Assembly (NCBI RefSeq): GCF_000186865.1
Contig: NW_008705565.1
Span: forward strand, 714,440-778,439
Length of the DNA stretch: 64,000 nt
Direction: 5' to 3'
Source of the DNA: Aureococcus anophagefferens
Lineage: Eukaryota > Sar > Pelagophyceae > Pelagomonadales > Pelagomonadaceae
In this document: positions 1 through 64,000 of the stretch, piece after piece
Layout: every line of letters starts with the position of its first letter
How positions within the stretch are numbered: position 1 is the first letter of the stretch
Position numbers and translations under genes: made by a program
The notes under the pieces: generated by a model
What the model was told of the DNA's origin: nothing
The model's database searches: none
Seen by the model: the letters and a program-made list of their open reading frames with translations, nothing else

Positions 1-120
1 GGCGGCGACACGGAGCGCGGCGGCGACGCGAGCGACGACGCGCTCCCCGTGGGCGACGCGAGCGACGACGCGCTGTCCGGGCTCGGCGGCGCCCCCATCG
101 CTGGGGTGCCCGAGATGTGA
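1..120 (+). CDS. C-terminal end of an unidentified protein (5' part outside window)
   Basis: The frame is open from base 1 to a TGA at 118-120 and gives 39 residues. The peptide is rich in Gly, Asp and Ala and holds two copies of GDASDDAL, encoded by a short tandem DNA repeat. The codons follow the G/C-ending bias of the confident genes, so this is read as the tail of a gene entering from the left. No domain is visible and no function can be assigned. Confidence 0.5.
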   Translation, partial: GGDTERGGDASDDALPVGDASDDALSGLGGAPIAGVPEM

Positions 121-271
121 TGCCAGCGCCCAGCTCTCTCAGAGATGCGAGCGCTCTTCGTAACTCTTCAACGTTGAAGGAAACATCGCCGCTCGCGCGC
201 GAAAGCCGCGTACGACACCAAGGGGAGGATTAGACGACGAGCGAAAAAGGCGGCTTCTCGGGTGCGGCGGC

Positions 272-1003
272 TCACATCATGCCCAGCACGGAGAGGAGGA
301 AGACGGAGAGGATGAGGGGGATCTTCATCCGGTCCGGCGCGAACCACATGATGGGCATGATGAGGTGCATGCGCGCCATGACCACGGTCATGACGGCGCC
401 CATGACCTGCATGAAGACCATGAAGAAGGCGAAGAACATCATCACGAGGAGCGGCGGCGGCACGGTCTGGAGCACCGCCTGGACGAACGGCGGCAGGTTG
501 ATCTGCTGGCCCTCACCCTCGTTTTCCTCGCCCGGCTGCGCCGCCTGCCGGCGCCGCCGGCCGCCGACGGGCACGCCGTTGACGAAGAACTGCGCGCCGT
601 TGCCGCCGCCGAAGTGGAACGCGGTGCCGCGCGCGCCGCCGGGGAAGCCGCCGCGCGCGCCGCCGCCGCGCTGGTTGAAGAACTGGCGGAAGATCTCCTC
701 GGGGTCGACGCCGTGGGCGCGCATGCCGCCGCCGCCGCCGCCGGGGAAGCCGCCCTGCTCCGCGGCGCGCGCGCCCTCCTTGCCGTAGCTGTCGTAAGCC
801 GCGCGCTTTTGCGCGTCGCTCAGGCAGTCGTAGGCCTCGGCGACGCGCTTGAAGTTCTCCTCGGCCTGCGGGTTGTCCGGGTTCTTGTCCGGGTGGTACT
901 TGACGGCGAGCTTGCGGTAGGCCTTCTTGATGGCGCTCTCGTCGGCGTCGCGCGGCACGCCGAGAACGCGGTAGTAGTCGTCGCTCCGCACGTTCGACGC
1001 CAT
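272..1003 (-). CDS. DnaJ/Hsp40 co-chaperone with C-terminal membrane segments
   Basis: 243 residues. The N-terminal J domain (about 9-75) has the HPD motif at 37-39, which stimulates Hsp70 ATPase. A Gly/Phe-rich stretch (about 84-150) follows, then a basic patch, then strongly hydrophobic segments from about residue 180 to the end that should span a membrane. There are no CxxCxGxG zinc-finger repeats, so it is not a type I DnaJ. A membrane-anchored J protein of the ER or another endomembrane is the best reading. The start is the first ATG and lies just before the J domain. It is divergent from the PhyH gene, about 210 bp away. Confidence 0.88.
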
Positions 1004-1214
1004 GGTTTTTTTTTTCGGGTCGCGAAGGCGCGCGCGCGAAGCGTCCGCGACGCGCGGGCGCGCGTGTGTTCCCGGGGCTGTGGCGACGCGTGGAGCTGCG
1101 TAATTTACGCTGTGCCAGCGTCGCTCCAGGCTTTTTCAGAGGCAGCGCAGAGGCAGCGCTTCGGCAACACCGGTACCTGCATCGAAGTTGTTGCACCGTC
1201 GGGCTGCCTCGACG

Positions 1215-2471
1215 ATGCGCCTCGTCGTGGCCGCCGCGCTCTGGTGCATCGCCAGACCCGACCGCGTCCCGTCGCGCAGCGAGTTCGAGGCCTACCTCCG
1301 GCGCGAGGCCGGCGCCGCGTCCAAGAAGCGGCGGCGCGGGCGCAAGGAGCCGCAGCGGTCCCTCGAGGAGATCTTCCACACCTTCGACGCCGAGGAGACG
1401 CAGCCCGACGGCTTCATGGTCGGCGGCGGCACGGACGGGACCGGGAATAAGAGGAGCTGGGAGTTCAACTCCCACGAGGCCATCAAGCGCGTGATGATGC
1501 AGGAAGCGTTCGCGAACATGAAGCACCGTTCCAACGTCACGAGCCAAATCTTGGCGGGCGGCACGTCGCCGGCCGACGCTTATATTATGGAGCAGCGTCG
1601 CAGGCGCGCGATCGAACGCGCCCGGAAGGGCGGCGACGTCTGCGCGCCCTTCGACAAGGACTGGAAGAAGACGGACGAGCTGGAATCCGGGAATTGGTCG
1701 ATCCCCGAGATATCGGCGGCGCAGATGACGCCGGCGAACGTGCGACGAGCCATCAACGACTGGGGGGCGGTCATCGTGCGAGGTCTATTGCCGGACGCGG
1801 CGGAGATCGCGCGACTGCGGGACCTGATCGACCACGCGTTCGACCGCCAACTCGAGGGCACGGCCGACTACGCGCCGCCGGACGACATCTTCGAGCGCTT
1901 CGAGCACCTCGTGATGGCCGTGCTGTCGGGCCAGGGCCTGCTGGCGGTCTACTCGCCGACGGCGGCGGAGTACGTGCTCAAGGTCTTCGAGCGCGCGGGC
2001 CTGCTGGAGCTGCTCCGGGGCTACTTCGGCGACGAGCCGGCGGTGTCGACGAAGAAGTGGACGCTGCGCCGGGGCACGGGCCTGACGTTCCCGGGCTGGC
2101 ACCAGGACGGCTTCTTCATGGACAAGGGCTCCCAGTACCTCAACATGTGGATCGCGCTGTCCGAGTGCGGCGCGGGCACGCCGCGGCCGGGGCTCACGGT
2201 CGTGCCCAAGCGCGTCGTCGAGTTCCTGCCCGTGCGCAACTACATCGTGCTGCGCCACAAGACGCTCCAGGAGAGGTACAACAGGCTCACCGTGACGCCC
2301 GTCTTCAAGGAGGGCGACGCCTTCTTCTTCGACGAGTACTACGTCCACTCGACGCAGTTCCACTTCGGGAACAAGGCGCCGGGCGTCTACCGCTACGCCG
2401 TCGAGACCTGGTTCCACCCGCGCTGCACCGTGGACAACGACTACTCCACGCCCATGGCCTGGGGCTGGTAA
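1215..2471 (+). CDS. Phytanoyl-CoA dioxygenase (PhyH)-like Fe(II)/2-oxoglutarate oxygenase
   Basis: The ATG at 1215 is chosen because it opens a hydrophobic signal-like segment (MRLVVAAALWCIA). An in-frame ATG at 1188 would add nine residues. Numbered from 1188, the iron-binding HxD is H305/D307 in the peptide WHQDGFF and the distal His is H387 in a YYVHSTQF context. Both suit the double-stranded beta-helix fold of the PhyH family, which hydroxylates small molecules with Fe(II), 2-oxoglutarate and O2. The N-terminal about 170 residues are basic and charged and match nothing I recognise. The substrate is unknown and localisation to the secretory pathway or plastid is inferred. Confidence 0.8.
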   Translation: MRLVVAAALWCIARPDRVPSRSEFEAYLRREAGAASKKRRRGRKEPQRSLEEIFHTFDAEETQPDGFMVGGGTDGTGNKRSWEFNSHEAIKRVMMQEAFANMKHRSNVTSQILAGGTSPADAYIMEQRRRRAIERARKGGDVCAPFDKDWKKTDELESGNWSIPEISAAQMTPANVRRAINDWGAVIVRGLLPDAAEIARLRDLIDHAFDRQLEGTADYAPPDDIFERFEHLVMAVLSGQGLLAVYSPTAAEYVLKVFERAGLLELLRGYFGDEPAVSTKKWTLRRGTGLTFPGWHQDGFFMDKGSQYLNMWIALSECGAGTPRPGLTVVPKRVVEFLPVRNYIVLRHKTLQERYNRLTVTPVFKEGDAFFFDEYYVHSTQFHFGNKAPGVYRYAVETWFHPRCTVDNDYSTPMAWGW

Positions 2472-2636
2472 CGCGAGCGAGGGTGGGGTCGGCGCGAATG
2501 CTGCACTACATCAACATTGCCCTGACGCGCATCCTGAAATCGCCGTCATCGACCTCGTCTGGCCGCGCCCGAGCTAGCTTGCCCGATCCACCGCTTCCAC
2601 CCCGTCCCGATCCCCGTCGAACCTCACGCCAGGACG

Positions 2637-3926
2637 ATGAATGCGCTCCTCGCCGCCCTGGTCTGCGTCGCCGCGTCCGCCTTCGGCCCGTCGTCGAAGC
2701 GGCTGCCGTCGGCGCCCGTCCGCGCGGCGGCGTACGGATCGCCGGAGATGAAGGTCGTGAACGTCGGCGTCATCGGCGCGGGCCGCATCGGCCTCGTGCA
2801 CCTCGAGGCCATCGCCCAGTGCCAGGACGCCAAGTGCCTCATCATCAGCAACCCCACGGTGTCCAAGGCCGAGGCCGCGGCGAAGCAGTACTACGTGCCC
2901 GAGTTCTCCGCGGACGCGGACGACGTGATCAACCACCCCGACGTCGACGCCGTCTGGATCTGCTCGCCGTCCTCCTTCCACGCGGACCAGATCATGAAGG
3001 CCGCCGCCGCGGGCAAGTCCATCTTCTGCGAGAAGCCCATCGCGACGGACCTGCCCGAGACGATCGTCGCGATCAACAAGTGCGAGGAGGCCGGCGTCAA
3101 GCTCATGACGGCGCTCCAGCGCCGCTTCGACCCGAACTTCGCGCGCGTCAAGGAGGCCATCACCAAGGGCGAGGTCGGCGAGCCCATCGTCGTCAAGCTC
3201 TGCTCGCGCGACCCGAGCCCGCCGCCGTTCGAGTACGTCAAGGGCGGCGGCGGCATCTTCAAGGACATGGCCGTCCACGACCTCGACATGAGCCGCCACC
3301 TCATGGGCTCCGAGCCCATCGAGATCCTCGCCTCGGGCTCCTGCCACATCGACAAGCAGATCACGGAGCTCGAGGGCGCCGAGGCCTACGACACCGCGAA
3401 CATCATCGTCCGCTACGCGAACGGCAAGGAGGCCATCATCGACGTCTGCCGCCAGGCGCCCTACGGCTACGACCAGCGCGCCGAGGTCCTCGGCACCAAG
3501 GCCATGATGCAGACGGACAACATGTACCCGAACACCGCGCGGCTCTACGCCGCCGACTTCACGGGCAACGCGGACCTGCCCTACGACTTCTTCATGAGCC
3601 GCTACAAGGAGGCCTACAAGCAGGAGACCCTCGCCTTCATCGACGCCCTCGTCAACGACAAGCCGTCGCCCTGCTCCGGCGAGGACGGCCTCATCGCGCT
3701 CATCATGTCCATCGCCGCGGGCATCTCCGCGGAGGAGCAGCGCTGGGTCAAGTTCTCCGAGGTCGCCGCCTCCGTCAAGTGCGACGAGGACGGCTGCATG
3801 ATCGTCGACCTCGACGAGGACGCCCTCAAGGAGGCCCAGCAGAAGGACGAGTTCGTCGACAAGGTCAAGGAGGTCCTCCCCAACAAGGAGGAGAAGTCGG
3901 GCTGGAGGAAGGTCTTCTCCCGCTAG
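2637..3926 (+). CDS. Gfo/Idh/MocA-family NAD(P)-dependent dehydrogenase, probably plastid-targeted
   Basis: 429 residues. A Rossmann NAD(P) fold starts near residue 40 with the glycine motif GAGRIG (47-52). The family EKP signature carries the likely catalytic Lys at 133. A GGG-x-x-x-D-M-x-x-H-D-x-D segment puts the second catalytic His at 214. The closest well-known relatives are myo-inositol 2-dehydrogenase-like enzymes, but the sugar substrate cannot be read from sequence. The N-terminus is a signal peptide ending CVAASAF followed by GPSSKRLP. This fits the ASAF motif (Phe at +1) of bipartite plastid targeting in algae with red secondary plastids. An acidic and lysine-rich C-terminal extension follows the core fold. 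Confidence 0.85.
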   Translation: MNALLAALVCVAASAFGPSSKRLPSAPVRAAAYGSPEMKVVNVGVIGAGRIGLVHLEAIAQCQDAKCLIISNPTVSKAEAAAKQYYVPEFSADADDVINHPDVDAVWICSPSSFHADQIMKAAAAGKSIFCEKPIATDLPETIVAINKCEEAGVKLMTALQRRFDPNFARVKEAITKGEVGEPIVVKLCSRDPSPPPFEYVKGGGGIFKDMAVHDLDMSRHLMGSEPIEILASGSCHIDKQITELEGAEAYDTANIIVRYANGKEAIIDVCRQAPYGYDQRAEVLGTKAMMQTDNMYPNTARLYAADFTGNADLPYDFFMSRYKEAYKQETLAFIDALVNDKPSPCSGEDGLIALIMSIAAGISAEEQRWVKFSEVAASVKCDEDGCMIVDLDEDALKEAQQKDEFVDKVKEVLPNKEEKSGWRKVFSR

Positions 3927-4058
3927 GCGAACCTCGACTCCGCGTACTCTCAGTAATGTGTTGCTTTCGAACTTGCTTTCGATTTTTGGTCGTCAAACCG
4001 CACCGTGGCGGCACAGTGCACCGCTTGCGGCACGATGCGTCGTTGGGCAGCCCGCGGT

Positions 4059-4168
4059 CGATAGCAGCGCGCTGGCTGTCGTCCCGTGGTGGCGACGATA
4101 GCAGCGCGCTGGCTGTCGTCCCGTGGTGGCGACGATAGCAGCGCGCTGGCTGTCGTCCCGTGGTGGCG
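4059..4168. repeat. 37-bp tandem repeat, three copies
   Basis: A 37-bp unit beginning CGATAGCAGCGCGCTGG is repeated head to tail with starts at 4059, 4096 and 4133. The copies look identical except at the very end of the last one. It lies between the oxidoreductase stop (3926) and the TPR start (4191), so in the TPR gene's 5' leader or promoter. Confidence 0.95.
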
Positions 4169-4190
4169 GCCGCCACGTTGCTGCCTGGCG

Positions 4191-4715
4191 ATGGCCGCCG
4201 CGTGCTGCGGCTGCCCGGTCCTCTCCGAGTGCTGGCACAGCGCGAAGATCCTGTGCTCCATCGCCGCGATGATGTGCACGCTGGCGCGCGAGGACCGCCG
4301 GAGGAGGAAGCGCCAGAAGCAGGTCGCGCCGCTGCCTCAGATGGCGGCGCCCCCGGAGGCGACGGCCGACGACCGCGCCATGGAGGGCGCCGCCTGCGAG
4401 CGCGCGGACGACGTCCGCGGCGCCATCTCCGCCTACTCGCGCGCGCTGGCCAGGGACCCGCGGCACCTGCTGAGCCTCTTCCGCCTCGGCAGCCTCTACG
4501 GGCACCACGGCAAGCCCGAGCTCGCCGTCGTCTACCTGCGCCGCGCGCGCGCCGCGTCCCCGGACCACGCGGCGACGGCGCGGCTGCTCGAGGAGCTCGA
4601 GAACACCGTCGACGTCGGCGAGCTCGAGATCCCCCTGCTCCAGGAGGGCGACGCGCCGCCGTTCCTAGAGGACGGCCCGCTCCTCGGCGAGACGGCGCGG
4701 CTCGCGGGGCGGTAA
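4191..4715 (+). CDS. Small TPR-repeat protein
   Basis: 174 residues from the ATG at 4191, chosen because upstream in-frame codons run through the 37-bp tandem repeat. The N-terminus is Cys-rich and hydrophobic (MAAACCGCPVLSECW), then a basic segment. Two TPR-like helical hairpins follow (roughly 65-125). Consensus positions are seen in DVRGAISAYSRALARDP and LGSLYGHHGKPELAVVYL. TPRs act as protein-protein interaction scaffolds. The partner is unknown. The Cys-rich N-terminus could be a membrane or lipid anchor. Its stop lies 16 bp from the convergent thioredoxin reductase. Confidence 0.65.
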   Translation: MAAACCGCPVLSECWHSAKILCSIAAMMCTLAREDRRRRKRQKQVAPLPQMAAPPEATADDRAMEGAACERADDVRGAISAYSRALARDPRHLLSLFRLGSLYGHHGKPELAVVYLRRARAASPDHAATARLLEELENTVDVGELEIPLLQEGDAPPFLEDGPLLGETARLAGR

Positions 4716-4731
4716 AATTAACAGAGGGGGG

Positions 4732-5922
4732 CTAGCAGCCGTGCTCGCAGAGCCATCGCTCCGCGTCCATGGCGGCCATGGCGCCCGTGCCCGCGGACGT
4801 GATCGCCTGGCGGTAGACGGCGTCCTGGACGTCGCCCGCGGCGTAGACGCCCGTCACGGAGGTCACGGTGGAGCCCGGGAGCGTGTAGATGTAGCCGTCC
4901 TCGTCCTTGCGGACCTCCGTGAAGAGCTCCGTGTTCGGGTTCATGCCGATGGCCACGAACGCGCCGTCGACCGACAGCGACGTCTCGCTCGCCGTGCCGC
5001 CCTGGGGGTCCGTGACGAGCTCGACGGCGTTCAGGTTGCCGTCGTCGCCCGCGAGGAAGCGCGAGATCACCGTGTCCCAGAGGATGAGGATCTTCGGGTG
5101 CTTCAAGACGCGCGTCGCCATCGCCTTCGACGCGCGGAAGCTGTTCTTGCGGTGCACGACGTAGACGCGGTTCGCGATGCGCGCGAGGAAGAGGGCCTGC
5201 TCCATGGCCGTGTCGCCGCCGCCGACCACCACGACGTCCCGGTCGCGGTAGAAGTAGCCGTCGCACGTCGCGCACGTGTGCACGCCCCTGGAGAGGAGCT
5301 CGCGCTCGCCCGGCGCGCCGAGCCAGCGCGGCGACGCGCCCGTGGCCACGACCAAGGCCGACGTCGTGAACACCTCCCCGTCCTCGCAGTAGATCTTGAA
5401 GGGCCGGCACGACAGGTCGACGCGCTCGATGCCGCAGTGTTTGTAGTCCGCGCCGAAGCGCGCCGCCTGCTTCTCGAGGCGCTGGATCAGCTCCACGGCG
5501 TCGACGCCGTCCTCGAAGCCCGGGTAGTTGTGCACGCTCGACGTGCCCTCGAGCTGGCCGCCGTCGCGCGCGACGATGAGGGGCGCCATGTCCGCGCGCG
5601 CCGCGTAGACGGCCGCGCTGAGGCCCGCGGGCCCGCCGCCGACGATGACGATCTTGCGGTCCGCCTTGACGATGCGCGTCGTCAGCGCGTCGGCGGCGCA
5701 CTCGAGGTTCGCGATCTCCGACGCGTTCGACGCGCCGACGGTGATGGGCTCGGCCAGCTTCTCCTTGACGGCGTCGCGGGCGGGGATGACGACGGAGTCG
5801 AAGAACGTCTCGTAGACGCGCTCCTCGTCCGCGGCGAGGTCCACGTCCTGGTCCTTATTTTTTGGGCTCCAGGGGTGCTGGGCCGACGCCAAAGCGGCGA
5901 GCCCTAGGGCTAATAACCTCAT
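4732..5922 (-). CDS. NADPH-dependent thioredoxin reductase (low-Mr type)
   Basis: 396 residues from the ATG at 5922, chosen because it opens a signal peptide (MRLLALGLAALASAQ). Earlier in-frame ATGs lie in a small duplicated stretch. An FAD-binding VGGGPAG motif, the redox-active CATC (Cys217 and Cys220), the NADPH-binding VVVGGGDTA and the C-terminal GVYAAGDV flavin motif appear in the order of bacterial/plant NTR. There is no fused thioredoxin domain, so it is not NTRC. About 95 residues precede the FAD domain. The chain ends in HGC before TAG, so no selenocysteine is involved. An ER or plastid location is inferred from the signal peptide. Confidence 0.9.
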   Translation of the reverse strand: MRLLALGLAALASAQHPWSPKNKDQDVDLAADEERVYETFFDSVVIPARDAVKEKLAEPITVGASNASEIANLECAADALTTRIVKADRKIVIVGGGPAGLSAAVYAARADMAPLIVARDGGQLEGTSSVHNYPGFEDGVDAVELIQRLEKQAARFGADYKHCGIERVDLSCRPFKIYCEDGEVFTTSALVVATGASPRWLGAPGERELLSRGVHTCATCDGYFYRDRDVVVVGGGDTAMEQALFLARIANRVYVVHRKNSFRASKAMATRVLKHPKILILWDTVISRFLAGDDGNLNAVELVTDPQGGTASETSLSVDGAFVAIGMNPNTELFTEVRKDEDGYIYTLPGSTVTSVTGVYAAGDVQDAVYRQAITSAGTGAMAAMDAERWLCEHGC

Positions 5923-5974
5923 CGACGATTGCCTCGTCATGAATAAGCGCCTCATCGACGAGCGCCTCGTCATG
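5917..5974. repeat. Direct duplication of about 25 bp at the 5' end of the thioredoxin reductase gene
   Basis: CCTCATCGACGA-(2 nt)-GCCTCGTCATG occurs at 5917-5941 and 5950-5974 with two mismatches and a 33-bp period. It duplicates the region around the start codon, so several in-frame ATGs are stacked upstream of the chosen one. Confidence 0.85.
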
Positions 5975-6189
5975 CCTCGGCCGAAGTGGCGAATCAGCAA
6001 CCGATTGATCGAGTCGATGTTGCACCATGCAGTCCTCGGTGACTCCAAACCGATGTTGCAGACTCCATCTTCGGTCGGTGCAACTCAAAGCTCGTAGTTG
6101 CCGCATATGCGGGCAGCCCGCGCCAAGGTCCTCGTCTTTCTGGCGCCGCAGCGCACGACCGCCACCCGATTCTTTGCACGCCCGCGGCG

Positions 6190-7164
6190 ATGGCGAATCC
6201 CATCCGCACGGCGCTCCAGTACGTGCTCGTCTACGGCTACACCATCTTCGTCATGCTGGGCATGGGCGCCTCCATCGACGTCGACATCGTGGCCGAGGTC
6301 AAAAAGGCGCCCAAGGCCGTGCTCTGCGGCGTCGCGTCCCAGTACTGCTTCATGCCCTTCGCCGCCTGGTCCCTGAGCCTGCTCTTCGACCTCGGCACGT
6401 CGGAGGCGCTGGCCGTGGTGCTCATCGGCATGTGCCCCGGCGGCGTGACGTCGACGCTCTTCACGTACCTGAGCCACGCGAACGTGACGCTGAGCCTCGT
6501 GATGACGACCTGCTCGACGTTCGTCGCGCTGCTCATGATCCCGCTGCTCCTGTTCATCTACGTGCGCCCGCCGCTCATCTCCAAGGGCGAGGACGGCGCG
6601 GACGTGTCGTTCGCCGCGGTCATCGTCACGCTGCTCGTCGCCACGGTGCCCGCCATCGTCGGCTGGCGCCTCCGCCGCAGCAACCCGGAGCTCGGGGAGA
6701 AGGTCGAGAAGTTCGCCACGAAGCTCGGGTCCCTCCTGATCTTCGGCGTGCTCGTCTTCGCGTTCGCGTGGCCGGGGCCGGGCGGCTACGGCATGACGGC
6801 CAAGTGCTTCGCGGTCATGGTCCTCATGTGCCCCTGCGGGTTCCTCCTGGGCTACGGCTTCGGCCTCGCCTGCGGCATGGACCAGATCACCTGCCGCACG
6901 ATCTCCATGGAGACGGGCATCCAGCAGGTCGGCATCGCGGGCGCGATCGCGATCCAGTCCTTCGAGGACGACCAGCTCGACCGCACGATCGTCGTCATGG
7001 TCATGTTCGGCGTCGCGACGGTCATCTTCGGCGCGCTCTGGGCGCTGATCCTGCGCAAGGCCTTCGACCCGCCCGCGGCGAAGCTCGACCCGTCGGACGA
7101 CAAAACCGTCGACCCGTCCGCGATCGCGCTCGGCGACAAGGGCTTCGACGACCACGACGTCTGA
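6190..7164 (+). CDS. BASS/SLC10-type sodium-coupled organic anion transporter
   Basis: 324 residues, mostly hydrophobic, with eight to ten predicted membrane spans. Family signatures are a CPGG segment followed by Ser/Thr (around residue 81) and ETGIQ in a later helix (around residue 240). Both line the two discontinuous helices of the bile acid:Na+ symporter fold. Plant and algal members move pyruvate, glucosinolate precursors or other organic anions across plastid or plasma membranes. There is no obvious N-terminal presequence, so plasma membrane is as likely as an organelle. The C-terminal 30 residues are charged and cytosolic-like. Stop-to-stop distance to the convergent WD40 gene is about 33 bp. 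Confidence 0.85.
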   Translation: MANPIRTALQYVLVYGYTIFVMLGMGASIDVDIVAEVKKAPKAVLCGVASQYCFMPFAAWSLSLLFDLGTSEALAVVLIGMCPGGVTSTLFTYLSHANVTLSLVMTTCSTFVALLMIPLLLFIYVRPPLISKGEDGADVSFAAVIVTLLVATVPAIVGWRLRRSNPELGEKVEKFATKLGSLLIFGVLVFAFAWPGPGGYGMTAKCFAVMVLMCPCGFLLGYGFGLACGMDQITCRTISMETGIQQVGIAGAIAIQSFEDDQLDRTIVVMVMFGVATVIFGALWALILRKAFDPPAAKLDPSDDKTVDPSAIALGDKGFDDHDV

Positions 7165-7197
7165 GCGCGCCTGGTTCGTCGCGGCGGGAGCCTAACC

Positions 7198-7472
7198 TTA
7201 TTTGGAGCCCCCGGAGTTCGCGCGCTTGCGTTTCTTCAGCTTCGCCTTGAGGTCCCCCTTGCGGCTCGCCGCCGGCCGCGCCGCCGCCTCGGCCGTCCGC
7301 TTCGCCGCCTTCGGCGGTTTCGCCGCCGCCGGCTTCGCCGCCGGCTTCGCCGCCGGCTTCGCAACCGGCTTCGCCGCCGGCTTCGCGACCGCCGGCGCGG
7401 CGGCGCGGCGCGCGGGCGCCGCCGCGAGGCACGTGAGCCGCGCGTTGACGCCCGCGGCGGCCGCGTCGGGCT

Positions 7473-7503
<31 letters not shown>

Positions 7504-8445
7504 CGGCCGCCAGGTCTCGACGGCGCCCGTCGACGTCGCCGCGAGGATCGCCGACGCCGCCGCCCAGGCGCCCAGCGCCGCCGCGTCCGCGGCCGCGAAC
7601 GCGTCGTCGTCGGCGGCGGCGCCCGCCGCGAGGCGCGCGCACGTCAGCGCCTTGACGCGGCCCGGCGTCTTGGCGCCCCTGCGTTTCCGGCGCCAGACGA
7701 GGTCGCCGTCGTCGGCGGAGAAGACGGAGAGCGCCCCGGAGCCGTCGCAGGCGGCGACGAAGGGCGCGCCGTCGAGGAACCGCGCGTCGATGACCGCCGC
7801 GCCGACGGCGACGTCCGCGAGGACGCCGTTGTCCTCGACGCCGCGCACCTCGATGCGGCTCCCGAGGACGACGCCGTAGCAGGACCCGTCGCTCGCCCAG
7901 AAGACGCGGCTCGCCTCGCCCTTGGTCCGCGTGATGAACGCGCAGCGGCCCTCGACGAGGTCCCAGAGCCGCAGCGTGCGGTCCGCGCCCGCGGTGAGGC
8001 ACATGCGCCCCGACGGGTGCGGCGCCAAAGAGCGGATCTCGCCCTTGTGGCCGCCGAAGACGTGGACGCAGACCCAGTCGCTCGCGCGCCAGACCGCGAG
8101 CGTGCCGTCGGCCGAGGCCGAGACGGCGTGCTTCGCGCCGCACCACGCGAGGCCCGTCACCGTGCCCTTGTGCTGGCTCAGCTCGCCGACCTGGCGGCCG
8201 GATCGCAGGGAGTAGACGCGGATCTTCTCGTCGTCGCCGCCGCTCAGCAGCGTCTTCTCGCTCGCGGCGACGCAGCGGCAGCAGCCGTCGTGCGCGGCGA
8301 AGGAGAAGGTCAGCTCGCCCGTCGACGCCTCGCCGAGGCGCCAGCCGTGCAGGCCGCCCTCGTAGGAGCCGGCGATGACGACGCCGTGGCTGCCCTCGAG
8401 GCTGTTGGACCGCGCCCGGCCGGTCGGCTCGGCGCTCGACGACAT
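7198..8445 (-). CDS. WD40 beta-propeller protein, PAK1IP1/Mak11-like
   Basis: 415 residues from the ATG at 8445. The reading frame stays open further upstream but that part overlaps the divergent gene. Several WD repeats are visible, with units such as GGDDEKIRVYSL, SADGTLAVWR and AGADRTLRLWDL. The order and spacing resemble the PAK1IP1/Mak11 family, which acts in 60S ribosome biogenesis. A low-complexity Ala/Lys tail with AAKPxAKP-type repeats ends in a Lys/Arg-rich segment that may be a nucleolar localisation signal. That would suit a ribosome-assembly role, though assignment to Mak11 rests on general pattern only. Confidence 0.75.
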
Positions 8446-8533
8446 CGCGCCTCTTCGATCACTCGCCGCCAGCGGCAAGGCGGGCAAGGTCGGCCGCAAC
8501 ACGCGCAACAAACCGCTGTTGCGCGCTATCACG
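8446..8533. promoter_or_regulatory. 88-bp space between divergent WD40 and SF-assemblin-like genes
   Basis: The start codons of two head-to-head genes are only 88 bp apart, so the promoters and 5' leaders must overlap or be shared. I see no recognisable TATA box. The role is inferred from position alone. Confidence 0.4.
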
Positions 8534-9373
8534 ATGGTCTCCGTGGGCTCGGCCTCCGGGGCCCCCCACGACGACACGACGGTGCGGAGCGTGGACACGG
8601 CGGCGTCGCCCGACGCGCCCATGGAGACGACGAAGCGCCTCGACTCCATCATGTCGAGCTTTGACGCCTTCGACACGGACATGAAGGTGGGCACGCGCCA
8701 GCGGCGCGAGAAGGACGAGTTCAAGGTCTTTTTGATGAAGAAGCAGATGGCCCAGCTCGAGCGCCAGCTCAACTCGGAGATCAAGCGGCGCACGGAGATG
8801 AACAAGTCCATGCAGACGTGGACGGACCAGCAGATCGCCGAGACGCGCGCGGGCTTCGTGCGACAGGTCGGCGAGCGGCGCGTCAAGCTCGCGGAGCGCG
8901 TCGACGCGCTCCGGGAGCGCATCTCGGACATGAAGAAGCGCTTCGACGTGGACATCGAGGCCATCCCCGTCGACATCGAGAGCCGCGGCCGCGAGCTCGC
9001 GAGCCGGCTCCACGGGTCCATGGAGGAGTTCGAGATCGAGTCGAAGAGCCGCCTCGAGCGCGAGGCCGCGATCCTGAAGCGCCTCGCGGACAACGAGTCG
9101 TCCGTCGCGAACCAGTTCGACGCGGACCGCACGGCGCGCGAGAAGCACTACGTGCGGCTCCGGGAGACGCTCGAGGGCCACGTGAAGCGGCGGGGGAAGA
9201 CGGACGAGAAGCTCAAGACGAAGCTCAACGAGGAGCTGGCGCGGCTGAAGAACACGATCACCATGGAGTCGAAGATCCGCTGGCGCGAGGACGCGGAGCT
9301 CGCCGCGGCCATGAACGGCTACGTGGAGAAGCTCCAGCAGTCGCTCTACATCGTCAACTCCGACATCGTCTAG
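8534..9373 (+). CDS. SF-assemblin / beta-giardin-like coiled-coil protein
   Basis: 279 residues from the ATG at 8534. The N-terminal about 40 residues are Ser/Thr-rich, and the rest is one continuous charged alpha-helical rod with heptads and no helix breakers. Length, short non-helical head and rod composition match SF-assemblin, which forms striated fibres attached to basal bodies. Peptides such as FVRQVGERRVKLAERVDALR are typical of the family. The convergent neighbour 29 bp away is a CCDC40 homologue, which strengthens a flagellar-apparatus reading. Confidence 0.75.
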   Translation: MVSVGSASGAPHDDTTVRSVDTAASPDAPMETTKRLDSIMSSFDAFDTDMKVGTRQRREKDEFKVFLMKKQMAQLERQLNSEIKRRTEMNKSMQTWTDQQIAETRAGFVRQVGERRVKLAERVDALRERISDMKKRFDVDIEAIPVDIESRGRELASRLHGSMEEFEIESKSRLEREAAILKRLADNESSVANQFDADRTAREKHYVRLRETLEGHVKRRGKTDEKLKTKLNEELARLKNTITMESKIRWREDAELAAAMNGYVEKLQQSLYIVNSDIV

Positions 9374-9402
9374 GAACGTAAACCGACGTTTACGCGGGAC
9401 CC

Positions 9403-12282
9403 TCACTGGGCGCCGAGCTCCGGGCTCGCACCGGCGAGGCCCGTGATCGCGCCCTGCTCCGCGTCGTCCGTGAGGCGCATGATGCGGTCGAGGGGCTCCG
9501 CGAGGTAGTCGAACTGGGAGCTCAGCGCCATGATGACGTTGCGGACCTGCTTGAGGCCGTCGTTGGAGTTGACGAGCTCCATCTCGACGTCGGCGGCGTG
9601 CTCCTCCGTGAGGGGCTCGATGAGGCCCCGCTCGAGGTCGAGGTAGCGGCTCGCGGTGTGCTCGCGCGCCGTCTGGAGCTCCGCGCGGCGCTGCTTCTCG
9701 TAGAGCAGGCCGTTGATGGACGCCTGGAGCCGCTGGGCCTCGCCCTCGAGGTCGCCGTAGCGGCTCGTCGCCGCCGTCAGGTTCTGCGTCGACTCCTGGA
9801 GCTCCTTCTGGCGGTTCATGATCGCGTTCGAGAGCTGGCTCGCGTCGCGCGCGGTGACCTGGATCGTGCGCCGCAGGTTTCCCACCTGCTTCTTCAGCGA
9901 CGCCTTGGTGTGCTCCACCTGCGTCGGCCGCTGCTTGCCCTTGAAGCGCAGCGTGATGGCCTCGCGCTTGCCGATGCCGCGCTCCATCTCGACGATCATG
10001 CGCTCCTGCTCGCGCTGGAGCCCGTCGAGGCGCAGGCGCATGCGGTGGATCTCGATCTCCATGGCCTTGATCTCCGACATGCCCACCTCCGGGTCCAGCG
10101 CCGCCTGGGTCTCGCGCTCGAGCTGGATCTTCTTCTCCCAGAGCATGACCTGCCGCTCCGTGTCGACGACCTCTTCCAGTAAAGCGGCCTTGGCCTGCTT
10201 CGTGTCGAAGACGCGCTTCTCCATGGCCAGCGACTCGTCCTCGAGCTCCTTGAGCTCGCTCTGGAACTCCATCTCGGTGACCGCGGTCTCGTTCGCGAGC
10301 GCCTCCTGCTGCGTCGCGTGGCGGCCCAGGAGGTCGTTCAATCTCGCGACGTCCGCGCGCATGGCCTTGATGTTGTTCTGGAGGGCCGTGACCTCGACGG
10401 TGCGCTTCGACGCGTCCTTGAGCAGCTGGAGCCGCCGCTCGTTCAAGATGCGCGCGCGCGCGCGGAGCTCCGCGTTCTTTTCCAAGGTGACCTCGGTCTG
10501 CTGCGCGGCGCTCACGAGGAGCGTCTGGTCCGCGAGCCAGGCGCCCTGGAGCTGCGTCGCCTCGACGGCGATGGACTCCTTCTCCTTGTTCAGGTTCCGG
10601 ATCGTCGCCTCCAGGGGGCCGACGTGCTCGCCGTCGTCCGCGTGCTCCATCATCTTCTCGTACTTGCGGTTGAGGCGGTCGACGCGGTACATCTTCTTCT
10701 CGATGTCGTCGTTGCGCTGGCGGATCTCCTGCTGGTACTTGGCGATGAGCTCGTCCTGGGTCTTGAGCTTGCCGACCATGCCCTCCAACGTTTCCCGGAG
10801 CTGCGAGTTGTGCGCGTCCGTGTTCAACGTGTCCACGCGGATGCGGCTGAGCTCGTTCTCGAGGTGGGCCTGCGTGATCTCCTTCTCGTGCGTGCGCTCC
10901 TTGACGGCCAACGCCTGCTTCTGCAGGTTGCGCACGGCCTTGGTCACCGTCATGCTCGCGGACCGCGCGGCGAGAATGCGCTGCTCGATCTTCATGCGCT
11001 CGACGGTGACGATCTGGATGTTCTGGGCGAGCTGCTCGAGGGAGTCGCCGGAGCCCTTGGCCTCGCCGGCGACCTTGGCCTCCTCCTCCTCCGTGTGGAC
11101 CATGGAGCGCTGGAGGAGGGCGAACTGCGCGGACACGGCCTCGCAGTCCGCGACGACCTGGCCGATGGCCTCGTCGAGGCCCTGCTCCTCGCGCGCGAGG
11201 CGGTCGCGCACGACGACGAGGGACTCGTTGTCGGCCTTGACGCCTAAAGCCTCGCGCTTCGTGCCGTCGATCTCCGTCTGGAGGTCCCGGAGCTCCATGC
11301 GCGCGGCCTGCAACGTCTGCGTCGCGGCGGAGAGCGCCTCGTCGCGGCGCGTGAGCTGCACGAGGGACGCCTTCCACTGCTGGATGAGCTGCTTCTTCTC
11401 GAAGGCGATGAGCTCCATCTCCTGGCCCGTCTCCGCGAGCATGCCCCGCGCCTCGTCGGACTCGGCCTTTTGCTTCGCGAGCTGCGTCTCGTGCACGGCG
11501 ATCTGCTCGCCGAGCTGGCGCACGCGCTCGTCCAACGAGTTGATGTAGAGGTCCTGGCCCTTCTTCGCGTGCTCCAGGGACTGGACGTTCTCCTCGGCCT
11601 TGTAGGTCGCGCGCTTGGTGACGGCGATCTCCTTGCGCATCTCCTCGTTGTACTTCTCGACCTGGCGGAGCGTGTCGTTGACCGCGTCGAGCTCGGCCTG
11701 GTTCTTCGCGACGTGCTTCTTCCGGTCCTGCAACGCCTTGTTGAGGGAGCCGTGGCGGCTCCGCGCCTCCTGGGCGCCGACCTCCTCGGCGGACCGCTTC
11801 TCCGCGAGCTCGCCCGCCGTACTGTGGAGCGCTTCGAGCGCGAGCTGGAGCCGCGCGAGCTGCTGCTGCGTGCCGTAGAGCTCGACGCCCGTGTCCTCGC
11901 GCGTCCGCGAGCTCAGGGACACCTCGTGGGCCTTCTCGCGCGCCTCGAGCGCCGTCCGCTCGTACTCCCGCTGCAGCGTCTCGAGCAGCGCGCGCTGCAC
12001 GCGGTCCATCATGGGGTGGTTCGCGAAGTCGCGCACGAGCTCCGCGTTCTCCTCGTCGCCGGCCTCGTCCTCGCCGCCGTCCGGGGGCGGACCGCCGCCG
12101 CCGCCGTCGCCGCCGCCGCCGTCGTAGGCGTCGTACATCTCCGGCGCCGGCGCCGGCATGGGCGCGCCGCCGCCGCCGCCGTCGAAGTAGCCGTCGCCGC
12201 CGTCGCCCGGGGGCTTGCTCACGGACCCGGCGCCGCCGTCGCTGCCGTCGGGCGCCGCCGCCGGCGGGTCCGCGTCGGCCAT
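9403..12282 (-). CDS. CCDC40: CCDC40-like axonemal coiled-coil (96-nm ruler) protein
   Basis: 959 residues. The first about 80 are Gly/Pro/Asp-rich and disordered. A conserved-looking entry segment follows, including NHPMMDRVQRALL and, after a spacer, EDTGVELYGTQQQLARLQ. The rest is almost unbroken coiled coil. The HPMM and GVELYG blocks followed by a long rod are what I associate with CCDC40 (Chlamydomonas FAP172), which with CCDC39 forms the ruler setting radial-spoke and inner-arm spacing in motile cilia. Length also fits. The C-terminus is less certain. CCDC39 is not in this window. Confidence 0.8.
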   Translation of the reverse strand: MADADPPAAAPDGSDGGAGSVSKPPGDGGDGYFDGGGGGAPMPAPAPEMYDAYDGGGGDGGGGGPPPDGGEDEAGDEENAELVRDFANHPMMDRVQRALLETLQREYERTALEAREKAHEVSLSSRTREDTGVELYGTQQQLARLQLALEALHSTAGELAEKRSAEEVGAQEARSRHGSLNKALQDRKKHVAKNQAELDAVNDTLRQVEKYNEEMRKEIAVTKRATYKAEENVQSLEHAKKGQDLYINSLDERVRQLGEQIAVHETQLAKQKAESDEARGMLAETGQEMELIAFEKKQLIQQWKASLVQLTRRDEALSAATQTLQAARMELRDLQTEIDGTKREALGVKADNESLVVVRDRLAREEQGLDEAIGQVVADCEAVSAQFALLQRSMVHTEEEEAKVAGEAKGSGDSLEQLAQNIQIVTVERMKIEQRILAARSASMTVTKAVRNLQKQALAVKERTHEKEITQAHLENELSRIRVDTLNTDAHNSQLRETLEGMVGKLKTQDELIAKYQQEIRQRNDDIEKKMYRVDRLNRKYEKMMEHADDGEHVGPLEATIRNLNKEKESIAVEATQLQGAWLADQTLLVSAAQQTEVTLEKNAELRARARILNERRLQLLKDASKRTVEVTALQNNIKAMRADVARLNDLLGRHATQQEALANETAVTEMEFQSELKELEDESLAMEKRVFDTKQAKAALLEEVVDTERQVMLWEKKIQLERETQAALDPEVGMSEIKAMEIEIHRMRLRLDGLQREQERMIVEMERGIGKREAITLRFKGKQRPTQVEHTKASLKKQVGNLRRTIQVTARDASQLSNAIMNRQKELQESTQNLTAATSRYGDLEGEAQRLQASINGLLYEKQRRAELQTAREHTASRYLDLERGLIEPLTEEHAADVEMELVNSNDGLKQVRNVIMALSSQFDYLAEPLDRIMRLTDDAEQGAITGLAGASPELGAQ

Positions 12283-12409
12283 GGCACCCGGGCAACGCGA
12301 GGCTGGGGCCGTATAGCGGCGCTTGCCCGCTCGTTTCGAGCGCCCGGTATCTTCGAAGCCGATACTTACCTCGGCTTGCTGGACGATGGTGGTTTGCTAG
12401 CGCGTCCCC

Positions 12410-13459
12410 ATGGCCAACTTCCACGACAACGTCGGCCGGCCGCTGGCGCCGCACGCGCCGGCCTACGCGCGCGAGTACACGCAGACGCTCTTCGTCGGCG
12501 TCGCGAAGAAGGTCAAGGTGCCCTGGCGGCTGCCCGGCACGGTCTGGCTCTGGAGCTGCCGGCCGGACCACGTCGAGGTCGGCGTCCCGCGCTTGGACCT
12601 CGACCCGGCGCCCTACGGCGAGGACTGGTGCGGCGGGAAGATCCCGCTCGTCTTCCCGCCCTGGGACGCGCCGGGGTTCAAGACCGTCGACGTCGTCGTG
12701 TCGGCCGCGCCGCCGGAGTTCACGAACGCGCGCCAGTACGTGCTCCGCTTCCACCTGACCTACATCGACCCGACGTCGCACGCGGACCAGCCGGAGGAGA
12801 TGGCCGCCGCCGACGCCGCCGAGCGGCGCACCACGAAGGCGCGGCTCGACGAGCTCGAGCGGCTCGCGACGGCCGAGCGGCTCGTGCGCCTCAACCGCGA
12901 GTGCTCCGAGCTCCACGCCCAGCGCCTCGCGTCGCCCGCCGCCTCCTTCTTCCAGGGCTCCGTCGCCCAGTCGTCGGAGATCGCCCAGCTGCGCGAGGAG
13001 CTCGACGGCCTCAACGCGTCGCTCCGGTCCGCGTTCCTGCCGGCGGCGCGCGAGGCGCCGCACCGCGAGGCGCACCGCGAGGCGCCGCCGCCCCAGTCGT
13101 CCTACGCCTCGTACCGCGAGGCGCCGCCGCCGCAGCAGGCGCCGCCCCAGTCGTCCTACGCCTCGGTGCAGACCCAGTCCGTCGCGTCGCGGGGCCGCCG
13201 GCGGAAGCCCAAGGCGACGCCGATGAAGGACGGCTGGTACGCGGCCTACGACTACGGCGTCGCGCGGCCCTACTACTTCCGGCCGGGCAGCGACGTCGTC
13301 CAGTGGCAGCCGCCGCCGGGCCAGCCCGCGTGCCTCGTGTCCCACGGCAAGAGCCCCTACCGGGAGCAGGTCGCCGCGACCTACTCCCACCAGTCCCGGG
13401 GGGCCCGGGACCGCGTCGCCATGCTCGAGTCGCCGGCGCCCTCGGAGATCGGCGATTAA
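12410..13459 (+). CDS. Unknown protein with a C-terminal WW-like domain
   Basis: 349 residues. The N-terminal about 130 look globular and beta-rich and could be a divergent MSP/C2-like sandwich; I do not recognise them. A short coiled coil (about 135-170) follows, then Pro/Glu/Arg-rich repeats (REAPPPQSSYAS type). The C-terminal GWYAAYDYGVARPYYF followed by a second Trp and Pro fits a WW domain, which binds Pro-rich ligands. The start is 127 bp from the divergent CCDC40 start, and the stop is 10 bp from the next convergent gene. Confidence 0.65.
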   Translation: MANFHDNVGRPLAPHAPAYAREYTQTLFVGVAKKVKVPWRLPGTVWLWSCRPDHVEVGVPRLDLDPAPYGEDWCGGKIPLVFPPWDAPGFKTVDVVVSAAPPEFTNARQYVLRFHLTYIDPTSHADQPEEMAAADAAERRTTKARLDELERLATAERLVRLNRECSELHAQRLASPAASFFQGSVAQSSEIAQLREELDGLNASLRSAFLPAAREAPHREAHREAPPPQSSYASYREAPPPQQAPPQSSYASVQTQSVASRGRRRKPKATPMKDGWYAAYDYGVARPYYFRPGSDVVQWQPPPGQPACLVSHGKSPYREQVAATYSHQSRGARDRVAMLESPAPSEIGD

Positions 13460-13469
13460 CTTCTCGACA

Positions 13470-15992
13470 TTAGCGGTGGACGACGTCGACGCCCGTGCCC
13501 GCGAACACGGTCCGCCGCAGCTCCGGGTGCGCGACGGACGTGTCCGGCGCGCGGGACCGCCGCTGGTCCTCCCGCGCCGCGCGCGCGGTGAGTTGGACGT
13601 CGAGCGCGTGCTGGAATTCGCCCTCGAGGCGCCTGAGCTCGTCGTCCGCGTTTCGCTTTTGTTCCGCCGCGGCCCGCATCTCCGCCTCGGCCTTTCGGAG
13701 CGCGTCCGCCCGCGCGACGTCGATGTCCGGCGCGGCCGGCAGCTGCAGCCGCCCCACCGGTGGCCGCGGCGCCACGACCGGCTGCGGTGCCGCGACGGGC
13801 TGCGCCGCCGCGACCGGCGGCGGCGCCGCGACCGCCGGCCGCGGCGGGCGCGCCGAGACCGCCGCGACCGGCGGCGGCGCCGAGACCGCCGGCCGCGGCG
13901 GGCGCGCCGAGACCGCCGCGACCGGCGGCGGCGCCGCGACCGCCGGCCGCGGCGGGGGCGCCGGCCTTTTGGCTTCCGCGGGCGGCGCGGCCAGGCGCTC
14001 CGTGTCGCCTCGGGCCAGGGCGACGACGGACGACGCCTTGGGATCGTCGTCGTCGTCGGACGCGTCCGCGCGCTTCCGCTCGAGCGCCAGGCGCCTGGCG
14101 TCCGAGCCGGGCTTCGCGTCGTCGTCCTCGACGCCGCCGGGCTTCGCGTCGTCCCCGTCGCTGTCGTCCTCGACGCCGCCGGGCTTCGCGTCGTCGTCCT
14201 CGACGCCGCCGGGCTTCGCGTCGTCGTCGTCGACGCCGCCGGACTTCGCGTCGCGCGGGGTCGGCGCGACGATCTTGAGCGTCGGCAGCGGCGGCGCGTC
14301 CGCGGACACGCGCACGCCGACGGCCCGGGGCAGCGGCGGCGCGCCCGGCGCGACGGGCACGCCGACGACGCGGAGCGTCGGCGGCGCCGGCGCGGGGATG
14401 GGCGCGGCGCGCGCGGCGGCGGCGGCGGCCGAGGCCGCGACCGCGCCGCGCGCCGCCTGGGCTCTCGTCTCGGCCTCGACCGCGGCGACCGACGCCGCGA
14501 CCGCGCGGCTCTCGGCGCAGGCCCGCTCCTCGTCCTCGAGGTCCAGGAGGTCCGCGATGGCCACGGCGCACGCCGCGGCGGCGGAGCAGCCCCGCAGGGA
14601 CGTCGCGTCGAGGTCGAGCCGCGCCTTCGCTCGCCGCGCGGCGCGGATTTCGAAGTAGGCCAGGCCGAGCGGCCCGTCGCCGACGGCGTCCGCCAGCGGC
14701 GCGAGCCGCCCGAGGCTCAGGAGGCGCGCGTCCGACACCTTGGACGTGAGCGCGCCCAGCGCCCGGGCGAGCGCCCCGCCCGCCGCGGCGGCCTCCAAGT
14801 TCGCGCGCTTCCGGCGGAAGGCGTCCGCGGTCTCGACGTCGGCCCCGACGTCCGCCGGCGCTTCGTCCGCGCGCCGCGCCGCGAGGCGCGCCCAGGCGGC
14901 CTCGAAGGCCTCGCTCGGCCTCCGGCCCGCGGCGAGGCCCGCCGCCTGCGGGCCCACGAGCTCGACGACGTGCAGGGCCCAGGGGAGGAGCTGCATCTGC
15001 GCCGCGTCCAGGTGGGCGCCCGCCGCGCTCGCCTCGGCGATGCTCGCGGCCTCCGCGTAGGCCGTGAGCACGGCGTCCGCGCCGCTCCAGGGCGGCGCCG
15101 GCGGCGCCGCGACGGGCGGCGTCGACGGCGGCGCGGGCGGCGCGTAGCCCGAGGCCGCGGGAGTCGACGTCGGCCGCGGCCGCTCGCGCGGGACCGGCAG
15201 CGCGACGAGGAACCGGTGGCCGGGCCCGCAGCCGGGGGGCACGTCCGTGTGGAAGCGGCGGCCGAGGGCCGTCACGGCGATCTGCCCGCCGCGCCAGCCG
15301 TCCGGGACCGTGACGGTGCACATGCCGCCGGACGCGTCGATGGACGGCGGCAGCGTGACCGTCGCGACGCCGCCGCGGGACCCGTGCACCGTCGCGACGT
15401 CGTAGCACGGCGAGGCCACGGCCACGGGCGACGACGGCGGCGACATGGAGAGCCGCAGCGCGCGGTCGAGGTCCGACTCGCGCGGCGGCGACGCGACGGC
15501 GACCGGCGACGACGGCGGCGACATGGAGAGCCGCAGCGCGCGGTCGAGGTCCGACTCCCGCGGCGGCGCCGCGACGGCGACCGGCGGCGCCGCGAGCGGC
15601 GCCGCGATCCGGGCGACGAGCGCGGGGTCGCCGAGCGCGTCGCCGCCCCGCGCCTCGAAGACGACGCCGTCGACGACGAGGAGGAAGCGGTCGACGGGCT
15701 CGGCCTTGGGCGGCAGGCCGAGGACCTCCTTGACGCCGAAGGCGTGGCCGAGCGCGGCCCACGCGAGCGTGTTCTCTTCGGCGGTCCGCTCGCTCACGAG
15801 AGCCACGCCGCTCCGGCCGTCGAAGGAGACGTCGCGCTTGCCCGACTTCATGGACGCCGTGAGCACGACGACGTGGGGCGGGGGTTGTTGTGGAAGGGAG
15901 AAAATCCAGGTCATCTGGACCTTGGAGTTCTTGTCCATCTTGCCGACCTTCTTGACCTCCAGCGACACGCGGCCGACGACGACGTCCGCCAT
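13470..15992 (-). CDS. Unknown repeat-rich protein with two ubiquitin-interacting-motif-like helices
   Basis: 840 residues. An unrecognised N-terminal domain (1-130) is followed by two near-identical segments containing ESDLDRALRLSMS at about 146-158 and 172-184. These fit the ubiquitin-interacting motif (acidic, then x-A-x-x-x-S). Next is a VPDGW...VPPGCGPG beta-type repeat (about 215-265), a pattern often seen in algal proteins. A helical region follows, then tandem acidic repeats of the DDDAKPGGVE type, Pro/Ala-rich repeats and a C-terminal coiled coil. A ubiquitin-binding adaptor is plausible. Long antisense frames here come from the GC-rich repeats and are not called. Confidence 0.65.
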   Translation of the reverse strand: MADVVVGRVSLEVKKVGKMDKNSKVQMTWIFSLPQQPPPHVVVLTASMKSGKRDVSFDGRSGVALVSERTAEENTLAWAALGHAFGVKEVLGLPPKAEPVDRFLLVVDGVVFEARGGDALGDPALVARIAAPLAAPPVAVAAPPRESDLDRALRLSMSPPSSPVAVASPPRESDLDRALRLSMSPPSSPVAVASPCYDVATVHGSRGGVATVTLPPSIDASGGMCTVTVPDGWRGGQIAVTALGRRFHTDVPPGCGPGHRFLVALPVPRERPRPTSTPAASGYAPPAPPSTPPVAAPPAPPWSGADAVLTAYAEAASIAEASAAGAHLDAAQMQLLPWALHVVELVGPQAAGLAAGRRPSEAFEAAWARLAARRADEAPADVGADVETADAFRRKRANLEAAAAGGALARALGALTSKVSDARLLSLGRLAPLADAVGDGPLGLAYFEIRAARRAKARLDLDATSLRGCSAAAACAVAIADLLDLEDEERACAESRAVAASVAAVEAETRAQAARGAVAASAAAAAARAAPIPAPAPPTLRVVGVPVAPGAPPLPRAVGVRVSADAPPLPTLKIVAPTPRDAKSGGVDDDDAKPGGVEDDDAKPGGVEDDSDGDDAKPGGVEDDDAKPGSDARRLALERKRADASDDDDDPKASSVVALARGDTERLAAPPAEAKRPAPPPRPAVAAPPPVAAVSARPPRPAVSAPPPVAAVSARPPRPAVAAPPPVAAAQPVAAPQPVVAPRPPVGRLQLPAAPDIDVARADALRKAEAEMRAAAEQKRNADDELRRLEGEFQHALDVQLTARAAREDQRRSRAPDTSVAHPELRRTVFAGTGVDVVHR

Positions 15993-16186
15993 GTTAGGCC
16001 CTTGTTGCCCTCAGAGCTCGCGACGACGTTCCTGGGCTGCCCCAGGCATCGCGCCGGGAAGCCACATTGAAATGCACGGCACCATTGCGGCACCATTCGC
16101 CCGAAGCAGCAGATGAAGCGAGCTTCGATCGGCGCCGGCGCACCAAGCTTCGCAGCAGCTCTGGTGCCGCGTCGTCGCGCGGAGAA

Positions 16187-17269
16187 ATGGCCGCCGCGCC
16201 GGCGGATGTCGAGAACCCCCTGCTCGCCGCCGACGCGCCGGCGGACGTCGAGGTCGAGCTCGCGGAGACGGGCGGCGGGAGCGGCGGCGGGAGCGCCCCG
16301 GCCTTCGAGGTGCCCGAGCCGCTGGAGCGGGAGGAGCCGAGCGCCGGGGCGCGGCGGGGGCGGCGGCTCCTGCGGCTGCTCAACGTGTCGGACCCGTCGG
16401 TTTTATTCTACGGCGCGTGCCTCGTGAACCTGCCGCAGGTCGTCGTACTCGCGTGCGTCTTCTTCTTCGAGTGGGACGCGGATCTCGACGTCTGCGACGC
16501 GACGGCGCGCGCGCAGTGGCGCGTCTGGGGCTTCTTCCACGGCCTGCGGCTCGCGGCGACGACCGTCGTCGCCGGCCTGCGGTGGCGCTTCGCGCCTCGG
16601 CCGCCGCCGGACGCGGACCGCGCGTCGCGGCGCCGCTACCTGGTCATGGTCACGAACGCGCGGAATTCGCTCGACGCGCTCGCGCTCATCTGGTTCGTCG
16701 TCGGCAACATGTGGCTCCTCGGCGGCGCCGACGACAGCTGCGCCGAGGCGGGCAAGAGCCCCATCTACGTCACGGACGTCGTCATGCTCGTCGTCCAGTA
16801 CGGCCAGATCTGCCTGCCATGCATCTTCGCCATCGCCATGGTGCCCGTCTTCTGCTTCTGCCTGCCCTGCGTCATCCGCCTGCTCGCGTCGCTCCACGAC
16901 CCGGTGGCGGGCCGCGGCGCGACGAAGCGCGATCTCGCGCGGCTCCCGACGGTCCCCTACAGCGAAAACATGGAGCTGCTCAAGGGCGAGGACCCCTGCT
17001 GCTCCGTGTGCATCTCCGACTACGAGAAGGGCGACAAGCTCCGCGTGCTGCCCTGCAAGCACCTCTTCCACGTCGACTGCGTCGACCAGTGGCTCTCAGT
17101 CAACGCGACCTGCCCGCTCTGCCGCAAGTCGATCTTCGTCGACGACCCGGAGGAGCCGGACGAGGAGGCGCCGCCCGAGGCCGCGGACGTCGACGACGAC
17201 GACGACGCGGCCGCGCCCGCCGGCGACGACGGCGTCGACGCGGCCCGCGTCGTCGCGTCCATCACGTGA
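16187..17269 (+). CDS. Membrane-anchored RING-H2 E3 ubiquitin ligase
   Basis: 360 residues from the ATG at 16187, the first giving a compact cytosolic head. An in-frame ATG at 16067 would add 40 basic residues. Four hydrophobic segments lie between about 70 and 240. A C-terminal RING-H2 starts at Cys272 with CSVC and ends with CPLC, in C3H2C3 order, as in membrane ATL/RNF-type ligases that recruit E2 enzymes. A long Asp/Glu-rich tail follows. Topology and substrate cannot be read. The start is about 194 bp from the divergent repeat gene. Confidence 0.85.
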
Positions 17270-17392
17270 CGCGCGCATCCTCGCCTCGATCCCTTTAACC
17301 TGCTCGATTTACGCCTCGAAAACGTCAACTAATTTACTTGCAGGGCAAGCAGAGTCGGCGCGCGCGCGCGGCTGCACATCGCATACAACACG

Positions 17393-18064
17393 ATGGCGTC
17401 CGACGACTCGTCGTCGTCGTCGTCGAGCGACGACGAGAAGAAGCGGAAGCGAGAGAAGAAGGAGAGCAAGAAGCGCAAGAAGAAGGAGAAGAAGGAGAAG
17501 AAGAAATCTAAAAAGCACAAGCGCAGCCGGTCCGAGGACGCGCCGGCGCCGGCGCGCGGGCCGGCCGTCGCCGTCGCCGCGGAGGACCGCATCGACGACG
17601 ACGACTTCTTCGTCAAGTCCGAGGAGTTTCGCGTCTGGCTGCACGAGAGCAAGCGCGTCTACCTCGACGACCTGGCGACCGACGACGCGCGCGACCGCTT
17701 CCGGGCCTTCGTCGGCGCCTGGAACGACGGCCGCCTCGATCGCATGTACTACGACGGCATCCCGTCCAACGTGCGCGACCGCTGCAAGCGCACGCGCCAC
17801 GCGTGGAACTTCAAGCTCTCGGACGAAGAGCGGTGGAATCTCGCGTCGACGAAGGACTCCATCGACGGGCAGACGCGGCGGGCGAACCCGGCCGCCATCC
17901 GGCAACTCCCGACGGCCGCGCCGACGCCCGGCGCCGGCGCCGCCGCGCCGCGGCAGCGGCTCATGCTCTCGCAGCGCGACGCCGCGGAGACGGACCGGCT
18001 CGCGGAGCAGATCCGCGCGCAGACGGGGGGCTCGCGGCTCCAGATCGCGCCCCGTAAGGACTAG
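17393..18064 (+). CDS. SCI1-like nuclear protein (style cell-cycle inhibitor family)
   Basis: 223 residues. The N-terminus has a Ser/Asp run and then a very long Lys/Arg/Glu stretch (about 15-50) that should act as a nuclear localisation signal. The core (about 70-150) contains KSEEFRVWLHESK, then a WN-x-G-x-L and MYYDGI block. This is the pattern of plant SCI1 and related conserved eukaryotic proteins linked to cell-cycle or splicing regulation. The role here is inferred from that resemblance. The ATG is the first in frame, shortly after the RING-H2 gene. Confidence 0.65.
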   Translation: MASDDSSSSSSSDDEKKRKREKKESKKRKKKEKKEKKKSKKHKRSRSEDAPAPARGPAVAVAAEDRIDDDDFFVKSEEFRVWLHESKRVYLDDLATDDARDRFRAFVGAWNDGRLDRMYYDGIPSNVRDRCKRTRHAWNFKLSDEERWNLASTKDSIDGQTRRANPAAIRQLPTAAPTPGAGAAAPRQRLMLSQRDAAETDRLAEQIRAQTGGSRLQIAPRKD

Positions 18065-18209
18065 GCCGATCGGACGAGGCATGGGGCGGGCGCGCGTGCG
18101 CGTCGCCCGCTCTCGAGCGCGGGGTGAAGCGCCCTGGCTTACGCGCGCCGGCGCGCCTGTTTTGTCGCGCTGCCGCTCATCACACAACCTTGACTCGCTT
18201 CGCCTGGCT

Positions 18210-23698
<5,489 letters not shown>

Positions 23699-23737
23699 CC
23701 GCGTGTGGCGGGGGTCTTAGAAGGGGGTGTGGTCGGA

Positions 23738-25396
23738 CTAATAGGTGACGCTCGAGGAGGCCTTGGCGTCGTCGTCGAGCTTCGCGTAGAACTCGGCCTG
23801 GCGCGCGAGCTCGGCGTCGAGCTGCGCCCGGAGCCGCGCGATGCGGTCGGGGCTCGCGGGCTCGGAGACGCCCCAGTCGCCGAACTCCGGGTGGGAGCCC
23901 CAGGCCGCGCAGTTGCGCCGCGCGCCGCCGCCGCCGCGCGCGGCGTGGCCCGCGGGCATGGCCGACGGGTGCTGCGGCGTCGCGACGCACGACGCGGGCT
24001 CGCCGGCCGAGAGGCGGCCGGCGGCCGGCGGGTGCTGGGGCGTGAAGGAGCGGCGGCCGCCCGACGACGCGGAGCCCGCCGTCGACGGGTGGGACCGCGG
24101 CGGCGCGCTCGCGCGGCCCTCGCGGCGCGGCGCGCCGGGCGTCTCCGACGGGAGGCCCTTGGCGGCGCGCTCCGGCCGCGGGCTCGCCTTCGCGTCGGCC
24201 GCGGCGTCGCCCCGGTCCTCGGCCTTGCCGTCGTCGTCGAACTCCGAGAAGGACGGGAAGAGCGGGAGCCGCGGCCGCCGCCCCGCGGGCCGCGAGTCGC
24301 GGCGGCCCGCGTCCGACGCGTCCGAGGGCCGGCCGCCGAAGCCGCCCCGCCCCGGCGGCGCGGCTAAGGTCCAGTCCGACGCGCAGGACATGCGCCGCGA
24401 GTCGCGGCGGTCGTCGACGCCCCGGCTCGCCGTCGTCGCCGCCGTGCCGAGGGAGAAGCGCGTCGCGGAGAAGAGGTCGGACCCGCGCTGCGAGTCGGGC
24501 GCCGCGCGCGACGTCGCCGCGGAGTCGAAGCTCAGCATGCGAAAGTCCGGCGCGCGCGTCGCGGGCGCCGCGGCGACCTGGGCGCTGTCCCAGGACCTCG
24601 CGCGCGCGTCGTAGCGGCCCGGCGTCATGAGCGTCTCCGCGCGGCGGAGCGCGGAGCCCTCGTCGAGGCTGTTGGGCCGCGGCCGGTCCTCGGGCGCCGC
24701 GTCGACGGTCGAGAACGACGAGCTCCGCGACCCGAGGCTGCTCGTGAGCTGGAGGCCCCCGGCCATGCGGTCCACGAGGGAGTCGCAGCGCGCCAGCGCG
24801 TTGCCCCGGTGGAGCGGCGGCGGCGGCGGCGGCGGGCTGTCGGCCGCGCCCGACGGGCTCTCGGTCCGCGCGAGCACGAGCGGCCGCGGCGGCGTGTCGC
24901 GCTCCGTGTCGTCGGACTGGTCGGACGCGCCGTCGCCGCCGAGGCCGCCGGGCCCGCTCGCTAAAGCCGCCATGGCGTCCCTGAGCTTTCCCACGACGCC
25001 GCGGTCCGCGTGGTACGGGATGCCCGCGACGCCCGCGGCGCCGTCGCGCGAGCTCGCGGTGATGCCCTTGAGCCCGAGCCGCTCGCAGAGCGCGGCGACG
25101 CGCGCGCTGCGCCGCCGGCTCCAGGACCCGTCGGCGCGCACGACGCGCCCGCCGTCGCGCGCCGCGCCGCCCGCGTCCTCGTCCGCGCGCCGCAGCGACT
25201 CGAAGAGCCAGCTCCGGTCCGCGGCCGTCGCGCGCCGCAGCACGCGCGCGAGCATCTCCGGCGTGCTGTTCCGCGGCGCGTCGCCGTCGTAGCGCTTCGC
25301 GCTCGGCCGCTCCCGCTTCCGGTTCGTGATCGTCCCCAGGGGCCGGTCCTCCGACGTCGGCCGCGCCTTCCGGGCGCGGAGCCGGCCCTCGTACAT
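23738..25396 (-). CDS. Unknown low-complexity Ser/Arg/Pro-rich protein
   Basis: 552 residues from the ATG at 25396; the open frame continues upstream but through non-coding-looking sequence. An N-terminal segment (about 30-120) is less repetitive and contains EMLARVLRRA and WLFESLRRADED, so it may fold. The remainder is Ser/Arg/Pro/Asp-rich and probably disordered, with many potential phosphorylation sites (RxxS type), FTPQHPPAAGR and ATPQHPSA near-repeats, and a short C-terminal helix. No family is recognised. The open frame and codon bias support a real gene. Convergent with the MT-GNAT gene, 39 bp away. Confidence 0.55.
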   Translation of the reverse strand: MYEGRLRARKARPTSEDRPLGTITNRKRERPSAKRYDGDAPRNSTPEMLARVLRRATAADRSWLFESLRRADEDAGGAARDGGRVVRADGSWSRRRSARVAALCERLGLKGITASSRDGAAGVAGIPYHADRGVVGKLRDAMAALASGPGGLGGDGASDQSDDTERDTPPRPLVLARTESPSGAADSPPPPPPPLHRGNALARCDSLVDRMAGGLQLTSSLGSRSSSFSTVDAAPEDRPRPNSLDEGSALRRAETLMTPGRYDARARSWDSAQVAAAPATRAPDFRMLSFDSAATSRAAPDSQRGSDLFSATRFSLGTAATTASRGVDDRRDSRRMSCASDWTLAAPPGRGGFGGRPSDASDAGRRDSRPAGRRPRLPLFPSFSEFDDDGKAEDRGDAAADAKASPRPERAAKGLPSETPGAPRREGRASAPPRSHPSTAGSASSGGRRSFTPQHPPAAGRLSAGEPASCVATPQHPSAMPAGHAARGGGGARRNCAAWGSHPEFGDWGVSEPASPDRIARLRAQLDAELARQAEFYAKLDDDAKASSSVTY

Positions 25397-25711
25397 GTTT
25401 TTTTTTGTGCGCAGGGGGTGTTTGGGGTCACTCGTACTCCGTGTGGCCGTCGAGATCGGGGGAGAGCCTCGAGCGCCGGCGCGTCGACGCCAAGTGTCGA
25501 CGCGAGCGCAAAGCAAACTGGGCGCGTCGTTAGGCTCGATCGGAGGCTTGCGCTGAAGCCTGAACGTCAAGTTGCCGAGATGGTTGACATCGATTCGGAG
25601 GCGTGCGCAGGCGCGCATCCCCACAGAGACTGCTCCTTCGAGATCCTTCGTACCTAGACTAAGACCCAAGGCGTGGGAGCCCCTCATCCTTCGCCATATC
25701 TTAGCGACGAC
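25397..25711. other. 315-bp intergenic region
   Basis: Lies upstream of the minus-strand unknown gene and downstream of the PH-domain gene. It contains a T-run next to the ATG at 25396 and lower-GC sequence after that. No tRNA-like fold or gene was seen. Confidence 0.5.
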
Positions 25712-28153
25712 TCAGTTCGCGGGCCGGACGGGGGCGCCGAGCTTCGCGAGCGCCTTCTTGAAGCGGCGCGCCTTGAGCCGCGGCATGTTCGAGGCCTGGA
25801 TGAGCTCGTCGGCGTCGTCGTCGGTCATCTCGAGGAGGTCGTGGATGTCCGTCGCGACGGCGAGGACGTGGTCCACGTAGTTCTCGAGGCCCGTCTCGTT
25901 GCACCACACGAGCAGCCGCTCGTCGGGCCGCGGCGGCGTGACCTCCGGCGTCGCGTCGGCCACGCGCGCGCGCGCGGCGCCGGCCTCGGCCCGGAGCCGG
26001 TCGCGCGCCGCGTCCGCCTCCGTGCGCGNNNNNNNNNNNNNNNNNNNNNNNNNNNNNNNNNNNNNNNNNNNNNNNNNNTAGAGACGCGCGCTCTTGGGCC
26101 TCGGAAGCGAGCCGCGCGGCCTCGGCCTCTCGGCCTCGCGGCGCGCGGACGCGGCGACGAGCCGAGCCGCGGCCTCGGCGGCTTCCGCCGAGGCGCGCGC
26201 CGACGCGGCCGCGCGCTCCTCCGATTCGGCGCGAGCCACGGCGGCCGCGTGCGCGAAGGCCCCGGCCTGCTCCTCGCTCACGCGGCCCGACGACGTCGCG
26301 CTCTCGAGGAGGGAGCGGTCCGACGCCTCGCGCTCGGCGCGCGCCGCGGTGACCTCGGCGTCGAAGAGCGCGCGGCGCCGCGCCTCCTCCGCCGCGGCCG
26401 ACTGCTGCCGCTCGAGCGACGCGCGGCGCGCGGCCGTGCCCTGCCGCGACAGTTGGTCCGCGTAGGCCGCCGCGTCGCGCCGCACGGTGTCTTCCAGGGC
26501 CCGCTCCCGGGACGCGCGGCGCCCGGCGGAGTCGCGCGTCGCGAGCCGCGCGGCCGCCGCCGCCGCGGCCTCCCGGGCCTCGCGCGCCGCGAGCTCCTTC
26601 GCGTCGGCCTCCGCGGCCTCCGCCAGCGCGATGGACCGCGCGGCGTCGAGGTCCGAGGCGCCCGGCGAGTCGGAAGGCAGGCGCATGAAGGGGTCGCCGT
26701 CCTCCGCGGGCGCGAGGATCGCCGCGAGCAAACCCTCGTCCTCGAGCTCCTGGATCGCGTCGTAGGCCCCCAAAAGCTCGTCGCCGAGCGAGAGGCAGGG
26801 CAGCGCGTAGGCCCGGCCCGCGAAGGCCTCGAGCTGGCGGCGGCGCCGCGGCGCGATGTCCAGGTAGACGGTCTCGTAGCGCTTGCCCTTGGACGCGAGG
26901 AGGTGGCCGAGGCGCCGCTCCGCGGACTCGGCCATGGCGCTCGCGTTCGTGCTCGACGCCCAGACGACGAGCAGGGGGCCGAGGGCCGTCGCGAGCGAGT
27001 CGAGGCTCTCGGACCGCGCGCGCTGGCGCTGGGCCGCCGCGCGCGCGGCCGCGTGCGACGGGAACGGCGCGCCCGAGGGCTTCGGCGACGCCGGGCCCGA
27101 CGGCCGCGCCGCGAGCGGCGCCGGCGGCGCCGGCGGCAGGTCGCGGGGCACGCGCGCCGACGGTGACCGCGCGACCGCCGCGCGCGCCGACGGCGACGGC
27201 AGCGACCGCGCGGACGGCGACGGCGCGGACAACGTGCTCGGCCGCTCGTCCCAGTAGGCGTCGAGGAGCGCGGGGCGGCTCACGAGGATGGCCACCGTGT
27301 CCCCCACGCGGACGCGGCGGTCGCCGAGGCGGCTCAGCACGCGCTCCTTGGGCCAGTTGGAGATGTCGTCGTCGCCGACGCCGACGAGGACGTCGCCCTT
27401 GAGGAACGCGACGGGCGCGGACTGGAGCCATTTGGACACTCCCGGCGAGTGGTCGTGGACCTTGACGGGGAAGACGAGGGGCGCGGGCGCGCTGAGCTTG
27501 AGCTGGCCCGTGACCTTGTCCGGCACGACGCGGAGCCCGAGGCCCTCGTCCTTGCTTTTCGTCGCGAGGCCCCGGAAGGTGCAGGCGCCGTGCCTCTTCG
27601 CGTCCTCGCGCTGTTTTCGGGAATAGAGGATGGACGCGCGCGCCGCGTCGTGGCGCGGCGACGGGCCCGCGGCGGCGTAGGCGCTCTGGATCGCCTCGAG
27701 CGAGAAGCTCGCCTTCATCGACGGCGTCACGAGCTCGCCGGGCGTCGCGAGGCCGAGCGCGTAGTAGTCGTCCTCCGTGTCGACGCACCGGCGCCGGGGG
27801 CCGAAGTTGGGCACGTGGCCGTGCGACGCGTACTCTAGGGCCTCGACCCAGAGGCGCTTTTGCGTCGCGTCCTCCGCGCGGAGGATGAGCTCCTTCGAGT
27901 CCTTCGACGGCTTGACCCAGAAGAGGTGCTCCTTGCCGTGCGCGTCGGGGAGGTCCGCGACCTCCGCGCCGAGGAGCTCCACGGTGCCCTTGGCCTTGCC
28001 CGCGGGGCGGCCCGCGCCGTCGAAACTCGGCTCGAAGTAGGAGAGCGTCGTCTTCTCGAGGAGGAAGTAGCGCTCGAGCCAGTTCTTCCGCCCGAGCTTG
28101 AACGTCGACGACCCGAGGCCGCTGCCGCCCTTTTTCGAGAGGAAGCCGTCCAT
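25712..28153 (-). CDS. PH-PDZ-like-glutaredoxin-like-coiled coil-SAM scaffold protein, interrupted by an assembly gap
   Basis: Start at 28153 (MDGFLSKKGG). In order: a PH domain (1-120, with the closing Trp in a RLWVEALEY helix); a PDZ-like segment with GDVLVGVGDDDISNWP; a Pro/Ser-rich linker; a glutaredoxin/SH3BGR-like fold (VVWASSTNASA...YETVYLDI...LPCLSLGDELLG) lacking an obvious CxxC; an Ala/Arg/Glu-rich coiled coil; and a C-terminal SAM domain with LVWCNETGLENYVD. The frame agrees on both sides of the 50-N gap at 26029-26078, but the true gap length is unknown. It is probably a lipid-binding signalling scaffold. Divergent from a second PH-domain gene. Confidence 0.72.
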   Translation of the reverse strand: MDGFLSKKGGSGLGSSTFKLGRKNWLERYFLLEKTTLSYFEPSFDGAGRPAGKAKGTVELLGAEVADLPDAHGKEHLFWVKPSKDSKELILRAEDATQKRLWVEALEYASHGHVPNFGPRRRCVDTEDDYYALGLATPGELVTPSMKASFSLEAIQSAYAAAGPSPRHDAARASILYSRKQREDAKRHGACTFRGLATKSKDEGLGLRVVPDKVTGQLKLSAPAPLVFPVKVHDHSPGVSKWLQSAPVAFLKGDVLVGVGDDDISNWPKERVLSRLGDRRVRVGDTVAILVSRPALLDAYWDERPSTLSAPSPSARSLPSPSARAAVARSPSARVPRDLPPAPPAPLAARPSGPASPKPSGAPFPSHAAARAAAQRQRARSESLDSLATALGPLLVVWASSTNASAMAESAERRLGHLLASKGKRYETVYLDIAPRRRRQLEAFAGRAYALPCLSLGDELLGAYDAIQELEDEGLLAAILAPAEDGDPFMRLPSDSPGASDLDAARSIALAEAAEADAKELAAREAREAAAAAAARLATRDSAGRRASRERALEDTVRRDAAAYADQLSRQGTAARRASLERQQSAAAEEARRRALFDAEVTAARAEREASDRSLLESATSSGRVSEEQAGAFAHAAAVARAESEERAAASARASAEAAEAAARLVAASARREAERPRPRGSLPRPKSARLXXXXXXXXXXXXXXXXXXRTEADAARDRLRAEAGAARARVADATPEVTPPRPDERLLVWCNETGLENYVDHVLAVATDIHDLLEMTDDDADELIQASNMPRLKARRFKKALAKLGAPVRPAN
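26029..26078. other. Assembly gap (50 N)
   Basis: Fifty consecutive N inside the coiled-coil region of the PH/SAM gene. The round number suggests a placeholder, so length and frame across it are not certain. Confidence 0.99.
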
Positions 28154-28166
28154 GTTTTGCCTCGAC

Positions 28167-28317
28167 GCGTCTCTAAACGTAGGGGGCGACCACCGATGTC
28201 GGCGGCGAATCCTGTTGGCAACAGTGTTGCTGAGCGAGCGTGTTTGTGGCAGCGCCGTGAGCATCGTGAGCGCCGCCTGTTCCTTTTCGCCTTGAGGCGT
28301 CTCTAAACGTAGGGGGC
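28167..28317. repeat. 21-bp direct repeat, two copies in the divergent PH-gene promoter
   Basis: The 21-bp sequence starting GCGTCTCTAAACGTAGGG (full copies at 28167-28187 and 28297-28317) occurs twice, 130 bp apart and in the same orientation. It lies between the starts of two divergent PH-domain genes and could be a regulatory element or a relic of duplication. Confidence 0.9.
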
Positions 28318-28378
28318 CCGGGAGGAACCGCGGGCTGTTCCTTTCGCCATCGGCGTTCGCGGACGCCCCCTGGCCGCG

Positions 28379-29455
28379 ATGGAATCGTTCAAGAGCATGG
28401 AGGGGTACCTGCACAAGAAGGGCGGCTCCAAGAGCAAGACGAGCGGGAGTTTCAGCCTCCTCGGCCGGCGCAACTGGACGCACCGCTACTTCTGCCTCGA
28501 GGGGGCGGAGCTCACGTACTGGAAGACGACGGGGGGCAAGCGCTTGTCCGCCCCCCAGGGCCGCGTCGTGCTCGGCGAGGCGGAGCTGCTCGACGCGACG
28601 ATCGACGGCCGCGACCACGCGTTCGCGATCAAGAAGCCCTCCGGAGCGATCGTCTGGTTGCAGGCGGAGTCCGCGGCGTCCAAGGCGCTCTGGCTCGACG
28701 CGCTCGCCAAGGCCTGCGCGGCGCGCGCGAGCATCGACCTCCCGAAGGTGTCCCCCGGGCGGCTCTCCGACGCGTCGGCGCCGTCGCCGACGCGGCCGCC
28801 GGCCCCGTCGCTCGACTTCGGGTCCGACTTCGACGTCTCGGGCGGCGAGGAGGACAAGGACGGCGGCTGGCGAAACGACGAGGACCGGCGCACGCCGAGC
28901 CCGCACGCGCCGGCCGTGGCCGTCGCGCCGCCGCCGCCCGCGGCGCGCGCGGGCTCGACGCCGCCGCGGCCCAAGGCGCCGCCGAACACGCCCGAGGTCT
29001 TCACGGCGCACGCCGCGGCCGCGCGCGCCGCGACGGGCGCCGCCGCCGAGGAGGCGGCGCTCATCGACCGCCTCGAGGCGGCCCTGCCGTCCCTCGAGCC
29101 GAGCCCGCGGTCGTCGGCCGCCGAGAGCCCCCGCGAGTCCGCCGCGCGCCGCAGCGTCGAGTCGTCGGACTCCGCGTCGTCGACGCCGGCGAAGGACAGC
29201 TTCCGCTTGAGCCTCGCGGAGAGCGACTTCGAGTACAGCGCGCGCCGCGGCAGCGTCGAGCCCGCGCCCGCCGCGGACCGCCTCCCGACGCCCGAGCCGC
29301 CCGCGTCGCCCGCGCCGCCGCCGCCCGCCGCCGCCGACGAGGACCTCCCGCTGCCCCCCGCGGCCGCCGCGCGGCTCGCGGCGCTCGAGGCCAAGGCCCC
29401 GGGCGCGGGCGACTCGTCGCGCCTGAGCCTCGCGGACTCGGAATTCGAGTTCTGA
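28379..29455 (+). CDS. PH-domain protein with disordered C-terminus
   Basis: 358 residues. The PH domain (about 7-115) begins MEGYLHKKGG and has the conserved Trp in the C-terminal helix (KALWLDALAK). It should bind phosphoinositides or proteins at membranes. An Ala/Pro/Ser-rich region follows with short repeated units FRLSLAESDFEY and SRLSLADSEFEF near the end, possibly ligand or phosphorylation motifs. An in-frame ATG at 28400 could also be the start. The PH domain resembles that of the divergent neighbour, which suggests an inverted duplication. Confidence 0.75.
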   Translation: MESFKSMEGYLHKKGGSKSKTSGSFSLLGRRNWTHRYFCLEGAELTYWKTTGGKRLSAPQGRVVLGEAELLDATIDGRDHAFAIKKPSGAIVWLQAESAASKALWLDALAKACAARASIDLPKVSPGRLSDASAPSPTRPPAPSLDFGSDFDVSGGEEDKDGGWRNDEDRRTPSPHAPAVAVAPPPPAARAGSTPPRPKAPPNTPEVFTAHAAAARAATGAAAEEAALIDRLEAALPSLEPSPRSSAAESPRESAARRSVESSDSASSTPAKDSFRLSLAESDFEYSARRGSVEPAPAADRLPTPEPPASPAPPPPAAADEDLPLPPAAAARLAALEAKAPGAGDSSRLSLADSEFEF

Positions 29456-29587
29456 GCGAAGATCCGCGTAAACCCCAAAGTCGATTACGCCGAGGGCAGT
29501 AATGAACTTCGAGTTCTCAGTTCTGTCTCGGAGAAGACCCGGCTGTATGTGAGATCTACGCGCCCGCGGTGCACCAAAAGAGGACGC

Positions 29588-30535
29588 TTACGCCGAGGGC
29601 AGCGCCGCGCGCAGCCGCGCGAGCGTCGCGCGGCAGCTGCCGCTCTCGAGGACCGGCGGGCGGTCGCGGCAGTCGCCCGCGGCGTAGGAGTAGCCGCGGA
29701 TGCCGACGAACTCCATGTCGACGTTCGGCTCCGCGTGGTCGTCGCCGAACTCGGCCATGCGGTCCTCGGCGTCGACGAGGGCGACGACGAGGCCCCGGAC
29801 CGCGCGCGGGAAGCGCAGCGCCGCCTCGACCGCGCCGCGCTCCCTCTCCCCCCGGCGCCGCGCGCGGACGCCGGCCTTGTCGTAGAACGCGAAGACGGCC
29901 ACGGGAAAAAAGTCCGCGTCGTCGTCGTCGCCGACCAGCTCGACGACGTCGCCCTCGGGCCCCCGCGTCGTCCGCACCGCGGCGCCCAGACTCCCGACGG
30001 AAAAGCCCGGCGCGTCGTCCTCGCCGTCCGGCGCGGCGCCGGCGCCGAAGCCCGCGGCGAGCGCGTCGTCGCCGACGAGCGACGGCGCGAGGGCCGCCAC
30101 GTCCGCCGCCGCCGCGGCGATGCGACGCCGGAGCGGCCCGCCGTCGCGCAGGTCCCGGGGCTCGGGGCAGCGGCGGCAGCCGAAGAGTACGCCCGTGCGG
30201 GCCGGGCACGAGTAGGACGCGGGCCGCCGCACGACGAGGCCCGTGGCGATGGCCGTCGACGGCGTCGCGGCCGCCGCCGCGGCGTTGGCCGCCGCGGCGC
30301 CCGCGGCGACGGCGCCGTCCGCGTCGACGCCGCCGGCCGACTCGACCGAAACGTCGCCGAAGGGCGGCTCGCGCCACCGCGGCGGGATCTCGCCGTCGTC
30401 GAGCGTCCCGACGGCGTCGCCGCGGCCCGCCGCGGCGGCCTCGACGGCGTCGCAGCGCGCGCGGATCGCGCCGAGCGCCGCCGCCTGCGCGTCCGGGTCC
30501 CGGACGTCGCGGACCATCTCGCGCCTACCAAGCAT
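29588..30535 (-). CDS. Unknown protein, possibly the 3' exon of the upstream F-box ORF
   Basis: 315 residues in a frame with typical protein composition: acidic loops, hydrophobic core patterns such as FFPVAVFAFYD, and several Cys in YSCPARTGVLFGCRRCPEP that may bind metal. No family recognised. The ATG at 30535 overlaps the stop of the F-box ORF by 11 bp. A GT-AG intron at 30585-30525 (61 nt) would join the two in frame and make one F-box protein. I cannot decide between one gene and two from the sequence alone. Confidence 0.5.
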   Translation of the reverse strand: MLGRREMVRDVRDPDAQAAALGAIRARCDAVEAAAAGRGDAVGTLDDGEIPPRWREPPFGDVSVESAGGVDADGAVAAGAAAANAAAAAATPSTAIATGLVVRRPASYSCPARTGVLFGCRRCPEPRDLRDGGPLRRRIAAAAADVAALAPSLVGDDALAAGFGAGAAPDGEDDAPGFSVGSLGAAVRTTRGPEGDVVELVGDDDDADFFPVAVFAFYDKAGVRARRRGERERGAVEAALRFPRAVRGLVVALVDAEDRMAEFGDDHAEPNVDMEFVGIRGYSYAAGDCRDRPPVLESGSCRATLARLRAALPSA

Positions 30536-31196
30536 GACGGTGACGATTTCTCATTGGTTTCCCACCCCAAATCTCTCGAAAAGACCGCAGGACGCTGATC
30601 TCCCGCAGCCAGCCCTGCGCGTCCATCGCGCGCGCGATTTCGTAGAACGTGAGTTCGAGCGCGAGCGGCGGCTCGGCATCTAAACCGTTCTCCAGGAAGT
30701 CGTCGCCGAGCAGGCGGCCCGCGACCCGCAGGCGCTCGAGCATCCAGTCGCGGTCGTCGTCCCGGGACGCGTCCGGCGCGTCGCCCTCGAAGACGGCCGC
30801 GCAGAGCACGAGGCGGCGCGTCGCGGCGCTGCTGTAGACGAACCAGGGCTCGGGCCGGAACAGCGCGTCGACCCAGTAGGCCATCTGGCCGTCGTCGACG
30901 CCGCCGTCCGTCGCCAGCCCCCGGAACGCGAGCGGCTCGCCGCCGCCGAGCACGCGCTCGCGGAAGAGCCGCAGCGCGGCGAGCGTCCGCAGCGCGCAGC
31001 GCGCGTAGCGGCAGCGCGCGTCGGCGGGCGCGAGTTTCAGGCCGCCGTGCTCGCGCCGCACGGCCTCGCCCCAGAGGAAGGCGTCGCTCTCCAGGGCCTC
31101 GAGGACGGACGTGCCCAGGCCCGTGAGCAGCACGGTCTCGCGCGCGCGCAGGAACGCGCAGACCTTGGCGAGGCAGTCGCTCGGCAGCGCGAGCAT
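30525..31196 (-). CDS. F-box-like protein (N-terminal part or complete)
   Basis: 223 residues from the ATG at 31196 (an in-frame ATG at 31223 adds nine). The first about 45 residues fit an F-box: LALPSDCLAKVCAFL, then LLTGLGTSVLE and W-x-EAVRRE. F-boxes bind Skp1 in SCF ubiquitin ligases. The rest is helical and of unknown type, with WLREISVLR near the end. The last residues before the TAG are basic and look like intron translation. If the 61-nt intron is real, the protein continues into the downstream ORF. Confidence 0.6.
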   Translation of the reverse strand: MLALPSDCLAKVCAFLRARETVLLTGLGTSVLEALESDAFLWGEAVRREHGGLKLAPADARCRYARCALRTLAALRLFRERVLGGGEPLAFRGLATDGGVDDGQMAYWVDALFRPEPWFVYSSAATRRLVLCAAVFEGDAPDASRDDDRDWMLERLRVAGRLLGDDFLENGLDAEPPLALELTFYEIARAMDAQGWLREISVLRSFREIWGGKPMRNRHRHAW

Positions 31197-31475
31197 TGGT
31201 CTTTGATGCTTTTGGCGCTGCACCTAGGCCACAGCTCCAGCTCCCATCATGGCGCCGGGTTGCCTGGCCACCTTGTCAGACTTTGCCATGCCTCGTGCCT
31301 GCGCGGCCACGGGCGGGGGTCCGAGACCGGCGCCGCGACTCCGCGAGGCAGGCGTCGAGGCCCGCGACGCCGCCCGCGACGCGGCGCCGGACATCGTCGC
31401 CGACCCACACGCGCAACCCCAAAAGAGACACCGCCGCCCGAAGCGATCGCTTTAAGAGCCCTTTACGAGCCGCCT

Positions 31476-34400
31476 TCACCAGGACGTGTCGAAGCGCGCG
31501 AGGTGGACCTGCGTGTCGCGGAGGTCCGTCTGGACCTTCTTGCGCTTGTAGAAGACGGGGCAGTCGGAGTTGGAGCAGAGGACGTCCTGGTGGAGGCTGC
31601 CCTGGCAGCGCTGGCAGTTGGTCCAGAGCTTGGCGAAGGTCCGCTCGTGCGCGTTGACGTCGCGGACGCGCTTGAGGAAGATCTCGGGCTCGCGGGGCTT
31701 GCAGTGGTCGCAGACCGTGCCCTCGTCGATCTTGGCCTTGCAGCCGAGGCACTGGAGCTGCTTCTTGGCGAACATCATGATGCCGCCCTTGCGCGCGACG
31801 GGCGTGGGCTTGGCGACGACGCGCGTGTGGTCGCCGTGGAGCAGGTTGCTCGTGTTGGGGATGATGGGCTCGAAGATGCGCGTGAGGGGCTTGGAGAGCT
31901 GGTTCTCGAGGTAGTAGCTCGCGTCAATCGGTAAGTTGTTCTCGAGGACGTAGACGGGGTCCTCGGACTTGTCGTACGTCGCCGTGCCCTTGGGCGCCTG
32001 GACGATGACGTAGGGCACGCGGTCGCCGACGTTGGGCGCCGTGCCCGGGTCCCGGGCGCGCATGCGCTTGGCGAGCTCCGCGTGGCCGCTCTTGGCCTTG
32101 TAGTCCTTGGAGTCGGCCTCCTTGGAGAGCGACTTCGTGATCACGAGGAGCGAGATGTCGATCTTGTTCTGGAGGAGGTCGCCGATGGCGCGCTTCGCGT
32201 AGGCGATGGCCGCGTTCGTGTCGCGCTCGATGATGATCTTCCGCAGGCAGCCGTCGATGAGCTGGCGCACGAGGAGGCAGTTGTCGCGGCGGACGGTCTC
32301 CAAACCTTTGCAGTCCATGTAGTCGTGCGTCTCGGGCCGCGTCCACAGCAGGCCCGCGTAGCGCTTCTTGTTCATGAGGAGGTAGGGGAAGTAGACCTTC
32401 TCGAACTCGAGCTTGACGGGCGGCGGGAAGATTTTCGTGACCTCCGCGGCGACGACCTCGGCTTTCGGTAAAGTCGCGGCGACGTCGCCGAAGCCGAAGT
32501 TGACCATGACCGAATCCGTGTCGCCGTAGACGACCTCGGCGTCGGCGGCGTAGCCGTTCTCTTTGGTGTAGGTCGACTCGACGAAGTCCTTGGTGCGGTG
32601 GAGGAGCGTGCGGCCGTAGGCCGTCACCGTCGACGCGATGGGCAGGCACGGCAGCTGGCCGACGGCCGCGCCCGTGAAGCCGTAGACGGAGTTGGCGCTG
32701 ATCTTGAGGGCGAGCTGGCGGCCGTTCTGGACGGCCTTGTCCATGGGGTCCGTCGCCTTCTTCATGTCGGCCTTGGCGCGCTTCCGCGCCGCGAGGAGGT
32801 CCGCCAAGATCTGCGGGAGCACGCCGCGTTTCGTCTTCGCGGTGACGAAGTGGTGCACGCCGTCGACGCACTGGGGCCCGGCCTGGTAGGCGGTGTCGGC
32901 GCCGCCGGGGAAGTGGCGCTCCGCGTCCTGCTTCGTGAGGATCGTCGAGTAGCAGAGGTTGTAGGCCTGCATGATCGACGGGTACAGCGACGCGAAGTCG
33001 AGCGTCGCGATGGGCTCCTCGTAGAAGGCCTTCTTCGGCTCGATGACCGTGGCGCCCTCGAACTTGGCGTCGCCGTCGTTGCCGTGCTTCGCGAGGTTCG
33101 GCACGAGCAGATTCGACGCGCGGCACCGCCGGAGGAGCATGCTGAAGACCTTGATCTGCTGGCCGCGGCTCAGCAAAAAGTCGAGGGGCACGCCCGTCAC
33201 GCGCGCCATCTCCACGTAGTTGATGAGCACGGCGAGCTTCGTCATCAGTTGGATCACGAGGTAGGAGTCCTTGAGGCAGTAGACCGCGAGGCGCCGCCGG
33301 TCCTCGTCCGTGCCCCGCTGGAGATCCGCGATGATCGAGTGGTGCACGTCCTCCTTCTGCGACCCTAGGAACTCGGCGCAGACCGAATTGAGCGAGTAGG
33401 ACGACAGCTTGTGGTTGCGGAACATGTAGGGCAGCAGGTCGAACATGACGCGGCCGTCGACCGTCGTCTCGACGTTCTCGCGCTTCCCCATCTGCGCGCT
33501 CTGGATCGACGTGTCGCGCATGCGCGCGTGGGACCCGAGCACGCGGCCGAGCTCCGAGAAGGCGGCCAGCGACGCGTCCTTGCGCTTCAGCGTCTGGGCC
33601 CGCTTCAGCAGGTAGGGGATGTCGAAGTTCTGCGTGTTGTAGCCCGTGATGATGTCCGGGTCGACGAGGCGCACGAAGGCCGCCCACTTCTTGAGGAGCT
33701 CGGGCTCCGTCTTCGACGTGACGACCTCGGCGCCGTTGATGGCCGTGCAGCCGTCGAGCGTGAAGATGACCTGGCACATGGGCTGCGCGGCGCCCTGGAC
33801 CTGGACGACGCACGAGATCTGGATCACGGGGTCCTTCTCCGGCTCGGGGAAGTGGCCCTTGCGGCCCATGCACTCGATGTCCGTCGCCATGATGCGCAGC
33901 GGCGCGAGCTTCGCCCAGGGCCCGTCGGGCGCGTGGGAGACGAGCGAGTCGAAGACGACGTCGATCTCCAGGTCGCACCGCGTCTTCTTCGCGCCGCCGG
34001 ACCGCGCGGCGTAGGCGCCCGCGGGCGCCTCGACCCAGTTGCAGCCCTGGATCTCGTTGTCGATCATGAAGCGCAGGATGAAGGGCACGTTGCTCTCGAA
34101 GGTCTGGAGCTGGCTGTGGCCGACGCCGGGCACGTTCACGCCGTCCTGCAGCACCTTCTTGAGCGCCGGGATCTGCGTCGGCAGGGCGACGTAGATCTTG
34201 AAGAAGCAGGCCCGGGCGCCGTCGGGCTGGTAGCCCATGATGGACCGCTTGTCGCGCACGACCTCGACGCCGAGCACGAGCTGCGCGCACGCGCGGTCCT
34301 GGCCCCGCGAGCACCGCTGGCGGAGCGCGCCGTCCAGCGCCTGCTGGAGCTTGGCGACGTTGCCCGCGTCGCTCTCGTCGAAGGCCAGGGGCGCGCTGGA

Positions 34401-34730
34401 GAAGCAGTAGGGCGTGAAGCCGTGGCAGTGCGCGCAGACCGACGCGCCGTCGCCCGTGACGCCGTAGAGGCGGACGACGGGCACGGGCCGGTTCCGGCTC
34501 CCGGGCACGCGCTGGCCCTGGCGCGGGTGCGTGGCTAAAGGGTCGCCCGTGTACATGTCGATGGACGTCCACTGGAACGCGACGGTGCCGCCCGCCTTGG
34601 GCTTGGGCCGGAGGAACTTGGTCTCCCAGTCGACCTCGTCGACGGCCATCTGGCTACCGTCGCCGCCGGCCTCGCGGATCTCGTCCTCGAATTCCTCCAG
34701 GACGTCGTCGGGGATGTCGTCGAAGTCCAT
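31476..34730 (-). CDS. POLD1: DNA polymerase delta catalytic subunit
   Basis: 1084 residues, the usual length. An N-terminal domain is followed by the 3'-5' exonuclease with Exo I at D284/E286, then the family B polymerase. Motif A DFASLYPS starts at D578 and motif C YGDTDS at Y735 (catalytic D737/D739). The C-terminal region has two cysteine clusters: CLGCKAK...CDHC (zinc, CysA) and CQRCQG...CSNSDCP (CysB, known in Pol delta to hold a 4Fe-4S cluster). The enzyme is the lagging-strand replicase. Intronless here. The start is the first ATG and gives the acidic N-terminus typical of the family. Confidence 0.96.
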   Translation of the reverse strand: MDFDDIPDDVLEEFEDEIREAGGDGSQMAVDEVDWETKFLRPKPKAGGTVAFQWTSIDMYTGDPLATHPRQGQRVPGSRNRPVPVVRLYGVTGDGASVCAHCHGFTPYCFSSAPLAFDESDAGNVAKLQQALDGALRQRCSRGQDRACAQLVLGVEVVRDKRSIMGYQPDGARACFFKIYVALPTQIPALKKVLQDGVNVPGVGHSQLQTFESNVPFILRFMIDNEIQGCNWVEAPAGAYAARSGGAKKTRCDLEIDVVFDSLVSHAPDGPWAKLAPLRIMATDIECMGRKGHFPEPEKDPVIQISCVVQVQGAAQPMCQVIFTLDGCTAINGAEVVTSKTEPELLKKWAAFVRLVDPDIITGYNTQNFDIPYLLKRAQTLKRKDASLAAFSELGRVLGSHARMRDTSIQSAQMGKRENVETTVDGRVMFDLLPYMFRNHKLSSYSLNSVCAEFLGSQKEDVHHSIIADLQRGTDEDRRRLAVYCLKDSYLVIQLMTKLAVLINYVEMARVTGVPLDFLLSRGQQIKVFSMLLRRCRASNLLVPNLAKHGNDGDAKFEGATVIEPKKAFYEEPIATLDFASLYPSIMQAYNLCYSTILTKQDAERHFPGGADTAYQAGPQCVDGVHHFVTAKTKRGVLPQILADLLAARKRAKADMKKATDPMDKAVQNGRQLALKISANSVYGFTGAAVGQLPCLPIASTVTAYGRTLLHRTKDFVESTYTKENGYAADAEVVYGDTDSVMVNFGFGDVAATLPKAEVVAAEVTKIFPPPVKLEFEKVYFPYLLMNKKRYAGLLWTRPETHDYMDCKGLETVRRDNCLLVRQLIDGCLRKIIIERDTNAAIAYAKRAIGDLLQNKIDISLLVITKSLSKEADSKDYKAKSGHAELAKRMRARDPGTAPNVGDRVPYVIVQAPKGTATYDKSEDPVYVLENNLPIDASYYLENQLSKPLTRIFEPIIPNTSNLLHGDHTRVVAKPTPVARKGGIMMFAKKQLQCLGCKAKIDEGTVCDHCKPREPEIFLKRVRDVNAHERTFAKLWTNCQRCQGSLHQDVLCSNSDCPVFYKRKKVQTDLRDTQVHLARFDTSW

Positions 34731-35008
34731 AATTGACGTGGGCGGGCGGCGCTCGGCGCGTTGGACTGGAAAGGCTGCAAGGTTTCAACGAGCGGTGTCG
34801 AACGAGCGCGGGGTCCCGCGCCGCCGCGTTTTCGCTGCGCGCGGCACGACGAGTGCTTGAATAGGGCGTGTGCGACGACTGACGGCCTCCAACTGCACGG
34901 ATCGAGCGGCCTGCGGCGCCAACTGCGGGCCAAGGCGCTCTCTATGCTGCTTTGAATTGCTCTGCGAACTCGGGAGCCTCGCCGGGGGTCGCTCGCGAGT
35001 CCAGGCCC

Positions 35009-36370
35009 TTACGCCGAGTCCGAGTCGTGGAGCCCCTCGTCGGGCGGCGCGAAGAAGGCGGCGTCGGTCTCGGCCTTGGCGACGGCGGAGAAGGAGAGGA
35101 GCCGCGCGCCCGCGGGCAGGGCCGACGCCTCGTCCTCCGTCTCCGACGCGTCGCCCGGCTTGGGCCGGAGCTTCGCGGAGAGCTTCGCCGCGGCGCCGCG
35201 GCCGCCGTCGAGCTGGGACTTGATGAGGCGGTCGCGGCCCTCGGCGAGCCAGGACGGCAGGTTCATGCGGAGGTCGTCGAACTCGCCCGCGAAGCGTCCG
35301 TGCGCCTCGCGCGCGCACCGCTCGACGGCTCCCAGCGCGCCCGCGGCGTCCGCGGCGTCCTCCTCCGTCGCGGCGAGGGCGTCGGCGACGGCGTCCCAGG
35401 CGCCGTCGAAGGCCGACTTGGCCCGGCGCTTCTCGATGGACCGGCCGTAGGACGCCGTCGCCCGGTCGTAGGCGGCCCGCGCGGCGCCGAGGCGCCGGTC
35501 GATGTCCCGCACGACGTCCGCCGCGGCGCGCACGGACTCGAGGACGCCCAGGAGGTCGTCGACGGAGTCGATGTGGCGGTCGTAGCCCTCCATGAGCGCG
35601 GACGTGACCTCGGGCGCCTCCTGCCCGGGCGACAGGTCGAGCCGCGCGTTGAGCGTCGCCGCCTCGTCGAGCGCTTTCTCCGCGGCGACGCGGGCCCGCG
35701 CCGACGCGCCCCGGAGGCCCCGGAGCGTGCCCTCGGTGTCGCGCGCCCACGCGGCGGCCTCGTCCGCCAAAACCTCCGACGGCGTCGGGTCCGCGCCGAG
35801 GGTCAGCGCGCCCCAGGCGCTCGCCGGCGCGCCCGGGAGCCTGGCGCCCTCGAGGTCCGGCAGGTCGTCGCAGAGCACGAACTGCGCGAAGAGCGGACTC
35901 GTCTTGAGCGCGCCGTGCGACAGGAGCCGCTCGAAGAAGAGCGTCGCGGCGCGTACGGAGCCGCCGCGCAGCGCCGCCGTCACGGGCGGCACGACGCAGC
36001 CCGGGTTCTCGACGTTGAGCGCCCGGCCGAGGGCCGCGAAGTCCGCGGACGTCCGGAGCACGCCGCGCGGCGTCTCGCGGCTCCGCCGCATCGTCGCGGC
36101 GATGGCGAAGGCCGCGGGCGGCGCGGCGCCGAAGAGGCCGCCGGCCTTCCGGGGCGCCCCGGGCGGGTCCGCGGACGACACGACGACGCTCTTGACCTGC
36201 GCGAGCTCCGCCTGGGCGCGGGGCGTCGTCGTCGTGGCGTCGTCGTCGTCGGGCGGCCTCTGCGGCGGACCGCAGAAGTAGAGCGCGCAGGACGTCTGCG
36301 CCGTGGCGTCGTCCTCGGCGAGGGGCTTCGCGGGCGTCTTCTTGGGCTTCGGCCGCGCCATGGCGCGCAT
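35009..36370 (-). CDS. Sorting nexin-like protein (truncated PX plus BAR)
   Basis: 453 residues from the ATG at 36370 (MARPKPK at 36361 is an alternative). After a disordered, basic/Thr-rich leader, residues about 120-200 resemble the second half of a PX domain: RTSADFAALGRAL, a proline turn, FFERLLSHGAL, and SPLFAQFV. A long helical region (about 225-400) with heptads fits a Vps5/SNX BAR dimer, followed by an acidic tail. SNX-BAR proteins bind endosomal PI3P and shape tubules. The basic phosphoinositide-binding first half of PX is not obvious, so lipid binding is uncertain. Confidence 0.62.
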   Translation of the reverse strand: MRAMARPKPKKTPAKPLAEDDATAQTSCALYFCGPPQRPPDDDDATTTTPRAQAELAQVKSVVVSSADPPGAPRKAGGLFGAAPPAAFAIAATMRRSRETPRGVLRTSADFAALGRALNVENPGCVVPPVTAALRGGSVRAATLFFERLLSHGALKTSPLFAQFVLCDDLPDLEGARLPGAPASAWGALTLGADPTPSEVLADEAAAWARDTEGTLRGLRGASARARVAAEKALDEAATLNARLDLSPGQEAPEVTSALMEGYDRHIDSVDDLLGVLESVRAAADVVRDIDRRLGAARAAYDRATASYGRSIEKRRAKSAFDGAWDAVADALAATEEDAADAAGALGAVERCAREAHGRFAGEFDDLRMNLPSWLAEGRDRLIKSQLDGGRGAAAKLSAKLRPKPGDASETEDEASALPAGARLLSFSAVAKAETDAAFFAPPDEGLHDSDSA

Positions 36371-36572
36371 CGGTGACACCGATGATGCGGCCATCGGAGT
36401 GCCTGTTGTGTATGCGTTCACTTTCAACCCGTATCCGCAAGTTATCCGCAACGTGGTTATACCGCGAAGCTATAGGCTGCCCGCCGGTTCAGGTCTGGTT
36501 CCCGCGGGCGCGGGTTCGTCCGACGCGACCGCCCGCGGCGCCGCGGGCCGCGCCGCGGCCGCCCCGGGCACG

Positions 36573-37427
36573 ATGACGACGACGTCGCCGCGGCGGTCGA
36601 CGATCGGGATCCTCCTGGGCCTCGGCAAGGGCGAGGACAAGGCGAACGGCGCCAAGTCGCCGCGGTCGAAGAAGCTCGCATCGACGCCCATCAAGGTCGC
36701 GCCGAAGGCGCGCATCGTCGAGATCCCGACGGGCCCGGTCGGGGTCATCTTCGACGGGGACAGCTGCCCGCCGCGGATCTCGCGCGTCGACGAGTCGAGC
36801 CCGCTGCGCGGGAGCCTGCGCGTCGACGACCAGGTGCTGTCCTTCACGCGGCCGGGCATGGAGCCCGTGACCTGCGAACAGATCTGCGGGCGGGACCTCG
36901 TCTTCGCGCTGAACCACTTCAAGGACGTGCCCGGCCGGTCCGTCGAGATCGGCGTGCCGCGCGTCCAAAAGCTCGCGATCCAGGAGGGCGCCGAGTTCGA
37001 CTGCCGCCTGCCCCCGGGCCGCCTCGGCGTCGCCTTCGTCAACTCCGTCGTCGCCAAGGTCAACGCGGACAGCGTGCTCTTCGGCCGCGTGCAGCTCCGG
37101 GACGTGCTCCTCGCCGTCGACGGCGAGCCGCTGCCGTCGCAGGACACGGACAAGATCATCGCCTTCCTCTCCGAGAAGGACGACGGCATCCTGCACCGGT
37201 CCCTGACGCTGCGCCGCGGCGACAAGAGCGGCCGCGCGGCGACGCAGACGGCCGACGGCACCGTGTTCCGCCTCGGCTACATCGACACCAAGGCCAACAC
37301 GGGCGCGACGAACCGCAAGCTCTCCAACTTCGGGCCCGACGACGGGCCGCCCGAGGGGCTGCGACCACCGGAGACCGTCGACGACTCCTGCATGGTCCGC
37401 GATCTGAGGGAGAGCCCGCCGGGGTAG
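36573..37427 (+). CDS. Protein with two PDZ-like domains
   Basis: 284 residues from the ATG at 36573, the first that does not run back through the divergent gene. Two repeats of about 90 residues resemble PDZ folds. The first has GPVGVIFDGDSCPPRISRVD and LRVDDQVLSF; the second has GRLGVAFVNS and VQLRDVLLAVDGEPL. The glycine-hydrophobic carboxylate-binding loop is replaced by GVIF/GVAF. There is a basic N-terminus, and TM segments are absent. It is likely a scaffold, partner unknown. Starts are 202 bp from the divergent sorting nexin. Confidence 0.6.
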   Translation: MTTTSPRRSTIGILLGLGKGEDKANGAKSPRSKKLASTPIKVAPKARIVEIPTGPVGVIFDGDSCPPRISRVDESSPLRGSLRVDDQVLSFTRPGMEPVTCEQICGRDLVFALNHFKDVPGRSVEIGVPRVQKLAIQEGAEFDCRLPPGRLGVAFVNSVVAKVNADSVLFGRVQLRDVLLAVDGEPLPSQDTDKIIAFLSEKDDGILHRSLTLRRGDKSGRAATQTADGTVFRLGYIDTKANTGATNRKLSNFGPDDGPPEGLRPPETVDDSCMVRDLRESPPG

Positions 37428-37996
37428 GACCGGGGCTTCGTAACGGGGCCTTTCAATTCGTCTTGTTTGACCGGCTTGGGGGCGTTTTGTGGGGGAGAAC
37501 GTCGGTGATTCGGGGTACTAGGGGCGGTGCGGGGTTGGCGGCGATTCGCGGGGGAGCCGCGGAGCCTCTGCGGAGCATCGACCCCCGGCGAGACGGCTCG
37601 AGATTACGTCGATTTTGCCAGGCACTTTCCCCAGCTCAGGCCGGTCGCAACCACGGTGCGACGACGGCTTCCGCCCCTCCCCGCGCGTCGCCGCTCTCCC
37701 CCGGCCCTCTCCGCCTGCCGAGCACCAACTCCACCGAAGCGCAACGCGTTTCATGGCGCTTGCGTCGCGCAATCGCCTCGGCCTTCTTGGCGTCGCATCC
37801 GCGAAGGCTTGGCGAAGGCCTACGCCTCGGCCTTGGGCATCGCCTGAGCCCGGCGAGGCCCCTGCAAAGCCACTGGCGCGCGCCGCCTCCTCATCCCGCC
37901 TCGCTCTCCTCGCGCGCGTCTCCGTTCGAACCGCGTCGCCCCTCCGCAGCTACCCGCAAGCGACCTCGAGTTCGCACACCAGCAATCAAAGCAATC
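37428..37996. other. 5' region of the first subtilase gene
   Basis: 569 bp without a convincing gene. The frame is open but its translation is Arg/Ser/Pro-rich and lacks a domain. From about 37620 the sequence is similar to 40640-41008 upstream of the second subtilase, so it belongs to the tandem duplication. Confidence 0.6.
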
Positions 37997-40465
37997 ATGA
38001 AGACCTCCGCAATCCTCGCCCTCGCCCTCGCGGCCCCCGCCGACGCCGCGGGCCGCCGCCTCAAAGAGAACCTCGACATGCACAAGTTGCTTGATGCCGG
38101 GAAGCAGGGCCGCGTCGGCTCGAAGATCAACTTCAAGCTCGACAAGGCCCACAAGCTCGTCAAACGGGGCCACACGGCCGACCTCGCGACCAACATCGCC
38201 AAGAAGCTCCACTGCGCTCCCCCCAAGCGCAAGTTCCGCGACGCGGGCAAGCACGAGGCGTCGCAGAAGGCGTTCGGCCTCGACATGTGGTACGAGACCA
38301 AGTGCGCGCACGAGACCTCCGACAAGAAGAAGGTCGCGGGCGCGACCCTCAAGAAGCTCAAGCACTTCCTCGACTCCGAGGACCACGACGGCGTCGCCTA
38401 CATCGAGCCCGAGCTCGAGCACAAGACCATGTTCCAGGCGAACGACCCGGAGCTCGGCAGCCAGCCGCACTACGACGCGATCAAGCTCCCGGGCGCCTGG
38501 GACACGACCATGGGCAACCCGGACGTCGTCGTCCAGGTCATCGACACGGGCATCGACATGGAGCACCCGGACCTCCAGAACAATATCTGGAAGAACCCCG
38601 GCGAGATCTGCGGCAACGGCGTCGACGACGACAACAACGGCTACGTCGACGACTGCCACGGCTACAACTTCGCCGACGACACGGGCACGGACCTCATGGG
38701 CAACCACTGGCACGGCACGCACTGCGGCGGCACCATCGCCGCCGACACGAACAACGGCAAGGGCGTCGCGGGCGTCGCCGGCGGCGACGGGTCGCCCAAC
38801 TCGGGCGCCAAGCTCATGATCGGCGTGACCTTCGGCGACTACTCCGTCGGCGGCTTCGCCGAGGCCCTCGTCTACGGCGCCAACAACGGCGCCCAGATCT
38901 CGTCCAACTCCTGGGGCTACATGCAATCCGGCATCTACGACCAGGCCGAGCTCGACGCGATCGACTACTACAACTCCAAGGACGGCCTCGTCGTCTTCGC
39001 CGCGGGCAACGACGCTGACGACGGCGACTGGTACCCGGCCTACTACGACGGCGCCATCGCCGTCGCCGCGACGGACAACGACGGCGTCGCCGCGGGCTTC
39101 ACCTGCTACGGCGACTGGATCGACATCTCCGCGCCCGGCGTCGGCATCTACTCCACCATGGCCGACGAGGGCAACTACTACTCGAGCGGCGACTACGGCT
39201 ACTCGGACGGCACGTCCATGGCCTGCCCCCACGTCGCGGGCGTCCTCGCGCTCGGCAAGTCCGTGAACATGGCCGCGGACCGCCGCCACCTCCTCCAGTG
39301 CATGGCCGACACGGCCATGGACACGGACGGTGCCAACTCGGGCACCTACGCCGGCAAGCTCGGCGCCGGCCTCGTCAACGCCGAGGCCTTCGTCGAGTGC
39401 GCGGCGAACGGCGCGCCGTCCAAGAGCCCGACCGTCTCGCCCGCGCCGACGACCGCGGCCCCGTCGCTGCGGCCGACGATCAGCCCCGCGCCGACGCCGG
39501 ACTGCGGCTGCCATCATGACGTGCTCGTTCGCGTCAGGACCGATTGGTTCCCGCACGAGGCGAGCTGGACGTTCGAATCGGTCGACGCGCCCGACGCATG
39601 CGAAGACCTCCAGACGAAGGGGGGCCCGTGGGAGGAATCTGAAACGACTTATTCGGCCTATGCCACTCAACACGCGTGCGAAGGTGTTGACTACAAGTTC
39701 GTCATGCTCGACTCGTTCGGCGACGGCCTGTGCTGCAGCAACGGCGAGGGCGGCTTCGAGCTCGAGCTCGACGGCGAGGTCATTCACTCGGGCGGGCAGT
39801 TCATGACGGACGACGTGTTCGAGTTCAAGATTTCCGCTGATGGGGTCGAGACCAATCCGACGCCCGCGCCCGTTTCTGGCGGCGGTGACGACGAATGGAA
39901 CTGGGACGACGACTTCTGGAACGACGACTGGGGCTGGTACGACGACGACTTCGAAGACGAGGACGCTCTCCCGACCATGCAGGTCACCGAGGTGTACAAG
40001 GCGCTCTCCCACAAGAAGATCGGCAAGCTCGCCATCTTCTCCTGGGAGGCCGAGGAGGTGGACTCGGATTACGACTACTCGTACGGCGAGTGGCGCAAGC
40101 TCGCGGGCAAGAACAAGAAAGACAAGAAGAAGGGCAAGAGCGGCTGCCCCAAGGGCAAGGCCGGCAAGGCCTGCCGCAAGGCGGAGAAGGAGGGGAAGTG
40201 GTTTTACTACGGCGATTACTACTACGGCGATAACGAGCCGGAGATCTACGCGGGCAACTTCCGCCTCGAGATCCGCTACGGCAAGAACGCGGAGTACGAG
40301 ATGCTCACGGAACAGGTCGTCGCGGAGAGCACGGACGGCAAGTACTACTTCGTCATGCCGGAGGCCGACTGCGGGAAGAAGGTCCAGGTCCGCGTCACGG
40401 GCCTCGGCCCCGACGGGTACGAGACGGAGGCCGTGGAATCCAAGGCCAAGAAGCTCAAGTGCTAG
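37997..40465 (+). CDS. Secreted subtilisin-like serine protease, copy 1
   Basis: 822 residues from the ATG at 37997, chosen because it opens a signal peptide (MKTSAILALALAAPADA). A propeptide-like segment (about 25-155) is followed by an S8 peptidase domain with the catalytic triad Asp183 (VIDTGID), His239 (HWHGTHCGG) and Ser407 (GTSMACPHVAG). A Pro/Thr linker (SPAPTTAAPS) leads to a beta-rich Cys-containing cassette (about 505-620, with DSFGDGLCC), an Asp/Trp-rich acidic stretch, a Lys-rich patch and a C-terminal beta domain. It is an extracellular protease, possibly wall- or particle-binding through the C-terminal domains. It has a tandem paralog immediately downstream. Confidence 0.9.
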   Translation: MKTSAILALALAAPADAAGRRLKENLDMHKLLDAGKQGRVGSKINFKLDKAHKLVKRGHTADLATNIAKKLHCAPPKRKFRDAGKHEASQKAFGLDMWYETKCAHETSDKKKVAGATLKKLKHFLDSEDHDGVAYIEPELEHKTMFQANDPELGSQPHYDAIKLPGAWDTTMGNPDVVVQVIDTGIDMEHPDLQNNIWKNPGEICGNGVDDDNNGYVDDCHGYNFADDTGTDLMGNHWHGTHCGGTIAADTNNGKGVAGVAGGDGSPNSGAKLMIGVTFGDYSVGGFAEALVYGANNGAQISSNSWGYMQSGIYDQAELDAIDYYNSKDGLVVFAAGNDADDGDWYPAYYDGAIAVAATDNDGVAAGFTCYGDWIDISAPGVGIYSTMADEGNYYSSGDYGYSDGTSMACPHVAGVLALGKSVNMAADRRHLLQCMADTAMDTDGANSGTYAGKLGAGLVNAEAFVECAANGAPSKSPTVSPAPTTAAPSLRPTISPAPTPDCGCHHDVLVRVRTDWFPHEASWTFESVDAPDACEDLQTKGGPWEESETTYSAYATQHACEGVDYKFVMLDSFGDGLCCSNGEGGFELELDGEVIHSGGQFMTDDVFEFKISADGVETNPTPAPVSGGGDDEWNWDDDFWNDDWGWYDDDFEDEDALPTMQVTEVYKALSHKKIGKLAIFSWEAEEVDSDYDYSYGEWRKLAGKNKKDKKKGKSGCPKGKAGKACRKAEKEGKWFYYGDYYYGDNEPEIYAGNFRLEIRYGKNAEYEMLTEQVVAESTDGKYYFVMPEADCGKKVQVRVTGLGPDGYETEAVESKAKKLKC

Positions 40466-41008
40466 CGCGCACCCCTAAGAAATTCCCTCCAAGTGTATTT
40501 GTTTTCCGGGAGGTCGGGACCGTCGGGCGGACTGCTCTCGAGCTCGTCGGGAGGCGCTCGCGCAGGGCTTCGCGCCCGGCGTTTTTTCCGGCACGGCTGG
40601 CGCCCGGAAAAAACCCGGAGGATCAGCTTTCCCAAGCACAAGCTCTCGGCATCGACGAGGTGCGACGCGCGCCGACCGGCCCTCACGCCCCTCCCCGCGC
40701 GCCCTCGCCCTCCCCCGGCCCTCTCCGCCTGCCGAGCACCAACTCCACCGAAGCGCACGCCGCTTCGTGGCGCTTGCCTCGCGCAATGGCCTCTGCCTTA
40801 TTGGCTTCGCATCCGCCAGCCTTGGCGAAGGCCTACACCTCGGCCTCGGGCATCGCCTGAGCCCGGCGAGGCCCCTGCGAAGCCACTGGCGCGCGCCGCC
40901 TCCCCATCCCGCCTCCCTCCCTCCGCGCGCGCCTCCGCTCGACGCGCTTCCCCGTCCGCAGCTACCCGCAAGCGACCTCGAGTTCGCACACCAGCAATCA
41001 AAGCAATC
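40466..41008. other. 5' region of the second subtilase gene
   Basis: 543 bp with no gene. From about 40640 to the ATG it resembles the 5' flank of copy 1, clearly less well than the coding parts match. The first about 80 bp resemble the 3' flank of copy 2 (43500-43570), which marks the edges of the duplicated unit. Confidence 0.6.
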
Positions 41009-43477
41009 ATGAAGACCTCCGCGATCCTCGCCCTCGCCCTCGCGGCCCCCGCCGACGCTGCGGGCCGCCGGCTCGAAGAGAACCTCGACATGCACAAGTT
41101 GCTCGATGCCGGGAAGCAGGGCCGCGTCGGCTCGACGATCAACTTCAAGCTCGACAAGGCCCACAAGCTCGTCAAACGGGGCCACACGGCCGACCTCGCG
41201 ACCAACATCGCCAAGAAGCTCCACTGCGCTCCCCCGAAGCGCAAGTTCCGCGACGCGGGCAAGCACGAGGCGTCGCAGAAGGCGTTCGGCCTCGACATGT
41301 GGTACGAGACCAAGTGCGCGCACGAGACCTCCGACAAGAAGAAGGTCGCGGGCGCGACCCTCAAGAAGCTCAAGCACTTCCTCGACTCCGAGGACCACGA
41401 CGGCGTCGCCTACATCGAGCCCGAGCTCGAGCACAAGACCATGTTCCAGGCGAACGACCCGGAGCTCGGCAGCCAGCCGCACTACGACGCGATCAAGCTC
41501 CCGGGCGCCTGGGACACGACCATGGGCAACCCGGACGTCGTCGTCCAGGTCATCGACACGGGCATCGACATGGAGCACCCGGACCTCCAGAACAATATCT
41601 GGAAGAACCCCGGCGAGATCTGCGGCAACGGCGTCGACGACGACAACAACGGCTACGTCGACGACTGCCACGGCTACAACTTCGCCGACGACACGGGCAC
41701 GGACCTCATGGGCAACCACTGGCACGGCACGCACTGCGGCGGCACCATCGCCGCCGACACGAACAACGGCAAGGGCGTCGCGGGCGTCGCCGGCGGCGAC
41801 GGGTCGCCCAACTCGGGCGCCAAGCTCATGATCGGCGTGACCTTCGGCGACTACTCCGTCGGCGGCTTCGCCGAGGCCCTCGTCTACGGCGCCAACAACG
41901 GCGCCCAGATCTCGTCCAACTCCTGGGGTTACATGCAATCCGGCATCTACGACCAGGCCGAGCTCGACGCGATCGACTACTACAACTCCAAGGACGGCCT
42001 CGTCGTCTTCGCCGCGGGCAACGACGCCGACGACGGCGACTGGTACCCGGCCTACTACGACGGCGCCATCGCCGTCGCCGCGACGGACAACAACGGCGTC
42101 GCCGCGGGCTTCACCTGCTACGGCGACTGGATCGACATCTCCGCGCCCGGCGTCGGCATCTACTCCACCATGGCCGACGAGGGCAACTACTACTCGAGCG
42201 GCGACTACGGCTACTCCGACGGCACGTCCATGGCCTGCCCCCACGTCGCGGGCGTCCTCGCGCTCGGCAAGTCCGTGAACATGGCCGCGGACCGCCGCCA
42301 CCTCCTCCAGTGCATGGCCGACACGGCCATGGACACGGACGGTGCCAACTCGGGCACCTACGCCGGCAAGCTCGGCGCCGGCCTCGTCAACGCCGAGGCC
42401 TTCGTCGAGTGCGCGGCGAACGGCGCGCCGTCCAAGAGCCCGACCGTCTCGCCCGCGCCGACGACCGCGGCCCCGTCGCTGCGGCCGACGATCAGCCCCG
42501 CGCCGACGCCGGACTGCGGCTGCAACCAGCAGCTCATCTTCCACCTCAAGACCGATCTCTACCCGGGCGAGACGACCTACGAATTCAAGGCGCTCGACGC
42601 GCCCGCCGGCTGCGTCGACGAGGGCGTCCTGAAGGGCGGCCCGTACCAGGAGGGCTCGCACAAGTACGACGTCGTCGTCTCGGAGCAGGTGTGCGTTGGA
42701 GTCACCTATGAGTTCAAGGTCCTCGATTTGTTCGGCGACGGCATGTGCTGCGGCCAGGGCGAGGGCGGCTTCGAGCTCGCTCTCGAGGGCACTACGATCC
42801 ACACGGGAGGCCAGTTCGGCTCCGAGGACGTGTTCGAATTCACGAGTTCTGCCGACGGCGTCGAGGCCGGGCCGACGCCCGCGCCCGTTTCTGGCGGCGG
42901 TGACGATGAATGGAACTGGGACGACGACTTCTGGAACGACGGCGACGACTGGGGCTGGTACGACGACGACTTCGAGGACGAGGACGCTCTCCCGACCATG
43001 CAGGTCACCGAGGTGTACAAGGCCCTCGCGCACAAGAAGATCGGCAAGCTCGCCATCTTCTCCTGGGAGGCCGAGGAGGTGGACTCGGATTACGACTACT
43101 CGTACGGCGAGTGGCGCAAGCTCGCGGGCAAGAACAAGAAAGACAAGAAGAAGGGCAAGAGCGGCTGCCCCAAGGGCAAGGCCGGCAAGGCCTGCCGCAA
43201 GGCGGAGAAGGAGGGCAAGAACTGGGAGTACTACTACGGCGATTCCGAGCCGGAGATCTACGCGGGCAACTTCCGCCTCGAGATCCGCTACGGCAAGAAC
43301 GCGGAGTACGAGATGCTCACGGAACAGGTCGTCGCGGAGAGCACGGACGGCAAGTACTACTTCGTCATGCCGGAGGCCGACTGCGGGAAGAAGGTCCAGG
43401 TCCGCGTCACGGGCCTCGGCCCCGACGGGGACGAGACGGAGGCCGTGGAATCCAAGGCCAAGAAGCTCAAGTGCTAG
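41009..43477 (+). CDS. Secreted subtilisin-like serine protease, copy 2
   Basis: 822 residues, the same length as copy 1, with the same signal peptide, propeptide and triad positions (Asp183, His239, Ser407). The protease part is almost identical to copy 1, with only a handful of substitutions visible. The C-terminal cassette (about 505-620) is very different: it begins CNQQLIFHLKTDLYPGE against CHHDVLVRVRTDWFPHE in copy 1, while keeping Cys positions and the D-x-FGDGxCC core. The acidic and final domains return to near identity apart from small indels. This suggests the same catalytic activity with a different binding specificity. Confidence 0.9.
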   Translation: MKTSAILALALAAPADAAGRRLEENLDMHKLLDAGKQGRVGSTINFKLDKAHKLVKRGHTADLATNIAKKLHCAPPKRKFRDAGKHEASQKAFGLDMWYETKCAHETSDKKKVAGATLKKLKHFLDSEDHDGVAYIEPELEHKTMFQANDPELGSQPHYDAIKLPGAWDTTMGNPDVVVQVIDTGIDMEHPDLQNNIWKNPGEICGNGVDDDNNGYVDDCHGYNFADDTGTDLMGNHWHGTHCGGTIAADTNNGKGVAGVAGGDGSPNSGAKLMIGVTFGDYSVGGFAEALVYGANNGAQISSNSWGYMQSGIYDQAELDAIDYYNSKDGLVVFAAGNDADDGDWYPAYYDGAIAVAATDNNGVAAGFTCYGDWIDISAPGVGIYSTMADEGNYYSSGDYGYSDGTSMACPHVAGVLALGKSVNMAADRRHLLQCMADTAMDTDGANSGTYAGKLGAGLVNAEAFVECAANGAPSKSPTVSPAPTTAAPSLRPTISPAPTPDCGCNQQLIFHLKTDLYPGETTYEFKALDAPAGCVDEGVLKGGPYQEGSHKYDVVVSEQVCVGVTYEFKVLDLFGDGMCCGQGEGGFELALEGTTIHTGGQFGSEDVFEFTSSADGVEAGPTPAPVSGGGDDEWNWDDDFWNDGDDWGWYDDDFEDEDALPTMQVTEVYKALAHKKIGKLAIFSWEAEEVDSDYDYSYGEWRKLAGKNKKDKKKGKSGCPKGKAGKACRKAEKEGKNWEYYYGDSEPEIYAGNFRLEIRYGKNAEYEMLTEQVVAESTDGKYYFVMPEADCGKKVQVRVTGLGPDGDETEAVESKAKKLKC

Positions 43478-43649
43478 ATGCGCGAACCAAGTCGCGCAAT
43501 AAGGCAATTCCCTCCAAGTGTTTCCCCCTTTCCGTGAGGTCGGGCGGACTGCTCTCGAGCTCGTCCGGGAGGGTCCCGGACGAGTCCGTTTCGCCACAGG
43601 AGCTCACGGCGAGCTTGACCCCGCCGTGTCGACGCGCCGCACGCCACAA

Positions 43650-44322
43650 ATGCTCGGCCGGCTCGCCCTCGTCGTTTTGACCGTCGCCGCCGACTGGGGA
43701 CCGCCCGAGCCGAAGAAGCGATCGGTACGGCAGCACGATGCCATCGACCCGGACATGGCCAAAAAGGTCGTCGAGGGGAAGGGATGCTGGTGGGAAGGTA
43801 CGACCCGCCCGAGCCCGCGCGCGGACGCGACTCGCGGTCGCGTAGGCGACGACTGGGAGGGCATGCTCACGTGCGCGTGCACCTGCGGCAGTTGCGACCA
43901 GCGCGGGCCCGCGTCCCGACGACTCGGTCGGTCGCGGCGCGTCGCCCGCGGCCCTCGGCGCGGACCGCGACGCCCGGGCGGCGCGGGGCCGCCGAGCTCG
44001 GGGCATCGATCCAGTTCGCCGAGGCCGTGCGCGAGGCCGCGGAGGCCGACGACGCGCGCCGACTCGACCGCGCGCGACGGCGCCCGCAGGTCCTGGCTCG
44101 ACAGATGCTGCGACTGGAACGCCGACACGCTGAAAGCGCCGCTCTGGCCCATGCGATGTTGCGCGAGCCGGCGTCCCGGGACGGCGCGATGGCTCTCCTT
44201 CACCCCGCGTCGCCGCAGGTCCGTGCGCGAAGGAGTCCATCTACGTCTTCAAAAACGACAAGATCGCCCCGGGCTCGCCGTGGCTCACGGGGTCAGAGAC
44301 ACCCCCGGGGTATCCCTGGTAG
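43650..44322 (+). CDS. Small secreted Cys-rich protein, copy 1 (four exons inferred)
   Basis: Inferred exons are 43650-43797, 43846-43912, 44090-44160 and 44219-44322, giving 129 residues. A signal peptide (MLGRLALVVLTVAADW) is followed by conserved blocks CWWEGDDW, TCACTCGSCDQRGPASW, LDRCC-x-W and RCCPCAKE, then a tail ending PPGYPW. The splice pattern was worked out by comparison with the paralog at 45223-45608: removing introns of 48, 177 and 58 nt restores the shared blocks in frame. The last intron must use a GC donor. No known family. Extracellular and disulfide-rich by composition; function unknown. Confidence 0.6.
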
Positions 44323-44372
44323 GATGGGCGAAGGGGCTCCCTAATTGTTCGTGCTGAGCCGGAGGTTACCAT

Positions 44373-45056
44373 TTACGAGCCGCCCGGCGGCGCCCAGTGC
44401 GTCGCGACCTCCGCGAGGACCTCGTGCGGGAGCGCGTCGCCGAAGCACTTCCCGAGGATCGACACGAGCACGCCGCGGTGGTGGCGGATATACCCGGCCC
44501 AGTCGTCTGCGACGCGCACGACCTTTTCTGCGAGCTGGAGGGCGGTGCGGTCCTCAGATTCAGTTGGTTCGAGTAACAAATCCAAAGAAGGGCGAATAGT
44601 ATCAACGTAATGTTTCAAAGGAAAAGCACCGGCGCGAAGAAGGTCGAGGAGGATGCCGCGTCTTCCTTTTCGGATCGTCGCGCCGATCGGCGAACTCATG
44701 AATTCTATCGCACTTGAACCCGGCGTGCTGCCACGGTTAACGTCCGCGCCGGCCGCGATCAGTGCGGCGACCGCATCGAGGTGCCCGCGCATCACCGCGT
44801 ACGCCAAAAGTGGCGAACCCCCTGGTGAAAGAGCGTTCACGTTAGCTCCCGCGGCTATTAGAAAGTTGAATGATGACCATTTTTCTGTGAATGTAGCAAT
44901 ATAGATCAACTGAATTGTGGCTCCGCCTTCCTGACTGAATGGACTACGCACGATTTCGATGTCAGCCCCTGCATCAATTTCACGTTGTAATGCCCCCAAA
45001 TCTTCTGACATGACATACAGGATGAGAATGTTGTCAACTGCTTCAGTATTCGGCAT
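44373..45056 (-). CDS. Ankyrin-repeat protein
   Basis: 227 residues. Ankyrin repeats are visible, including FNFLIAAGANVNALSPGGSP and LDAVAALIAAGADVNRGS with the usual loop residues, plus weaker ones on each side. No signal peptide or membrane segment. The gene has clearly lower GC and freer codon use (ATA, TTA, AAT and ACT appear) than every neighbour, pointing to a recent arrival or relaxed composition. It sits on the opposite strand between the two Cys-rich paralogs. Such proteins are interaction scaffolds; the partner is unknown. Confidence 0.75.
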   Translation of the reverse strand: MPNTEAVDNILILYVMSEDLGALQREIDAGADIEIVRSPFSQEGGATIQLIYIATFTEKWSSFNFLIAAGANVNALSPGGSPLLAYAVMRGHLDAVAALIAAGADVNRGSTPGSSAIEFMSSPIGATIRKGRRGILLDLLRAGAFPLKHYVDTIRPSLDLLLEPTESEDRTALQLAEKVVRVADDWAGYIRHHRGVLVSILGKCFGDALPHEVLAEVATHWAPPGGS

Positions 45057-45222
45057 CGCTCCACTGCTCCACTGCTCAGCGCCCTCTCAACTCATCCCTC
45101 TCCTCTACACAATCGCTAAGAACTGTGGCAGCTCTTGTGGCGAGAGCTTCGCCAGAGAGACAGTCTTGCGACCGCGTCGTGCGCAAACGCATAGACGAGG
45201 ACGTCCCGCCGGACTCTTTGTC

Positions 45223-45608
45223 ATGCTTAGACGACTCGCGGTCATCGCCATCGTACTCGCAGTCGACGCATTGAGTAAAGAGGAATGGACAAAAGTCGTC
45301 CAGCGAGGAGAAGGGTGCTGGTGGGAAGGCGACGATTGGCAGCACGCGGTGAGCTGTTGCGGCTGCAAAACGTGCGACGAGCGCGGCCCCGCGTCCCGAA
45401 GACGACCCGTCGCAGCGCGCGAACTCCGACGCGTTCGCGATGTCCGCGCGAGCGCCTCGGCGACCGCCGCGATTCGCGCAGGTCCTGGCTCGACAGGTGT
45501 TGCGCCTGGGGCACGCACATCAACGACGCGAACCCCTGGTCGCGGCGATGTTGTCCGTGCGACCCGGACGGCCGGGACGACGTCGGCCGCGAGGACAGAC
45601 CCGGGTAA
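45223..45608 (+). CDS. Small secreted Cys-rich protein, copy 2 (two exons inferred)
   Basis: Exons 45223-45392 and 45482-45608 give 98 residues. The signal peptide (MLRRLAVIAIVLAVDA) is followed by CWWEGDDW, SCCGCKTCDERGPASW, LDRCCAW, PW and RCCPCDPDG blocks shared with copy 1. An 89-nt GT-AG intron is needed to bring GPA and SWLDRCC into one frame; copy 1 has an intron at the same place. Copy 2 lacks the two other introns of copy 1 and stops earlier after DVGREDRPG. Function unknown. Confidence 0.6.
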
Positions 45609-45625
45609 ATCGGACCACATCATTC

Positions 45626-45774
45626 AAACACCGCGGGCACGCGGACGCTCGCCGTCGTCGCCGCCGTCGCGGCGCACGCCGGCCACGGCGCCGCCGACGA
45701 CGCCCACTACCACGTGCCACCGTCGAACCCGCGGGGTCAAATGAGGCTAAACATCGTTAAACACCGCGGGCACG
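45626..45774. repeat. 16-bp direct repeat near the P450 3' end
   Basis: AAACACCGCGGGCACG occurs at 45626-45641 and 45759-45774; the second copy is in the last P450 codons. It probably marks a small duplication. The spacer can encode a hydrophobic peptide (LAVVAAVAAHAG) but has no start codon. Confidence 0.8.
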
Positions 45775-47198
45775 GCCCCCTTCCGTTGCGCGAGCGTCGC
45801 GCGCTCGAAGCAGATCGGGCGCGCGGCCGTCGGCGTCGCGCCGCGGCGCACGAGCACGGCGAGCGTCGCGGCGACCAAAACGAGCGCGACCTTCTCGCCC
45901 GGGCACTTGTGGACGCCCTGGGAGAAGACGGAGAACTTGGCGTCGTCGCAGGCCGCGAGGCGCGTGCGCGGGTCCCGGCCGCCGGGGCCGCCGTACTCGG
46001 GCCGGCCCGCGTCGTAGCGCGCCGGGTCCGCGCCCCACTCCGCCGCGCACCGGCTCCACGCGACGTGCGACAGCGCGATGGTCTCGCCCCTCCGCACGGG
46101 CCACGTCCCCGCGAGGACGAGGGGCTCCTTCGCGACGCGGACGGCGCCGATCGTGTGCGCCGTGCAGCGGAGCGCCTCGTACGTCGCGCGCATCAACGCG
46201 TCGGCCGCGAGGAGCGCCTCGAGACTCGGCGCGGCCGCGAGGGCCGCGGCCTCCGCGCGGGCGCGCGCGCGCGCGCCGTCGCCGCCCTCGGCCTCGAGGA
46301 ACACGAGCGCCTGCGCGGCGCCGATGGCCGGGTTCTTGTGCGCCGCGAAGACGAGGCCCAGCAGCAGCTCCGCGGCGTCGAACGGCGCCATGCCTTGGAA
46401 CGACCGGAGCCAGGGCCCCCCGTCCGCCGCCGCCAGCGCGGGCGCGAGCGACGCCGCGAGCGTCCGCTGGAGCGCGCGCCGCCGCCGCGCGACGGGCCAG
46501 AGCACCGCCGGCAGCGAGAGCCAGCGCGGGAGCACGGCGGCCGCCGCCGTCGCGGACTCGACGGCGTCCTGGAAGCCCATGAGCTCGTCGATCAGCCGCG
46601 GGCCGCCGCGCGCCACTAGACCGCCGCCGACGAAGCGGTCCAGCGTCGCCCGGAGCACGCAGCGCCGCACGACGTCGAAGAGGTCATCGACGCAACCACC
46701 CGGCGCTTCGACGGCGAACGCGGCCTCGAGCGCCGCGTGGAGCGCGGGAAATTCCTCGGCGAGCAGGCGCCCGTCGCCGTAGGCGCCCTTGAGCGTCCGC
46801 TTGTGGAAGTCCGTGCCCTCGAAGACGTTGCGCCGCCCGAGCGTCTCCGCGAAGCCGACGGCCGCGACCGCGTCCTTCGACGACAGCGCGCGCTCCGGCG
46901 CCCTCGTCACCTGGCGCACGACGTCGCGGCTGTCGCCGACGACGACCATGCGCTTGCCCGCGAGGTTGACGCGGAAGACGGGGCCCACGGCGCGGCACTG
47001 CGCCGCCACGAAATCCGCGGGGCCCTGTTGGTACGCGAGCGCGTGGCCGAGCACGGGCACCGCGCCCGTCGCCCACGGGATGCCGCCGTCGTCGGCGCGG
47101 CGGTAGACGACGAGGACGACGACGGCGCAGCAGATGCCGGCGATCGCCGTCGTGTGCGCGAGAGCATGCATCGAGAACGCGTCCACGAGCGCTTGCAT
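45747..47198 (-). CDS. Cytochrome P450, CYP7/CYP8/CYP51-clan-like
   Basis: 483 residues with an N-terminal membrane anchor (about 10-32) and a Pro-containing hinge leading to VPVLGHALAY. The K-helix ExxR is EALR in ATYEALRC. The heme loop is FSVFSQGVHKCPGEK with the axial ligand Cys432. The I-helix has GLVFAAHKNPAI where most P450s have the (A/G)Gx(D/E)T oxygen-activating motif, so the Thr is replaced by Asn-Pro. That is reminiscent of CYP7/CYP8 and unusual enzymes that do not do classical hydroxylation. Probably ER-bound. Substrate unknown; a sterol or lipid is a guess from the clan. Confidence 0.82.
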   Translation of the reverse strand: MQALVDAFSMHALAHTTAIAGICCAVVVLVVYRRADDGGIPWATGAVPVLGHALAYQQGPADFVAAQCRAVGPVFRVNLAGKRMVVVGDSRDVVRQVTRAPERALSSKDAVAAVGFAETLGRRNVFEGTDFHKRTLKGAYGDGRLLAEEFPALHAALEAAFAVEAPGGCVDDLFDVVRRCVLRATLDRFVGGGLVARGGPRLIDELMGFQDAVESATAAAAVLPRWLSLPAVLWPVARRRRALQRTLAASLAPALAAADGGPWLRSFQGMAPFDAAELLLGLVFAAHKNPAIGAAQALVFLEAEGGDGARARARAEAAALAAAPSLEALLAADALMRATYEALRCTAHTIGAVRVAKEPLVLAGTWPVRRGETIALSHVAWSRCAAEWGADPARYDAGRPEYGGPGGRDPRTRLAACDDAKFSVFSQGVHKCPGEKVALVLVAATLAVLVRRGATPTAARPICFERATLAQRKGAVPAVFNDV

Positions 47199-47345
47199 GT
47201 CGCCGCAGCGCTTTTTCGGCGCTCGAGCGCGCGACTCCTGCTAGAATTCGTGTTCGCACACTTCGACCGCTTCGCTACGGCTCCGCTCAGGCCACGATCG
47301 ACTCATTTGGCTGCGATAAGCGTCCATCGCCCCAACCTTGCACCA

Positions 47346-48743
47346 ATGTTTGCCGCCGGTTGGACTCGGTTGGCCATCGATTTCAAGATGGGCTCTCTGA
47401 AACTCGGCTTCCCTCAGGCACGCCGCGCCTTCGGCGCCGGCGGGTCCGCCGCCGCCGTGTCCCTCCAACGCGGCCGCTCGTCGGCGCCGTCGCACGGCCA
47501 GTCCAACGCGGGCGTCTACATCGCCGGCGGCCTGGGCCTGGGCCTCGGCCTCTGGCTGTTCCCGCCGTCCAACGAGTACGCGCGGTCGTCGTCGGCCTAC
47601 TGGTCCCTGGCCGACTGGGGCGCCGGGGTCCTGCGCGACGGCGTCGGCGACGCGGAGACAGCGCACGGCTACGCGCTCGCGGGCCTGCACCTCGGCTTCG
47701 GGCCCGTCGCCGCCGCGCCGGAGGACGCGCTCAAGACGAGGCTCTTCGGCCTCGAGTTCCCGTCGCCCGTCGGCGTCGCCGCGGGCTTCGACAAGCGCGG
47801 CGAGGCCGTCGCCGCGCTGGGCGACCTGGGCTTCGGCTTCGTCGAGGTCGGAGGCGTCACGCCGGAGCACCAGGACGGGAACCCGCGGCCGCGCGTCTTC
47901 CGGCTCAAGGACGACGAGGCCGTCGTCAACTTCGTCGGCCTCCCCTCCGAGGGCGTCAACGCCGTCGCCGCGCGGCTCGACCACGCGCGCGCGCTCGGGC
48001 CGAAGGCGCTCGTTGGCGCGAACATCACGAAGAACGCGTCGACGCCCGCCGGCGCGGCGGCCGTCGCGGACCACGTCGCCGTCGCCGAGGCCCTCGCGGG
48101 CTACGTCGACTTCGTCGTCGTCAACGCGAGCTGCCCGAACGTCAAGGGCGGCGTCGTGAGCGTCGGCGCGATGCCGGAGCTGCTCCGGGCGACCAAGGCC
48201 GCGCTCGGCGGCGTGCCCCTGCTCCTCAAGTGCAGCCCGGACCTGGGCGCGTCCCAGGTCGCGGCCATCGCCAAGCTCGCCGTGGACCTGCCCCTCGACG
48301 GCCTCGTCGTCGCGAACACGACCGCGCGGCGGCCCGCGACGGACGCGGACGAGCCGGGGCGGCCGCGGCTCTTCTACGGCGAGCTGCGGTCCAAGGACGT
48401 GCCCGACCGCGGCGGCCTCAGCGGGCCGCCCCTCCGGGACAACGCCGTGCGCCTCGTCCGCGACTTCTACGCCGCGACGGGCGGCGCGGTGCCCATCGTC
48501 GGCGTCGGCGGCGTCGCGTCCGCGGCGGACGCCTACGCCCTCGTCAAGGCCGGCGCGTCCCTCGTCCAGCTCTACACGGCGCTCGTCTACCACGGGCCGA
48601 GCCTCGCGCCCAAGCTCCGCGACGGCCTCGCGGACCTCGCGCGCCGCGACGGCTTCGAGACGGTCCAGGCCGCCGTCGGCGCGGACCACAAGTGGTGGAA
48701 GCCCGAGCGCCGGGCGCCCTGGTGGGCCGTCTGGCGGCGGTGA
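47346..48743 (+). CDS. DHODH: Dihydroorotate dehydrogenase, class 2-like (pyrimidine synthesis)
   Basis: 465 residues from the ATG at 47346. A basic/amphipathic presequence and one hydrophobic span (about 57-75, IAGGLGLGLGLWLF) fit mitochondrial inner-membrane class 2 enzymes. The TIM barrel follows with FGLEFPSPVGVAAGFDK, VEVGGVTP, GLPSEGVNA and the FMN-binding GVGGVASA. The catalytic-base position, Ser in class 2, reads NASCPN here, putting Cys263 where class 1 enzymes have Cys. Oxidation of dihydroorotate to orotate is expected. The start is 147 bp from the divergent P450. Confidence 0.9.
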   Translation: MFAAGWTRLAIDFKMGSLKLGFPQARRAFGAGGSAAAVSLQRGRSSAPSHGQSNAGVYIAGGLGLGLGLWLFPPSNEYARSSSAYWSLADWGAGVLRDGVGDAETAHGYALAGLHLGFGPVAAAPEDALKTRLFGLEFPSPVGVAAGFDKRGEAVAALGDLGFGFVEVGGVTPEHQDGNPRPRVFRLKDDEAVVNFVGLPSEGVNAVAARLDHARALGPKALVGANITKNASTPAGAAAVADHVAVAEALAGYVDFVVVNASCPNVKGGVVSVGAMPELLRATKAALGGVPLLLKCSPDLGASQVAAIAKLAVDLPLDGLVVANTTARRPATDADEPGRPRLFYGELRSKDVPDRGGLSGPPLRDNAVRLVRDFYAATGGAVPIVGVGGVASAADAYALVKAGASLVQLYTALVYHGPSLAPKLRDGLADLARRDGFETVQAAVGADHKWWKPERRAPWWAVWRR

Positions 48744-48866
48744 GAGGACCCGACGCGTGTGGCTAAGGGTCTCTGTGAAGTCGACGGTGCCGCCCAACGG
48801 ACACGTATCTCGGGAGGCGGCGCAGCCTTCCTCAGTCGAGGCGCTCGCGAAGTCACGGCTGCCCCG

Positions 48867-50348
48867 ATGACGATGTTGGTCCTCCTCACCGTCGCCGCCG
48901 CGGCGGCGACGCCGCTGCGCGCCGTCTGGGACGCGGAGGCCCGGCGCGGCGTCGTCCCCGGCGTCGAGGCGCCGCCGCCCGCGGAGCACCTGAACTGTTC
49001 CCTGGCCGTCGTCGGCGGCGGCTGGGGCGGCGCCTACTTCGCGTGGCGCATGGGCGTCGACGCGGGCATCGTGGACCCCAAGGACATCTGCGTCTTCGAG
49101 GCCAACGGCCGCGTCGGCGGGCGCATCTACAGCGTGCGCGACCTGCCGTCGCTGAGCGGTCTCACGCTCGACGTCGGCGGCTACCGCTTCATCGAGACGG
49201 ACCGCATCCTGACGGACCTCGTCTGGACCAGCGTCGAACGACAGTAGTGCTTTCGCGTGAATTTCGCCCGAACGCGTGGCGAAATTCAACCCCGTCGCAC
49301 CCGGTAGGTCTGGACGGCGCTGGAGCTGCCGACGCGCTGCTACGACGCCAACTGCACGAAGAGCTGCCCCGGCGGCGCCGAGGGCTACCACACGTGCCAC
49401 ATCATCAAGGACGCGTACTCGAACAACGCGGGCTACGCGACGCCCATCGAGACCATGCTCGGGCAGCTCATGGACAAGGGCGCGTCCGTGCGCTTCGCGC
49501 GGCGCCTGACGTCCCTCTCGACGCGCGACGGCGTCGAGACGCTCGTCTTCGAGGACGGGGCCACGGCGACGGCCGGCACGGTCGTGCTCAACATGCCGCG
49601 AAATTCGCTGGAGAAGCTCGGCGGCGACTGGCTGCCCCCGGCCGCGGAGGACGCCGTGCTCGAGCACGTGCAAATGGTCAACATCACCAAGGTCTACGCG
49701 TCCTACGCCGACGCGTGGTGGGCGAACCACCTCGGCCTCGTCGAGGGCTTCTTCAACAAGACGAATTTGTTCAAGGGCGCGCCGCTCCACGGGCGCTACC
49801 ACGACGGGCCCATCAAGTGCGTCATCGGCGAGGACGACTCGGGCAACCCGGTCTACTCCGGCGACCGCGTGCGCTTCGGCAACTGCAGCGGGGCCATCGA
49901 GGCCTACTACACGCGCACGGAGAAGTACTACGCGCAGTTCAGGGCGGCGAGCCCCGAGGAGCCGCTCGCCGTCTTCGAGAGCGGCAAGATCGTCGACGAG
50001 CTCCACGCGTCGCTCATGGACTTCCACGCCGAGGCGCTGCGCGCCGCGGGCGTGGACCCGGCGTCCATCGCGAAGCCGGAGCTCGTGACCGTGTCCGACT
50101 GGTCCGGGGACGCGACCGTCACGCCCGCCTGCGGCGACTTTATCGGCGACGCGGACACGGCGAAGGCCGCGCGCCGGCCCGACCCGGCGCGCGGCGTCTT
50201 CCTCGCGAACCAGGACTTCGGGCCCCAGTTCTGCTGGGCGACGGGCTCCCTCATCGTCGCGGAGCGCGTCCTCATGGACCTCGGCGTGTCGAAGCCGGCC
50301 TGGCTCAACGCGACCTGGTACGCCGACCGCGTCGCGAGCATGCCCTGA
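48867..50348 (+). CDS. Secreted flavin-containing amine oxidase-like protein (one intron)
   Basis: Exons 48867-49220 and 49308-50348 give 464 residues. A signal peptide (MTMLVLLTVAAAAATPLRA) precedes the FAD Rossmann motif VVGGGWGGAY and the downstream EANGRVGGRI, both diagnostic of the NAD(P)-binding/amine-oxidase flavoprotein family. The second exon restores frame at VWTALELPTRCYD, and a Cys-rich loop follows. Removing the 87-nt intron, which contains an in-frame TAG, joins DL to VWTA without changing frame. It could be an amino-acid or amine oxidase acting outside the cell on organic nitrogen; substrate inferred only at family level. Confidence 0.82.
49221..49307. mobile_element. 87-nt introner-like insertion with 8-bp target duplication
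   Basis: GTCTGGAC is present at 49221-49228 and again at 49308-49315. The first copy supplies the GT donor, and GGTAG at the end of the insert supplies the acceptor. The insert has a perfect 11-bp internal inverted repeat (TGAATTTCGCC / GGCGAAATTCA). Removing 87 nt gives a continuous reading frame. Confidence 0.7.
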
Positions 50349-50439
50349 GCGGCGCCGCCGCCGCGCACCACACCGCGCGCCCGGAGCCTAACGCATCGCG
50401 TCTTGGAGGTGTCCGCCATAGGAGGAGCCTGCTCATAGC

Positions 50440-50684
50440 GTGGTTGATAGCAAAGTTCCAGTGAAGTGTTTTGGAGCACAAAATGTAAGTGTTTAGGGGG
50501 GAGAGGCAAGTGTTGGCAAGTGTTTCAACGGCCAAAAAAAGGCGAAAATTACCACCAAATGTGCAAAAAAAACACAGAAGTCGAACCAGCGACTGTTCCG
50601 TCGCGCTGACAGAAGTGTCTACGAGTGCTTCGTGAGCTTGAGTTAGTGTTTGTAACACTTACAAACAGCTTTGCTATCAACCAC
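50440..50684. mobile_element. MITE-like AT-rich element with 16-bp terminal inverted repeats
   Basis: GTGGTTGATAGCAAAG at 50440-50455 is the exact reverse complement of 50669-50684. Between them the DNA is markedly AT-richer than the window, has repeated AAGTGTT motifs and a small palindrome around GTTTGTAACACTTACAAAC, and codes for nothing. Outside, related direct repeats (ATAGGAGG...CCT...TCATA) lie at about 50418-50437 and 50691-50706, which could be an altered target duplication. The whole 50349-50761 gap between genes has no coding region. Confidence 0.65.
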
Positions 50685-50761
50685 GGCTCAATAGGAGGCC
50701 TCATAGGCGACCTGATCCGTTGGCGCAAAGCTGCAGCTGATCTCATGCTCAGTCGATCGCA

Positions 50762-52210
50762 ATGAGGATCGTGCCTAGAGTGCCGCGCCTCCGCCGCTTC
50801 GTGCGGCCGCGCGCGACGCCGACGCCACCGACAACACTGCACACACCGGCACCACCGACGCGACCGCGACTCCGCGCGATCGCTGCGCCGCGCCGCGGCC
50901 TCTGGTGCGCGCTGCGGCGCTGGCTGGCGCCGCGGCTCATGGCGCTGCTCGTCTTCGTCGGCCCCGTGCCGCTGCTGCCCGGCGGCTGCCCGCCGGCCCT
51001 CGCGGCGCACACGACGTCGCTGTGCATCGACGCGCCCGCGGCCGCCGTCGACGCGCGCGCGCCGCCGTGGGCGCCGCTCCGGTCGAAGCCGCGGACCGAC
51101 GAGCGCCGCGACGCGGACGCCGCGGCCCCGCGGCGCACGTCCTTCGTCGCCAACGCGGCGGCGCTCGTCGGGCCCGCCGTCGTGCGCGTCGACGTCGAGC
51201 GCGGCGAGGGGCGGCCCGAGTACTCGCACGCGTCGGGCTTCGTCTACGACGGGTCGAACTGTCTCGTGCTCACGAACGCGCACGTCGTCCAGGGCGCGAC
51301 GCGCGTCGCCGTCGTGACGGCCGAGGGCGACCGCAAGGACGCCACCGTGCTGGGCGTCGACGCGCACACGGACCTCGCGGTCCTCAAGGTCGCGGACGCG
51401 AGGAACCTTCCGGAGGCCGAGCTCGGCGACGACGTCGCGCTGCGCGTGGGCGACTGGGTCGTCGCCATCGGCCACCCCATCGGCCTCGACCACACCGTGA
51501 CGCTGGGCATCGTGTCGTCCAAGGGCCGGTCCATCGCGTCGCCGGTCATGAGCCGGCGCGACGACGAGTCCGGCGCGCGGCGCTGGGCGGACCGCGTGCG
51601 CTTCATCCAGACGGACGCGGCGATCAACCCGGGCAACTCCGGCGGCCCGCTCCTCGACGACGCGGGCAGGGTCATCGGCATCAACACGGCCACGGCCATG
51701 CACGCCGACGGCATCGGCTTCGCGATCCCCGTGACCGTCGCGAAGCGCGTCGCGGCCGACCTCGCGGCGGGCAAACGCGCGCGCCACGCCTACCTCGGCG
51801 TGGAGCTGAGCCCGCTGACGCCGGAGACGCGGCGCCTCGTGCGCGACGAGGCGGGCGACGCCGTGAAATTGCCGGACCGCGGCGCGCTCGTCATGCGCGT
51901 CGTCCCCGGGTCGCCCGCGGCGGCGGCGGGCCTCCGGCGCCACGACGTGCTCGTCACCGTCGCCGGGGCGCCCGTCCGCGACGTCGCGACGGTGCTCGTC
52001 GCCGTCGAGGAGGCGAACGTCGGCGACTCGCTGTCCCTGGGCCTCCGCCGCGGCGGCGGCCGGGAGCAAAACGTCGCGGTGACGACCGCGAACCTCGACG
52101 ACTTCTCCGACCCCCTCGACGCGCCGCCCCCGGCGAAGAAGCCCATCCCGGCCGCGGGGCGCGACGGCGTCGGGCGACTCGGCGTCGGCGCGCGGCGAAG
52201 CTTTTCGTAA
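50762..52210 (+). CDS. HtrA/Deg-family serine protease with PDZ domain
   Basis: 482 residues. A basic Pro/Arg-rich leader (1-55), a hydrophobic stretch (about 58-82) ending PPALAA and a likely cleavage site precede the trypsin-like domain. The triad is His174 (TNAHVV), Asp204 (HTDLAVLK) and Ser293 (NPGNSGGPL). A single PDZ domain follows (about 350-440, with PGSPAAAAGL and DVLVTV). Deg proteases degrade damaged proteins, for instance in the thylakoid lumen. A two-part presequence with an ALA-type cleavage site would suit that, but the first part is not a clear ER signal peptide, so compartment is uncertain. Confidence 0.88.
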   Translation: MRIVPRVPRLRRFVRPRATPTPPTTLHTPAPPTRPRLRAIAAPRRGLWCALRRWLAPRLMALLVFVGPVPLLPGGCPPALAAHTTSLCIDAPAAAVDARAPPWAPLRSKPRTDERRDADAAAPRRTSFVANAAALVGPAVVRVDVERGEGRPEYSHASGFVYDGSNCLVLTNAHVVQGATRVAVVTAEGDRKDATVLGVDAHTDLAVLKVADARNLPEAELGDDVALRVGDWVVAIGHPIGLDHTVTLGIVSSKGRSIASPVMSRRDDESGARRWADRVRFIQTDAAINPGNSGGPLLDDAGRVIGINTATAMHADGIGFAIPVTVAKRVAADLAAGKRARHAYLGVELSPLTPETRRLVRDEAGDAVKLPDRGALVMRVVPGSPAAAAGLRRHDVLVTVAGAPVRDVATVLVAVEEANVGDSLSLGLRRGGGREQNVAVTTANLDDFSDPLDAPPPAKKPIPAAGRDGVGRLGVGARRSFS

Positions 52211-52373
52211 AGGTTCCTGGCACCCCGCCCCGTCGACCCCCGGCGCGGGCAAGATATGTAGAGGCGTTTTCTTTGTTTTTGGAGGTCGGCAAGGACGGCA
52301 GCCCAAACCCGCGCTGAAAAAACTGTGCTTCGACGGGGCAGAAGATGGCATACCGTGCTGAGCTGTGAGAGGC

Positions 52374-55300
52374 ATGGCTTCGTCGCTGTTCCTTCTCCTC
52401 GGCGCGCTCGGCGCGCGCACGGCGCGTTCGCAGGAGATCTTCTGGAACTTCCGCGGGGCCTTCGCGCCGTCGTCGGATGTGCGCTGCCCCCAGAACCAGT
52501 ACCAGACCGTCAAGCACGAGCGCGGCCAGGACAACGAGTTCAAGGTCTACGCGACGCCGGACAGCTGCCAGGAGCTCTTCACGGCGCCCGCCGGGCGCGC
52601 CACCCGCGCGGGGAACGGGGGCGATCCCGGGCGCGGCCGCGTCGTTCCGTCGCCGCGACGCCCGCGCCGGTCCCGCAGGTACTACTCGCCGGCGGGCGCG
52701 GCCTACGCCGACGACCTGCGCGACGCCGACGACTTCTTCAAGACCGTGTGGTACAACGGGACCCAGTCCAAGTGCTCGACGATGCAGGGCTTCGCGCCGA
52801 ACATCTACTTTTACGCGTGCGAGTGCAACTTCGGCTTCCTCTGCCTCCCGAACACGGCGCTGCCCGCCTTCTGCCCCGAGGGCTTCTACTGCACCTACCC
52901 CTGGGACTACGACGAGTGCCAGGAGGGCGCGTCCGCCGGCGTCCTTTTCCTCCCGGCGGAACCCCCCGGAAACGCGAACGCCGCCGCAGGCCACTACTGC
53001 AAGGAGGGGAGCGTCTACGGGACGCCCTGCACGGCCATGGAGGCGTGCCCCAAGGGCTCGCCCGTGCCCATGGTGTCGAGCTCGGGCCCGACGCTCTTCC
53101 TCGCCTTCGTGGGCATGTTCTTCATCATCTTCAAGATCCAGGAGCGGCAGATCGAGATGAAGATGTCCAAGGAGAACCAGGAGATGGAGGACTACCTCGC
53201 GGCCTGCAAGACCGCCGAGGACAACAAGATGCCCGAGGAGCCCGAGGCCATCCTCATCGAGTACGTCGACGCGGCCGGCGTCGGCGGCTGGGGCCGCCTC
53301 GCGGCCGGCGACGGCTCCGGCGGCGAGACCAAGGACGAGGCCGGCGGCGGCGGCATCGAGATGCGCCAGGAGACGCCGCCGTCCGTCGCGCCCAAGGAGG
53401 TCGAGCTCGACACGGCGCCGCCGCCCGAGGGCGCCGACCACGTCATGGAGTTCGTCGTCGAGTTCGAGACGCTCACGCGCGTCGCGCCGCGCCCGAAACC
53501 GCCGCGCCCCGAAACCGCCCCCTCTCTCCCGGAAACTCTTCGCCCGACCGGTCCCCGCGCCCTAGGTTCACGCTGCCCAACGGCGTGCAGATCATGCGGG
53601 GCGTGTCCGGGCGCTTCGACCCGTGCACGAGCACGGCGATCATGGGCGCGTCGGGCGCGGGCAAGACGACGCTCATGAACCTCGTCGTGGGCAAGGTCAA
53701 GAAGACCAAGGGCACGATCCGCGTCAACGGCGAGGTCGTCGAGAGCCTCCAGCGCTGGAAGAGCCGCCTGGGCTTCGTGCCCCAGGAGGACATCATGCAC
53801 CGGCGGCTCACGGTGCTCCAGAACATCGCGTTCTCCGCGTCGCTGCGGCTGCCGACGACCATGTCCGAGGAGGACAAGGCGTTGCGCGTGCGCGACGCGC
53901 TGAAGGTGCTGCGCCTCGACCAGGTGCGCCACAGCATCATCGGCGACGAGATGCAGCGCGGCGTGTCCGGCGGCCAGCGGAAGCGCGTGAACGTCGCGAT
54001 CGAGATCGTCGCGGACCCGTCCGTGCTCTTCCTCGACGAGCCCACGTCCGGGCTGGACAGCGTGTCGTCGACGGAGCTCGCGCGCATGCTCGGGGACATC
54101 GCGCGGCGGAAGCGGCTGACCATCGCGGCCGTGGTCCACTCGCCGAGCCCCGCGGCGTTCGCGGCGTTCACGGATCTCATCCTGCTCCAGACGGGGGGCA
54201 CGCCGGTCTACGTGGGCAAGCTGCCGGGCTGCGAGCCCTACCTGGCGTCCATCGGCTTCACGTACCCGCGGGGCGAGAAGAACGGCGAGCCCTTCGCGGA
54301 CTACATGATGGGCGTCGTCGCGGGCATCGACCCGCGTGGATGCCAAACCTTGACTTCAATGTGAGCGTATGCGACGGTTTCGACGCGAGGCGTTCCGCCA
54401 CGCTTCGAGAACTCGACGAGAGCAATCGATTCGTCCAAACATCAGCCGAATCGACGTCGATGTGACCGAGCTAGAGAGTGCTGAAGGTTGGCGGGGACCC
54501 CCCGAACCAGCGGTTGGAATCCACGCAGGCATCTACAAGCCGGACCACTACAACGACCTCGAGAACTGGGACCGCATCACGGCCTTCGGGGACCTGTGGA
54601 AGGCCCACTTGGAGGGCGAGCGGCCGGACCTCCAGGGCGTCAAGGAGGGCAAGACGAAGGCGCGGCGGACGTCGGCGATCATCCGGAAGACGCGGAAGAC
54701 GGCCGCGGAGGAGCAGGCGCTCCAGCGGAAGCGGTCGACGTGCTTCCTGATGAAGTGCCTCTACCGCATCACGGACACCATCGGGCTGATCCTGACGGAC
54801 CTCTACGAGAAGCCCGAGGCCGTCATGTCGCAGTGCAAGATCCGCGACGAGGACCCGCAGCGGCCCCAGGCGGGCTTCGTGCTGCAGTTCCGCCTGTGCT
54901 TCGTGCGCGCCATGCGCCAGTCCTACGGCTCCTTCCGGTCCTTCGTCATGGGCTGCGTGCTGACGAACCTGGGCATCGGCCTCATGCTCGGCGCTGTGTG
55001 GATTCCAACCACTGGTTTGGGGGGTCCCCACCAAACTTCAGAACTCTCTATCTCGGTCACATCGAAGTCGATTCGGCTGATTTTTGGACGAATCGATTGC
55101 TCTTGTCGAGCTCTCGAAGCACGGCGAAAGAGTCTGGTCCAAACCGTTCGATTACGCGCACATTGAAGTCGGGTTGAAGATTTGAATTCCACACAGGCTC
55201 GGCGTGCTCATGGACATGGGCGACTACCTGAACGTGCTCGGGTCCTACCCCGAGGACATCTGCTGGCGCCAGTACCCGCTGTTGATCTACGCGTGCCTGG

Positions 55301-55986
55301 GCCTCCAGGCGAATTCGTACGTCGCCGCGCTGAACTTCATCGCGTTCATCGTCATCGGCGCCGGGGCCGCGGTCGCGACGAACACGTTCGGCGCGGAGAA
55401 GGTGATTTATTGGCGCGAGTCGTCGACGGGGCTGAATTCCGTGGCCTACTTCGCGGCCAAGGTCGTCGCGGACGTGCCCAAGGCTCTGGCGTCGACGCTC
55501 TGCATGCTCGCGGGCCTGCTCTACTCGTTCGTGTCGCCGATGAACACGGGCGAGCTCATCACGGCGACGGTCATCCTCTACCTCAACTCCTACGCCGCGG
55601 GCTACCTCCTGAGCTTCCTGCTCCCCTACGAGGCCTGCGGCATGGCCGCCGTCGGCTGGGGCATCTGCTGGGGCCTCATGTTCGGGGGCCTGAGCCTGAC
55701 GATGCGCGAGGACCTCGCGGGCTTCAAGAACAACCTCATGCTCATCTCGAGCGCGCGCTGGTACAACGAGGCCGTCTGGTACTCGTCGACCATGTACCCC
55801 TTCAGCGAGGTGCGCGACGGGCCCTCCAAGGGCAAGCCCTACTACAACCTCGACGCCGCGAACCACGCGCTCTGCTTCTACAAGACGCTCTGGGAGGCCT
55901 GCGGCTGCGCCTTCGCCTGCCTCCTCTGGTGGCTCGCCATCGACCTCTTCCTCATCGTCTTCACGAAGCTCGACAAGAAGAAGTAG
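52374..55986 (+). CDS. ABCG-type half transporter, four exons
   Basis: Exons 52374-53461, 53566-54335, 54529-54997 and 55197-55986 join in frame to 1038 residues. A signal peptide and Cys-rich ectodomain (CPEGFYC, GHYCKEG, CPKGSP) lead to one TM, then the ATPase: Walker A GASGAGKTT, signature VSGGQRKR and Walker B VLFLDEPTSGLDS. The ABC2-type membrane domain follows with about six spans. This layout matches plant ABCG24/28-like half transporters. Introns of 104, 193 and 199 nt are required: exon 1 to 2 gives VVEFTLPNGVQI. The second and third introns are mobile elements. An 84-nt Arg-rich stretch at 52595-52678 may be a GC-AG intron. Confidence 0.85.
54332..54528 (+). mobile_element. Introner element A in ABCG intron 2
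   Basis: 197-bp insert between GCATCGAC (54324-54331) and GCATCTAC (54529-54536), an 8-bp target duplication with one mismatch. Ends are inverted repeats: CCGCGTGGATGCC at the left and the complement of GGAATCCACGCAG at the right. The intron donor GT (54336) and acceptor CAG both lie in the element. Its sequence matches element B in reverse complement over nearly its whole length. Confidence 0.85.
54994..55196 (-). mobile_element. Introner element B in ABCG intron 3 (opposite orientation)
   Basis: 203-bp insert between perfect 8-bp duplications GCTCGGCG at 54986-54993 and 55197-55204. Left end CTGTGTGGATTCCAA, right end TTGAATTCCACACAG, forming inverted repeats. The donor GT is at 54998 and the acceptor CAG at 55194-55196. 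The reverse complement aligns with element A, sharing for instance AGAGCAATCGATTCGTCCAA and a GGGGACCCCC block. Confidence 0.9.
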
Positions 55987-56152
55987 GCGCGGCGTCTCCC
56001 CGCGCTCCGCCGCGTAACACGAGCGCAGAATCGGACGCCGTGGGAAGCTACTGCGCACTCCTTACCAGGAGTGGGCGCGATGAAGTCGCCGCCGCGGGCC
56101 GCCTTGTGGCGGCGCGCGGGACCGGGGCCGCCTGTTTTTTCGCGCGGACGGG

Positions 56153-57288
56153 CTACGCGGGGAGGCCCGACGACGCGGCGAGGAGCGCGTCGCCCGCCCG
56201 CGCCCAGGCCGAGGGCCGCTGGGCGTCCGGGTGGCCGCTGTCGTCGAGGGCGAGGCCCACGTCGCCGTCGTCCGTGGGCTTGTCGCCCGCGGCGGGCGTC
56301 CAGTCGCCGTTGAGCTCCCAGGCGTCGGACGCGATGGACGCCATGGACAGGGACATGGCCACGGACGCGATGGACAGGCTCTTGGGGATGGAGCCGGCGC
56401 TGGACAGGTTCCCCGGGCTCGGCGGCTCGTCGGCCTTGGCGTCCGCCGCGGCCCCGTCGGAGAGCGTCCGCGACCGGAGGCTCTCGAGCGCGTCGACGCT
56501 CTTGCCGCCGCCGGGCCGCAGGGGCGCGCCCAACGGCCGCGCGGCGTCCCGCGGCTCGCCGCGGCTCGCCGCCTCGTACTCCGCGCGCAGGTCCGGCGCC
56601 GCGGCGCGCGCGCGGGAACCGGGCGAGCCCTCGGCCGGCCGGTCCGTGCCCGCGCGCGTCTTCGCGGCCGGCGGCGGCGCCGCGGGCGGCGCGCGCCGCC
56701 GCGGCTCCGGGCGACGGGCGGCGGCCGCGGCCGGCCCGCGGCGGCCGCGGCGGCGCCGTCGCGCGGGCGCCGCATGCCGCCGCTCCGCGCCGACGCCTGG
56801 CGCTCGATGCAGAGGTGCTGTCTCGCCGTCTCCACGGAGCGGGACACGTGGGTCCGCGCGATGTCGTCGAACGCGAGCTTGGCGATGGCCCGCTCGCCGG
56901 CGTCGATCGCGCGCTGCCAGAGCCGCATGTTGCAGTAGCAGACGCCGAGGCCCGCGTCGGCGTGCGCCGCCGTCGTCTCGCCCATGGGCGCGCCGGACGC
57001 CTCGAGGCCCTCGAGGATCTCCCGGGCGTCGCTGAAGTCCGCGACGGCGCGCTCGTAGCTCAGACACGCCGCGTGCGCGTGGCCCCGGAGCAGCCGGATC
57101 CGCGCCTCCTCGTCCTCCTCGGCGACGCGCACCGCCGCCGGCGACCGCGACTCGACGGCGCGCTGCACGGCCCAGCGCAGGGCCCGGTCCAGGTCCGCGA
57201 CGGCCTCCCAGGGCCGGCCTGCGCGGCGCGCGTTCTGAACGGAAGCGATTCGAGCCGCGCGCGCCGCGCGCGCGCCGGACGTCTCCAT
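56153..57288 (-). CDS. TPR-like protein with a broken reading frame
   Basis: The N-terminal part (ATG at 57288) reads as helical repeats: EAVADLDRALRW, YERAVADFSDAREI and GLGVCYCNMRLWQRAIDAGERAI, as in TPR proteins. Around 56700-56780 this frame turns into Arg-rich nonsense, and the next minus-strand frame becomes protein-like (AEYEAASRGEPRDAARPL...SKSLSIASVAMSLSMAS...SDAWELNGDWTP) and stops at 56153. A small intron with non-standard sites, or a sequencing indel in the very GC-rich stretch, would reconcile them. Total is about 375 residues. Partner and role unknown; the second half is likely disordered and phosphorylatable. Confidence 0.55.
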
Positions 57289-57333
57289 CGAGGTTCGCGC
57301 GTTCTTTTTTGTAATGCGCGCGTTCTCTCATGG

Positions 57334-57486
57334 CTAGAGCAGACGCTGCGGCGCACCCATGCCCAAAAACGCGGCCGCGCGGCCGACGAGGCCCGCCGGC
57401 TCGCCCGGGCTCCGCTCAACGGCTTGGTTCGCCAGGTACCAGCGCCGCGCGGGCGTCAGATTCGCCTCGTCCACTTCGCCGTCCAT
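57334..57486 (-). CDS. Possible small protein of 50 residues
   Basis: Open frame from the ATG at 57486 to TAG at 57334, with an amphipathic composition (LTPARRWYLANQAVER, LVGRAAAFLGMG). It lies 45 bp upstream of the TPR-like start on the same strand. No family recognised, and it could equally be a leader ORF. The frame is open further upstream through low-complexity sequence. Confidence 0.3.
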   Translation of the reverse strand: MDGEVDEANLTPARRWYLANQAVERSPGEPAGLVGRAAAFLGMGAPQRLL

Positions 57487-57951
57487 GGCTGCCGCAGCGC
57501 GGCTCGGTGGGAGCCGCGATTGACTGGTAAGCGACGACGCAGCGGACGGCGACGGCGGCGCAAGAGTCGATCCGCGTGTGAGAGGCTGAGAGCTTCTGAG
57601 GCTCTTTGGCTGCAACATCACCAACTTGAAGTTATTTTCGGGTGTCGCGAATGGCGCCTGCCGAGGCAGCTCGCGCGCTCCGACGCCACGCCTTTTCTCT
57701 TTTTAGCGCCGAGAAGCGGCGCCAACGCGAACGCGACGTCCCCGGGTCTTCGAGTCGCGCGCGCGTTCGGCCGCGGCGGTGTCGCAGAGCCAGCCCCTGG
57801 CGCGCCGCCCGGGGATTCGACGAGGAAGTCGCGCATGTGCCAGACGTCCGTCGCGCTGCAGGCGCCGCGCGAGGCATGCGGTCGGTGCGGCGCGCGCCGC
57901 CACCCCCGGCGTGTGTCTCTCGAGCGTCTCTCGCTTTCCCACCTCAGCACT
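57487..57951. other. 465-bp region upstream of the cyclophilin fusion
   Basis: Open frames exist on both strands but all translate to Arg/Ala/Pro-rich text without domains. Likely promoter and 5' leader of the gene starting at 57952. No convincing gene. Confidence 0.45.
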
Positions 57952-59376
57952 ATGGCTGCATATTTCGCCGCACGACACCGAGCCATGCGCGTCGTCGCCG
58001 CGCGACCGGTCGCGCGATGTGCGACGACGCGCGCGCAGCCGAACCCCATCGCGACGTTCAACACGTCCTACGGCAGTTTCAAGGCCGAGATCTACCTCGA
58101 CCGCGTGCCGCGCACGGCGAGCAACTTCATCGACCTCGCGCGGTCGGGCTTCTACGACGGCCTGCACGTGCACCGCGTCGTGCCCGGCTTCATGGCCCAG
58201 TTCGGCTGCCCGGAGTCGCGCGACCCGCGGTCGCCGCTCCAGGGCGTCGGCGGCCCGCCCGACGGCGCCTTCGAGAACCTGGTCACCAACGAGACGGAGC
58301 AGCGGTCCAACGGCGGCCTCATCGCCGACGAGCACGTCGACCGCACGTCCAACGGCCCCGGCACGCTGTCCATGGCGAACACGGGCGCGCCGGACAGCGG
58401 CGGCTCGCAGTTTTTCTTCAACGTCGGCGGCAACGCGCAGCTCGACTGGTTCTCGCCGGGCCCGAGCCGGCACGTCGTCTTCGGCGCGCTCGTCGACTCC
58501 GCGGCCTACGAGACGGCCGTGGCCATCTCGCGCGTCCGCGCGGACGACGACGACCGGCCCGCGGAGCCCGGAGCGGGAAACGAGTGATTCAATTCAACGT
58601 GAGGGTTCCGCGCGCGATGGTTCCAGAGAAAGGATCCGCGCGTCGAGACCGCTCCGAGAGATGATCGCTCGTCCAAGAACGAGCCGAAACGAGTGGAAAC
58701 TGACCGAGAGAGGCGCCTTTGACGTTGGGAATTTTTTCCCGCCCAGGTCGAGCCCGTCGAGGTCCGGTCCGTGCGCGTCGACGCGCCGGAGAGGCAGGCG
58801 CGGACGCTCACGTGGGACGACGAGCAGGAGCTCGCGCACCTCGCGCGCATGCGCCGCGGCGCCGCGGGCGAGGACGCGGACGCGACGTTCGCCGGGCGCA
58901 TGGGCGTCGGCGGCGCGGCGCCGCTGAGCGCCGAGGTCTTGGAGTCCGCGGACCGGCGCACGGCGGTCACGGAGGTCGACGCCGGCGGCTTCGAGCTCAA
59001 CGGCGACGTCTTCGTGCCGTCGAGCGTCGCCTGCCTCGCGCACAGCGCGTTCCTCTGGAAGGCGCGGCGGCCCGAGGACGTCACCGTCGAGTCGATGCGC
59101 CTCTTCACGGCCGTGCACCCGCGGCCGGAGATCGTCGTGTTGGGGTTGGGCGCCAAGGGCCCGCGGGAGCGGCTGCTCGACGTGGAGCTCTTCTTCCGCG
59201 ACGAGGGCATCGCGCTGGAGCAGATGGACACGGCGAACGCGGTCCACACGTTCAACATCCTCAACGACGAGAAGCGCGAGGTCGGCGCGGCGCTGCTGAC
59301 GCTCGAGCCCCGCGGCGCCGACGAGTACGCCGACCCGTTCGCCGCGGCGCTCGCGGGGGATGGTAACAAGGGGTGA
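57952..59376 (+). CDS. Cyclophilin-NDUFAF3 (Mth938-like) fusion, probably mitochondrial
   Basis: Exons 57952-58560 and 58747-59376 give 412 residues. A basic presequence (MAAYFAARHRAMRVVAARPVARCATTR) suggests mitochondria. A cyclophilin peptidyl-prolyl isomerase domain follows: YLDRVPRTASNF, HRVVPGFMAQFG, LSMANTGAPDSGGSQFFF. The intron splits its last strand: DDDDRP joins VEPVEVRSVRV, the typical cyclophilin end. The chain then continues into a Mth938/NDUFAF3-type domain (VFVPSSVACLAHSAFLWK, EIVVLGLGAKGPRE). NDUFAF3 helps assemble complex I. The intron uses GC-AG. A fusion of the two is unusual. Confidence 0.78.
58569..58746 (+). mobile_element. Introner element C, diverged member, in the cyclophilin fusion gene
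   Basis: 178-bp insert flanked by GCGGAGCC (58561-58568) and GTCGAGCC (58747-58754), six of eight bases equal. Inverted ends are CGGAGCGGGAAA and TTTCCCGCCCAG. The interior aligns with element A in the same orientation (TCAACGTGAG, CTCGTCCAAGAACGAGCCGAA, GACCGAG). The upstream target copy serves as a GC donor and the element's CAG as the acceptor. Confidence 0.65.
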
Positions 59377-59582
59377 TTGCGCAGGGAGTCGTCCGTCCGA
59401 AGCTCGCTCAGGCCGGGATACCCGGCGGGAAGTCGGCCGCGCCCGGCGACTGCCTGAAATCGCCTCACATCACAAAGCCAAGCACACCGCCTTCGCGCTC
59501 ACGAACGTCACGCGCACCGCGACCCCGACGCTTCCCACCCCACCACACCGTCACTCGCTCCGACCACAAGCAACTCGAGACC

Positions 59583-60789
59583 ATGGACACATTGAAAGAC
59601 TGGCAGATCAAGCAAAACGAGTACGAGATCAAGAAGGCCCGAGCCAAAGCCCTCAAGCTCCGGCTCTCCTGCAGCATATGCGGCGAGAAGGCCAAGCTCA
59701 ACTGTCCCTGCGGAACAACGCAGTGCGCGCCCGGCGCCGATATAAACGCGTGCGAAAGGATCAGGGGCGGCGCGCCCGCGCCGCGCGACGCGTTTCGGGC
59801 GCCGTCACGCGCGACCCTCCAGGTATTGTTCGACGGACTGCCAACGCATCGACTGGCGCGAGCGGGGCCACAAGAAGGCCTGCAAAAAGGTCCGCGACGA
59901 CCGGGCGGCGGAGACGGCGCGGGCGGAGGACCCGGCGCCCCCGCCGTCGCCGCCGGAGGAGGTGTTCTACGGGCCCGCGCCGCGGTCGGGCGCCGACGAG
60001 GTTCGCGCGCGTATTGCGGCGGAACATGAGGCCGCTCGCGCGCGCCGCGAGGCAAACCCGGTGCCAGAACCGCAGTCGGTGCGGTTCGGGTCGTGTTGCC
60101 CGATCTGTCGCGAGGATTGGGTTCCGCACATGGAGACGAGCACTTACGTCTGCTGCTGCAAGAAAATCTGCAAGTCGTGCAGTGATAAAATCGGGTCCGC
60201 GCCGTGCCCTCTCTGTCGGGCGCCGCCACTGAAAGATGCAGAAGCGCTGGCTCACATTCGCCGCCACGCGAAGGACGAGGTGCCGGAAGCGGTGAAACTT
60301 CTGGGCGACGCATACCTCTTCGGCCATTATGGACTGGTGAGATCGAACAAAAGGTCTGCGAAACTCTACAAGCGCGCCATGGAGCTCGGAGATGTGGGGG
60401 CGATGAACCGTTTTGCACGGTACTGTTTTTTTGGCGCATGTGTCAAGCGTGACCTGAAGACCGCGATACGACTTTGGCGCATGGCCGCGGATCGCGGCAA
60501 CGCGGAGGCGCAGTACATGCTAGGGTTCTTTTATGAAAATGGCAGCAGAATCAAACACGTCGACGATTTCGAAGTCAACCTTTGGGAAGCCTCAAGCTTA
60601 TATGCACGTTCGGCCGCCCAGGGCTTCAAGCATGCCAAAGACGACTGGGACGACCTGACCTTGCGAATCACTGAGGCGATGGTGGATCAAAAGCTAAACT
60701 GCTTAAAACTGGACGTGGCCTCCGTGCGGCGCGGTCAATCCGTGCGTCCACGGTCAAGAGAGGGACCTTTCCGCCTGCATAGAATCTGA
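59583..60789 (+). CDS. MYND zinc finger-RING-like-Sel1-repeat protein (one intron)
   Basis: Exons 59583-59722 and 59823-60789 give 368 residues. Splicing the 100-nt GT-AG intron completes a MYND finger: CSICGEKAKLNCPCGTTQ joins YCSTDCQRIDWRERGHKKAC. An Ala/Pro-rich linker leads to a RING-like cluster (CCPICREDW...CCCKKICKSC...CPLCR). Three Sel1-type repeats follow (AVKLLGDAYLFGHYG, AMNRFARYCFFGA, AEAQYMLGFFYENG). MYND-Sel1 proteins are abundant in algae and may act as ubiquitin ligase adaptors. The second exon has lower GC than neighbours. Function unknown beyond domains. Confidence 0.8.
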
Positions 60790-60943
60790 TAAATTCCACC
60801 GCGGCGCGCCCATCCCAAGAAGAGAGAACGGCCGGTAGAGGTTAGTCCATACAATGGCACTGGGCGCTCGGGGGGTGCACGGGCAGGTCCGAGCGAGGGG
60901 GAGGCGGCGCGCGGGCCGCGCGCCGCGCTGGGATCTTTTCCGT

Positions 60944-62176
60944 TCACTTCGCCGAGGAGTTGGAGAACTTGTTTTTCGAGATGCGGCCGCCCGCGCGCGT
61001 CGGCGAGCTCTTGGGCGTGAGCTGGCTGACGAGCTTCGCGGCCATCTTGAAGCGCCCCGAGCCCGGGCTCGTCGGGCTCGTCGGCGCGGCGGGCGCCGCG
61101 GCTCGCGACACGTGGAGGAGGCCGTCGACCTCGGCGTCGACGTCCGTTTTGCTCGCCGCGTTCGGGTCGCCGAGCCCGAGCTCCTTGGCGACGGCGGCGA
61201 TGCACTGGGGCGAGGACGTCAGGTTCTTGAGCAGCGCCGCGGCGTGCATCTGGCTCATCTCGTTCTCGCCCTGCTTGCACATGTCCACGAGGATCGGCAC
61301 CGCGCCCGCGGCCGCCATCGCGTTCCGGTTCACGTTGTTGTTGTAGGTCAGGTTCCGCAGCGCGCCCGCCGCGGCCTCCTTGCAGACGACGCTGTGGCCG
61401 TTCTTGCAGAGGCCCACGAGGGGCTGGACGGCGCCCGCGCACGCGATCGCGACCTGGTTCGCCTCGTTGTTGAACGCCAAATTCCAGAGCGCGCGCGCGG
61501 CGGCCTCGGCGGCCGCCGCCGTCGCCTCGTTGTCCCCCTCCTTGCAGAGCTCCACGAGCGGCCGCACGGCGCCCGCCTCGACGATCAGCACCTGGTTGTC
61601 GACGTTCACCGCGAGATTCCGGAGCGCGCCGGCCGCCGCCTCCTTCGCGCCGATGGTGCCGCCCTTGGACAGCAGCGTGACCAGGGGCCCGATGGCGCCG
61701 CTCTCGGCGATGGCCACCTTGTTGTCGTTGTTGATGCTCAGGTTCCAGAGCGCGCGCGCCGCGCATTCGGCCGCGGCCGCGTTCTCCTCGTTCGTGCCGT
61801 CGCGGCAGAGGTCGACGAGGGGGCCGATGCCGTGGGCCGCGACGATGGCCACCTTGTTGTCGCCGTCGAGGGCGAGCACGCGCAGCTCCGCCGCCGCCTT
61901 GACCCGGTTCTCGAGGTCGTCGTGCGCGAGGTGCTCGATGAGCTCCGCGATCTGGCCGAGCTCCGCGCGGCCGCCGGGGGCCTCGTCGGTCTCGCGCACG
62001 CGGCGCATGCTCGGCTGCTTCTTCATCATCTTCTTCGCGCCCTTGTAGGCGCTGTGCGCCCCGGCCATGAACGACGTCGTCTTCTTCTTGACCTTCTTGG
62101 GCGCCCCGCCCTCGGCGCCCACGTTGCGCACGCTCAGGTCCAGCGGGTCCTCGTCGTCGCTCTTGAACTCGGCCAT
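60944..62176 (-). CDS. Armadillo-repeat protein
   Basis: 410 residues. A basic N-terminus (KKVKKKTTSF) precedes about six 42-residue armadillo repeats (about 75-335), each with the pattern AAGALRNLA-x-N-x-x-N and GAVxPLVxLC, for example ALWNLSINNDNKVAIAESGAIGPLV. This resembles vacuolar Vac8/ARO-type or beta-catenin-like superhelices that bind partners along a groove. The C-terminus is Ser/Pro/Lys-rich. No Cys/Gly myristoylation signal at Met-Ala-Glu. Role unknown; the repeats are well preserved, so a folded scaffold is certain. Confidence 0.85.
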   Translation of the reverse strand: MAEFKSDDEDPLDLSVRNVGAEGGAPKKVKKKTTSFMAGAHSAYKGAKKMMKKQPSMRRVRETDEAPGGRAELGQIAELIEHLAHDDLENRVKAAAELRVLALDGDNKVAIVAAHGIGPLVDLCRDGTNEENAAAAECAARALWNLSINNDNKVAIAESGAIGPLVTLLSKGGTIGAKEAAAGALRNLAVNVDNQVLIVEAGAVRPLVELCKEGDNEATAAAAEAAARALWNLAFNNEANQVAIACAGAVQPLVGLCKNGHSVVCKEAAAGALRNLTYNNNVNRNAMAAAGAVPILVDMCKQGENEMSQMHAAALLKNLTSSPQCIAAVAKELGLGDPNAASKTDVDAEVDGLLHVSRAAAPAAPTSPTSPGSGRFKMAAKLVSQLTPKSSPTRAGGRISKNKFSNSSAK

Positions 62177-62767
62177 GGCCGCTCAGAGGAGCCGGGGCGT
62201 GCGCGGGCCGCGACCAACCCCGCCCCGCGCGCCGCTCCCAGGACCCGGTGATCCGAAATCGGCTGGCGCAGCAGCAGCCCCGCAAAATAAGCAGGGACAG
62301 GAACAGGTACGGCAATGTTGCACCATAGATAACTGCCGCGTATCCCCCGCACTTTTTGGCCGCCACTCGTTGCGCTTCACCAACTCGACAGCTCTTCACA
62401 AACGTGAATGGGTCAAGGTCGGCCGGGTCATTTTCGGCCGGGCGATCACATATCTAGGGGATCTCACTGGCGTAAAAAATAGTACACCAGGGAGCAGCCC
62501 AGCCGCTCGTGAAGCATGAAGCATGAAGCCGCCGTCGTCGCTGCCCCCCCGGCCCGACCATGGCGGGCCCGCTGCTCGTCTGGGAGTCCGGCGCGACGTT
62601 GTCCGTGCACGGCTTGACGGCGGCGCATTCGGGCTCCCGTCCCATCCAGTGTCGGTTGGCGGCGGCGACTTCAGGTCGTACACGAGCACGCTGGTTCGGC
62701 GCCCCCTGGCATCTCTGGGTTCGGACCCGCGAGGCCGCCGACTTCCGCGTTCGAGGGGGGCGCATGA
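62177..62767. other. 590-bp region with no clear gene
   Basis: Promoter side of the armadillo gene. The stretch about 62280-62520 has lower GC. Several short open frames exist on both strands but none looks like a protein. Confidence 0.45.
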
Positions 62768-63034
62768 CCGTGCCGCGCTCCATGGAGGCGCGCTGGCTCG
62801 AGACTCTCCGCGGCGCCCGAATCGCTCGCCGCCCCGCGGCGGGCTTTCAGGGCAACCGCGTGCACGGCCGAGACCCACGGCGTCAGCCTCTGCGGCGTGG
62901 GCTACGCCGAGCCCAAGCAGACCTTCCCCGGCGACATCATCTGCCGTACCTACGCCTTCGCCGAAGACCTGGCGCGCGCTGTCCAGTCCCGCGCGCCTCG
63001 CGCGGGCGTCGACTTAAAACACCGGCGCATGTGA
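62768..63034 (+). pseudogene. Possible coding exon or gene relic without start codon
   Basis: A frame open from after a TGA at 62765 to TGA at 63032-63034 encodes, in its last 60 residues, a protein-like stretch: TAETHGVSLCGVGYAEPKQT, FPGDIICRTYAFAEDLARAV and VDLKHRRM. Composition is unlike random GC-rich translation, but there is no ATG and no domain I recognise. It could be the last exon of a gene whose upstream exons I cannot place, or a relic. Confidence 0.3.
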
Positions 63035-64000
63035 CATCTACGGGCGCACTCGTCGGTGGGGGAGAGCCAAGGGGGGCGCCGCCGCCCCCGGGCCGACGGC
63101 AGGTCTTTCAGACCTCGCCCTGGCCCCGCTAGACGTCCCCCTCCGCTCAGTCGAATCAACTGTGCTTAAACAGTTCATGAGTCAACCGATAGACCATTGA
63201 TCGAATGGACTTTCTGAGTAGTCATGAACAGTGATTATGGTGGGCGCCAAAACACCCCCTGGCGACCCTCCCGCTGGACCCCAGCGCATCAGGGGTCCGT
63301 CCAACATGTCCTTTGGAGGACCAAAGCTGAAAAGCAGCCATCCATGCCGAAACTCGGCTGTGGACGGGCTGCCGAGCACGACGCGCGCCGCGGCTCAAAC
63401 CTGGTCAACGACCCGAGAAACGCGCATTGGGGACACCCGCGACCGCTTCGAGACCCTCGCAGACACCCCTCGAGTGCCCCAGCCGCGTAGATCGTCCTCT
63501 GGGCCCGGCGCTGACCGCCACGACCACTCGGAGCGTTCGACGCGCGCCGCCGGGGCTGCCACGCGCGCGCGCGTAATCTCGGACATGAGCAATCCGCGGC
63601 ACGCGGGGAATCTCATCGCGGCACTGTCCCTTCGCGATTCCCCGAGCGCCGCGGATCGATCGATGCCCCAGGACCGACATATCGCCCCTCGACGCGTCGA
63701 AATGGCCCGGATCCAGAGGCCCCGTTCGCCCCGAAATCGTGCTCGTCTCTCGAGATCGAGAGCGGCGCGTCGAAGATCGCCCGCCGGCGCGGCGCGGGCT
63801 CGAAGGCCGCCGGGGCGCCCGGCGGACCGAGCCGCCGAACGCGGCCGTCAAAGTCGGGCGCTGCCCATCGGATCGGCTTCCCAGTGCGCTGGAGCAGCTA
63901 GAGATCTTTACGCCAGTGTCTCGCTCCGGCTTCAGCGGCCGCGCCCCGCGCGCCGCCGCCGCCCGCCGGCCGCGCGCGCGCCAAAGGCTATAGGCGCTAT
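63035..64000. other. Terminal 966 bp, no gene seen
   Basis: Moderately lower GC to about 63.3 kb, then GC-rich again. Frames are short and Arg/Pro/Ala-rich. No RNA gene, repeat array or domain was found. Confidence 0.5.

Follow-up and report, generated by a model that had tools for sequence, protein, structure and literature searches.

The window, by which we mean the whole 64-kb stretch analysed here (64,000 nucleotides of Aureococcus anophagefferens contig NW_008705565.1, positions 714,440 to 778,439), contains at approximately 53.0–56.0 kb an ABCG-type transporter gene whose coding sequence is broken up by two copies of the same element. The joined protein matches the Pfam families ABC_tran (E 5e-28) and ABC2_membrane_7 (E 4e-16), and among the best named protein matches are two from Pelagophyceae, one in Chrysophaeum taylorii (53%) and one in Aureococcus anophagefferens (59%, covering 43% of the query). 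Two of the introns, intron 2 (54324-54528, 205 nt) and intron 3 (54986-55196, 211 nt), are predicted to consist of a copy of the element together with one copy of its target duplication, and both would be of the GC-AG type; because neither length is divisible by three, a retained intron would shift the reading frame. The features of the gene, in window coordinates, are as follows.

53477..53565, + strand: putative intron 1, 89 nt, not an introner; placed by homology as GC-AG, the 53476-53566 join giving EFVVEFETLTFTLPNGV, which is colinear with the Pelagophyceae homologue P0002.
53566..54323, + strand: ABCG coding exon with the ATPase domain (PF00005 ABC_tran, E 7e-29, 53567-54331), ending at the putative co-opted donor; the joined translation is open.
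54324..54331, + strand: upstream target duplication of site 1, GCATCGAC, predicted intronic; its initial GC is the putative 5' splice site, as in the 70 of 70 copies described below, and its translation is absent from P0001.
54332..54528, - strand: introner copy 1, 197 bp, B-to-A in the gene sense, with ends CCGCGTGGA...TCCACGCAG; its last AG is the putative 3' splice site.
54529..54536, + strand: downstream target duplication of site 1, GCATCTAC, exonic; the version encoded by P0001 (GIYK).
54529..54985, + strand: ABCG exon separating the two introners; the joined gene is 582/585 identical to P0001 and gapless.
54986..54993, + strand: upstream target duplication of site 2, GCTCGGCG, predicted intronic; its GC is the putative 5' splice site.
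54994..55196, + strand: introner copy 2, 203 bp, A-to-B, with ends CTGTGTGGA...TCCACACAG; its last AG is the putative 3' splice site.
55197..55204, + strand: downstream target duplication of site 2, GCTCGGCG, exonic, as read from the sequence.
55197..55990, + strand: last coding exon, with the membrane part and including the stop codon; open to the stop and matching P0001 to its end.

The two copies align as reverse complements (86.5% over 178 columns) and share an ungapped inverted repeat of 136 nt at 90%, in agreement with an earlier note that had described introns 2 and 3 as reverse complements of one another. The 8-bp target duplications reported there are likewise present, with a perfect pair of GCTCGGCG at site 2 and one mismatch between GCATCGAC and GCATCTAC at site 1. 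The four ends of the two copies read CCGCGTGGA, CTGCGTGGA, CTGTGTGGA and CTGTGTGGA, and the introner-type end pair can also be given as CTGTGTGGA/CAGTGTGGA. Copy 1 has 90% identity to the nearest of the other 88 copies sampled from the genome and copy 2 has 97%; a BLAST search of the 64-kb window found no third copy.

A genome search with the element gave at least 41 matches among those listed (40 of 1727 first-look candidates were scored), and a single 20-base end, with up to two mismatches allowed, matches at 144 forward and 113 reverse positions (257), whereas the reversed-pattern control matches at none on either strand. Because the element thus forms one family across the genome, chance is excluded as the source of the repeat pair in the ABCG gene. 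From 113 BLAST hits in the fetched stretches we could delimit 99 copies by their inverted-repeat ends and duplication, with 14 not delimited; the duplication is perfect in 75 copies, matches at 7/8 positions in 14 and at 6/8 in 10, and 64 of the 99 are exactly 203 bp long. The copy count that the earlier note had proposed as a check thus came out in favour of a mobile, introner-type element. The ten copies with 6/8 duplications were dropped, leaving 89 for analysis; they are less clean (GC or GT at the start of the duplicate in 8/10, a CAG end in 6/10), and several of them are probably misdelimited. Nearest-neighbour identity among the sampled copies has a median of 0.95 and a minimum of 0.85. 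Among viral contigs, seven have one 17-base match, none of which extends beyond 20 bases and which we read as chance, and a second 20-base pattern found none.

The strand of the gene around each copy was assigned by a codon model from up to 240 bp of flank on each side with both duplicates left out, so that the strand test is blind to the duplication. By thresholds of our own choosing, 71 of the 89 copies have strong coding flanks, compared with 1684 of 3000 random positions in the window and 1292 of 3000 at 20 loci; the 18 weaker copies are reported apart. With the element and a single duplicate removed, both flanks lie in the same frame in 71/71 copies; because one strand was assigned to the two flanks together, it is only this frame agreement that counts as a test. 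A variant in which strand and frame were chosen independently for each flank gave agreement in 72/73 (donor dinucleotides GC 37, GT 35 and one other, one training exon being misframed). Insertion in both directions, also part of the earlier description, is seen throughout the family, with 41 of the 71 copies oriented A-to-B and 30 B-to-A.

Near-identical putative introns are present at many unrelated sites, as is characteristic of introners. The concentration of copies in coding context is also what would be seen had they spread as RNA through reverse splicing into genes. The 8-bp duplications, inverted-repeat ends and presence in both orientations are signatures of DNA transposition, and we consider spread by reverse splicing to be extremely improbable.

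The sequence evidence is that the acceptor is the CAG read out by the element's own inverted-repeat end. The downstream end of the element reads CAG in 70/70 copies, whereas the mirror position at the upstream end, where the constraint from transposition is the same and that from splicing is absent, is T in only 47/70 (Fisher p=2.7e-8). The upstream end is CTG in 46 of 71 copies, which could serve both ways, and is not in 24; the 71st, L021, is misregistered. Copies in which the A end itself begins with CAG have no acceptor there, and in the strong set A lies upstream in 10/10 of these. In another four copies, L108, L109, L110 and L126, the CAG end, whether A or B, also lies upstream, and for a fifth (L107) the orientation reading gave no clear outcome. 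The acceptor half of the earlier proposal, that both splice sites lie in the element's ends, is thus supported.

We also considered whether an RNA hairpin between the two ends might aid splicing. The ends do fold into a stem, with a z score (-1.1) that is not unusual; end positions 10-13 match within a copy at 0.78 versus 0.62 when shuffled (0 of 5000), and position 4 has no compensation (p=0.57). The hairpin was set aside, the fold being unremarkable and the pairing fitting shared subfamily ancestry or transposase binding equally well.

The donor half of the proposal did not hold. In the gene sense, the upstream duplicate of the 71 copies starts with GC in 36, GT in 34 and CT in one; the exception (L021) is a register ambiguity, with both flanks sharing GCTCGCGCA. 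Excluding it, GY (GC or GT) opens the duplicate in 70/70 copies, compared with a frequency of 0.208 in phase-matched flanks (p=1.7e-48), and the 18 weak-flank copies divide into nine GC and nine GT. This points to the first two bases of the upstream duplicate, and not a site borne by the element, as the donor. Little other donor signal is present: the excess over flank composition at positions +3 to +8 is no more than 0.06 bits, within the null (95% limit 0.09), and at exon position -1 it is 0.15 bits, over the 95% limit and under the 99.9% limit of 0.18. GT donors exceed their availability (34/70, though GC makes up 78.5% of flank GC and GT), and the intron phase is consistent with the availability of GY (p=0.23). 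Since GY opens the duplicate and CAG closes the element, the intron would be the duplicate plus the element, removed exactly.

In the model with both splice sites inside the element, the donor would be the GT at element positions 5-6, so that 12 nt (8 of duplication and 4 of element) and hence four amino acids would be added to the coding sequence at each site. Such an arrangement has been reported for another Aureococcus sp. family (Gozashti et al. 2022, legend to Fig. 2F, PMC9860276), and GT is present at positions 5-6 in 67/71 of our copies, as the shared inverted repeat dictates. The frame test does not discriminate here, because 12 is a multiple of three. Under this model no GY is expected at the opening of the duplicate, however, and three of the 71 copies (L035, L044 and L051) have no GT at positions 3-6; L058, which has six extra bases before the repeat, does not discriminate. 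On the combined strength of these three copies and the 70/70 GY starts we rejected an element-borne donor.

Joining 54323-54529 and 54985-55197 gives a protein identical at 582/585 positions (99%) to the environmental sequence P0001, with no gap, whereas the additional 12 nt would require two gaps of eight residues in total. The intron bounds of the earlier note (54336-54528 and 54998-55196) accordingly need revision, as they retain at each site 12 nt whose four amino acids P0001 lacks; a gene caller restricted to GT would likewise be expected to set the donor 12 nt downstream of the one proposed here and so create false four-residue insertions. P0001 comprises 22 member sequences from two contigs, with a maximum length of 2737 bases. 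It fits exact removal, but its source may be DNA with empty sites; if so, it shows insertion-free sites in a near relative rather than exact splicing, and then does not discriminate between the models. At site 1 P0001 has the tyrosine that the downstream duplicate encodes, so the mismatch there probably arose in the intronic copy. Taking these lines together, we think it very unlikely that the element supplies both sites.

A non-splicing sister family bears on whether the GY start reflects splicing at all. This 331-bp family (313-336 bp, with 9/10 genome matches essentially full length) has CAG...CTG ends and shares only ~13-16 terminal bases with the introner in the window. CAGTG is present at both ends in 7/9 copies, so that neither end of these elements can act as an acceptor. 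Coding flanks on both sides are seen at 0/9 sister copies versus 71/89 introners (p=3e-6), two of the sisters having only ~80 bp of upstream flank. The duplications of the nine copies are perfect in six and match at 7/8 in one, giving seven that are usable. One divergent sister, L127, aligns with the introner A end at 71% over 62 columns; with an E value of 0.003 from a very small search, this hints weakly at homology that extends past the ends.

The GY start might instead reflect a target preference of the transposase. GY is found in at least one direction in 88/89 introner duplications, with L021 in another register, and of the seven usable sister duplications five have it in one copy or both. 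The dinucleotide is nevertheless gene-directional, opening the duplicate in 70/70 copies when purine-C closes it in only 20/71, despite insertion of the element in both orientations. It is also missing in both directions from 2/7 sister duplications versus 1/89 introners (p=0.013), and with L124 (described below) and L127 added from 3/9 (p=0.002); these are small numbers, and L112 depends on which copy is read. The directionality is in our view the stronger argument for an origin in splicing than the small sister-family control, and we regard target preference as the cause of the GY start as highly improbable.

No long autonomous copy with ordinary introner ends was found at 37 places (~700 bp each) where such an end leads into unusual bases. 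The partner end was missing in 7/37 by an automatic test; judged by eye, five of the seven are introners and two (L041 and L060) are not, and two others among the 37 (L055 and L056) belong to the 331-bp family. Extension of L060 to 6.6 kb (L066) showed a 50%-GC stretch and no partner end.

The CAG-type end pattern is present at 43 places, of which 25 were examined (16 sister-family ends, the L124 pair, L107-L110 and L125-L127). On contig C11, two such ends in facing orientation bound the 1197-bp element L124 (243-1439), which has a perfect 8-bp duplication (GTGTGAAA) and CAGTG at both ends; 36 bp at one end and an internal block of 44 bp match the 331-bp family at 92-93%. Its minus strand encodes 53 residues that are 92% identical to the environmental protein P0121. 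Relatives of P0121 (P0123-P0125, 51% identical) contain the motifs DESTDVS, SDGAS and HCIAHRHALAC, and P0121 and these three (4/4) match Pfam DUF4371 with E values from 0.0007 to 0.087, the scores all falling short of Pfam's cut-off. The predicted structure of P0123 is unusable (mean pLDDT 32.5), and a search of PDB sequences with its profile gave one irrelevant match (E 0.22).

The inverted-repeat ends of hAT elements have the consensus CAGNG, against which 68 of the 99 introner A ends start CTGTGT and 13 start CAGTGT. The transposases of hAT transposons are among the proteins covered by DUF4371 (PMC3985635), and the target duplications and inverted repeats of hAT elements measure 8 bp and 10-25 bp, respectively (PMC3942097). 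Duplications of 8 bp are found in the introner (75/99 perfect and 14 at 7/8), the sister family and L124. Together with the CAGTG-type ends of the sisters and the hAT-like fragment within a 1.2-kb element, they suggest hAT-type mobilisation, and a hAT-type parent is likely, not proven. An intact hAT gene was not found between ends of this kind at the 25/43 places examined, a coverage at which longer copies may be missed; the hAT Pfam families PF05699 and PF14372 had no match in the genome, and none in any control genome either. A MULE transposase (PF10551) was also sought and rejected, with no match in the genome while three control genomes did match.

P elements also produce 8-bp duplications, and a P-element-like transposase might move the introner instead. 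The genome has one interrupted P-like copy and two near-identical subtelomeric frames of 563 residues, which would be candidates for such a role. No introner-like end pair with an 8-bp duplication was found in ~3.4 kb around each of these (L120/L121 being partly N), whereas the hAT-like piece does sit between introner-like ends. A P-like mover is for these reasons unlikely.

We consider it very probable that introns 2 and 3 are introner insertions with a donor taken from the duplicate and an acceptor supplied by the element, the latter being likely mobilised by a hAT-type transposase. The short non-autonomous DNA transposon would insert and duplicate 8 bp of its target, and the GC or GT opening the upstream duplicate would then serve as the 5' splice site. 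At the downstream end, the inverted repeat CTGTGTG..., read as ...CACACAG on the RNA, would give the 3' splice site. Duplicate and element (8+203=211 nt or 8+197=205 nt) would be spliced out exactly, restoring the coding sequence; splicing of both introns is predicted on this basis. Copies with one CAGTG end would have no acceptor at that end, which is always upstream in the sample, and since in most copies CAG is read outwards from each end, the element should be usable in either orientation.

The relationship between the introner and its sisters also suggests, tentatively, how the ability to make introns may have arisen, in a scenario that we would place a little short of an even chance. A single end-base change in a hAT-type MITE, from CAG...CTG to CTG...CAG, would have turned an end recognised by the transposase into an acceptor, and the genome would keep the series of sisters without an acceptor, one-way copies and two-way copies. 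In every testable case the single acceptor end of the one-way copies lies downstream. If this reading is true, all that the donor needs is GC or GT alone, placed exactly 8 nt ahead of the element, and the spliceosome of this alga would find its donor with almost no other signal. The co-opted donors (36 GC to 34 GT) also bear on a published puzzle, namely why 39.6% of the introns of A. anophagefferens are GC-AG (PMC3033335).

Introners are a leading explanation of bursts of intron gain, and the transposons that move them are often unclear. This genome supplies a candidate for the parent lineage, a negative control of its own in the sisters that are unable to splice, and graded intermediates. 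The mechanism of co-option is already known for algal introners, to which this analysis adds a candidate parent transposon and a non-splicing sister element. Huff, Zilberman and Roy reportedly described in 2016 (Nature 538:533) the co-option of a splice site from the target duplication by introners of Micromonas and Aureococcus. The co-option mechanism of algal introners is also summarised in PMC12403724, and Gozashti et al. (2022) looked for elements mobilising introners (PMC9860276). A pairing of introners with the hAT superfamily was not found in the literature searched, which says little given that this consisted mostly of papers outside subscription.

Among other systems, the Amoebophrya introners described in PMC7789003 also have inverted repeats where the introns end and direct repeats spanning their boundaries, and differ in that the direct repeats are of 3-5 nt, many boundaries are non-canonical, and that account reports no family-specific inverted repeat detected. 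The hAT superfamily and its MITEs, as presented in PMC3942097, share the 8-bp duplications, short inverted repeats and internally deleted copies, and the CAG-type ends of the sister family; most introner ends are unlike these in being CTG rather than CAG, a difference that turns the outgoing end into a splice acceptor. Introner family 4 of Aureococcus sp. (TARA_AOS_82_MAG_00129) also has an 8-bp duplication and a 3' site within the element. Its donor is given in PMC9860276 as lying in the element, so that 12 bases are added, with an example spanning 77 bp, and on sequence grounds the present family does not fit this arrangement, in which both sites are carried at a cost of 12 bp.

The closest likeness is to the introners of A. 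anophagefferens itself, a comparison made by description. Both are short non-autonomous DNA transposons with inverted repeats that carry one splice site and take the other from the duplication, an arrangement that we find here at the level of sequence in the GY start and CAG end of all 70 correctly registered copies with strong coding flanks. Both are found in either orientation, as noted for A. anophagefferens in PMC10228655, and introns of ~210 bp, given as characteristic in PMC9481584, compare with the 211 nt of intron 3. To that description the present analysis adds the assignment of element ends to splice sites from 70 copies, a sister family that does not splice, and a hAT-like piece between ends of a similar type.

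The non-splicing sister lineage of the introner, a 331-bp family with CAG...CTG ends and no acceptor, has a further, divergent member of 332 bp, the ends of which are CAGTGTCGAAACC...CGACACTG and which is bounded by a perfect duplication, CGCGGACG.

Sister element and P-like frames in the genome searched (G000)
L127, C3:1813400-1813900, divergent sister element
L122, C2:3449163-3449561, copy of an uninterrupted 563-residue P-like frame
L123, C11:1394141-1394539, copy of the same uninterrupted frame
L120, C25:178372-178818, third P-like copy, interrupted, adjoining a run of N

P-like genes are a rival, less likely candidate source of the introner transposase. L122 and L123 are 99.9% identical across 3.4 kb, and each lies no more than ~5 kb from an end of its own contig; their frame is 29% related to the P-element-like transposase piece at L120.

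Intron 1 of the ABCG gene (window 53477-53565) is not an introner; judged by homology, it too appears to be GC-AG, so this genome may commonly use GC donors. Upstream (5') of the gene there is an open frame at approximately 51002-52200, which by eye reads like a putative trypsin-type (DegP/HtrA-like) serine protease.

The 6.6 kb extension of a place with an introner-like end (L066, C7:195000-201600) contains several long open frames and is ~50% GC, compared with ~70% in the window. For Pelagomonas calceolata, one account reports a 52%-GC region, one per contig, and suggests that the centromere sits within it (PMC9481584).
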